Program-made: the position numbers and the translations under genes
From: Candidatus Barnesiella excrementavium
GTDB taxonomy: Bacteria > Bacteroidota > Bacteroidia > Bacteroidales > Barnesiellaceae
Assembly: GCA_019115485.1 (NCBI GenBank)
Contig: DXDM01000033.1
Location: 1 to 35,920 of the forward strand
Direction: 5' to 3'
Length of the DNA: 35,920 bases
The notes under the pieces: model-generated
What the model saw: the letters and a program-made list of their open reading frames with translations, nothing else
What the model was told of the DNA's origin: nothing
Databases searched by the model: none
Shown: positions 1 through 35,920 of the stretch, one piece after another
Position numbering within the stretch: position 1 is the first letter of the stretch
How the letters are laid out: the number at the start of each line of letters is the position of its first letter

Positions 1-92
1 CCCCGCACCACGATGCGGGGTCCAGTAAAGTGCCTCTTGTGGGTATTGCCTTTGCCAGTATTCCTGGATTCCGCATCAAGTGCGGAATGACG
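1..92. repeat. Tandem element copy 1 (two palindromes, dRS3-like)
   Basis: First of two near-identical units with a period of about 101 bp. The unit opens with an inverted repeat (CCCCGCA/TGCGGGG, 1-20) and closes with a second one (ATTCCGCA at 68-75, TGCGGAAT at 81-88). A conserved linker with CCTCTTGTGGGTATTGCC lies between them. No coding sequence is credible here. The closing palindrome has the ATTCC(N)nGGAAT form of dispersed repeats known in other bacteria, such as Neisseria dRS3. The left end may be cut by the window edge. Confidence 0.8.
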
Positions 93-101
93 TGGCGGTC
101 A

Positions 102-194
102 CCCCGCACAGCGATGCGGGGTCCAGAAAAGCGCCTCTTGTGGGTATTGCCTTTGCCGATATTCCCTGGATTCCGCATCAAGTGCGGAATGACG
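102..194. repeat. Tandem element copy 2 (two palindromes, dRS3-like)
   Basis: Second unit, matching copy 1 almost base for base but with one extra C in the TATTCCCTGG stretch and a few substitutions in the linker. It again starts with a CCCCGCA/TGCGGGG hairpin (about 102-121) and ends with ATTCCGCA (170-177) and TGCGGAAT (183-190). The substitutions lie in the linker and hairpin loops, so stem pairing is kept. Confidence 0.8.
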
Positions 195-238
195 GGAAGC
201 ATCGCAGTGCGAAGCGAGAAGGACGATGCAAAAAGAGC

Positions 239-269
239 AAAAAGGCGGAGGAAAAATCCTCCGCCTTTT
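239..269 (-). terminator. Bidirectional intrinsic terminator
   Basis: The stem GGCGGAGGA (244-252) pairs perfectly with TCCTCCGCC (257-265) around an AAAA loop and is flanked by A-tract and T-tract. It sits 24 bp beyond the stop of the minus-strand lipoprotein gene, so that gene is its natural client. The symmetry would also stop transcription from the left. Confidence 0.85.
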
Positions 270-292
270 CTTCGACCTTATGTAAAACTACC

Positions 293-1186
293 TCACTCAC
301 TGATAACTACCACCCGACTGTTGGGCAGGTCGGGGATATAGACATGTTGGTCGATGACTGTAATATCGGCAGGGCCGACCAGCGGTTGTTCCAACTCGAC
401 CGATACCGGGGTAACCGTTCCGGTATTCAGGTCGACCCGGCTCAACCCGGCGGGGGCCCAGTTGGTGATGTAGAGGGCGGTGCTGTCGGCCGAGAAGGCG
501 ATGCCGTCGTATTGTCCCGGAGTCTCGATGACCTTCTCCAAGGCGGGAGCGGCGACATCGGCCACGCGATAGATGGTGTGCCGGGGCTGGGTATTGCCGT
601 CGGCGGGATAGGAGGCGATGTAGAGCGACTGACCGTCGGCAAGCAGTCCGTTGGGACCGGGCACCGTGAACCACTCGACGGGGGCGCCGAGGTGGTCCAT
701 GTCGCTGATGTCAATCTTGAAAATCTTGTCGGCATTGGTCACCGAGGCGTAAAGGGTGTCGCCCACGGCAGCGAGGTCGTTGGCAAAGAGGCAGCCCTCG
801 GGCAAGGTGAGGGTGCGGGGAGCGGCCTCGCGATTATCCAGGTTGTAGACGAGGATTTTGTTTACATCGCACACAAAGAGATGGCCCTTACCGACATACA
901 TGCCCTTGGGGGCCGACAGGTTGCCGTCGGCAGGAATGAAGGTCGAAGTTTTCCCCTCTTTATAATACAGAATATAGCCTTTGCCCTCGGTATTGAGGGG
1001 GTTCAACTGCTCGGTGCCGAAGTTGGCGATGAGCATACCGCCGTCGTAGGGGTAGGTGCTTTCGCAAAAGCGAATTCCGTCTTGAACCACCGTGGGTGCT
1101 TGCGACTCGGCCTTTTGTTTGTGTGTACCACAGGCCAACAGAAGAAACGAGAGGCCCATGCAGGCCATGCTAACCATTTTTTTCAT
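293..1186 (-). CDS. Beta-propeller lipoprotein, SMP-30/NHL-like
   Basis: Predicted 297-residue lipoprotein. The ATG at 1186 is chosen because it gives a clean lipoprotein signal peptide: MKKM, a hydrophobic run, then a lipobox ending LLLAC. An in-frame upstream start at 1228 would add 14 residues before the signal. The mature part has repeated short strands with motifs such as LSAPKGMYV, FANDLAAVGDTLYAS, GPNGLLADGQSLYIAS and YDGIAFSADSTALYITN. These are the blade repeats of NHL and SMP-30/gluconolactonase-like propellers. Enzymatic activity cannot be assigned; a periplasmic or surface binding or lactonase role is possible. It is transcribed divergently from the LysR regulator, which may control it. 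A perfect terminator follows. Confidence 0.7.
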   Translation of the reverse strand: MKKMVSMACMGLSFLLLACGTHKQKAESQAPTVVQDGIRFCESTYPYDGGMLIANFGTEQLNPLNTEGKGYILYYKEGKTSTFIPADGNLSAPKGMYVGKGHLFVCDVNKILVYNLDNREAAPRTLTLPEGCLFANDLAAVGDTLYASVTNADKIFKIDISDMDHLGAPVEWFTVPGPNGLLADGQSLYIASYPADGNTQPRHTIYRVADVAAPALEKVIETPGQYDGIAFSADSTALYITNWAPAGLSRVDLNTGTVTPVSVELEQPLVGPADITVIDQHVYIPDLPNSRVVVISE

Positions 1187-1225
1187 GAATCTTTGAAAGT
1201 GTTTGTTTATCTTATAAATTTGGAA

Positions 1226-1233
1226 CAAATCTA
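1226..1233 (-). promoter_or_regulatory. Candidate -7 box for the lipoprotein gene
   Basis: TAGATTTG on the minus strand fits the Bacteroidetes -7 consensus TAnnTTTG and lies about 40 bp before the chosen ATG at 1186. I see no TTTG at standard -33 spacing, so only this half is supported. Confidence 0.4.
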
Positions 1234-1240
1234 ATACAAT

Positions 1241-1262
1241 GCAAATGATTTGCCTATATTTG
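1241..1262 (+). promoter_or_regulatory. Candidate -7 box for LysR gene with adjoining palindrome
   Basis: TATATTTG at 1255-1262 fits TAnnTTTG and lies about 50 bp before the LysR start. Immediately upstream, 1241-1253 reads GCAAATGATTTGC, a perfect 13-bp palindrome centred on one base. It sits between the two divergent -7 boxes, where a LysR-type protein would be expected to bind. LysR sites usually contain T-N11-A, which this short palindrome only partly resembles. Confidence 0.4.
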
Positions 1263-1310
1263 CAAAACTCATTTTTTCAATAACATCTATCGATAAAACC
1301 GATTAAGAAG

Positions 1311-2216
1311 ATGGAACTGCGTCAACTGTACTACTTTAAGGAGGCTTGCGAATTGCGCAACTTCTCGGAGGCGGCCCGGGTGCTGAACATCTCGCAGAGC
1401 ACGCTGTCGCAACAAATCAAGCAACTGGAAGAGGAGCTGGGTATCCTGCTCTTCGACCGCATAGGCAAACGGGTGGTTCCCACCGAGGCGGGACTGGCCC
1501 TGCTGCCTTATGCCCACCGGGCGATACAGGAGGCCGAGGACGGCCGACAGATGATACGCGACTTGAAGGGAGTGCAGACGGGGAGACTGCACGTGGGGGT
1601 GACTTACAGCATGATTTCGTTCATGCTGCCGGCTTTGGAACGGTTTACCCAGCGCTATCCCGGGGTGGAGGTGCATGTGACGCAGGGCACCTCGGAGGAG
1701 CTTTTGCAACTGCTCGGCGACAACGGGCTGGACCTGCTGCTCTCGTTCAAGCCCGAATCGATGTGCAACGACTTGGAGACGGTGCCAATCGTGCGGTCGG
1801 AGCTTTACTTTGTCACGCACCACTCGCACCCGCTGGCCTCGCTCTCGTCGATTACCTTGAAGCGACTCGCGGCTACGCCGCTCATCTTGCCCGAGCGGGG
1901 CTTTGCCACCCGCAAGAGAATCGAGGAGCTGTGCCGCAAATACCGGCTGTCGCTCACCGTGGGTATCGAAATGAACGACGTGCACACCATTCTGCACCTG
2001 CTGCGCGGGGGCTACTGGGGGACGATTCTGACCCAGGCGGCCGTGGCCAATGAACCCGACCTGGTGCAGATTCCCATCTTGTGTGCCGAGCCGCTTACCT
2101 CGCAGGGGTATCTCTTCTGGCCGCAGGGATTCTACCGCAAAAAGGCGGCGACAGCCTTTGCCGATTGTCTGCTGGCGGTGATACAGGGCCTTTCCCGCCG
2201 GACGACGACCGACTGA
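1311..2216 (+). CDS. LysR-family transcriptional regulator
   Basis: 301 residues, the usual LysR length. Residues 1-60 form the winged helix-turn-helix: MELRQLYYFKEA, then NFSEAARVLNISQSTLSQQI as the recognition helix, then LFDRIGKRVVPTEAG. Residues about 90-295 are the periplasmic-binding-like effector domain (GRLHVGVTYSM, then the LDLLLSF and ELYFVTHHSHPLA stretches). It resembles the CynR/CbbR branch but the ligand is not predictable. The gene is divergent from the beta-propeller lipoprotein gene with 124 bp between them, the classic arrangement for a LysR protein and its target. It ends at a hairpin shared with the converging phosphomutase gene. Confidence 0.92.
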   Translation: MELRQLYYFKEACELRNFSEAARVLNISQSTLSQQIKQLEEELGILLFDRIGKRVVPTEAGLALLPYAHRAIQEAEDGRQMIRDLKGVQTGRLHVGVTYSMISFMLPALERFTQRYPGVEVHVTQGTSEELLQLLGDNGLDLLLSFKPESMCNDLETVPIVRSELYFVTHHSHPLASLSSITLKRLAATPLILPERGFATRKRIEELCRKYRLSLTVGIEMNDVHTILHLLRGGYWGTILTQAAVANEPDLVQIPILCAEPLTSQGYLFWPQGFYRKKAATAFADCLLAVIQGLSRRTTTD

Positions 2217-2232
2217 CCCGGGCCTCAACCTC

Positions 2233-2270
2233 ACATAAAAAGAGCGCCCCGGGAGGTTTTCTCCCGGGGC
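2233..2270 (-). terminator. Terminator between converging genes
   Basis: GCCCCGGGAG (2246-2255) and CTCCCGGGGC (2261-2270) form a perfect 10-bp stem with a 5-nt loop. On the minus strand it is followed by CTCTTTTTATG, a proper U-tract, so it serves the phosphomutase gene best. The plus side lacks a T-run, so it may only partly stop the LysR transcript. Confidence 0.8.
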
Positions 2271-2328
2271 ACTCCGTATCTTGTCAAGAGTCGCTCATGC
2301 CGCAGGCAGGAGCGTCACGCGGGTATTG

Positions 2329-4080
2329 TCAGATGCCCAACTCTTTCTTGATGGCCTCGATCTTGGCATCGGCAGCCACATTGGCGGCGTCGTAGTCGGC
2401 ATAGCTGTCCATCTTGATGCCGCGCACCTCGATGTAGAACTTGATCTTGGGCTCGGTTCCCGAGGGACGAATGGAGACTTTGGAGCCGTCGGCCGTGAAG
2501 TATTGCAGCACGTTGGAGGTGACGGGCATGTCGAGTTTCGACTTTTGGCCGGTCACGGTGTCGAGGGCTTCGAGCGAGTCGTAGTCTTTCACCAGAATGA
2601 CGGGCGAACCGGCCAGCTCTTTCAAGGGGTTGGCACGGAAGCTCTTCATCATGGCCACAATCTCCTCGGCTCCCGATTTGCCCTTACGAACAACCGAGAT
2701 GCCTTTCTCCTTGGAGAAGCCGTATTTGATGTAGATGTCCTGCAACATCTGGTACATGGTCATGCCCTTGTCCTTGGCCCAGGCGGCAATCTCGGCCATG
2801 AGCGAGATGGACGAAACGGAGTCTTTGTCGCGCACGAAGTCCTCGGGAAGGAAGCCGTAGCTCTCTTCGCCGCCACCGATGTAGCGGGCCTTGCCTTCGT
2901 TGTCGCGGATAATCGAGGCTATCCACTTGAAGCCGGTGTAGCAGTCGTACATCTTGAAACCGTTGCGCTCGGCAATGGTCTTGATGGTTTCGGTGGTAAC
3001 GATGGTCTTGACGATGTATTCGTTGCCTTTGAGCAGACCCAGCTCCTTGTTGCGGGTCATGAGGTAGTTGAGGAATATCATCACAATCTGGTTACCGTTG
3101 ATGAGGACAAACTCGCCCTTGTCGTTGCGCACGGCCATGCCGATACGGTCGGCATCAGGGTCGGAGGCTACGACGAGCTCGGCATCGGTCTCGATGGCTT
3201 TCTTGATGGCCATGTCGAGGGCGGCGGGCTCCTCGGGGTTAGGCGACACGACAGTGGGGAAATCGCCGCTCACCACGTCCTGCTCGGGCACGTGAATGAT
3301 GTTGGTAAAACCGAAGTTCTTCAACGAAGCGGGAACGAGGCGCACACCGGTGCCGTGAATAGGCGTGTAGACGATTTTCATGTCGTGGTGACGGGCAATG
3401 GCCTCGGGGCTGAGCGAGAGGGTCTTGATACGGTCGAGGTAACGGCGGTCGATCTCCTCGCCGATAATCTCGATAAGGGCAGGGTTACCCTGGAATTTCA
3501 CATCTTTCACCGAAGTGATTTTGTTCACCTCGTCGATGGTCTCCTTGTCGTGGGGGGCAATCATCTGGGCACCGTCGTTCCAGTAGGCCTTGTAGCCGTT
3601 GTACTCCTTGGGGTTGTGCGAGGCGGTGAGGATTACACCACTCTGGCAACCCAGTTCGCGAATGGCAAACGATACCTCGGGCGTAGGACGCAGGGCGTCG
3701 AACAGATAGACCTTGATACCGTTGGCCGAGAAGATGTCGGCAGCCACCTCGGCAAAACGGCGGCTGTTGTTGCGGCAGTCGTGACCGATAGCCACCTTTA
3801 TCTGAGGAAGATCGGCAAATGCCTTCTTCAAGTAGTTGGAGAGGCCTTGCGTGGCGGCACCCACGGTGTAGATGTTCATGCGGTTGGTCCCGGCACCCAT
3901 GATGCCGCGCAGACCGCCCGTACCAAATTCAAGGTCCTTGTAGAAGGCCTCGATGAGGTCGGTCTTATCTTCGTTGTCGAGCATGGCCCGCACAGCGGCT
4001 TTGGTCTCCTCGTCATAGCCGTCGCCCAGCCATACCTGGGCTTTGGCAATCACTTGTTGCAATAAATCTTCGTTTCCCAT
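2329..4080 (-). CDS. Phosphoglucomutase/phosphomannomutase
   Basis: Alpha-D-phosphohexomutase that interconverts hexose 1- and 6-phosphates in the cytoplasm, feeding sugar-nucleotide and glycogen pathways. All four signature loops are present. The phosphoserine loop is TASHNP (serine near residue 154), the Mg loop is DPDADR (about 307-312), the sugar-binding loop is GGEESYGF (about 403-410) and the C-terminal phosphate loop is RPSGTEPKIKF. The 583-residue length fits the long PGM/PMM type of Bacteroidetes. I choose MGNEDLLQ at 4080; MNAKHM at 4095 is an in-frame alternative five residues longer. A candidate -7 box lies about 40 bp upstream. Substrate preference (glucose or mannose) cannot be read from sequence. 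Confidence 0.93.
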   Translation of the reverse strand: MGNEDLLQQVIAKAQVWLGDGYDEETKAAVRAMLDNEDKTDLIEAFYKDLEFGTGGLRGIMGAGTNRMNIYTVGAATQGLSNYLKKAFADLPQIKVAIGHDCRNNSRRFAEVAADIFSANGIKVYLFDALRPTPEVSFAIRELGCQSGVILTASHNPKEYNGYKAYWNDGAQMIAPHDKETIDEVNKITSVKDVKFQGNPALIEIIGEEIDRRYLDRIKTLSLSPEAIARHHDMKIVYTPIHGTGVRLVPASLKNFGFTNIIHVPEQDVVSGDFPTVVSPNPEEPAALDMAIKKAIETDAELVVASDPDADRIGMAVRNDKGEFVLINGNQIVMIFLNYLMTRNKELGLLKGNEYIVKTIVTTETIKTIAERNGFKMYDCYTGFKWIASIIRDNEGKARYIGGGEESYGFLPEDFVRDKDSVSSISLMAEIAAWAKDKGMTMYQMLQDIYIKYGFSKEKGISVVRKGKSGAEEIVAMMKSFRANPLKELAGSPVILVKDYDSLEALDTVTGQKSKLDMPVTSNVLQYFTADGSKVSIRPSGTEPKIKFYIEVRGIKMDSYADYDAANVAADAKIEAIKKELGI

Positions 4081-4118
4081 ATGTTTAGCGTTCAATAGTT
4101 AATTGTTTCTTCTGTGGA

Positions 4119-4153
4119 CAAATTTAGCTATTTCTCCGAGACGGGCACACAAA
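4119..4153 (-). promoter_or_regulatory. Candidate promoter of the phosphomutase gene
   Basis: On the minus strand TTTG (4153-4150) is followed after 23 nt by TAAATTTG (4126-4119), which fits the TAnnTTTG -7 box. The spacer is a little longer than the usual 19-21. It predicts a leader of about 30 nt. Confidence 0.5.
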
Positions 4154-4201
4154 TTAAGCAAAAGTTTCGCATCGTTTTCACCATTCGGGGAAAAACAAGG
4201 T

Positions 4202-5845
4202 TTAGAACTGCGGTGCCTTTTCGAGGAAACGGTCGCCGGTCTGACGCACAATCTCCTCGTAGTACTCCTTGGAATAGCCGGGGAAGAGGGGCGAATCGGG
4301 CAGGCCGTAGCCGTTGTCCTTGAAGTGGCCGTCCTCCTCGCGCTTCACGTTACCGTCGAGGAACTTGACCATAAGGTATTCGCCCAGTTTCTTCCAGCGG
4401 GCGGTCGATGCCTCGGCAACCTCGCAGCTGTATTGGGTGAGGAACTCGACAGCCTCGGCGGGCGAGGTGGCGTAGAGTTCGGCTGCGGCCTTGTCGATAG
4501 CCGGTTGGCGGGCATTGAGCGAACCTTCGACAGCGGTCTGCACGCGGCGAATGTCGCCAATCATGGGCTCGTAGCGGGCATAGGCCATATTGGCTACCCA
4601 GTTGTGAACCCAGAAGGCCGAGGTCCAGGAAAATTCATACATCGAACCGTTCGCGGGGCTGAAACATTCGGGCACCCGGGTGATGCTGCAATACATGGGC
4701 ATATAGATGCAGGTGTTGGCATCGTCGACTCCGAACCAGAGTACACCGCCTACGGCATCGGGCAACCAGTTGCGCATCTGCCCCACGAGCGTGAAGCCGG
4801 TCTGTTGCGTGGCAATGGCCCGCTCCATGCAATAGGATTTACCCTCGACCTCGAATGACATGGGGCGGAAGCGATAAGGCACCTTGAAGGGGCCGGCACC
4901 CACATCTTGCGTCATGTCGAAGGGGGTACCCTCGAAGTGGTCGCGCATGGCCTCTTTCATATCCTGCACGGTGAGTTTGCGCGAGGGCTTGATGTAGAGG
5001 GGGAAGGGGTTGTAGACCTCGCCGTTGATGTAGGGCAGGTACTGGTCCATGGTTGTGTCGTACTTGCGGAAGAAGGCCCACACCCGGGCATCGCAGGCCC
5101 GCAGGGCGCCGAAGTCGGCGGGATAATAGGTCTGAGCAAAACTGAAATCCTTGTTCAGCCCGTCGAAATAGCCCATCTCGCGGGCAAACGAAATGACATC
5201 GGCCGAATAGAGGCAGTTCTCCTTGTCGTCCAACGGAATCTTGTGAATGCGGGGATAGTTGGCGTGACCGGCAATGCAGTCGTCGGGGATACGCACGGCT
5301 ACCCACACGGCACCCCGGCGACCCGGGCCCTTGCCGATGAGATCCATAATCCAGACCTCGTTGGGGTCGGCAATGGTGAAGGACTCGCCACTGCTGCAAT
5401 AGCCGTATTTCTTGACCAGGCCGGTCATTACCTTGATGGCCTCGCGGGCGGTCTTGGCCCGTTCGAGCCCCAGTTGCATGAGCGAGCCATAGTCGATAAT
5501 GCCGGTCGTATCGACCAGTTCGGGACGTCCGCCCCAGGTCGACTCGACGATGGTGAGCTGGTGCTCGTTCATGTTACCCAAGACAGCATAGGTGTGCTCT
5601 ACCTGTTCGATTTCGCCCAGCGGTTTGTTGGTATCCCACTCGATAATCTTACGCATGGAACCCTTGGGCCAGTCGGCGGCCGGCGACGAGGTCAACGCCC
5701 CGTAGAGGGTGTGGGAGTCGGCCGAATAGGTTACCAACACACTCCCGTCGGCCGTAGCCTGCTTACCGGCTATCAAACTCGTACAGGCCCATGCCTGCGG
5801 CCAAGCGGCCACGGTCAAAAGAGATAAAATCGCAATTTTCTTCAT
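4202..5845 (-). CDS. Secreted C69-family dipeptidase
   Basis: 547-residue exported peptidase of family C69 (PepD/dipeptidase A type, Ntn hydrolase fold). The start at 5845 gives a typical signal peptide, MKKIAILSLLTVAAWPQAWA, with cleavage expected just before Cys21. Cleavage there exposes CTSLIAGKQATADGS, so Cys21 becomes the N-terminal nucleophile, as expected for this family. Further family-like stretches are EIEQVEHTYAVLGNMNEHQL and FTIADPNEVWIMDLIGKGPG. An upstream in-frame start (5911) would overlap the M23 gene and hide the signal peptide. It lies 23 nt after the M23 peptidase stop on the same strand, so the two are probably co-transcribed envelope peptidases, perhaps for peptide scavenging. 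Confidence 0.9.
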   Translation of the reverse strand: MKKIAILSLLTVAAWPQAWACTSLIAGKQATADGSVLVTYSADSHTLYGALTSSPAADWPKGSMRKIIEWDTNKPLGEIEQVEHTYAVLGNMNEHQLTIVESTWGGRPELVDTTGIIDYGSLMQLGLERAKTAREAIKVMTGLVKKYGYCSSGESFTIADPNEVWIMDLIGKGPGRRGAVWVAVRIPDDCIAGHANYPRIHKIPLDDKENCLYSADVISFAREMGYFDGLNKDFSFAQTYYPADFGALRACDARVWAFFRKYDTTMDQYLPYINGEVYNPFPLYIKPSRKLTVQDMKEAMRDHFEGTPFDMTQDVGAGPFKVPYRFRPMSFEVEGKSYCMERAIATQQTGFTLVGQMRNWLPDAVGGVLWFGVDDANTCIYMPMYCSITRVPECFSPANGSMYEFSWTSAFWVHNWVANMAYARYEPMIGDIRRVQTAVEGSLNARQPAIDKAAAELYATSPAEAVEFLTQYSCEVAEASTARWKKLGEYLMVKFLDGNVKREEDGHFKDNGYGLPDSPLFPGYSKEYYEEIVRQTGDRFLEKAPQF

Positions 5846-5868
5846 AACTCTATTTCTTGTTTTTTTAT

Positions 5869-7527
5869 TTACCATACAAAAGAGCCGGTATAGACCTGCT
5901 CGTTGCCGCACATGTCGGTAGCCCGTACCTTCAAGGTGTGCTTGCTCCCCTTCTTCACCCGGTTGCTTTCGAGACGATAGGTGATTCGCGCCGTCTTCCC
6001 GTCGAGTTCAAAGAGGACAAACTTGCCGTCGATTTCGCCCCGGTAGCTTTTCAGTCCGCTACCGCTGTCGGTCACCTTCAACACCACCGTGCCCCGCGAC
6101 GACCAGCGTTCGGGAGCCATGGGCTGAATGGAGGGGCTCACCGAATCGACCGCAACGGCATAGGAGCCGAAGTTGCGAATCTTGGCCTTGTACCAACCAT
6201 CGGCATACTCGCCACTCACGGGGTAGACCCGGTTGCCTTTGAGGCGCACCAGATAATACTGGTTCTTGTCAGTCAGCTCGTCGCGGGTGAGCCGAATCGA
6301 GAGGTCGGCCGGACGGTGGAGCGAAATATCGTCGGGCCCGATAACCTGCGTATCGGAACAATATTTGCGCGACACGAGCTTGCGCCGCGTGAAATCGATA
6401 TTTTCATACAAGGCCCCGGCAGGTACGAAGATTCCGAGGTCGTCTTTCTTATAGAGATTGTCGACCGCATAGTAGAAATAGATACCCGACTTCTGGGGCT
6501 CGACAGGCTCCTGCAACTTGCCGGTGAGGGTAAAATCCAGCACCGAGCGATTCCCGTCGTAGTCGGTGAGGATATAGCGACAGCGATAGGGTCGCTCCTC
6601 GTCGACGTGTAGAATACCGTGGTTGTCGACCTGCTTGTAGATGGAGCGCAGCCGGTTACCGGGCGCCACATAGGTGCGCATAATCTTACCCTCCTCGGTG
6701 AAACTGTTGATATAGCGAGTCTCGTCGAACGAATAGCGGTAGATATAGGTCGAGAAAAAGAGGCTGTCGTCGACATACAGGTCGACCTGATGCACCCCGT
6801 ATTTATTGGCCGTGCCGGTCATGCGGTCGTAAGCCTCGATACCGAACGAGACATCGCCCCAGGCCGGGACAGGCTCGCCTATCGAGTAGGTACCCGCCCC
6901 ACTCCGGGAGGCCTTGCGCTCCACCCGGCGAGCAGTATTTCCCATGACCCCGTCGTGAGTATAGACCACCACCCGACGAGGCTCGGGAGCCACATCGTCG
7001 GTAATGTAGCGCGAAAGCCACTCCTGCGGGTCCATAGGATCCTGCGTTTCGGTATCGCGAATGTCGAGGTGCAGATGGGGGCCACCCGACGAACCGGCAT
7101 TCCCGCTGTACCCAATCAGGTCGCCCTGCCCTACCGGGATTTCGCCCTCGGCAAATTCGCAGTCGATGGCAAAGTCTTCCTGTTCATACTGCAACCGGCG
7201 CACCACTTCATCGATAAAGGGGACAAAACTTTTCAAGTGACCGTAGACAGTCGTCAGCCCCGAGGGGTGATTGATATAGACAGCCCGACCGAATCCCCAC
7301 GGCGACACCACGACACGCGACACATAACCGCCGTCCATCGCATAGACCGGGAGGCCGGTACGACCCTGAGTCTTCAAATCGATACCCGAGTGAAAATGGT
7401 TGGGACGCAACTCCCCGAAATTGGCACTCATCAACAAAGGAATCTTCAACGGCGCAATCATTTCGCCTCTGCACACGGGAGCGATGAGTGCACAAATCAC
7501 CCCCAATCCTATTGTACGTAAACGCAT
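5869..7527 (-). CDS. Secreted M23 (LytM) metallopeptidase
   Basis: 552 residues with an N-terminal signal peptide (MRLRTIGLGVICALIAPVCRG). The LytM/M23 domain covers about residues 25-165. It has the zinc ligands H46 and D50 in HFHSGID, the conserved VYGHL (H97), and H151/H153 in GPHLHLDI, so the catalytic set is complete. Such enzymes cleave peptidoglycan cross-links in the periplasm. The C-terminal 380 residues are rich in beta strands and lack a recognised domain; one stretch near the end (SPSIQPMAPERW) looks like an immunoglobulin-like fold. It heads a two-gene run with the C69 dipeptidase. Two promoter-like sites precede it in a 393-bp gap. Confidence 0.9.
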   Translation of the reverse strand: MRLRTIGLGVICALIAPVCRGEMIAPLKIPLLMSANFGELRPNHFHSGIDLKTQGRTGLPVYAMDGGYVSRVVVSPWGFGRAVYINHPSGLTTVYGHLKSFVPFIDEVVRRLQYEQEDFAIDCEFAEGEIPVGQGDLIGYSGNAGSSGGPHLHLDIRDTETQDPMDPQEWLSRYITDDVAPEPRRVVVYTHDGVMGNTARRVERKASRSGAGTYSIGEPVPAWGDVSFGIEAYDRMTGTANKYGVHQVDLYVDDSLFFSTYIYRYSFDETRYINSFTEEGKIMRTYVAPGNRLRSIYKQVDNHGILHVDEERPYRCRYILTDYDGNRSVLDFTLTGKLQEPVEPQKSGIYFYYAVDNLYKKDDLGIFVPAGALYENIDFTRRKLVSRKYCSDTQVIGPDDISLHRPADLSIRLTRDELTDKNQYYLVRLKGNRVYPVSGEYADGWYKAKIRNFGSYAVAVDSVSPSIQPMAPERWSSRGTVVLKVTDSGSGLKSYRGEIDGKFVLFELDGKTARITYRLESNRVKKGSKHTLKVRATDMCGNEQVYTGSFVW

Positions 7528-7630
7528 ATTATCCTTTCTTTTCTACGTGCGTAAAACGAGGTGCCTCTCTGTGACGAAAACAAACGCTACTCGTCTTCTC
7601 CCGAGGCTTCTCCCCTTTTTACAGTCCTTG

Positions 7631-7665
7631 CAAAGATAGCGAAAAGTCGAGAGCAGAAAAACAAA
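7631..7665 (-). promoter_or_regulatory. Proximal promoter candidate of the M23 gene
   Basis: Minus strand: TTTG (7665-7662), 23-nt spacer, then TATCTTTG (7638-7631), which matches the -7 box TAnnTTTG. It predicts a leader of about 100 nt before the M23 start codon. Confidence 0.5.
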
Positions 7666-7796
7666 CTCGCTTAGCCTTTTTGCCAAACCGGCTTCTATTT
7701 TCGCAGTATGCCAAAATTCCACATGACCGACATATCGTTTCGCTTCCTTTCCCGGGCTTCCAGGGACCTTGTTCTTTGGCCTTGAACAAAGGTAGT

Positions 7797-7829
7797 ACAA
7801 CCGGGCGAGAAATCAAAAAGGGAAGAAAA
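7797..7829 (-). promoter_or_regulatory. Distal promoter candidate upstream of the M23 gene
   Basis: Minus strand: TTTTTG (7829-7824), a 19-nt spacer, and TACCTTTG (7804-7797). This is the best two-box Bacteroidetes promoter match in the window. The predicted start near 7790 is about 260 nt before the M23 ATG, too far for a simple leader. Confidence 0.6.
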
Positions 7830-7851
7830 AAGAGAGGAGACGGCAGCGGGG

Positions 7852-7893
7852 TATAAAAACAGAGCGGTGCGTCCCCGCAAGGGAACGCACCGC
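7852..7893 (-). terminator. Terminator of the methylmalonyl-CoA decarboxylase operon
   Basis: GCGGTGCGT..CCC (7864-7875) and GGG..ACGCACCGC (7881-7893) form a long GC-rich stem with a short loop. On the minus strand it is followed by CTGTTTTTATACC. It lies 28 bp after the stop of the beta-subunit gene. Confidence 0.85.
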
Positions 7894-7920
7894 TTGACAG
7901 ATATATGCTCTATCGTGTGA

Positions 7921-9078
7921 TTACGAAAGGAATCCGAGCAGTACACCGGCGGCCACAGCCGAGCCGATAACACCGGCTACGTTGGGACCCATGGCGTGCA
8001 TCAACAGGTAGTTGGTCGAATCGTATTCGAGACCGATGTTGTTGGAGATGCGGGCCGACATCGGTACTGCCGATACACCGGCATTACCGATAAGCGGGTT
8101 GATCTTCTTGCTCTTGGGCAACACGAGGTTGAATACTTTCACGAACAATACACCCGATGCCGAGGCGATGATGAAGGCCATGAAACCGAGGGCGAAGATA
8201 CCCAGCGTGCTGGGGGTGAGGAACTCGGAGGCCTGCGTGGAGGCTCCTACCGTTACTCCCAGCAGAATGGTTACCGTGTCGCACAACGGGCCGCTGGCGG
8301 TCTTGGCCAAACGAGAGGTTACACCGCTCTCACGCAGCAGGTTACCGAAGAAGAGCATACCCAGCAGGGGCAGACCCGACGGTACCAGGAAGCAGGTGAG
8401 CAGCAACCCGATGATGGGGAACATGATTTTCTCGTTCTGCGAGACGGCACGCGCCGGTTTCATGCGGATAACGCGCTCTTTCTTGGTGGTGAACAACCGC
8501 ATGATGGGCGGCTGGATAACCGGCACGAGGGCCATGTAGGAATAGGCCGAAACGGCGATGGCGCCCATGAGGTTGGGGGCCAGTTTCGACGACAGGAAGA
8601 TGGCCGTGGGACCGTCAGCACCACCGATGATGGCAATGGCACCAGCCTGGTCGGGGGTGAACCCGAGAGCCAGGGCTACCATGTAGGCACCGAAGATACC
8701 GAACTGGGCGGCGGCACCCACCAACATCAGTTTGGGGTTGGCGATGAGCGACGAGAAGTCGGTCATGGCACCGATGCCCAGGAATACCAACGGGGGATAC
8801 CACCCGGCACTTACACCCTGATAGAGAATGTTGAGTACCGAACCTTCTTCATAAATGCCCACTTCGAGGCCGGCATCGATCTTGAAGGGGATATTCCCGA
8901 TGAGGATACCGAAACCGATGGGCACGAGCAACATGGGTTCAAAGTTTTTCTTTATCGCCAGATAGATAAAGAACAAACCGACCACAATCATAGCCAAGTG
9001 CGGGAAGGTACAGTTGGCAAAGCCGGTGTACTCCCAGAACTGGGCTAAATTATCTCCTAAGAAATCTGCAAATCCCAT
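7921..9078 (-). CDS. mmdB: Na+-pumping decarboxylase beta subunit
   Basis: 385-residue integral membrane protein with about nine to eleven hydrophobic segments. It matches the OadB/MmdB/GcdB family, which couples decarboxylation of carboxybiotin to Na+ export. The motif GGADGPTAIF (about 152-161) carries the conserved Asp155, equivalent to the essential Asp of oxaloacetate decarboxylase. The C-terminal GPNVAGVIGSAVAAG stretch is also conserved. I choose ATG at 9078, which leaves 4 nt after the biotin-carrier stop; a TTG at 9090 would overlap that gene. It is the last gene of the operon and is followed by a strong terminator. The methylmalonyl-CoA assignment comes from neighbours, since the family alone does not separate substrates. 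Confidence 0.93.
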   Translation of the reverse strand: MGFADFLGDNLAQFWEYTGFANCTFPHLAMIVVGLFFIYLAIKKNFEPMLLVPIGFGILIGNIPFKIDAGLEVGIYEEGSVLNILYQGVSAGWYPPLVFLGIGAMTDFSSLIANPKLMLVGAAAQFGIFGAYMVALALGFTPDQAGAIAIIGGADGPTAIFLSSKLAPNLMGAIAVSAYSYMALVPVIQPPIMRLFTTKKERVIRMKPARAVSQNEKIMFPIIGLLLTCFLVPSGLPLLGMLFFGNLLRESGVTSRLAKTASGPLCDTVTILLGVTVGASTQASEFLTPSTLGIFALGFMAFIIASASGVLFVKVFNLVLPKSKKINPLIGNAGVSAVPMSARISNNIGLEYDSTNYLLMHAMGPNVAGVIGSAVAAGVLLGFLS

Positions 9079-9082
9079 AGTC

Positions 9083-9511
9083 TTACTCAATTATGATAAG
9101 TTCGGCTCCTTCGAGTACCGAATCACCTTTGTTTACTTTGATGGCGGTCACTTTACCACTCTTGATGGCGTTGATATTGTTTTCCATCTTCATGGCTTCC
9201 AGGATAAGCACAGTCTGACCTACGCTTACCGTATCGCCAACTTTCACGAGAATATCGTTTACGACACCGGGCAGCGGCGACTTCACAGCGTCGGCACTCG
9301 AGCTGACAGTCGGTTTGGAAATGACGGGTTCACCCGTGGCGGTACGGGGAGCCGACGAAGGTTTCGGGGTCGATACCTTTACGGGAGCGGCCTCTTCCAT
9401 CTCGACGTTGTAGGTGGTACCGTTTACTTCGACATGGGCAATGTTTTTTTCTATTTCGCCAACAGAAACCTTATAGAGGTTACCGTTGATTTTATACTTA
9501 TACTCTTTCAT
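9083..9511 (-). CDS. mmdC: Biotin carrier (gamma/delta) subunit of the decarboxylase
   Basis: 142-residue biotinyl protein. The C-terminal half is a biotinyl/lipoyl domain with the EAMKMEN motif, in which Lys108 is the biotin attachment site. The middle is a Pro/Ala/Thr/Ser-rich linker (about residues 42-75), which lets the arm swing between the carboxyltransferase and the membrane beta subunit. The N-terminus (MKEYKYKINGNLYKV) is typical of Bacteroidetes homologues. It is spaced 56 nt after the OadG-like gene and 4 nt before the beta-subunit gene, so translation of the last two is probably coupled. Confidence 0.93.
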   Translation of the reverse strand: MKEYKYKINGNLYKVSVGEIEKNIAHVEVNGTTYNVEMEEAAPVKVSTPKPSSAPRTATGEPVISKPTVSSSADAVKSPLPGVVNDILVKVGDTVSVGQTVLILEAMKMENNINAIKSGKVTAIKVNKGDSVLEGAELIIIE

Positions 9512-9567
9512 AAGTTTTCTTTAATCTTGATTGAAAATTTACTTTTTAAGATGTGTGCATGCAGCGG

Positions 9568-10482
9568 TTACCTTCTATGGGGTGTTTCACGCAGCGAATA
9601 GATCTTCGAGTTCCACGGCGAGTAGGCTCTCTTCACCTTGTTGATGGTGAGAATCGTGTCTTCTACATCGTGTACTTCGAGATGCTGGTACAAAGCCATG
9701 GCGATAGCGGCATAGACCTCGCCCGACTCGCGGCCGAAGCCTTTTTCCTTGGCCTCGTCCTTGTCGGAGATGCCATGCACGCGCATCGCATTGCGCTTCT
9801 TGATGAGTACCGAAACTTGCCCGATAAGACGGAACAGTACATAGAGCAGCAACAGGCCCAAGAATACGATGGCCATGGCCATGATGGCCATACCTACACC
9901 GAAGGGGTCGTGCTCGGCAAACATCTCGATTTTCATGTTCGAGTCGAGCGTGATGTTGTTAGTGCTGGGTGTTACATAGCCCGATTGCTCGTCGCCTCCC
10001 TTGATGACCCACTTGCCTACACCGTCTTCAACGCGGGCATAGGAGTGGTCGGCGGGGATTCCGGCAGGAACCGTAACCGAGTCAATCAGGTCGCGGCCGT
10101 TGGCGTCATAGAGTCCAATCCAGTTGTCCTTGTTGGGATCCAACTTGAAATTCACATGGAACGTACCCCGGTTGGGCATACCGTCGGCCCAGAAGAGCAG
10201 GTGCTGACGGGGCGGCATCTCGGTGAGCACGTCGCCCTTGGGAATAGGATATTTTTTGGGATTGTTCTTGTCGTTCGTCAGATAGCAACTGCGCACATCG
10301 ACGGTCCCGAAGGTGGTGTTGAATATCTCAATCCAGGCCGACTGACAACCGTAGTCGTCCTGATAGTTGGTCTCGTTGGTTACCAAGACTTCGTTGATAC
10401 GCAAACCTTTCCGTCCCTGTGCCCACACCGACGATACCATGAGGGTGGCAAACAGGAATATCCCTAAGATTTTTTTATTCAT
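9568..10482 (-). CDS. LTD-OadG fusion: lamin-tail domain joined to decarboxylase anchor subunit
   Basis: 304 residues. A signal peptide (1-21, MNKKILGIFLFATLMVSSVWA) leads into a beta-rich domain (about 26-160). Stretches such as RINEVLVTNE, AWIEIFNTT, VDVRSCYLTND and WIGLYDANGRDLIDSV fit lamin-tail (LTD) folds. One transmembrane helix (about 195-220, GVGMAIMAMAIVFLGLLLLY) and a charged cytoplasmic tail follow, in the manner of OadG/MmdD, the small subunit that anchors the Na+ decarboxylase. The predicted topology places the LTD domain in the periplasm. OadG subunits elsewhere are about 80-100 residues. It sits inside the operon between the carboxyltransferase and the biotin carrier, where the anchor subunit is expected. 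The role of the LTD part is unknown. Confidence 0.85.
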   Translation of the reverse strand: MNKKILGIFLFATLMVSSVWAQGRKGLRINEVLVTNETNYQDDYGCQSAWIEIFNTTFGTVDVRSCYLTNDKNNPKKYPIPKGDVLTEMPPRQHLLFWADGMPNRGTFHVNFKLDPNKDNWIGLYDANGRDLIDSVTVPAGIPADHSYARVEDGVGKWVIKGGDEQSGYVTPSTNNITLDSNMKIEMFAEHDPFGVGMAIMAMAIVFLGLLLLYVLFRLIGQVSVLIKKRNAMRVHGISDKDEAKEKGFGRESGEVYAAIAMALYQHLEVHDVEDTILTINKVKRAYSPWNSKIYSLRETPHRR

Positions 10483-10503
10483 TGTCGCTATACTTTAAAG
10501 GTA

Positions 10504-12057
10504 TTACAAAGGAATATTACCGTGCTTCTTGGCCGGGTTGGTTAATTTCTTGGTCTGCAACTGCTGCAAGGCGCGAATGATGCGGAAGCGGGTGTTGCGA
10601 GGCTCGATTACGTCGTCGATGTAACCATACTTGGCTGCGTTGTAGGGGTTGGCAAACAGTTTGGTATACTCGGCTTCTTTCTCGGCCATGAACTTGGCGG
10701 GATCGGGAGCCTCTTTGGCCTCTTTGGCATAGAGCACCTCGACGGCACCAGCACCACCCATCACAGCGATTTCGGCGGTAGGCCATGCGTAGTTCATGTC
10801 GCCGCGCAGCTGTTTACAGCTCATCACGATGTGTGAACCACCGTAGGACTTACGCAGCGTGATGGTAACCTTGGGCACCGTGGCTTCGCCGTAGGCGTAG
10901 AGCAGTTTGGCACCGTGCAGAATCACACCGTTGTACTCTTGTCCCGTACCCGGCAGGAATCCCGGTACATCGACGAGGCTGACGATAGGAATGTTGAAGG
11001 CGTCGCAGAAGCGGACGAAACGGGCGGCTTTGCGCGAAGCGTTGCTGTCGAGCACACCGGCCAGGTATTTGGGCTGGTTGGCTACGATACCTACCGACTG
11101 ACCGTTGAAGCGGGCGAAGCCGATGATGATGTTCTTGGCATAGTCGCGTTGGATTTCGAGGAACTCACCGTTGTCGATGATGGCTCCGATTACCTCGTAC
11201 ATGTCGTAGGGGCGGTTGGGGCTATCGGGGATAATCTCGTTGAGCGAGTCTTCGAGACGGTCGATGGGGTCGTTGCAGGGAACGAGCGGAGCCTCTTCGA
11301 GATTGTTCTGGGGGATATAGCTGATGAGCTTGCGGATAATGGCCAGGGCCTCTTCACCGTTCTCGGCGGCAAAGTGGGCTACGCCCGATTTGGCCGAGTG
11401 AACTTCGGCACCACCGAGGGCCTCCTGGGTAACGTCTTCGCCAGTCACGGTCTTTACTACCTTCGGGCCGGTGAGAAACATGTAGGAGATACCTTTGGCC
11501 ATGATCGTGAAGTCGGTCAGGGCAGGCGAATATACGGCACCACCGGCGCAGGGACCGAGAATGGCCGAGATTTGGGGAATCACACCCGAAGCCATGATGT
11601 TACGCTGGAAGATTTCGGCATAACCGGCCAGGGCGTTGATACCTTCCTGGATACGGGCACCACCCGAGTCGTTCAGCCCGATACAGGGTGCTCCCATCTT
11701 CATGGCCATATCCATGACCTTGCAGATTTTCAGGGCCATCGTCTCGGACAGTGAACCGCCAAATACGGTAAAGTCCTGAGCAAATACATAAACGAGGCGG
11801 CCTTCGATCGTACCGTAACCGGTTACGACACCGTCGCCCAAAAACGATTTCTTCTCTTGACCGAAGTTGGTACATCTGTGTCGCACAAACATATCCAACT
11901 CTTCAAAGCTGCCTTCGTCGAGGAGTTGCGCAATGCGCTCACGAGCCGTGTATTTACCTTTCTCGTGTTGTTTATCGATGGCTTTTTGTCCACCACCCAG
12001 GCGAGCCTGAGCGCGCAGCTCAATCAGCTCCTGTACTTTTTCAAGTTGATTGCTCAT
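10504..12057 (-). CDS. mmdA: Methylmalonyl-CoA decarboxylase alpha (carboxyltransferase) subunit
   Basis: 517 residues, the standard length of the acyl-CoA carboxyltransferase beta family (PccB/MmdA). It carries the oxyanion-hole and CoA-binding stretches SGGARIQEG (131-139), [13 protein letters not shown] (168-180) and [14 protein letters not shown]. It transfers the carboxyl group of methylmalonyl-CoA to the biotin on the carrier subunit, giving propionyl-CoA. Family membership alone would allow propionyl-CoA carboxylase; epimerase upstream plus membrane beta and biotin subunits downstream make decarboxylase much more likely. The gap to the epimerase gene is 5 nt and to the LTD-OadG gene 21 nt. 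Confidence 0.93.
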
Positions 12058-12062
12058 ATTTT

Positions 12063-12476
12063 TTATTTATTAGGGTCTTCACAAAGTTCGGTTAATACGC
12101 TGCAAGTCGATTTGGGGTGCAGGAAAGCGATGTTCAACCCCTCGGCACCTTTGCGGGGAGCTTTGTCGATGAGGCGCACGCCTTTGGCTTCGACTTCGGC
12201 CAGGGCATTGGCCACACCGTCTTCAATGGCGAAAGCCAGGTGATGGATACCCTCGCCGCGTTTCTCTATGAACTTGGCAATCGTGCTGTCTTCGCTGGTG
12301 GGCTCGAGCAACTCGATCTTGGTCTGTCCTACTTTGAAGAAGGCGGTCTTTACCTTTTGGTCGGCTACCTCTTCGATGGAATAACATTTAAGGCCTAAAA
12401 TGTTTTCGTAATAAGGAATAGCTTCGTCAAGACTTTTGACTGCAATTCCCAAGTGTTCAATGTGAGAAATGTTCAT
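12063..12476 (-). CDS. mce: Methylmalonyl-CoA epimerase
   Basis: 137-residue vicinal-oxygen-chelate (VOC) protein, the usual epimerase size. Metal ligands of the family are in place: H8 in [10 protein letters not shown]79 in GIHHLAFAI and E130 in [10 protein letters not shown]56 in TKIELLEP also matches a conserved position. It interconverts the (R) and (S) forms of methylmalonyl-CoA, linking methylmalonyl-CoA mutase to the decarboxylase encoded by the next genes. It is the first gene of the operon and has a -7 box and a palindrome in its leader. No mutase gene is in the window. Confidence 0.93.
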
Positions 12477-12517
12477 AATAATTAGTATTTAGTTAACTTA
12501 CATTTTTAGTTGTTGCT

Positions 12518-12537
12518 CTTATAATACCTATTATAAG
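12518..12537. promoter_or_regulatory. Perfect palindrome, candidate operator of the mce-mmd operon
   Basis: The arms CTTATAATA (12518-12526) and TATTATAAG (12529-12537) are exact reverse complements with CC between them. The palindrome covers the position where transcription should begin, about 6 nt beyond the -7 box. This is a typical place for a repressor to bind. Confidence 0.55.
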
Positions 12538-12542
12538 ACGGG

Positions 12543-12550
12543 CAAATTTA
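12543..12550 (-). promoter_or_regulatory. Candidate -7 box of the mce-mmd operon
   Basis: TAAATTTG on the minus strand fits the Bacteroidetes consensus TAnnTTTG. It lies 67 bp before the mce start codon. A TTTG at the usual -33 spacing is not seen. Confidence 0.5.
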
Positions 12551-12841
12551 CGTCATTTCGGTTGAATAAAGAAATAAATCGGCGAAAATAAGCTGCGCGA
12601 GAATCAACCTTTTACCGGGCACAGGCGTTTTCTACACAGAGCCTAACGACAGGCCTCGGCCGATATGACAAATCGACAGCAATACTGACAGGGACGACCG
12701 ACGCCGTTTTGAAAAGACTGACAAAAGAAACATTTTCGTCCCCCTCGTTTTTTGGCATGGCATTTGAAGATTATGGAGTGTCGCTCGCAAGGGCGGCGGA
12801 TAAATTAACTCTATTGAATAACAAATAAAAAGTATATAACT

Positions 12842-14752
12842 ATGGGAAAGATTATTGGTATTGACTTAGGAACAACCAACTCGTGTGTCGCCGTAATGGA
12901 AGGTACCGAGCCGGTAGTAATCGCCAACAGCGAGGGTCGTCGTACGACGCCTTCAATCGTGGCTTTTGTAGATGGTGGCGAACGTAAAGTGGGCGAGCCC
13001 GCCAAACGTCAGGCCATCACGAACCCGACGAGAACGATATTCTCGATCAAACGTTTCATGGGCGAGTCTTATGACCAGGTAACCAACGAAATCGCTCGTG
13101 TGCCTTACAAGGTAGTACGCAGCGACAACAACATGCCTCGTGTCGACATCGACGGTCGTCTCTACTCACCGCAAGAGATTTCGGCCATGATTCTGCAAAA
13201 AATGAAAAAAACAGCCGAAGACTATCTGGGTCAAGAGGTAACCGATGCCGTTATCACGGTACCTGCCTACTTCAACGACTCGCAACGTCAGGCTACGAAG
13301 GAGGCCGGTGAGATTGCCGGGTTGAACGTACGCCGTATCGTCAACGAACCTACGGCTGCCGCTTTGGCCTACGGTCTCGACAAGGCTAACAAAGATATGA
13401 AAATCGCCGTATTCGACCTGGGTGGCGGTACGTTCGATATCTCTATCCTGGAATTGGGCGACGGTGTATTCGAAGTAAAATCGACCAACGGTGATACTCA
13501 CCTGGGTGGTGATGACTTCGACCACGTAATCATCGACTGGCTGGCCGATGAGTTCAAGAACGACGAAGGGGTAGACCTGCGTGAGGATCCTATGGCTCTG
13601 CAACGGTTGAAAGAGGCTGCCGAAAAGGCTAAAATCGAATTGTCGAGTTCGACCTCGACCGAGATTAACTTGCCTTACATCATGCCTGTAAACGGTGTGC
13701 CCAAACACTTGGTTAAGACGTTGACGCGTGCCAAATTCGAGCAGTTGTGCGACCGCTTGATCCAGGCTACCATCGAGCCTTGCCGCAAAGCCCTGCAAGA
13801 TGCCGGACTGAGCGCATCGGATATCGACGAGGTTATCCTCGTAGGTGGTTCGACCCGTATCCCCGCTATCCAGGCTATCGTCGAGAAATTCTTCGGCAAG
13901 ACGCCTTCGAAAGGTGTTAACCCCGATGAGGTAGTTGCCGTAGGTGCTGCCATACAGGGTGCCGTATTGACCGGCGATGTAAAAGATGTGTTGCTGCTCG
14001 ATGTAACGCCGCTGTCGCTGGGTATCGAAACACTGGGTGGCGTGATGACCAAACTGATTGACGCCAACACGACGATTCCTACCCGCAAGTCGGAAATCTT
14101 CTCGACGGCTGTCGATAACCAGCCTTCGGTTGAAATCCACGTACTGCAAGGTGAACGTCCCATGGCCAAGGACAACAAGACCATCGGTAAGTTCCACCTC
14201 GACGGAATCCCCGCTGCCATGCGTGGTGTGCCTCAAATCGAGGTAACATTCGATATCGATGCCAACGGTATCTTGAATGTATCGGCCAAAGATAAAGGCA
14301 CGGGTAAAGAGCAGAGCATTCGTATCGAGGCTTCGAGCGGCTTGACCGACGCCGAAATCAAACGTATGAAGGACGAGGCTGCCGCCAACGCCGAAAGCGA
14401 TGCCAAAGAGAAGGAGCGTATCGACAAACTGAACCACGCCGATGCCCTCATCTTCCAAACCGAGAAACAGCTCAAAGAGATGGGCGACAAGATTCCGGCC
14501 GACAAGAGAAGTGCCATTGAATCGGCTCTGAACAAACTGAAAGAGGCTCACAAGGCTCAGGACATCGCCGGTATCGACTCGGCTTCGAGCGAACTGGAAA
14601 GCGTTCTGCAAGCTGCTGCCCAAGACCTGTACAACGCTCAGGCTCAACAACAGGCCGGTGCTCAACAGGCTCAACCGGGGGCCAATGCTCAACCGGGCGG
14701 TAACAACAACGGCAAAGATGTGACCGACGTGGACTTTGAGGAGGTCAAATAA
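12842..14752 (+). CDS. dnaK: Chaperone DnaK (Hsp70)
   Basis: 636-residue ATP-dependent cytoplasmic chaperone that refolds proteins with DnaJ and GrpE. The three Hsp70 signatures are present: [12 protein letters not shown] near the N-terminus, [14 protein letters not shown] around residue 190, and [14 protein letters not shown] around residue 335. A linker ([14 protein letters not shown]) leads to the substrate-binding domain. The C-terminus is a Gln/Ala/Gly-rich tail ending DVDFEEVK, close to the EEVD-like end usual in bacterial DnaK. It stands alone: neither dnaJ nor grpE is adjacent. A strong terminator follows. Codon use is highly biased, as expected for an abundant protein. Confidence 0.98.
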
Positions 14753-14781
14753 ACAAGTAAATCTCTAATCCTCTATAACCA

Positions 14782-14819
14782 GCGAGGCGTATCGCAACAG
14801 CGATGCGCCTCGCTTTTTT
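14782..14819 (+). terminator. Terminator of dnaK
   Basis: GCGAGGCG.ATCG (14782-14794) pairs with CGAT.CGCCTCGC (14801-14813), with one T-G wobble, and is followed by six Ts. It is a textbook intrinsic terminator 30 bp after the dnaK stop. Confidence 0.9.
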
Positions 14820-14940
14820 CGTTCCTACCCGTTTCGATATAGAGGGGAGAGAGGGATAGTGGGAGACCGACACAGAAACCGGGAGCTACTCCCCTGCCCT
14901 CCCCAATTCATCTCGTGTCACCCGTCGCCAATCAGCTGGG

Positions 14941-14984
14941 TATAAAACGGACGAAGGCCGGCACCTGACGGTACCGGCCTTCGC
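14941..14984 (-). terminator. Terminator of prs
   Basis: CGAAGGCCGG (14952-14961) and CCGGCCTTCG (14973-14982) are exact complements, and the stem extends inward by three more pairs past one mismatch. On the minus strand it is followed by TCCGTTTTATA. It lies 25 bp after the prs stop. Confidence 0.85.
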
Positions 14985-15006
14985 TTGTTATAACGGCATG
15001 CTGCAA

Positions 15007-15945
15007 TTACAGCAGGTATTGCGAACTGATGGATTTGTTTTCGTACACCCGACGAATGGTATCGGCAAAGAGGTCGGCAATGCTGATGATATGTACCTTG
15101 TCGCACTTCTTGTTGTAGGGGATACTGTCGGTGAAAATCATCTCGGTCATCGACGAGTTCTGTACGCGTTCGGTGGCGGGGTCGCTCATCACGGCGTGCG
15201 AGGCGATGGCCCGTACCGAGAGGGCGCCTTTGCTCATCATCAAATCGGCGGCTTTGGTAATGGTACCGGCCGTGTCGACCATATCGTCGACGAGGATTAC
15301 GTTCTTGCCCTCTACCTCGCCAATCACGGTCATGCTTTCCACCACGTTGGCTTTGGCGCGCTGCTTGTGGCAGAGTACCAGCGGAGCGCCCAGGTATTTG
15401 GCATAGGTGCTGGCCCGTTTGGAACCTCCTACGTCGGGGGTGGCGATTACCATGTCTTTGAGGTTCAAAGACTGAATATAGGGAATGAACACCGACGAGG
15501 CATACAGGTGGTCTACCGGTACATCGAAGAAGCCTTGAATCTGGTCGGCGTGCAGGTCCATCGTGATGAGACGGTTGATACCGGCTACACTCAGAATGTC
15601 GGCCAACAGCTTGGCGGCAATCGAAACACGGGGTTTGTCCTTGCGGTCCTGACGTGCCCAACCGAAATAGGGAACGACGGCTACGATAGATTTGGCCGAA
15701 GCGCGTTTGGCGGCATCGATCATTAACAACAGTTCCATGAGGTTGTCGGAATTGGGGAAGGTCGATTGCACCAGATATACCTGGCAGCCCCGAATCGACT
15801 CCTCGAAGGATACGGCAAATTCGCCATCGGCAAAATGCTGAATGTTCATTTGGCCTAATTCGCAACCCAGACTATTACAGATTTTCTCAGCGAGATACCT
15901 TGAATTGGTTCCCGAAAATACCTTGAACGGAGGTGTTTGACTCAT
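15007..15945 (-). CDS. prs: Ribose-phosphate pyrophosphokinase (PRPP synthase)
   Basis: 312-residue cytoplasmic enzyme making PRPP from ribose 5-phosphate and ATP for nucleotide, His and Trp synthesis. It has the N-terminal FSGTNSRYLAEKI, the flexible-loop ATP-binding stretch YFGWARQDRKDKPR, the divalent-cation site MDLHADQIQGFFD and the PRPP-binding loop VILVDDMVDTAGT. The length is the standard class I size. It lies downstream of the amylase gene with 55 nt between, and a -7 box in that gap suggests its own promoter. A strong terminator follows. Confidence 0.97.
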   Translation of the reverse strand: MSQTPPFKVFSGTNSRYLAEKICNSLGCELGQMNIQHFADGEFAVSFEESIRGCQVYLVQSTFPNSDNLMELLLMIDAAKRASAKSIVAVVPYFGWARQDRKDKPRVSIAAKLLADILSVAGINRLITMDLHADQIQGFFDVPVDHLYASSVFIPYIQSLNLKDMVIATPDVGGSKRASTYAKYLGAPLVLCHKQRAKANVVESMTVIGEVEGKNVILVDDMVDTAGTITKAADLMMSKGALSVRAIASHAVMSDPATERVQNSSMTEMIFTDSIPYNKKCDKVHIISIADLFADTIRRVYENKSISSQYLL

Positions 15946-15986
15946 GATTTTTTGTATGTAAAAACAGAGGTTATTTATTTGTGGGA

Positions 15987-15994
15987 CAAAGGTA
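15987..15994 (-). promoter_or_regulatory. Candidate -7 box of prs
   Basis: TACCTTTG on the minus strand fits TAnnTTTG and ends about 40 bp before the prs ATG at 15945. It would let prs be transcribed apart from the upstream amylase gene. Confidence 0.5.
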
Positions 15995-16000
15995 CAATTT

Positions 16001-17746
16001 CTATTCCGAAATTTTCTTGTCCTTTTTCATTTTTTCTATATTTCTTTGGGAAAAATTTTTTAATTCGATTTTCCATACCACGGCTCCACAGGCAGGGATT
16101 GTGGTGTTGAAAGGAGCCTCGGGCGAGAGTTCCTTCGTGGCTTTTTCGCCGCTTATCAGCTCGGTCGAGGTGTATTGACCGGCGGCGATTTTCATCGTGT
16201 CGAAGGCGTGGCCGGGCAAGTTGATGGCGGCCTCGGCGGGGTGGGTGTCGAAATTGACGGCGATGACCAGCAGCTCGTTGCCGTACTTGCGCAGAAAGGC
16301 GTAGTGACGGTGGGGATTGAAGCGGGGATTCTCGCCGTTGACATACATCAGGTCGAAGAAACTGCCCTGCCCCACGGCTTTTTCGCGGCGGCCTATGTTG
16401 AGTATCGTTTTATAGAGGTTGCGCAATCGTTTCTGCCCGGGGGTGAGTTTGGCTACCGAGCAGCGGCCGCCGTCGTACCATTGGCGCACGGCGGGAACGC
16501 TCCAATAGTCGAAGATGGTCGTGCGGCCGTCGTGTCCGCTGAATCCTTCGGCATCGTCGCCCCGCTCGCCCAACTCCTGTCCGAAATAAATCATCATGGG
16601 ACCGGTGCTCATCATCGTGGCAACGACCAGTGCCGGAATGGCTTTGTCGGCATCGCCGGCGAAGAAGGGCGAGGCGAAGCGTTGCTCGTCGTGATTTTCG
16701 AGGAAGTTGAGCATGTGCCCCCCTATCCCGTCGACAGCCTGCCAGCAGTAGGTGAGTTGGGCCGCCGATACCTGGTGGCACAGCACGCCCCGCAGCTTGT
16801 CGTAGAGGCCTACCTTGTCGTAGAGGTAGTCGAATTTACCCTTCTCGATGTAGAGCCGATAGAGGCCCTGGTCGTAAATCTCGGCTATGAAGAGGACGGT
16901 GGGATAGCTCTCCTTCACCCGGGGAATGGCCCACCCCCAAAACTCGACGGGTACCATGTGGGCCATGTCGCAACGGAAGGCGTCGATGCCTTTTCCGCAC
17001 CAGAAGAGGAGTATGTCGAGCATCTTGTGCCAGGTGTCGGGTATGGGGTCGAAACAGAGGCGATGCCCGCCCATGTAGTCGACGCCGTAGTTGAGTTTCA
17101 CCGTCTCGTACCAGTCGTTCTGGCCGGGAAAGGCCCCGAAACAGTCGTTGCCGGTGGCCTTGGCGGGGTATTCAAAATAGCGGTCGTCGCCCTCGCCGAT
17201 GTAGAACTGGGGGGTAAAGGCTTGCCGGGGTATGTAGTAGAAATTGTTCGAAGGCGAGAAGTGCTTCTCCTTATCGTCGTGGGCTCCCAGGTCCTCGACC
17301 CCTTGCGGTGCGGCATCGGAGTGGTATTGCCGGGCCACGTGGTTGGGCACGAAATCGAGTATCACCTTCAATCCGGCCTCGTGGGTACGGGCCACAAGGG
17401 CTTCGAACTCGTGCATGCGATTGAGCGGATCGACGGCCAGGTCGGGGTCGATGTCGTAATAGTCTTTGATAGCGTAGGGCGACCCGGCCTCGCCCTTAAC
17501 CACATATCGGTTGTCGGGGCGAATGCCGTAGCGGGAGTAGTCGGTCTTGGTGGCATGCTCGATGACACCGGTGTACCAGATGTAATTGGCTCCCAGTTTC
17601 TTAATCTCTTGCAACACTTTGGGTGTGAAGTCGTTCAGCTTGCCCGAACCATTCTGCACACAGGTACCGTTGGGCACACAGGAGTCGCAACAGTTGGAGA
17701 ACAAGCGGGGAAGCACTTGGTAGATAATTATTTTTTCGTCGGTCAT
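16001..17746 (-). CDS. Cytoplasmic GH13 alpha-amylase-family enzyme
   Basis: 581 residues without a signal peptide, so probably intracellular. The GH13 barrel motifs are in order: DFVPNH (region I, 131-136), GIDAFRCDMAH (region II, nucleophile D260), FIAEIYD (region III, acid/base E289) and FLENHDEQR (region IV, D353). It should hydrolyse or transfer alpha-glucans such as internalised maltodextrins; the exact specificity is not readable. The N-terminus carries four cysteines in an unusual cluster (C19, C20, C23, C29). A short basic tail (KMKKDKKISE) ends the protein. It starts 18 nt after the patatin gene and belongs to the same run. Confidence 0.9.
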   Translation of the reverse strand: MTDEKIIIYQVLPRLFSNCCDSCVPNGTCVQNGSGKLNDFTPKVLQEIKKLGANYIWYTGVIEHATKTDYSRYGIRPDNRYVVKGEAGSPYAIKDYYDIDPDLAVDPLNRMHEFEALVARTHEAGLKVILDFVPNHVARQYHSDAAPQGVEDLGAHDDKEKHFSPSNNFYYIPRQAFTPQFYIGEGDDRYFEYPAKATGNDCFGAFPGQNDWYETVKLNYGVDYMGGHRLCFDPIPDTWHKMLDILLFWCGKGIDAFRCDMAHMVPVEFWGWAIPRVKESYPTVLFIAEIYDQGLYRLYIEKGKFDYLYDKVGLYDKLRGVLCHQVSAAQLTYCWQAVDGIGGHMLNFLENHDEQRFASPFFAGDADKAIPALVVATMMSTGPMMIYFGQELGERGDDAEGFSGHDGRTTIFDYWSVPAVRQWYDGGRCSVAKLTPGQKRLRNLYKTILNIGRREKAVGQGSFFDLMYVNGENPRFNPHRHYAFLRKYGNELLVIAVNFDTHPAEAAINLPGHAFDTMKIAAGQYTSTELISGEKATKELSPEAPFNTTIPACGAVVWKIELKNFSQRNIEKMKKDKKISE

Positions 17747-17764
17747 ATCGTAGGGAAATCGTTT

Positions 17765-18580
17765 TTATTTATTCAGTTCGTTGATTTTGGGAGCCCGCTT
17801 GCCGGTGAAGAGTTTCATCGTCTGCTGGTATCCCACGTTGGCAATGTCGCGCAGGGCGTGAATATCAAACACGGCATAGCGTGCCGCCTCTTTCATGGGG
17901 ATAAAGAGATCGCACAGTTTCATATCCTCAGCCACATTGCTCTTGGACATGAAGCTGTATGAACGGGCGGCAATGTCGACAATCGACTGCTTGTAGCGCT
18001 TGTTGACCAGCGGGCTCACGTTGATGCCGATAACCGTATCGCACTCGTTGCGTATGGGGAAGACGGGCAGATTGCGCAGCACACCCCCGTCGACATAGTG
18101 GGTGCCGTCGATGAGCACGGGCGGAAAGATGATGGGGATACTGCACGAGGCGGTGACCCGCTCGGCTATCGAGCCCGAACGCCACACGACGTAGGTGCCG
18201 TGGTCGAGGTCAGTAGCGGTCACGACGACGGGGATTAAGAGCTCCTCGATATTCTTTGCCCGCAACGACTTCTGCAAGAAGTGCTTGAAGCGGTCGATTT
18301 TGAAAAATCCGGCCCGGGGCAACGTGATTTCGGCCAGGTCGTTGAACGAAAGACCCGAGAAGAGGTCGAGAATTTCGTCGGGAGAATAGCCGTCGGCATA
18401 GAGCACGGCGATGACGGCTCCGGCACTGGTTCCCGAGATGATGTCGGGACGGATACCCAACTCTTCCAACGCTTTCAATACGCCCACATGGGCAAACCCT
18501 TTGGCTCCGCCGCCACTCAGCGTCAGCCCCAGCCGATAGGGGCGAATCTCTACCGGTAGATTTGCTTTTGTTGCTGCCAT
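17765..18580 (-). CDS. Patatin-like phospholipase (RssA type)
   Basis: 271-residue single-domain patatin-like serine hydrolase. The oxyanion-hole motif is GGGAKG (23-28), the nucleophile elbow is GTSAG (S52) and the catalytic aspartate is in DGGVLRN (D164), so the Ser-Asp dyad is intact. There is no signal peptide or membrane segment, which points to a cytoplasmic lipase or esterase acting on lipids at the membrane face. The natural substrate is unknown. It heads the run with the amylase gene and is divergent from the tsaC-type gene, 286 bp away. Confidence 0.92.
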   Translation of the reverse strand: MAATKANLPVEIRPYRLGLTLSGGGAKGFAHVGVLKALEELGIRPDIISGTSAGAVIAVLYADGYSPDEILDLFSGLSFNDLAEITLPRAGFFKIDRFKHFLQKSLRAKNIEELLIPVVVTATDLDHGTYVVWRSGSIAERVTASCSIPIIFPPVLIDGTHYVDGGVLRNLPVFPIRNECDTVIGINVSPLVNKRYKQSIVDIAARSYSFMSKSNVAEDMKLCDLFIPMKEAARYAVFDIHALRDIANVGYQQTMKLFTGKRAPKINELNK

Positions 18581-18633
18581 TTTGTTTCGCTCTGTTTTTC
18601 TTCGGCGAAGATACTATTTTTCGAGAAGCTCAC

Positions 18634-18641
18634 CAAATATA
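18634..18641 (-). promoter_or_regulatory. Candidate -7 box of the patatin-amylase run
   Basis: TATATTTG on the minus strand fits the TAnnTTTG consensus and lies about 54 bp before the patatin ATG. No -33 TTTG at normal spacing is seen. Confidence 0.45.
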
Positions 18642-18730
18642 GGAATCCCCTCGAATCGAAGAGTTAACTCCGGGGTAACGGATCCAATGTATGCGATGCT
18701 CCCCTATTTTCCCCCATTAACACCCACAAC

Positions 18731-18764
18731 TTGCTGGATTGATGTATATTTTTTCTTATCTTTG
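18731..18764 (+). promoter_or_regulatory. Candidate promoter of the tsaC-fmt gene run
   Basis: CTTG around 18730-18733 is followed after 23 nt by TATCTTTG (18757-18764), which fits TAnnTTTG. It predicts a leader of roughly 95 nt before the ATG at 18867. No hairpin of note lies in that leader. Confidence 0.5.
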
Positions 18765-18866
18765 TAAACCTGCAAAGGTGCGGACGAGGTTGCAAAAAGG
18801 GCTTCGATTGCACCACAGCACAATGAAAGACAACGGTTTACATATTTTGATAAAGAGGATTTACAA

Positions 18867-19436
18867 ATGGGAATCAGCGAAGATATCAAACAGGCCTGCG
18901 AGGTGATGGAGCGTGGCGGTGTAATTTTGTATCCGACCGACACGATTTGGGGTATCGGGTGCGATGCGACCAACGCCGAAGCGGTGCAGCGGGTGTATGA
19001 AATCAAGCAACGAGCCGACAGCAAGGCTCTTATCGTGCTTACCGACAGCGAACCCAAAGTGGAATACTATGTGAGCGAGGTGCCCGAAACGGCATGGCAA
19101 CTGCTCGACGTGGCGGTGAAACCGCTCACGATTATCTATCCGGGGGCCCGCAACCTGGCCACGAACTTGCTGGCCGAGGACGGGAGCATTGCTATCCGCA
19201 TCACACACGAGGCTTTTTCACAGGAGTTGTGTCGACGATTCAAAAAGGCTATCGTGTCGACATCGGCCAACATCAGCGGTCAACCTTCGCCTCACAATTT
19301 TTCGGAAGTCTCGGACGAGATTAAGAACGCGGTCGACTATATCGTGGAGGCTCGCCGCGACGAGACGAAAGAGGCCCAGCCTTCCAGCATTATCAAACTC
19401 GAATCGGACGGTTCCATTAAGATTATACGTGAGTGA
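18867..19436 (+). CDS. Threonylcarbamoyl-AMP synthase (Sua5/YciO/YrdC family)
   Basis: 189 residues covering a complete YrdC-type domain. It makes threonylcarbamoyl-AMP from threonine, bicarbonate and ATP for the t6A37 modification of ANN-decoding tRNAs. Conserved stretches are GGVILYPTDTIWGIGCDA, YEIKQRADSKAL and the nucleotide-loop STSANISGQPS. The protein lacks the Sua5 C-terminal domain, so it is of the short TsaC kind. TsaC and the paralogue YciO are not easily separated by eye. The stop overlaps the next start (GTGA), so translation is probably coupled to the sugar transferase gene. Confidence 0.9.
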   Translation: MGISEDIKQACEVMERGGVILYPTDTIWGIGCDATNAEAVQRVYEIKQRADSKALIVLTDSEPKVEYYVSEVPETAWQLLDVAVKPLTIIYPGARNLATNLLAEDGSIAIRITHEAFSQELCRRFKKAIVSTSANISGQPSPHNFSEVSDEIKNAVDYIVEARRDETKEAQPSSIIKLESDGSIKIIRE

Positions 19437-20845
19437 TTAACGGCAGACGACAGCGAAGACGGTATGTATTGGGCGACTACCTGGCCTCGAACGTGGCCTG
19501 GTTTTTGTTCAATATCGTGCGATTCCATTTCCCGGGGCTTGTTTCCGGGGAATCGTTGAAGGTATACCTGCTTTCGTCGCGAGTGATTGAGGGCCAGATT
19601 ATTTTCCCTCTGTTGATGATGGGAGTGTATTACTTGTCGGGCTACTACAACCAACCGTTTTTCAAGTCGCGCGTGCAAGAGTTTGTGCAGACTCTGGGGT
19701 CGGTATTGGTAAACACCTTGATAATCTTCTTCATCGCCCTCATCAACGATGTATTGCGAATCAGGCTCGACAACTATGAACTGTTGCTGTTGCTGTATGC
19801 CTTGCAATTTGTCTGTGTATACACGGTGCGCGCTTCTATCACAAGCAATGCGACAACCCTTATCCATAAAGGCAAATGGAAGTTCAACACCCTGATTATC
19901 GGCTGCGGCACCAAGGCGGTGAAGCAGATGCAAGAACTCGAAGAGCCGCGCCAGTCTCTGGGATACCGCATCGTGGGGTTTATCCGGGTCAATGAAGAGA
20001 CGCCGGCTCCCGAAGTGGCCGACCGCACCTACCCGATTGGAGAGTTGCCCCGTTTGTGCCGGGAGTTGAAGATACAGGAACTAATCGTGGCCCCCGAGGA
20101 GGACAATCTGGTAGAAATACACCGTCTCATCAATACGTTATATCCGCTCAACCTGCCTATCAAACTGGGGACCGATGAGTTTAATATCATCTCTTCAAGA
20201 GTAAGGCTGACCAATATTTACGGAGCCCCCCTCATCGACATGAGCAACTGTGCCATCTCGGAAGGCGGCAAAAACATGAAACGAGCCTGCGACATGCTGA
20301 TTTCGGCCCTTGCCCTGATTCTGCTCTCGCCGCTCTTTCTTGTGCTGGCCATTCTCATCAAACGCGACTCAAAAGGGCCGGTGTTTTACCAGCAGGAGCG
20401 CATCGGGTATCGGCACCGCCCTTTCAAAATCTATAAATTCAGGACGATGAGGGACGACGCCGAGGAGGGAACGCCCCGTCTCTCGGGCGAGAATGACCCG
20501 CGCATTACCCATATAGGACGGGTGTTGCGCAAATACCGCCTGGACGAATTGCCTCAGTTCTGGAACGTGTTGAAGGGCGACATGTCGCTCGTGGGTCCCC
20601 GCCCCGAGCGCGAATACTTTATCCGGCAGATTGTGGAGCGGGTGCCCTACTACGTGCTGCTGCATCAGATTCGCCCGGGTATTACCTCGTGGGGCATGGT
20701 GAAATATGGATATGCCCGCAACATCGACGAGATGATTGCCCGGCTGAAATACGATATTCTTTATTTGGAAAACATGTCCCTGCTGGTCGATCTTAAAATT
20801 ATCATCTACACCATACGGACCGTAGTGACGGGAAAAGGTGTATAA
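19433..20845 (+). CDS. Polyprenyl-phosphate sugar transferase (exopolysaccharide initiation)
   Basis: 470-residue membrane protein of the WbaP/WcaJ type, which loads the first sugar-phosphate onto undecaprenyl phosphate. The N-terminal half has about four transmembrane segments and a Rossmann-like domain (NTLIIGCGTKAVKQM). A fifth segment (about 280-302, MLISALALILLSPLFLV) precedes the catalytic domain. That domain contains KIYKFRTMR, LDELPQFWNVL and DMSLVGPRPE, all classic for the family. The start is GTG at 19433, overlapping the stop of the tsaC gene; no ATG is nearby. The sugar specificity is unknown. Why it is coupled to a tRNA-modification gene is unclear. Confidence 0.92.
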   Translation: MINGRRQRRRYVLGDYLASNVAWFLFNIVRFHFPGLVSGESLKVYLLSSRVIEGQIIFPLLMMGVYYLSGYYNQPFFKSRVQEFVQTLGSVLVNTLIIFFIALINDVLRIRLDNYELLLLLYALQFVCVYTVRASITSNATTLIHKGKWKFNTLIIGCGTKAVKQMQELEEPRQSLGYRIVGFIRVNEETPAPEVADRTYPIGELPRLCRELKIQELIVAPEEDNLVEIHRLINTLYPLNLPIKLGTDEFNIISSRVRLTNIYGAPLIDMSNCAISEGGKNMKRACDMLISALALILLSPLFLVLAILIKRDSKGPVFYQQERIGYRHRPFKIYKFRTMRDDAEEGTPRLSGENDPRITHIGRVLRKYRLDELPQFWNVLKGDMSLVGPRPEREYFIRQIVERVPYYVLLHQIRPGITSWGMVKYGYARNIDEMIARLKYDILYLENMSLLVDLKIIIYTIRTVVTGKGV

Positions 20846-20857
20846 AAGGAGTATAAT

Positions 20858-22684
20858 ATGATAGAAGACGAAGATATTGAAATAGAAGAGACCCCCAAGA
20901 CGGAGAGCCGAAACGACTTGATGATGCGACTGCTGTTGTGGCGGGAGAAGCACATCAACGAGCACAATTTCGTGCTGTTTCTGAGTTTTGTCATCGGAAT
21001 CTGCACGGCTGCGGCCGCTCTGATTCTGAAATACCTCATTCACTTGATTCAGAACCTGCTCACCTCGCACTTCGATGCCAACGGGGCCAACTACCTCTAC
21101 CTCCTCTACCCCATCATCGGTATCCTGCTGGCCGGCCTCTATGTGCGTTACATTGTCAAGGACGATATCAGCCACGGTGTCACACGCATACTTTATGCCA
21201 TCTCGCAGAAGAAGAGCCGGTTGAAACCACACAACATGTACACGTCGGTCATCGCCAGTTCGATTACCATCGGGTTTGGCGGTTCGGTAGGAGCCGAGGC
21301 TCCTATCGTATACACGGGCGCGGCCATCGGGTCGAACATCGGGCGGCTCTTCCGCCTCGACCAACGGCTGCTCATGCTGCTGGTGGGCTGTGGTGCCGCG
21401 GCGGCTATTGCGGGCATATTCAAGGCGCCTATCGCCGGTATCCTGTTCACCCTCGAAGTGCTGATGATCGACATGACCACCACGTCGGTACTGCCGCTGC
21501 TCATCTCGTCGATTACCGCCGTGACGGTTTCGTACATCTTCACGGGATACAATGCCGAGTTCAGCTTTGTACAGACCGAGACTTTCGAGGCTGCCCGCAT
21601 TCCCTACGTGATATTTCTGGGTATCTTCTGCGGATTCGTATCGCTCTACTTCACTCGGGTGATGACCCGCATGGAGGATCTCTTCCGCAAGATAGGTACA
21701 CCGTGGAAGAAGTTCATCTTCGGCTCGCTGGTACTGAGCCTCTCTATCTTCCTATTGCCACCGCTCTACGGCGAGGGTTACGGAGCCATCACCAGTCTGC
21801 TCAACGACGACTTGAAGCAGTTGGCCGAGGGGAGCTTTTTCTACACCGAAAACGGCAACATGTGGGTGATGATGCTCTTCCTCGCCCTCATTATCCTGGT
21901 CAAGGTACTAGCCACCAGTGCCACCAACGGTGGTGGCGGTGTGGGTGGTACGTTCGCCCCCAGTCTGTATGTGGGTTGCTTTGCCGGGTTCTTCTTTGCC
22001 TACGTAATCAATCATGCAGGAATATTTCCCATGGAGCTGTCGGACAAAAACTTTGCACTGATGGGCATGGCCGGTGTCATGTCGGCCGTCATGCACGCCC
22101 CTCTGATGGCCATCTTCCTTACCACCGAACTGACCGGTGGATATGAGCTGTTCCTACCGCTCATGATTACCTCGGCGGTGGCTTATGCCACGATACGGGT
22201 ATTCGAACCTCACAGCATCTACACCATGCGTCTGGCCAAGAAGGGCGAATTGCTCACCCACCACAAGGACAAGGCGGTACTCACTCTGTTGAAGATGGAC
22301 AGCGTTATCGAAAAGGATTTTATCGAGGTGCACCCCGACATGAGTCTGGGCGATATGGTGAAGGTAATTTCGCAATCGCACCGCAACATATTCCCGGTCA
22401 CCGACAAAGAGGGCATGCTGCTGGGTATCGTCATTCTCGACGACATTCGCAACATCATGTTCCGCCCCGAGCTGTACAAACGCTTCTATGTGCGCAAGTT
22501 CATGACCATGCCCCCGGCCAAAATCGAGGTGGGCAGCAGCATGGACAATGTGATGAAGGTGTTTGACCAGACCAACGCCTGGAACCTGCCGGTGGTGGAG
22601 AATGGCAAATACATCGGATTTGTCTCGAAATCGAAGATTTTCAACTCGTACCGCCGGGTACTGGTTCACTTTTCACAAGATTAA
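20858..22684 (+). CDS. ClC-family chloride channel/transporter with CBS domains
   Basis: 608 residues. The membrane part (about 45-440) has roughly ten hydrophobic helices. It contains GGSVGAEAPIV, where the glutamate matches the gating Glu148 of E. coli ClC, and GGGVGGTFAPSL, the anion-pathway loop. The usual GSGIP signature is replaced by a SHGVTRI region. The C-terminal 150 residues hold a pair of CBS domains (IEVHPDMSLGDMVKVI, then LPVVENGKYIGFVSKS) that may sense nucleotides. It follows the sugar transferase by 12 nt and precedes fmt by 6 nt, so it is in the same run. Channel or H+/Cl- exchanger cannot be decided, though the retained glutamate favours exchange. Confidence 0.92.
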   Translation: MIEDEDIEIEETPKTESRNDLMMRLLLWREKHINEHNFVLFLSFVIGICTAAAALILKYLIHLIQNLLTSHFDANGANYLYLLYPIIGILLAGLYVRYIVKDDISHGVTRILYAISQKKSRLKPHNMYTSVIASSITIGFGGSVGAEAPIVYTGAAIGSNIGRLFRLDQRLLMLLVGCGAAAAIAGIFKAPIAGILFTLEVLMIDMTTTSVLPLLISSITAVTVSYIFTGYNAEFSFVQTETFEAARIPYVIFLGIFCGFVSLYFTRVMTRMEDLFRKIGTPWKKFIFGSLVLSLSIFLLPPLYGEGYGAITSLLNDDLKQLAEGSFFYTENGNMWVMMLFLALIILVKVLATSATNGGGGVGGTFAPSLYVGCFAGFFFAYVINHAGIFPMELSDKNFALMGMAGVMSAVMHAPLMAIFLTTELTGGYELFLPLMITSAVAYATIRVFEPHSIYTMRLAKKGELLTHHKDKAVLTLLKMDSVIEKDFIEVHPDMSLGDMVKVISQSHRNIFPVTDKEGMLLGIVILDDIRNIMFRPELYKRFYVRKFMTMPPAKIEVGSSMDNVMKVFDQTNAWNLPVVENGKYIGFVSKSKIFNSYRRVLVHFSQD

Positions 22685-22690
22685 CAAGCA

Positions 22691-23659
22691 ATGGAAAAAC
22701 AAGATTTACGCATCGTCTATATGGGTACTCCCGACTTTGCCGTGGAGAGCCTGCGCCGCCTCGTCGAGGGGGGCTACAACGTGGTGGCCGTCATTACCAT
22801 GCCCGACAAACCGGCCGGGCGCGGCCACAAGATTCAGTTCTCGCCGGTCAAGGAGTATGCCCTCTCCCAGGGACTGCCCGTACTGCAACCCGAGAAGTTG
22901 AAGGACGAGGCTTTTGTTGAACAACTGCGGGCCTTGCGAGCCGATCTGCAAATAGTAGTGGCCTTCCGCATGCTGCCCGAGGTAGTGTGGAACATGCCGC
23001 CGTTGGGGACCTTCAACCTGCACGCTTCACTGCTGCCTCAATACCGGGGTGCCGCACCGCTCAACTGGACGATTATCAACGGCGACACCGAGACGGGTAT
23101 CACCACCTTTTTCCTGAAACACGAGATAGACACGGGCGAGATTATCCAGCAAAAGCGTATTCCCATTCTGCCCGAAGACAATGTGGGCACGATTCACGAC
23201 AAGCTCATGGTTCTGGGTGCCGACATGGTGGTCGAAACGGTCGACGCCATCATCGCCGGGACGGTGCATCCCATCGACCAGGCCTCTATCAAGACCGACG
23301 AGCCTTTGCGTCCCGCCCCCAAGATATTCAAGGAGACCTGCCACATCGACTGGACGCAACCGGCTGTTTGGATTCACAACCTCGTGAGGGGACTATCTCC
23401 ATACCCTGCCGCCTGGTGTGAATGGGTATCGCCCGAGGGTCAACGCACGGGGGTGAAGATATTCCGCACGACGGCGATTCCAGCCACTCACTCGTTCGAG
23501 CCCGGCACAATACACACCGACGGCAAAAGCCGCATCGACGTGGCCTGTGCCGACGGCTATGTGCGCATCGAGGAGTTGCAACTCGCCGGGAAAAAGCGTA
23601 TGGCCACGGCCGACCTGCTGCGAGGGTTTCGCCTCGACGACTGCTTCAAATGCGAATAA
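22691..23659 (+). CDS. fmt: Methionyl-tRNA formyltransferase
   Basis: 322 residues, the normal Fmt length. It formylates the initiator Met-tRNA with 10-formyl-tetrahydrofolate. The N-terminal formyltransferase domain starts with RIVYMGTPDFAV. The HASLLPQYRGAAPLNW motif supplies N109 and H111, and D147 (EIDTGE) completes the catalytic triad. A C-terminal OB-like domain (about 210-322) binds tRNA. It lies 6 nt after the ClC gene and converges on the EamA gene with 12 nt between; no def gene is adjacent. I see no terminator in that 12-nt gap. Confidence 0.97.
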   Translation: MEKQDLRIVYMGTPDFAVESLRRLVEGGYNVVAVITMPDKPAGRGHKIQFSPVKEYALSQGLPVLQPEKLKDEAFVEQLRALRADLQIVVAFRMLPEVVWNMPPLGTFNLHASLLPQYRGAAPLNWTIINGDTETGITTFFLKHEIDTGEIIQQKRIPILPEDNVGTIHDKLMVLGADMVVETVDAIIAGTVHPIDQASIKTDEPLRPAPKIFKETCHIDWTQPAVWIHNLVRGLSPYPAAWCEWVSPEGQRTGVKIFRTTAIPATHSFEPGTIHTDGKSRIDVACADGYVRIEELQLAGKKRMATADLLRGFRLDDCFKCE

Positions 23660-23671
23660 ACAGAAGCTGAA

Positions 23672-24607
23672 TCAATGCTTGTGAGGGACTGCCCGCAGGG
23701 CATGGCCTATCTTGGTCATGACCCGATGCACCGGTATGGCCTTGGAGGCGATGATAAGAAGCACGGACACAAGAATCATCAAGATGCCTATCCCCAACCG
23801 CAGGGTGAAGGCCTCGCCGAATAGTGTCACACCCACGACAACGGCGGTAAGCGGTTCAAGGGCCCCCATGATGGCCGTGGGGGTGGAACCTATGGCATGA
23901 ACGGCACGGGTCATTGTGACCAGCGAAATGACCGTCGGTATCAGGGCCAGCATAAAGGCGAAAATCCACATGCGCGGCGTCGTGAGCGGCTGCAACGAGG
24001 TGTTGCCGAACAGGGTTGCCTGCAATGCGATGGCGGCCATACAGATAAGCAGCACATAGAAGGTGTGCTTTATCGACGACATGGCAATGGACGACTGGTT
24101 GACCACCACGATATAGAGAGCATAGGTGAGGGCCGAACTCATGACCAGCAGAACGCCCGAGGCACTCAACCCGGCTCCACTCCCGCCCTGATAGAGTAGA
24201 GCAATACCCGAGAGGGCCAGCAGAATGGAGAAAAGGGTGACTCCCGACAGTCGCTCCTTGAAGAAGAGGGCCATAATCACCGCTACCATGATGGGATAGA
24301 CGAAGAGCATTGTGGCGGCAATGCCGGCGTCCATATAGTGGAAACTCGTGTAAAAGGTAAGGGAGGAGACGGCAAAGAGGAGCCCCAGGGTGGCAAGCGT
24401 CTTCAACTCTTTACGCGTGAGCGCGAACGATTGTCGCTGCACCAGCATGATGCCGGCCAAAATGAGCACAGCAAACAGGAACCGATAGAAAAGGACAGAA
24501 CTCGACGTGAGTCCTTCGCGATACAGATACAATGCTCCCAGCGGATTGGTGCCATAGCTTACGGCCGAAACAATGCCGAATATCGTGCCTTTAACTTTCG
24601 TATTCAT
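23672..24607 (-). CDS. EamA/DMT-family transporter
   Basis: 311-residue membrane protein with ten hydrophobic segments in two five-helix EamA halves (first about 5-140, second about 160-290). Typical features are the N-terminal GTIFGIVSAVSYGTNPLGA and a repeated Pro/Gly-containing helix end (TPTAIMGALEPLTAVVVGV). Substrates of this superfamily range from amino acids to nucleotide sugars and cannot be predicted here. It has its own -7 box 23 bp upstream and converges on fmt. Confidence 0.9.
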   Translation of the reverse strand: MNTKVKGTIFGIVSAVSYGTNPLGALYLYREGLTSSSVLFYRFLFAVLILAGIMLVQRQSFALTRKELKTLATLGLLFAVSSLTFYTSFHYMDAGIAATMLFVYPIMVAVIMALFFKERLSGVTLFSILLALSGIALLYQGGSGAGLSASGVLLVMSSALTYALYIVVVNQSSIAMSSIKHTFYVLLICMAAIALQATLFGNTSLQPLTTPRMWIFAFMLALIPTVISLVTMTRAVHAIGSTPTAIMGALEPLTAVVVGVTLFGEAFTLRLGIGILMILVSVLLIIASKAIPVHRVMTKIGHALRAVPHKH

Positions 24608-24629
24608 CTCTTTTCCCTGTTTCGGGGTG

Positions 24630-24637
24630 CAAAGATA
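24630..24637 (-). promoter_or_regulatory. Candidate -7 box of the EamA transporter gene
   Basis: TATCTTTG on the minus strand fits TAnnTTTG. It would give a leader of about 16 nt before the ATG at 24607. This separates the gene from the upstream sugar transferase. Confidence 0.5.
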
Positions 24638-24697
24638 GTGAAAGAGGAGATAAACAGCACTGTTCGCGAGCTTTTTTAAGCTTTGGCGCCAATGATT

Positions 24698-26080
24698 TTA
24701 AAAAGCGTTCTGTTCGCCCTTGAGGGCATTGACCACGGTGAGGAAGATAATCTTGATGTCGAGCCAGAAATTCCAATGCTCGATATACCATACATCATAT
24801 TCGACCCGACGCTCCATTTGCCACAACTCCCGGGTTTCACCCCGATATCCGTTCACCTGGGCCCAGCCGGTAATTCCCGGTTTAATCAGATGACGAAGCA
24901 TGTATTTGTCTATAATTCTAGAATAGTCGTGGGTGTGCTTGACCATGTGCGGTCGTGGCCCTACCACCGACATATCCCCCAAAAAGACATTGATAAACTG
25001 CGGCAGCTCGTCGAGGCTGGTCTTGCGCAGGAATTCCCCCACCCGGGTCTTTCGAGGGTCGTGGCGCGTTGCTTGCACCTCGTCGCTGGCGGCATTGACC
25101 CGCATGGTGCGGAACTTGTAACAGTTGAATTCTTTACCCTTGAAACCCGTGCGTTTCTGCTTGAAAAACACCGGCCCCGGCGACGAGATTTTAACGGCAA
25201 TGGCAATGGGGATAAAGATGATTGGCGAACAGATAAGGAATGCGGTGGAAAAGACAAGATCGAAAGCCCGTTTCAATAACCGGGAATAGAGGTTTTGCAG
25301 CGGCTCGGGGTGCAGCGAAAGAACCGGCACGTTACCGATAAGCTGAAATTCGAGTTGACGATGGATATAACGGCCCACATCGGGAACCATGTAGAATGAA
25401 ATGGTATGGGCCTCGGCAAATTTCAGCAAGCGGGTAATCTTCTCTTCCTGTCGCATGGGCAGGGCACAATAGATTTCATCGACTTCGTTTTTAAGGGCAA
25501 AATCTTCAACAGCCGAACAATCGCCCTGGAAATTGGGCAGCGACTTTCTCAACGCCAGATTGTCATCGAAGAAGCCCATGAACTTATAACCGTATCCGGC
25601 ATCGGAGCGTAACTCGTCAAGCAGTTTCGTGCCCATAGCTCCGGCCCCCACGATAACTACCCGCTTGAAATTATAGCCCTTCCGTCTGAAATATTTCAGG
25701 GCCTTGCGCGAGCCCACCCACCAAGAGGCAAGCAACACCGAAAGCAACAGATAGAATTTGAGTAAAACTATGGTACGGATTTCGTCGATTTGCAAAAAGA
25801 ATATCAACAACAGGAAGGTAACCAAATGGCACAATACCGCCTGCGACACTTTTATCAAAACTTTATCGACATGCAGAATGCGCAATTCGTGTATCTTGGA
25901 GAAAAACAGATACACCGGGAAATAGGAAAGGTTGAGCAAAAGCCAAATGATTTTTTCGGCGAAACCGTCTTCAAGCCCTCCTCCCCAAAGACAGACAATG
26001 GCATAGACGAGGTTCAAACAAAAGAAATCACCGATTACAATCAGCGATTTAATCATATGTCCGTACCTACCTCGTGCCAT
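24698..26080 (-). CDS. Undecaprenyl-phosphate glucose phosphotransferase (WcaJ-like)
   Basis: 460-residue homologue of the gene at 19433, with the same two-part layout. Four N-terminal membrane segments come first, then a Rossmann-like domain ([17 protein letters not shown]), a further helix ([17 protein letters not shown]) and a catalytic domain with [21 protein letters not shown] and [11 protein letters not shown]. It probably starts lipid-linked synthesis of a second glycan. It stands alone on the minus strand between DUF349 and EamA genes with no other glycan genes, so its pathway must be encoded elsewhere. Sequence differences from the first copy suggest different sugar or glycan. Confidence 0.92.
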
Positions 26081-26157
26081 TCCTCTTCCTCACTTCATGT
26101 ATCTTTTTTACCGGGCAAATCAATCCCCCGGAGAACTATTTGTCCCTGAGGGAAATA

Positions 26158-26190
26158 ACAGGGCAACCCGTTTTTATGGAGTCGCCCTGT
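26158..26190 (-). terminator. Probable terminator of the DUF349 gene
   Basis: ACAGGGC plus three further pairs at 26158-26169 folds against GCCCTGT at 26178-26190, with one wobble and one bulge. It lies 22 bp after the DUF349 stop. The T-run on the minus strand is short (TATTTCC), so termination may be weak. Confidence 0.5.
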
Positions 26191-26211
26191 CATCACTATA
26201 CTTTCGCGTCG

Positions 26212-28014
26212 TTATAAGTTCTTATCTATAAGTTGCACTTTTTGCTCGATTAGCTGCATCTCTTCGCGAATTTTTTGCATTTTCCGCTCCATCTCCTTCA
26301 ACAAGCCTCCCGACTTTTTCGACGAGATGTTCAAGAAACCGATATTGTTCTCATAGGTTTGCAATTCGGCTTTCTTCTGGTCATATATTCGCAGGAGCTT
26401 ATCGCGCTCGCGGTAGAGCTTGTCTTGGTTACCATCGGCCATTTGCTGTACCGTTGCCGAGAAATTGCTCAACCGATTGCGATTCTCATTCATATTCAAG
26501 CGTGCAAAGAGTATATCGAGTTGTGCCTGATATTCCTTATAGATTTTGTCTTTCTCCTTGAAGGGCACATAGCCTATCGTGTTCCATCGGGCCATCAGCT
26601 CGCGCACGGTCTTGATAGCCTCGTCGGGCTCTGTGGCCTCGTCGATGGCTTTCAGCTGGGCGATAATCTCGCGTTTCTTTTCGAGATTCTCCTGCTCGGC
26701 CTGGCGGGTAGAGGCCAACTGACTGTTCTTTTGGGCAAAGAAATAGTCGCAGGCCGATACGAAACGTTTCCAAATGGCATCGGAGTGTTTCTTGGCTACC
26801 GGTCCTATTGTTTTCCACTCCTTCTGCAAGGCTACGTAAATATCGGTCGTGGCTTTCCAGTCGGTACTGTCTTTGAGGGCCTCAGCCTTCTCGCAAAGGG
26901 CTTTCTTCTTTTCGAGATTGGCTGCCATTCGCTCTTTCACGGCCTTGAAGTATTCGGCCTTGCGGGCGAAAAATTCGTCGCAGGTCTTGCGGAAACGTTC
27001 AAACAGCAAGTTGTTCATCTTGCGCGAGGCGAATCCCAGGGTTTTCCAGCGGCTTTGCAGGTCGAGCACATGTTTGGTGGCTTCGTCCCACTGAGCAAAC
27101 GAGGTAAGAGCGTTCATGTCAATGGACTCTATCTCTTCGCACAAGGCAGTCTTGGCCTCTTCGTTCTTGCGCTCCACCTCCTTGCGGGCTTCAAAGAAAC
27201 TTTGATAGCGCTTGTTCACCTCGGTCGAGGCGTCTTTGAAGCGGTTCCACAACTCCTCGCGCAACTCCTTGGCTACGGGGCCGGTGACGCGCCACTCGTC
27301 GTGCAACAGTTGCAACTGCTTGAAGGCTGACACGACGTCGTCGTTGGTCAGCAGGGCTTCGGCAGCCTCGCACAGCGCAGTCTTCTGCTCGAGATTTTTC
27401 TTGAAATCGTAATCGCGTAACTCCTTGTTGATTTTCAACAGGTCGTAAAAATTTTCGACACAGGCCTGAAAACTCTTCCACAACCCCGATACCGCAGCCG
27501 AAGGTAACTCACAGGGTTCCTTGAACGCCTGTTGCAGCTCCTGGAAACGGGTGTACTGCTTGTTGATGTTGTCCGAGTCGGACGTGATGGCTTTCATCTC
27601 GTCCAAAATCTGTTGTTTGCGGGCGAGATTCTCCTCTTTCTGTTTTTCGAGCGAGGCGGTATACTCGGCCTTCTTCTCACGGAATACGGCCAGCAGGGAT
27701 TTGAGGGTCTCTTCCAGTTCATCGGGAGCGGGAACGAACTCCGACTCGGGATTCCCGGCGGCGACAAAAGCACTTCTCGCCTCTTCTATTTCGAGTTTTT
27801 TCTGTTTATAATAGGCTTGTTTCAGTTCATCGACTTCTTCCTTGACCTCTTCAACCGGGCCTTCGACCAGTTTTCTCAAAGCCTCCACAATCTCCTCTCG
27901 GGAGAGTTTGGGCGCCGACTGTGCCGAGTTCTGTTCCTCCTCGGCGGGAGTCATAGTTTGACCTGCTGGCAGTTCTTCTGCATTCACATCAGGTTTTTCA
28001 AGCTCTGTTGTCAT
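26212..28014 (-). CDS. DUF349 coiled-coil protein
   Basis: 600-residue, very charged, helical protein. After an acidic Glu/Pro-rich N-terminus (1-45) it holds about five DUF349-type repeats. Each has a WK or LW position and a block like ERFRKTCDEFFARKAEYF: ELWNRFKDASTEVNKRYQSFF, LFERFRKTCDEFFARKA, IWKRFVSACDYFFAQKN and IYKEYQAQLDILFARLN are four of them. A coiled coil (MERKMQKIREEMQLIEQKV) ends the protein. No signal peptide or membrane segment is seen. DUF349 proteins are of uncertain function. It follows Cas6 by 82 bp of very AT-rich DNA. Confidence 0.9.
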   Translation of the reverse strand: MTTELEKPDVNAEELPAGQTMTPAEEEQNSAQSAPKLSREEIVEALRKLVEGPVEEVKEEVDELKQAYYKQKKLEIEEARSAFVAAGNPESEFVPAPDELEETLKSLLAVFREKKAEYTASLEKQKEENLARKQQILDEMKAITSDSDNINKQYTRFQELQQAFKEPCELPSAAVSGLWKSFQACVENFYDLLKINKELRDYDFKKNLEQKTALCEAAEALLTNDDVVSAFKQLQLLHDEWRVTGPVAKELREELWNRFKDASTEVNKRYQSFFEARKEVERKNEEAKTALCEEIESIDMNALTSFAQWDEATKHVLDLQSRWKTLGFASRKMNNLLFERFRKTCDEFFARKAEYFKAVKERMAANLEKKKALCEKAEALKDSTDWKATTDIYVALQKEWKTIGPVAKKHSDAIWKRFVSACDYFFAQKNSQLASTRQAEQENLEKKREIIAQLKAIDEATEPDEAIKTVRELMARWNTIGYVPFKEKDKIYKEYQAQLDILFARLNMNENRNRLSNFSATVQQMADGNQDKLYRERDKLLRIYDQKKAELQTYENNIGFLNISSKKSGGLLKEMERKMQKIREEMQLIEQKVQLIDKNL

Positions 28015-28096
28015 AGTATATCTTTTTTATGAAGGGAAAAATCTTTATTCTCTCATACAAATTAAAAAATTTTTTTTGTCATTTCATACAAAAAAT

Positions 28097-28939
28097 TCAG
28101 ATTATTTTCTGCGATGTTCCCTCTTTTTCGGACAGAAAAGTCTCTTTTTTGTCGTCGGGTGCACCTCTGCGCAAAACTTCCACGCAGCCAAATCCCAAAT
28201 TCACCTTTTCGCCGATGCCGGTCTCGTACATGATTTGATGCAGCAAGGGGTCCATCGCTACCTTGAATTTATACATATAACCGATTACCTTCGACTCGTC
28301 GGGCGTGAACCGCATCATAAAGATGCCTTTGCGCTTGGGCTCCGAGAGTGTGCTCCACGAGAATCGAGCGTCACCCTCGAAGGGGCGCCCGAAGATGCGT
28401 TCATATTTACCCAGTATGGAGTGATAGAAACAATCGGCATAGGTGGGATAATCGGGGCCTATATATTCCATGCTGCGATTGGACCGGGCTACCATAAAAA
28501 CAATCGGCGACAGAGCCAGGTATTCGGCTTCGACACCGAACTCGGGGGACGGACAGTCGATAATCTCTTCGACGGCCAACTCGACCCGGCTGCGACGGTC
28601 GCCCAGGACAAAGGTGGTTCCCGAGAAGAGTTGTTCGACAAACGCACGAGTTCCCCGTACGGGAAGGAACGAAATCCACATCTGTACCTTTTTTACCAAG
28701 ATATGCAGGCGGTCGCCCTCGACCCGAATGCGAGGTATGTAGAGATTGGAAAAGGAGAACAACCGATTGCGGAAATCGTCGACCGGAGCGAACCCATTAC
28801 TGGAAAGCCAATGTAGATAGGCTTCGTAATTTTCACGAATGCGCCGATACACGGCTGCCGACAATTCGTACTGGTAGCTTACAGGCAAGATGTTGCCGAA
28901 GCTTTCGGACTTAACCGCCAAGACTAATTTAAATCGCAT
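28097..28939 (-). CDS. cas6: Cas6-like CRISPR RNA endoribonuclease, standing alone
   Basis: 280-residue protein of RAMP type. The N-terminus (RFKLVLAVKS, then PVSYQYELSAAVYRRI) and the C-terminal glycine-rich loop GIGEKVNLGFGCVEV are the hallmarks of Cas6. H43, in YLHWLSSNGF, is at the place of the usual catalytic histidine. Cas6 cuts CRISPR repeats in the precursor transcript. No other cas gene or repeat array was found in the window. The gene begins 15 nt after the stop of the M16 peptidase gene and so appears to be the last member of a run with cyclophilin and M16. It may process an array elsewhere, or have another RNA target. Confidence 0.82.
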   Translation of the reverse strand: MRFKLVLAVKSESFGNILPVSYQYELSAAVYRRIRENYEAYLHWLSSNGFAPVDDFRNRLFSFSNLYIPRIRVEGDRLHILVKKVQMWISFLPVRGTRAFVEQLFSGTTFVLGDRRSRVELAVEEIIDCPSPEFGVEAEYLALSPIVFMVARSNRSMEYIGPDYPTYADCFYHSILGKYERIFGRPFEGDARFSWSTLSEPKRKGIFMMRFTPDESKVIGYMYKFKVAMDPLLHQIMYETGIGEKVNLGFGCVEVLRRGAPDDKKETFLSEKEGTSQKII

Positions 28940-28954
28940 AACAACTACTCCATA

Positions 28955-30214
28955 TCATTTATCGCCCGAAGTGTCGGGAGTTGCCGCCTTGTACCACAGG
29001 GTCGAGCAGTTTTCCGGCACAAACAGGTCACTCGCAACACGCTGTAAATCGAGCGGAGCGAGTTTCTTATACCGCTCGACTTCAAAATCGATATTTTCGG
29101 CGCCCCCCAACAGCTCATAATAGGCCAGGTTGGTTGCTTTGTTCAGATAGTGCAAATTGGAAAAAAGGTCGTTCGACTCAAAGCGATTGACCACTTTGTC
29201 GAGCTCCCGCCTGTCGACGGGCTTTGCGACGATTTGGCGCAATTCGGTCTCGATGGCCTCTTCGCCCTGTTCCAGCGAGATGCCCGGCGAAAGTTTCCCT
29301 CGCAAGAGAAAGAGGCCCGGCTCAATGTCGCCAGTAACCGAAGCATCAATCTCGGCAAAGAGTTTCTGTTCCATGACCAGATGCCGGTAGAGCCGGGAGG
29401 AACGTCCCGAAGCCAATATGTCGGAGAGGGCATCGCAGGCCTGATAGTCGGGGTGACGCCGGTCGACCATGTGATAGGCTTTGAAGATGGCGTCGAGAGG
29501 TACGTTGCGCTCGACAGTCTGCCGGCGTGGACGGGTCTGTACCGGCTCCTGCGGCAATCGACGAGGGGCTACGGCCCGCCGGGGTATGGGGCCGAACCAC
29601 TTCTCGCACAAGGCTAATGCGTCGTCAAAGGGCAGGCTGCCCGAAATGCTCAGTATGGCATTGTTGGGGGCATAATGGGCAAAGAAGAATTGCTTGACCT
29701 CGTCGAGCGTGGCGTCGGCAATGTGCGACACCTCTTTCCCGATGACCGGCCACCGATAAGGGTGCACCTGATAGGCCATGGGCCTGAGCAACAGAAAGGA
29801 GTCGCCATAGGGCTGATTGAGGTTGCGCTGCTTGAACTCCTCGATAACGACTTGCTTTTGCACGGACAGTGATTCGGGCGAGAAAGCCAGACTGAGCATG
29901 CGGTCGGACTCCAACCAGAAAGCGGTCTCGATATTGTGCGTGGGGGCGACCGTGTAGTAATTGGTCACGTCGTTACTGGTCCAGGCGTTGTTCTCGCCTC
30001 CGGCCTTTTGGAGCGGGGTATCGAAGTCGGGGACATGCAGAGAACCGCCGAACATGAGATGCTCGAAAAGGTGGGCAAAACCGGTGCGGTCGGGCGACTC
30101 GTCTTTCGAGCCCACATCATACAGCAGATTCAACGCCGTCATGCGTGTAGAGGCGTCGTAGTGGTGTATGATGCGCAGTCCGTTGGGCAGTATGTGACGA
30201 CGGAAGGATATCAC
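28955..30214 (-). CDS. M16-family zinc peptidase
   Basis: 419 residues with the inverted zinc motif HLFEH (H48, E51, H52) in FAHLFEHLMFGG. A downstream glutamate in VVIEEFKQRN (125-126) is the expected third ligand. The second half matches the inactive partner half (M16_C) of these enzymes. The length equals one M16 unit of the mitochondrial-processing-peptidase type. No signal peptide is seen, so it is probably cytoplasmic. The start is GTG at 30214, directly abutting the cyclophilin stop (TAAGTG), and no nearby ATG exists, so coupled translation is likely. Confidence 0.9.
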   Translation of the reverse strand: MISFRRHILPNGLRIIHHYDASTRMTALNLLYDVGSKDESPDRTGFAHLFEHLMFGGSLHVPDFDTPLQKAGGENNAWTSNDVTNYYTVAPTHNIETAFWLESDRMLSLAFSPESLSVQKQVVIEEFKQRNLNQPYGDSFLLLRPMAYQVHPYRWPVIGKEVSHIADATLDEVKQFFFAHYAPNNAILSISGSLPFDDALALCEKWFGPIPRRAVAPRRLPQEPVQTRPRRQTVERNVPLDAIFKAYHMVDRRHPDYQACDALSDILASGRSSRLYRHLVMEQKLFAEIDASVTGDIEPGLFLLRGKLSPGISLEQGEEAIETELRQIVAKPVDRRELDKVVNRFESNDLFSNLHYLNKATNLAYYELLGGAENIDFEVERYKKLAPLDLQRVASDLFVPENCSTLWYKAATPDTSGDK

Positions 30215-31033
30215 TTATTTCTCGATTTTCATTTTTATGATTTTGACATCGGCGACCGGTCGGTCGGCAGCTCCGGTCTCGACCTGCTGAATTTTATTGA
30301 CGACGTCCATTCCTTCAATCACCTCGCCGAAAACGGTGTATTCACCATCGAGATGGGGCGTCCCGCCCACGGTCGTATAGGCTTCGCGCTGGGCCTGGGT
30401 AAAGGTGCGTTTCCCCTCTTTCTTGATTTGCTCCTTCATCTGGGCAATGAGGGTATCTTGCAAGGTTTGCAACCCCTGCATGTCGCGGGCCTTGCGCATG
30501 TTCAGAATCTCTTCGCGATGAGCAGCGGCCAGCGCCTGGAATACCGACTGCTCCTGCTGCATCTGCATCTGACGCTCCATCTGGTCGAGTTGCTGCGGAT
30601 TGAACACCTTGCCGGTGACGATATAGAACTGTGACCCCGAAGAGGCTTTTTCGGGATTTACCAGATCGCCTTGCCGGGCGGCGGCCAAGGCTCCGCGTTT
30701 GTGGAAATACTTGGGATAGACGAATTCGGCCGGGACAGTATACCCCGGATCGCCCATTCCCAGCATCTTGCCTGCGGGTGCGTTTTTGGAGGTACCGTCG
30801 CCTCCCTGTATCATAAATTCATTAATCACCCGGTGAAACAGCGTTCCGTCGTAGTACCCTTCGTTGACCAGTTTCACAAAATTGTCACGGTGTGCGGGGG
30901 TCTCGTCGTAAAGTTTCACTTTGATATTTCCCAAAGAGGTTTCCATCAGGACAACCGTCTCCTTATGGCTTGTCGAGGCACAACTCATACTGATTATTAT
31001 TAATAAAACGATAAAATAAATTTTGTTATTCAT
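30215..31033 (-). CDS. Cyclophilin-type peptidyl-prolyl isomerase lipoprotein
   Basis: 272-residue lipoprotein. I choose ATG at 31033, which gives MNNKIYFIVLLIIISMSC with a lipobox cysteine at position 18; an upstream frame start adds 32 non-signal residues. The fold is cyclophilin: ETSLGNIKVKLYDETPAHRD, then FHRVINEFMIQGGD and GSQFYIVTG. A charged, Gln/Glu-rich helical insertion of about 70 residues (roughly 175-245) interrupts the domain before the conserved LDGEYTVFGEVIEGMDVV. It assists folding of envelope proteins. It heads the cyclophilin-M16-Cas6 run. Confidence 0.93.
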   Translation of the reverse strand: MNNKIYFIVLLIIISMSCASTSHKETVVLMETSLGNIKVKLYDETPAHRDNFVKLVNEGYYDGTLFHRVINEFMIQGGDGTSKNAPAGKMLGMGDPGYTVPAEFVYPKYFHKRGALAAARQGDLVNPEKASSGSQFYIVTGKVFNPQQLDQMERQMQMQQEQSVFQALAAAHREEILNMRKARDMQGLQTLQDTLIAQMKEQIKKEGKRTFTQAQREAYTTVGGTPHLDGEYTVFGEVIEGMDVVNKIQQVETGAADRPVADVKIIKMKIEK

Positions 31034-31377
31034 ATAAACTGCCTTTTTAACCGCCAAGCCAACAAACACAGTAAAATCAAACGTCAAGACGAGTAAAGGA
31101 CCTGAACGGCTCCGTTCATCTCTACTCAAACCACATCATACTCTATTCTGTCCTAACGGGGGTCTATCGCATAAAGTCCGTTTACAGGTCTTTTGCCCAG
31201 ACTCTTCATTTTTCAAATATACAAAACAATGCTGCCAAATAAAAAAATTTCACCCTTTTCCATGAGGTGAAAGGCTCTTGTTTGGATTCCCTATTGACAA
31301 AGATACGAAATTAAATGATTCCTTAACATAGAAAAAAAGTTTTTTATTTTTATAAAAATATTCCTTGTCTCCGGAAG
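31034..31377. other. Intergenic region upstream of the cyclophilin gene
   Basis: 344 bp with no convincing gene. Two minus-strand -7-like boxes fit TAnnTTTG: TATATTTG at 31214-31221 and TATCTTTG at 31298-31305. Either could start the cyclophilin-M16-Cas6 transcript with a leader of about 175 or 260 nt. A 16-bp AT palindrome (TATTTTTATAAAAATA, 31345-31360) sits just after the T9SS gene stop and could mark the end of that transcript. No GC-rich hairpin is present. Confidence 0.55.
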
Positions 31378-32529
31378 TTACTGCTTGATGACCCGCTCCA
31401 AAACCATATCTTCGCCACATCTTACCATCACCACGTACAGGCCGGCTGGCAGATGGCTTAATGAAACGAACCCGGCATCCTCCTGTTCCAGCACGCAGCT
31501 TCCCGTCAGGTCATAGACTTTTACCCGGGCCTTCCCTCCATGCCAATAGAGACAATCGGCCGTAGGATTAGGATAGACCACCAGAGGAGACGCTTCTCTC
31601 TTGTCAAGGCCCAAGGTGGGCATACCGGCGATATCGCCCACATAAATTTCGTCCAGGGCGCCACCAATCGACACGCCCGAATTCCCCGTAGAGACAAAGC
31701 GCCAGCGCAGAGTCACGCGCTGCCCTGCGTAGTCGGCCAACGATACGTATTTATGGCGCCACTTCGAGCGTTCCTGGGTATAGGCCAAGGGCGTCCATTC
31801 GTTATCATCGCTTGTCCTGATTTCGAAATAAAGCGTTCCCCCGGCATCGTCGACCTCATCTGTGGGTAGCTCGACAACAGGTTCATTTTCACAACCAGAC
31901 ATCAAGTAGCTACACGGAGCTCCTCCCCAGGCAAAGGAGGCTACCATGTCGCCCGTTTCGGGAAGGATAAACGACGGTGTGACCAGCATCGATTGTTCAT
32001 TGGCATAATTGTGCCACACCGAGGCGGAATATTTCCCGGCAAAAGCACCCATGTTGCTGGCTTTCCACGTTTGAATGCCTTCGCCTTCGTGCCAGCTCAC
32101 CCACCCTGACGGGGGTACGAATCCCTTTTCAAACCCCATCGTATAGGGGAAATCGCTGATTGAGCAGTCGCCCCGGGTGCTGGCCGCCCAGGTATCGACA
32201 GAGCTGTCCTTTTCCTCCTCGTTATGGGGTAAGGCCTGCCGGTAACAAGCTGTTGTGGAAGACCATTCGGAAATGATACAGGAGGTTGAGACATACCTCT
32301 CCGAGCAGGCATTGTGCCGTAAAGAGATGGGGGTATTGCGGCAGGGCTCTAACGTAACTGACTTCATACCCGAAGTGGAGACTCCTTTGACCGTAAGCCC
32401 GCCTCCACGGCTCGTCCAACCGGGTAAAGGAAAACGTTGAGCTTCAAAATCTTCGTCCAGCAAAAGTCCTGACCGCACTCCTATCGCGGTTAAGACGAAT
32501 ACTCCTATAAGCATCATTCTCCTAATCAT
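31378..32529 (-). CDS. Secreted protein with T9SS type A sorting domain
   Basis: 383 residues from ATG at 32529 (MIRRMMLIGVFVLTAIG, a signal peptide); ATG at 32541 adds four residues. The mature region has two stretches that look like MAM or cleaved-adhesin jelly-roll domains: FEAQRFPLPGWTSRGGG near the start and FEKGFVPPSGWVSWHEGEG in the middle. The last about 70 residues match the T9SS C-terminal sorting domain: VVYPNPTADCLYW, VKVYDLTGSCVLE, LSHLPAGLYVVMV, VIKQ. The protein should cross the outer membrane through the type IX system and may be anchored at the surface. Function is unknown; binding to host or glycan is one possibility. Confidence 0.85.
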   Translation of the reverse strand: MIRRMMLIGVFVLTAIGVRSGLLLDEDFEAQRFPLPGWTSRGGGLTVKGVSTSGMKSVTLEPCRNTPISLRHNACSERYVSTSCIISEWSSTTACYRQALPHNEEEKDSSVDTWAASTRGDCSISDFPYTMGFEKGFVPPSGWVSWHEGEGIQTWKASNMGAFAGKYSASVWHNYANEQSMLVTPSFILPETGDMVASFAWGGAPCSYLMSGCENEPVVELPTDEVDDAGGTLYFEIRTSDDNEWTPLAYTQERSKWRHKYVSLADYAGQRVTLRWRFVSTGNSGVSIGGALDEIYVGDIAGMPTLGLDKREASPLVVYPNPTADCLYWHGGKARVKVYDLTGSCVLEQEDAGFVSLSHLPAGLYVVMVRCGEDMVLERVIKQ

Positions 32530-32605
32530 GATGTGCCTCATTAAGATTTGTGATGAATGACGAGAGGTGCCTTGACAGACCAAGGCAACGGGCTTTTGCA
32601 CAAAA

Positions 32606-32637
32606 AAAACCGCTTCTCCCTGTTGAAAAAACGGCTT
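32606..32637 (-). terminator. Weak terminator candidate after the 125-residue unknown gene
   Basis: On the minus strand a short stem AAGCCG/CGGTT with one bulge is followed by eight Ts. The stem is only about five pairs long and the loop large, so I hold this loosely. Confidence 0.3.
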
Positions 32638-32667
32638 ATCCCTTTACCCGTATCCCCAAAAACCTGC

Positions 32668-33045
32668 TCAAATAATGTCATTGGAATAGATACGCTTGTA
32701 TATACGGCGGAAATTATCGCTCTCCCGGTTCAATTCTTCGACATGCGATTTATAGTCTTCGCCCCAAATGCCCGGCAACAAATCGACTATATATTTGTGC
32801 TCCCGATCTTTTTGCAGGGAAGCGGCAATGAGCTTATCAATGATATCCTTGTATTTGTCGGGGCCGGTGGCGTGCAGATAGAGGGCGGCGCTCACGGTAA
32901 TCTGGCCGGTGAGGTCGACTCGGATAATGTTGTCGGCCAAAGCAGGCATGTCGTCGTCGCAAGTGCCCATGTGATTGGCTATATATTCATAGGTAAGCAG
33001 CCCGTCGGGATCGCTGCTTAATATTTTTTTCAACTCGTTATTCAT
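32668..33045 (-). CDS. Unknown 125-residue protein
   Basis: I do not recognise this protein. It is soluble, acidic in the first half and basic near the end, has no signal peptide or membrane segment, and is rich in predicted helix. It begins MNNELKKILSSDPDGLLTYEY and ends YKRIYSNDII. Notable stretches are MGTCDDDMPALADNII and LYLHATGPDKYKDIIDKLI. The ATG at 33045 is the first in the frame. It is divergent from the cytidylate-kinase-like gene, 180 bp away, and upstream of the T9SS gene on the same strand. Coding is likely because the frame is clean and the composition is protein-like. Confidence 0.75.
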   Translation of the reverse strand: MNNELKKILSSDPDGLLTYEYIANHMGTCDDDMPALADNIIRVDLTGQITVSAALYLHATGPDKYKDIIDKLIAASLQKDREHKYIVDLLPGIWGEDYKSHVEELNRESDNFRRIYKRIYSNDII

Positions 33046-33168
33046 AGTTTACCTCTTTTGAATGACACAAATTAAATAAAAACTTTTGTCGTCACAAAAT
33101 ATTTCTCAGAAACAGTTTGAATGGAGGGACCAAAAAGCCGGTTCCCGGTTCAAAAAAAAGTCGAGGGT

Positions 33169-33200
33169 ATAGGAATTCCTATTTTTTTAATGTAAGTTTG
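33169..33200 (+). promoter_or_regulatory. Promoter of the cytidylate-kinase-like gene with a 14-bp palindrome
   Basis: TAAGTTTG at 33193-33200 fits the TAnnTTTG -7 box and predicts a start about 20 nt before the ATG at 33226. ATAGGAATTCCTAT (33169-33182) is a perfect 14-bp palindrome lying over the place of the -33 element. That overlap is a classic operator position, or it could be a coincidence of AT-rich DNA. Confidence 0.5.
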
Positions 33201-33225
33201 TTGGGTAATCTCGAAACAAACTATC

Positions 33226-33864
33226 ATGAACAACAATCTCATCATCACCATAGGCCGGCAGTTTGGCAGCGGCGGCCGCGAAATTGGCAAACGTTTGTCC
33301 GAACTATTCGGCATTGCATACTACGACAAGGAGCTGATTAACGAGGCCTCGAAATCGAGCGGGCTGAGCACCGAGTATTTCGAAAAGGCCGACGAACGGG
33401 CCCCGAGCGCCCTGCTCAATTCGTTTTCCATCAACTGGCTCACGGGTGCCGGCGGATTATGGGGTGACGGTGGATTGTCGAACGAGTATATCTTCAAATT
33501 CCAATCTGATGTAATCAGACACTTGGCCGAGACGCAGTCGTGTGTCATTGTAGGGCGGTGTGCCGACTATATTCTGCGGCAATATCCCCGATGCTACAAT
33601 GTGTTTATCCATGCTCCGCTTGAAGACCGCATTGCACGTATTCTGAGCCGCTCCCAGGATATTACCCGCAAAGAGGCTATCGAACTGGCCGAGAAGAAAA
33701 ACAAGTTGAGGGCGGCCTATTACAACTTCTACACCGACAAGGGCTGGGGCGTAGCTTCGTCATACGACCTGTCGATAGACTCGTCGATACTGGGCAGCGA
33801 AGAGACGGCTCTCTTCATCAGAGACTTTATCCTGAAAAAAGACCAGCGCCCCAAATGGGGATAA
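33226..33864 (+). CDS. Cytidylate-kinase-like P-loop protein
   Basis: 212 residues of the cytidylate-kinase-like family (related to Cmk). The P-loop is IGRQFGSGGREIGKRL near the N-terminus. A conserved VIVGRCADYIL and a C-terminal arginine-rich lid segment (ARILSRSQDITRKEAIELAEKKNKLRAAYY has the usual lid and RR region) follow. It is soluble and cytoplasmic. The substrate is not certain because this group is distinct from true Cmk. It has its own promoter and is divergent from the unknown 125-residue gene. It converges on the ppx gene with 22 nt between and no terminator there. Confidence 0.85.
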   Translation: MNNNLIITIGRQFGSGGREIGKRLSELFGIAYYDKELINEASKSSGLSTEYFEKADERAPSALLNSFSINWLTGAGGLWGDGGLSNEYIFKFQSDVIRHLAETQSCVIVGRCADYILRQYPRCYNVFIHAPLEDRIARILSRSQDITRKEAIELAEKKNKLRAAYYNFYTDKGWGVASSYDLSIDSSILGSEETALFIRDFILKKDQRPKWG

Positions 33865-33886
33865 GGGGAACAACCGGCACAACGCG

Positions 33887-34786
33887 TCAATTCTTGTGCG
33901 ATTTCAAATAATCGGCACAGAGGGAGTATATGATACCGTCAACAATACCGATAGTAGGCACCCATATTTCCTGTGCTCCGATGTGGGTGGCTATCTGTAA
34001 ATAGATATCGGCGGCGGGTACGATGACATCGGCACGGTCGGGTTTCAACCCGAAATGTTCGATACGGTCGACAATGGGATAGCTGTTCAACTCGTTTCTC
34101 AACATCAGTAACTGCTCAACGGTAAGCGGGTCGTGAGCCGGGATTCGGGCCAAATGATGCAGTTTGTTGATGTTTCCTCCCGACCCGATAATGGAGATTT
34201 GAGGGTACTCCTCCTTAACTCGCTTCAAATCGCGATACATGCGGAAGAGTTCACTGCGGCTCAACTTCTTGTTGAGAATGCGCACGGTGCCGATGTTGTA
34301 GGACTGCGACTGCAACAGCTCCCGGTTGCTGATGATGCTAATCTCGGTACTGCCTCCGCCCACATCGACATAGATGAAATTGCCGTCTTGCTCAAACTCA
34401 TCGACAATGTGGCTGTCGTAGACGATGCGTGCCTCTTCGAGTCCGTTGATAATCTCGATATGAATGCCACTTTTTTCAGAGATGTAACGTACGATTTCGG
34501 CCCCGTTCGACGAATCGCGCATGGCCGAGGTGGCACAAGCCCGATAATCCACTACGTTATAGACCTGCATCAGTTGCGAAAAGGCGTGCATGAGCCGCAA
34601 CAGTTTTTCGGTCTTCTCGGTTGAGATACGCCCCTTGGTAAAGGTATCCTGCCCCAACCGCAAAGGCACACGCACGATAAAGACCTTGGCCAAATCGGCT
34701 ACACGCTCTCCTACCGAGATACCCTTGATGAGCAACCGCACGGCATTGGAGCCTATATCTATCGCAGCAAAATTGAGTTTGTCCAT
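33887..34786 (-). CDS. Ppx/GppA phosphatase (exopolyphosphatase family)
   Basis: 299 residues, the short single-domain form. The start at 34786 begins MDKLNFAAIDIGSNAVRLLIKG, where AIDIGSNAVRLL is the first phosphate-binding loop of the actin-like ATPase fold. FIYVDVGGGSTEISII is the second, and IIGSGGNINKL the third. Extending to 34906 adds 40 non-conserved residues and is less likely. The enzyme probably removes phosphate from polyphosphate or pppGpp. No ppk gene lies in the window. The protein has no C-terminal HD domain, unlike longer Ppx proteins. Confidence 0.9.
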   Translation of the reverse strand: MDKLNFAAIDIGSNAVRLLIKGISVGERVADLAKVFIVRVPLRLGQDTFTKGRISTEKTEKLLRLMHAFSQLMQVYNVVDYRACATSAMRDSSNGAEIVRYISEKSGIHIEIINGLEEARIVYDSHIVDEFEQDGNFIYVDVGGGSTEISIISNRELLQSQSYNIGTVRILNKKLSRSELFRMYRDLKRVKEEYPQISIIGSGGNINKLHHLARIPAHDPLTVEQLLMLRNELNSYPIVDRIEHFGLKPDRADVIVPAADIYLQIATHIGAQEIWVPTIGIVDGIIYSLCADYLKSHKN

Positions 34787-35114
34787 AACGCCTTCCTTTC
34801 TTCCAAGCGAAGATACACATTTATCCCATACAATAGGCGCAGTTATGCAAGATTCTCGCTTCGAAGAGAAAAATTTCCGCCGGGTTATCGAACCCTTTGT
34901 CTTCACCTGATGTTACTATATATGGCGCAACATCGTGATTGGTTATGCTTGGGCAAATGCGCCAACCTCTCACAGAGGGGACGTGAGACTCCTTTCCTCT
35001 TTTATTTTCAACTCATTAATCAATAATCCCGGGAAGGAGTCTCTTTTCGTTTGTATCATCATGCCAGAAGGGCAGGAATTGCAGGCATTACCTTTACCCA
35101 AAATTTTCTGTCCT
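34787..35114. other. Divergent gap with a long inverted repeat
   Basis: About 328 bp between ppx and the last gene. No complete gene is seen; the minus-strand frame at 34970-35278 lies opposite the plus-strand gene and is judged a shadow. The perfect 10-bp repeats GAGACTCCTT (34985-34994) and AAGGAGTCTC (35034-35043) are separated by 39 nt of AT-rich DNA. I find no confident TAnnTTTG promoter. Confidence 0.6.
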
Positions 35115-35920
35115 ATGAAATCAAGAATCACTTTTAACGGAATAAACCGATCCGTATCAGCGGCGACTGCCCAACCCGGCGACTGCTCGTCCATTGTCAA
35201 TCTGCGCAAAAAATCGGGGCAACTTGTTCCCGTGGGTATACCCAAAATCATATATACGCTCGGGGACTCATCTCGCACCCTGCTCTACATTCACTCTTGC
35301 TCCGACGGCGATCACTATATTTCGGTCCATGGGAAAACAATCATCTTTGAGATGGTAATTCCCAAGGGGAGCGATACGGTACGGCAAGTATCGCTTAATC
35401 TATTCCAATATGAAGGGGAAATCACAGCGGTTCACTCAATAGGCAATATTCTTATCGTCACCTGCAATACCACCGTGTACTACCTGTTCTATCGGTATAA
35501 CAAATATATATTCCTGGGTGAAAAGCCCGAGATGCCCGAAATTTCGTTCTTCCCCAAGATAAAATATACCGATGCCTATTATGTCAATGAATATACCTTT
35601 TTAAAGGGGTATAACAATCCTACCCGGCTTGATACCGAAGACATCAACTACTTCAACACGGCCTATTACAATGCTTTCTTCCAGCTGCAAGACCGCGCCT
35701 GGGAACGTCACTATTTCATGCAGCCCGTACTCATGCGGTATGCCATCACGCTTTATGACGGCAGTTGCCTGTTTACATCGGCGCCTGTCATGGTCTCCAT
35801 ATCCGGCAGACCGATACAACCCGATCAGATGAAGATACGACTGAGAAGCTCGAATGACCTTTGTACCGGCTCATACGAGGGACAAATCATTACCAGCAAT
35901 TTCTCTATCGGTTTCCATAT
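35115..35920 (+). CDS. Partial gene running off the right edge, phage-like
   Basis: An open frame from the ATG at 35115 (MKSRITFNGINRSVSAAT) has no stop by the window end, giving at least 268 residues. ATG 35061 in the same frame is an alternative start. The translation is protein-like, rich in Tyr, Phe and Asn: VNLRKKSGQLVPVG, then LIVTCNTTVYYLFYRYNKY, and later MQPVLMRYAITLYDGS. No signal peptide is visible. From memory, this start and the RYAITLYDGS-type stretch resemble proteins in Bacteroidetes phage-like elements, but I cannot verify it. Its codons are richer in ATA and AGA than those of neighbours, which suggests acquired DNA. Confidence 0.6.
   Translation, partial: MKSRITFNGINRSVSAATAQPGDCSSIVNLRKKSGQLVPVGIPKIIYTLGDSSRTLLYIHSCSDGDHYISVHGKTIIFEMVIPKGSDTVRQVSLNLFQYEGEITAVHSIGNILIVTCNTTVYYLFYRYNKYIFLGEKPEMPEISFFPKIKYTDAYYVNEYTFLKGYNNPTRLDTEDINYFNTAYYNAFFQLQDRAWERHYFMQPVLMRYAITLYDGSCLFTSAPVMVSISGRPIQPDQMKIRLRSSNDLCTGSYEGQIITSNFSIGFH

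Follow-up and report, generated by a model that had tools for sequence, protein, structure and literature searches.

A solo Cas6-fold protein lacking the catalytic histidine, encoded beside a DUF349 gene in Barnesiella, suggests recruitment for an ordinary cell job

Archaeal paralogues of the CRISPR endoribonuclease Cas6, abbreviated Cas6nc, are termed inactive or non-catalytic in the cited sections of two papers (PMC3727216, PMC3652601), and the protein of structure entry 3ufc is one of them, PfuCas6nc (PMC3652601). According to the same section, SsoCas6 lacks the catalytic His and is nevertheless active (PMC3652601). Exaptation of entire CRISPR modules has happened many times; examples in the cited part of one survey are Streptomyces I-E-derived modules with a STAND NTPase, type IV systems, and a Haloarcula toxin-antitoxin RNA module (PMC8730458). 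An earlier description of a lone or domesticated Cas6 such as the one reported here was not evident among the matches listed and in the open-access literature searched, which also yielded nothing on Cas6 in Barnesiella or on DUF349 essentiality in Bacteroides.

The window analysed here is an entire contig (C25, 35,920 of 35,920 bases) from the 94%-complete draft genome of Candidatus Barnesiella excrementavium (G000). It contains a gene which an earlier note on this DNA had called Cas6-like (Table 1), and which is referred to as solo cas6 in the following, together with its counterparts in relatives. The HMM searches bear out this identity, and the refuting case of no HMM match did not arise: PF01881 matches the product with an E-value of 3.4e-16, the PADLOC Cas6b model with 2.8e-43, and TIGR01877 with 59.8 bits, which passes the cut-off of 58.65, so that the protein would be named “CRISPR-associated endoribonuclease Cas6”. 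The N-terminal model PF21350 stays slightly below its cut-off (26.6 versus 27). The AF2 model (pLDDT 87.8, pTM 0.83; low confidence in the C-terminal tail 259–280) predicts a tandem RRM (RAMP) arrangement with a C-terminal glycine-rich loop, and thus a Cas6 fold. Its top matches in a Foldseek search against the PDB are the Cas6 proteins 5yi6, 3qjj, 3ufc, and 3i4h, with E-values from 3.5e-18 to 4.2e-13. We take 3qjj and 3qjp to be entries of PH0350, that is PhCas6nc; 3zfv, presumably the SsoCas6 entry, ranks 24th.

Table 1. Solo cas6 and the adjoining features in the window.
Feature	Positions	Strand	Basis
DUF349 protein gene, 600 aa, predicted long helices, constant downstream neighbour	26212..28014	(-)	PF03993 1.5e-97, model, adjacency
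AT-rich 82-nt cas6-DUF349 gap, similar across nine Barnesiella, with TTAATTTG motif	28015..28096	(-)	
Solo Cas6-fold protein gene, 280 aa	28097..28939	(-)	PF01881, TIGR01877, PADLOC Cas6b, AF2 model, alignment
M16 peptidase gene, lineage-specific neighbour	28955..30214	(-)	PF00675, PF05193
Cyclophilin-type peptidyl-prolyl isomerase gene, lipoprotein-like signal, lineage-specific neighbour	30215..31033	(-)	PF00160, ORF list

For the analysis of the active site, 29 solo Cas6 rows were compared with 22 CRISPR-type Cas6 rows, a label which stands for score, tree position, and His taken together; for 6 of the 22 (L012, L015, L016, L116, L120, L127) an array or Cas1 lies on the same contig. Two rows were dropped from the alignment: L017, which is truncated by masked bases and has LH at the site, and L087, which lacks its N-terminus. 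The column of the catalytic His (PfuCas6 H46; window position 46), in which the solo rows align with the His of YLHE in PfuCas6 3pkm, holds His in 21 of 22 CRISPR-type rows and in none of the 29 solo rows, where S (12), R (6), G (6), Q (2), Y (2), and F (1) occur instead. In the window protein the alignment places S46 there (codon 28802–28804); H43, which had looked intact to the earlier note, is another, variable site with His in 8 of 29 relatives. The same note was right about the glycine-rich loop, whose glycines are kept in all 29 rows. The Tyr31 column reads Y 13, H 11, F 3, and N 2 in the solo rows, whereas all but one of the 22 CRISPR-type rows have Y. R203, K217, and K224 are present throughout the solo rows, position 59 is R or K in all of them, and the basic residue in the column of PfuCas6 K52 is kept (R/K in 29 of 29). 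Altogether, 50 of the first 257 columns are invariant among the solo rows, 11 of these being rare in CRISPR-type rows; S21, N65, Y67, Q86, W88, R203, and K224 are clade-specific. The net charge is no higher than in CRISPR-type Cas6 (median +2 versus +4).

The cyclophilin, M16, and cas6 genes had been read as an operon-like run, and in the window this layout holds: cas6 follows the M16 gene at the claimed distance of 15 nt, and the GTG start of the M16 gene does abut the cyclophilin stop at 30215. The M16 translation displays the HxxEH motif that we take to be characteristic of M16 peptidases. The cyclophilin start was set at the ATG at 31033, and the ORF list puts it at an upstream TTG (31129). 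The run is lineage-specific, however, as cyclophilin and M16 genes lie upstream of solo cas6 in 20 of 30 genomes (14 of 22 in one set of loci). The idea that co-transcription with these two genes is the functional unit was rejected because the other 10 genomes have different upstream content, comprising RsmE, DAHP synthase, a 519-aa ORF, or a divergent metallophosphoesterase; the L087 contig begins within cas6. Comparing the neighbourhood across relatives, as the earlier note had proposed, instead revealed the downstream DUF349 gene as the constant neighbour, adjoining solo cas6 in 29 of 30 genomes and across several gene contexts. A fold search with the DUF349 model (pTM 0.41) gave no match below E 0.001. 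DUF349 genes occur in 57 of 60 Bacteroidales genomes. A partnership between Cas6 and the DUF349 protein may be deduced from synteny; against it, the two genes lie ~8.6 kb apart in G068, a terminator-like hairpin stands between them in f111, and 48 of the 57 DUF349-bearing genomes have no solo cas6.

The TTAATTTG motif in the cas6-DUF349 gap presumably resembles a Bacteroidetes -7 box. A hairpin scan found no terminator in the gap of the window; among the four regions scanned for terminators (window, L083, L118, and L078), L118 alone gave a terminator-like hairpin. T-run hairpins were seen by eye in L081, L082, L084, L085, and G361, which lay outside the terminator scan, as well as in L083, where the scan did not find one. 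Folding of the cas6-DUF349 gaps of 28 genomes, judged by eye, showed no common hairpin, and the idea that the protein binds a leader or regulates its own expression was given up as unsupported. Rfam gave 0 matches on the window and three relatives (L118, L085, L076), and neither Rfam nor gap folding revealed an RNA ligand of solo Cas6. These results bear on the possibility that the protein is still an endoribonuclease with an atypical basic active site, as in SsoCas6, which processes one or a few cellular RNAs such as an sRNA, a precursor of rRNA or tRNA, or the leader of an mRNA. The glycine-rich loop, R203, K217, K224, and the basic residue at 59, all kept in 29 of 29 rows, are consistent with this, and the loss of the His is no proof that cleavage is lost, since SsoCas6 is active without it (PMC3652601, section cited above). 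However, the canonical His is gone from every solo row and six different residues have taken its place, the Tyr31 column varies as well, and a candidate substrate was found neither in the gaps of 28 genomes nor by Rfam on the window and three relatives. We consider this account possible, but rather improbable.

The earlier note had seen no other cas gene and no repeat array in the window, which left two options, either service to an array elsewhere or recruitment to process a cellular RNA. An exact-18-mer scan agrees that there is no array. At least 60 direct-repeat families are present in the window; among the 20 listed all are widely spaced and of low identity, except for a 101-nt repeat at 1–194 and one pair at 74%. 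The 18-mer scan covered the window plus 87 loci and then 39 loci (L109–L137, L056–L065), with L088–L108 and L138–L178 outside it and L178 checked for repeats separately. In the scanned stretches no array lies near solo cas6; the arrays that the scan did find were confined to loci included for their Cas1 or CRISPR-type Cas6. The absence of other cas genes extends to the draft genome, in which Cas1, Cas2, RAMP, and DevR/Cas7 gave no match, the DevR search (PF01905) being a weak negative, as it was positive in just 2 of 14 control genomes.

If solo Cas6 served arrays at other sites in its genome by maturing their crRNA in trans, it would be in company, as the majority of type III loci apparently rely on a Cas6 in trans according to the cited part of one study (PMC12669027), and 6 of the 9 genus genomes do have a Cas1 match. 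Yet the other three (G000, G002, G008) have no match to Cas1, Cas2, or RAMP and keep the gene. In all three carriers examined, the Cas6-dependent locus contains a separate Cas6 of its own (I-B in G173, III-B in G004 and G001, the latter two being the genus members with RAMP matches), and G003 has Cas12a with an array. In the nine genus genomes the pattern ATTGAAAY..ATTGAAAY gave six isolated pairs in four genomes (one in G000; reversed control 1) and no run of repeats with ATTGAAAY ends. A Cas6-dependent system without its own Cas6 was found in none of G000, G001, G002, G004, G008, and G173, and solo cas6 showed no tie to cas genes in G000 or to an array in the window and the stretches scanned. 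Service in trans is thus very unlikely. We favour recruitment for a function in the cell instead, because three of nine genus genomes retain the gene without Cas1, Cas2, or RAMP and because G173, G004, and G001 have a separate Cas6; that the protein would “process” its RNA, as the earlier note put it, is doubtful since none of the 29 rows retains the catalytic His. Solo Cas6 could also bind CRISPR repeats or crRNA uncut and thereby regulate resident or incoming CRISPR systems or act as a decoy for them. PhCas6nc, an inactive homologue described as binding unstructured RNA in the section cited (PMC3727216), is among the closest structural matches, but the gene is kept in genomes without detected cas genes and in conserved housekeeping synteny, and such a function seems highly improbable.

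In a tree of the 29 solo and 22 CRISPR-type rows, from which archaeal sequences were left out, the solo rows fall on one side of a branch with support 100/100, apart from the CRISPR-type rows, with a stem of 0.82 changes per column. The branch that carries the two f111 rows is long (1.4). When they are taken out, the solo group has support 71/79, for no other reason than their uncertain placement within it. Solo cas6 occurs in 9/9 Barnesiella genomes and in genomes of five other Bacteroidales families, with 5/5 in family f61 and 6/7 in f69; among 393 genomes of the order, 82 match at E <= 1e-30, 21 of them at 425–463 bits, 2 at 283–285, and the rest at <=243. The frame is open in all 29 solo rows of the tree. 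Among nine Barnesiella, the median dN/dS of cas6 is 0.069 (19 computable of 36 pairs), compared to 0.067 for M16, 0.061 for cyclophilin, and 0.038 for DUF349. Solo cas6 is under purifying selection (dN/dS ~0.07), and this, together with the 50 invariant columns, substantiates the former impression that the gene is not obviously decayed. The lone gene and the lost His might also be read as the leftover, evolving neutrally, of a CRISPR-Cas locus that has disappeared. This can practically be set aside, as the low dN/dS over nine species speaks strongly against it and the open frames, the invariant columns, and the presence in 9/9, 5/5, and 6/7 genomes of three families do so as well.

The loss of the cutting residue, the housekeeping neighbours, the long retention, and the carriers without detected CRISPR genes (G000, G002, and G008 with no Cas1, Cas2, or RAMP match, G180 and G397 with no Cas1 match) suggest that the protein was recruited for an ordinary cell job, and solo Cas6 is most likely a translation or RNA-metabolism factor rather than an immunity one. 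The reading we prefer, to which we give about an even chance, is that an exapted Cas6 now binds RNA outside CRISPR, probably without cleaving it, and acts with the DUF349 protein in housekeeping RNA metabolism or translation. Its departure from CRISPR would date to the early evolution of one group of Bacteroidales families. The two RRM domains may still hold a specific RNA between them, with further contacts on the conserved basic C-terminal hairpin (KRKGIF..R) and the glycine-rich loop, and the protein would leave this RNA uncut or cut it only feebly. It would act as an RNA chaperone or adaptor alongside the DUF349 protein, since a DUF349 protein of mycobacteria binds RNA, DNA, and ribosomal protein S1 (PMC3348880, in the part cited). 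A bolder version, in which a single capture of Cas6 in the ancestor of the Bacteroidales group gave rise to an RNA-reading subunit that a DUF349 complex on the ribosome or mRNA cannot do without, working via S1, and so to a core factor of translation or RNA metabolism, appears unlikely. If the preferred reading is true, a single Cas6 nearly fixed in the chromosomes of several families, with its catalytic His lost and 11 clade-specific invariant residues, would be a clear-cut example of how an RNA nuclease of immunity became a protein that binds cellular RNA, and solo Cas6 would provide a direct handle on the little-studied DUF349 family. Naming the gene Cas6 makes the genome seem to hold a CRISPR remnant.

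Compared to the Cas6/Cas6b endoribonucleases (PF01881, TIGR01877; PfuCas6 3i4h, 3pkm), solo Cas6 is alike in its predicted two-RRM fold, the glycine-rich loop, and full-length homology, whereas the solo group has no catalytic His (0/29), no adjacent cas operon or array was seen, and near-constant DUF349 and housekeeping synteny set it apart. PhCas6nc and PfuCas6nc are among its best sequence and structure matches, and they lack the catalytic His as well, which a profile alignment replaces by Ser in PH0350 (3qjj) and by Glu in 3ufc; judged by alignment and model, solo Cas6 likewise combines a predicted Cas6 fold with a replaced catalytic His. The likeness to the Pyrococcus proteins is one of match and His loss; the solo group differs in that it is bacterial, has its own long stem and a near-constant DUF349, and occurs in genomes without detected CRISPR genes. 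SsoCas6 also lacks the catalytic His (PMC3652601, section cited) but makes crRNA. With the exapted CRISPR parts solo Cas6 would share the use outside ordinary adaptive immunity (PMC8730458, part cited); those, however, keep several cas genes or CRISPR-like RNAs, whereas solo Cas6 is a single housekeeping gene.

The earlier note had named an HMM search without a Cas6 match as an outcome that would overturn its reading of the Cas6-like gene; all three models matched the encoded protein, namely PF01881 (3.4e-16, profile search), TIGR01877 (59.8 bits, cut-off 58.65) and PADLOC Cas6b (2.8e-43). Its AlphaFold model (pLDDT 87.8, pTM 0.83) retrieved Cas6 structures first in Foldseek (5yi6, 3qjj, 3ufc and 3i4h). 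The solo protein is Cas6-derived. The ORF calls also bore out the 15-nt spacing between the M16 gene and cas6 and the contact of the M16 start with the cyclophilin stop.

Features of the cas6 region and of the contig end
Feature	Position (nt)	Strand	Remark
Repeat units	1-194		contig end
DUF349 gene	26212-28014	minus	downstream of cas6
cas6	28097-28939	minus	ORF call
M16 gene	28955-30214		GTG start; ORF call
Cyclophilin gene	30215-31033		from ATG
Por-tail protein gene	31378-32601		PF18962

The window spans one entire contig; the genome, assembled into 60 contigs, measures 2.68 Mb and is 94% complete. At the contig end, a unit of ~101 nt that contains palindromic segments (ccccgcac..gatgcgggg and attccgcatcaagtgcggaat) occurs twice; the assembly may have stopped here at an interspersed repeat.

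The solo cas6 gene is present in 9/9 Barnesiella genomes, where the gene order is cyclophilin-M16-cas6-DUF349 and the eight other proteins are 75-89% identical to that of the window. An alignment-based search of genome contigs yielded 22 loci from Barnesiella, Coprobacter, Candidatus Gallibacteroides and other Bacteroidales, six of which belong to Barnesiella genomes already counted. Order-wide, 82 of 393 genomes gave a match at E <= 1e-30. By score, these fall into a group of 21 genomes from five families (f1, f61, f69, f79 and f89; 425-463 bits), a second one of two genomes from family f111 (283-285 bits), and all other matches at <=243 bits. The gene occurs in 5/5 f61 and 6/7 f69 genomes, whereby the single f69 genome lacking it is 83%-complete. 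Solo cas6 is thus not a stray.

Matches to Cas1, Cas2 or RAMP families were absent from the window's genome and two others (G002, G008), and two f69 carriers (G180, G397) gave no Cas1 match, all of these being draft genomes in which absence is never complete. DevR/Cas7 gave no match in 9/9 Barnesiella genomes, a search with a weak control. Carriers with an examined Cas6-dependent system each have a Cas6 of its own: Coprobacter secundus has a I-B locus with LH-type Cas6b, Cas8b, Cas7b, Cas5b, Cas3, Cas1 and an array of 30 repeats (L120); G004 has a III-B locus, where Cas10, Cmr6 and RT-Cas1 are accompanied by a Cas6 distinct from the solo one; and G001 has relatives of these Cas10, Cmr6 and Cas6 proteins, the last at 70% identity. 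Cas12a was found in G003; Cas12a and Cas1 genes accompany arrays of 16 and 14 repeats in the Barnesiella genomes G004 (L058) and G003 (L059), respectively.

In a tree rooted at midpoint, a branch of length 0.82 (support 100/100) separates 29 solo from 22 CRISPR-type proteins; because of this rooting, descent of the solo form from a CRISPR Cas6 is an inference as to direction. The two f111 rows sit on a long branch and their position within the solo group is not fixed by the tree. Fifty of the first 257 alignment columns are invariant among the solo proteins, and 11 of these residues (S21, S62, N65, Y67, V73, Q86, W88, Y140, V147, R203 and K224) occur in <=20% of the CRISPR-type rows. Among nine Barnesiella, the median dN/dS of cas6 was 0.069 (19/36 pairs with computable dS), similar to M16 (0.067) and higher than DUF349 (0.038), these ratios being rough since dS was >=0.92, near saturation. 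The catalytic His column, set in the alignment by PfuCas6 (H46; YLHE in 3pkm), holds His in 21/22 CRISPR-type but 0/29 solo proteins, where it drifts (S12 R6 G6 Q2 Y2 F1). H43, which the earlier note had taken as intact, lies outside this column and is His in only 8/29 solo rows. The PfuCas6 Tyr31 column retains Y in 13/29, and a basic residue (R or K) occupies the Lys52 column in all 29.

Neighbours were counted in 30 genomes (9 Barnesiella, L072-L087, G068, G076, G265, G217 and G361). In 29/30, DUF349 lies downstream of cas6 in the same orientation; 28 of the intervening gaps were measured and span 81-217 nt. The sole break is in G068 (L054:10336-18974), where ~8.6 kb with two large opposite-strand ORFs intervene. 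The cyclophilin-M16 run, with which cas6 had been proposed to be co-transcribed, keeps its tight spacing in the window but precedes cas6 in just 20/30 genomes. Elsewhere, the upstream position is taken by DAHP synthase, with RsmE behind it (L085, L086) or alone visible (L079), by a 519-aa ORF with RsmE beyond (L073), or by RsmE directly (f111, G217, G361), and in L074, L076 and L077 by a metallophosphoesterase gene that is divergent; in L087 the contig starts inside cas6. The cyclophilin has a lipoprotein-like signal (LLIIISMSC), which would place its activity in another compartment than that of Cas6 and counts against a functional unit. The gene adjoining the run encodes a fast-evolving protein that ends in a Por secretion tail. 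It is 51-57% identical in 7/8 Barnesiella stretches and was not detected in the remaining one (L047), compared with 75-96% for cas6, M16, cyclophilin and DUF349. DUF349 itself was found in 57/60 genomes, and G029 and G036 have M16-DUF349-wcaJ without cas6. In a 34-row DUF349 tree, 19 cas6-bearing loci and three cas6-less rows form one 22-row group (100/98); cas6 presence changes three times as drawn, of which the starred branches force only one, so that there may have been one gain with a few losses. Since f111 has a terminator-like hairpin between cas6 and DUF349, co-transcription does not hold throughout, and what connects the two genes is synteny.

The analysis establishes the predicted fold, the clade, the lost His, the selection and the synteny. 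Of the options in the earlier note we prefer cellular recruitment, in the form of RNA binding outside CRISPR that would serve translation or RNA metabolism, and for which we see about an even chance. The protein would bind RNA via the conserved C-terminal KRKGIF..R hairpin and the glycine-rich loop and may act together with DUF349. According to PMC3348880, MSMEG_2731, the only characterised DUF349 protein found, has micromolar affinity for RNA and DNA and also binds S1, a ribosomal protein, directly, which favours such a role. The main alternative, cleavage of cellular RNA through an atypical site, appears rather unlikely given the missing His; His loss is no proof of inactivity, however, because SsoCas6 without such a His still cleaves, as stated in PMC3652601. 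No RNA target was found for solo Cas6, which is well worth an experiment.

Compared with a crRNA endoribonuclease, the solo protein lacks two of the features tested, the catalytic His and the genomic link. Its closest precedent are the Pyrococcus Cas6nc paralogues: PH0350 (3qjj), which we take to be PhCas6nc, has Ser at the catalytic His column, as has the window protein (S46). PhCas6nc is called inactive in PMC3727216. The lack of the catalytic His is also shared with SsoCas6, which, however, does cleave (PMC3652601).
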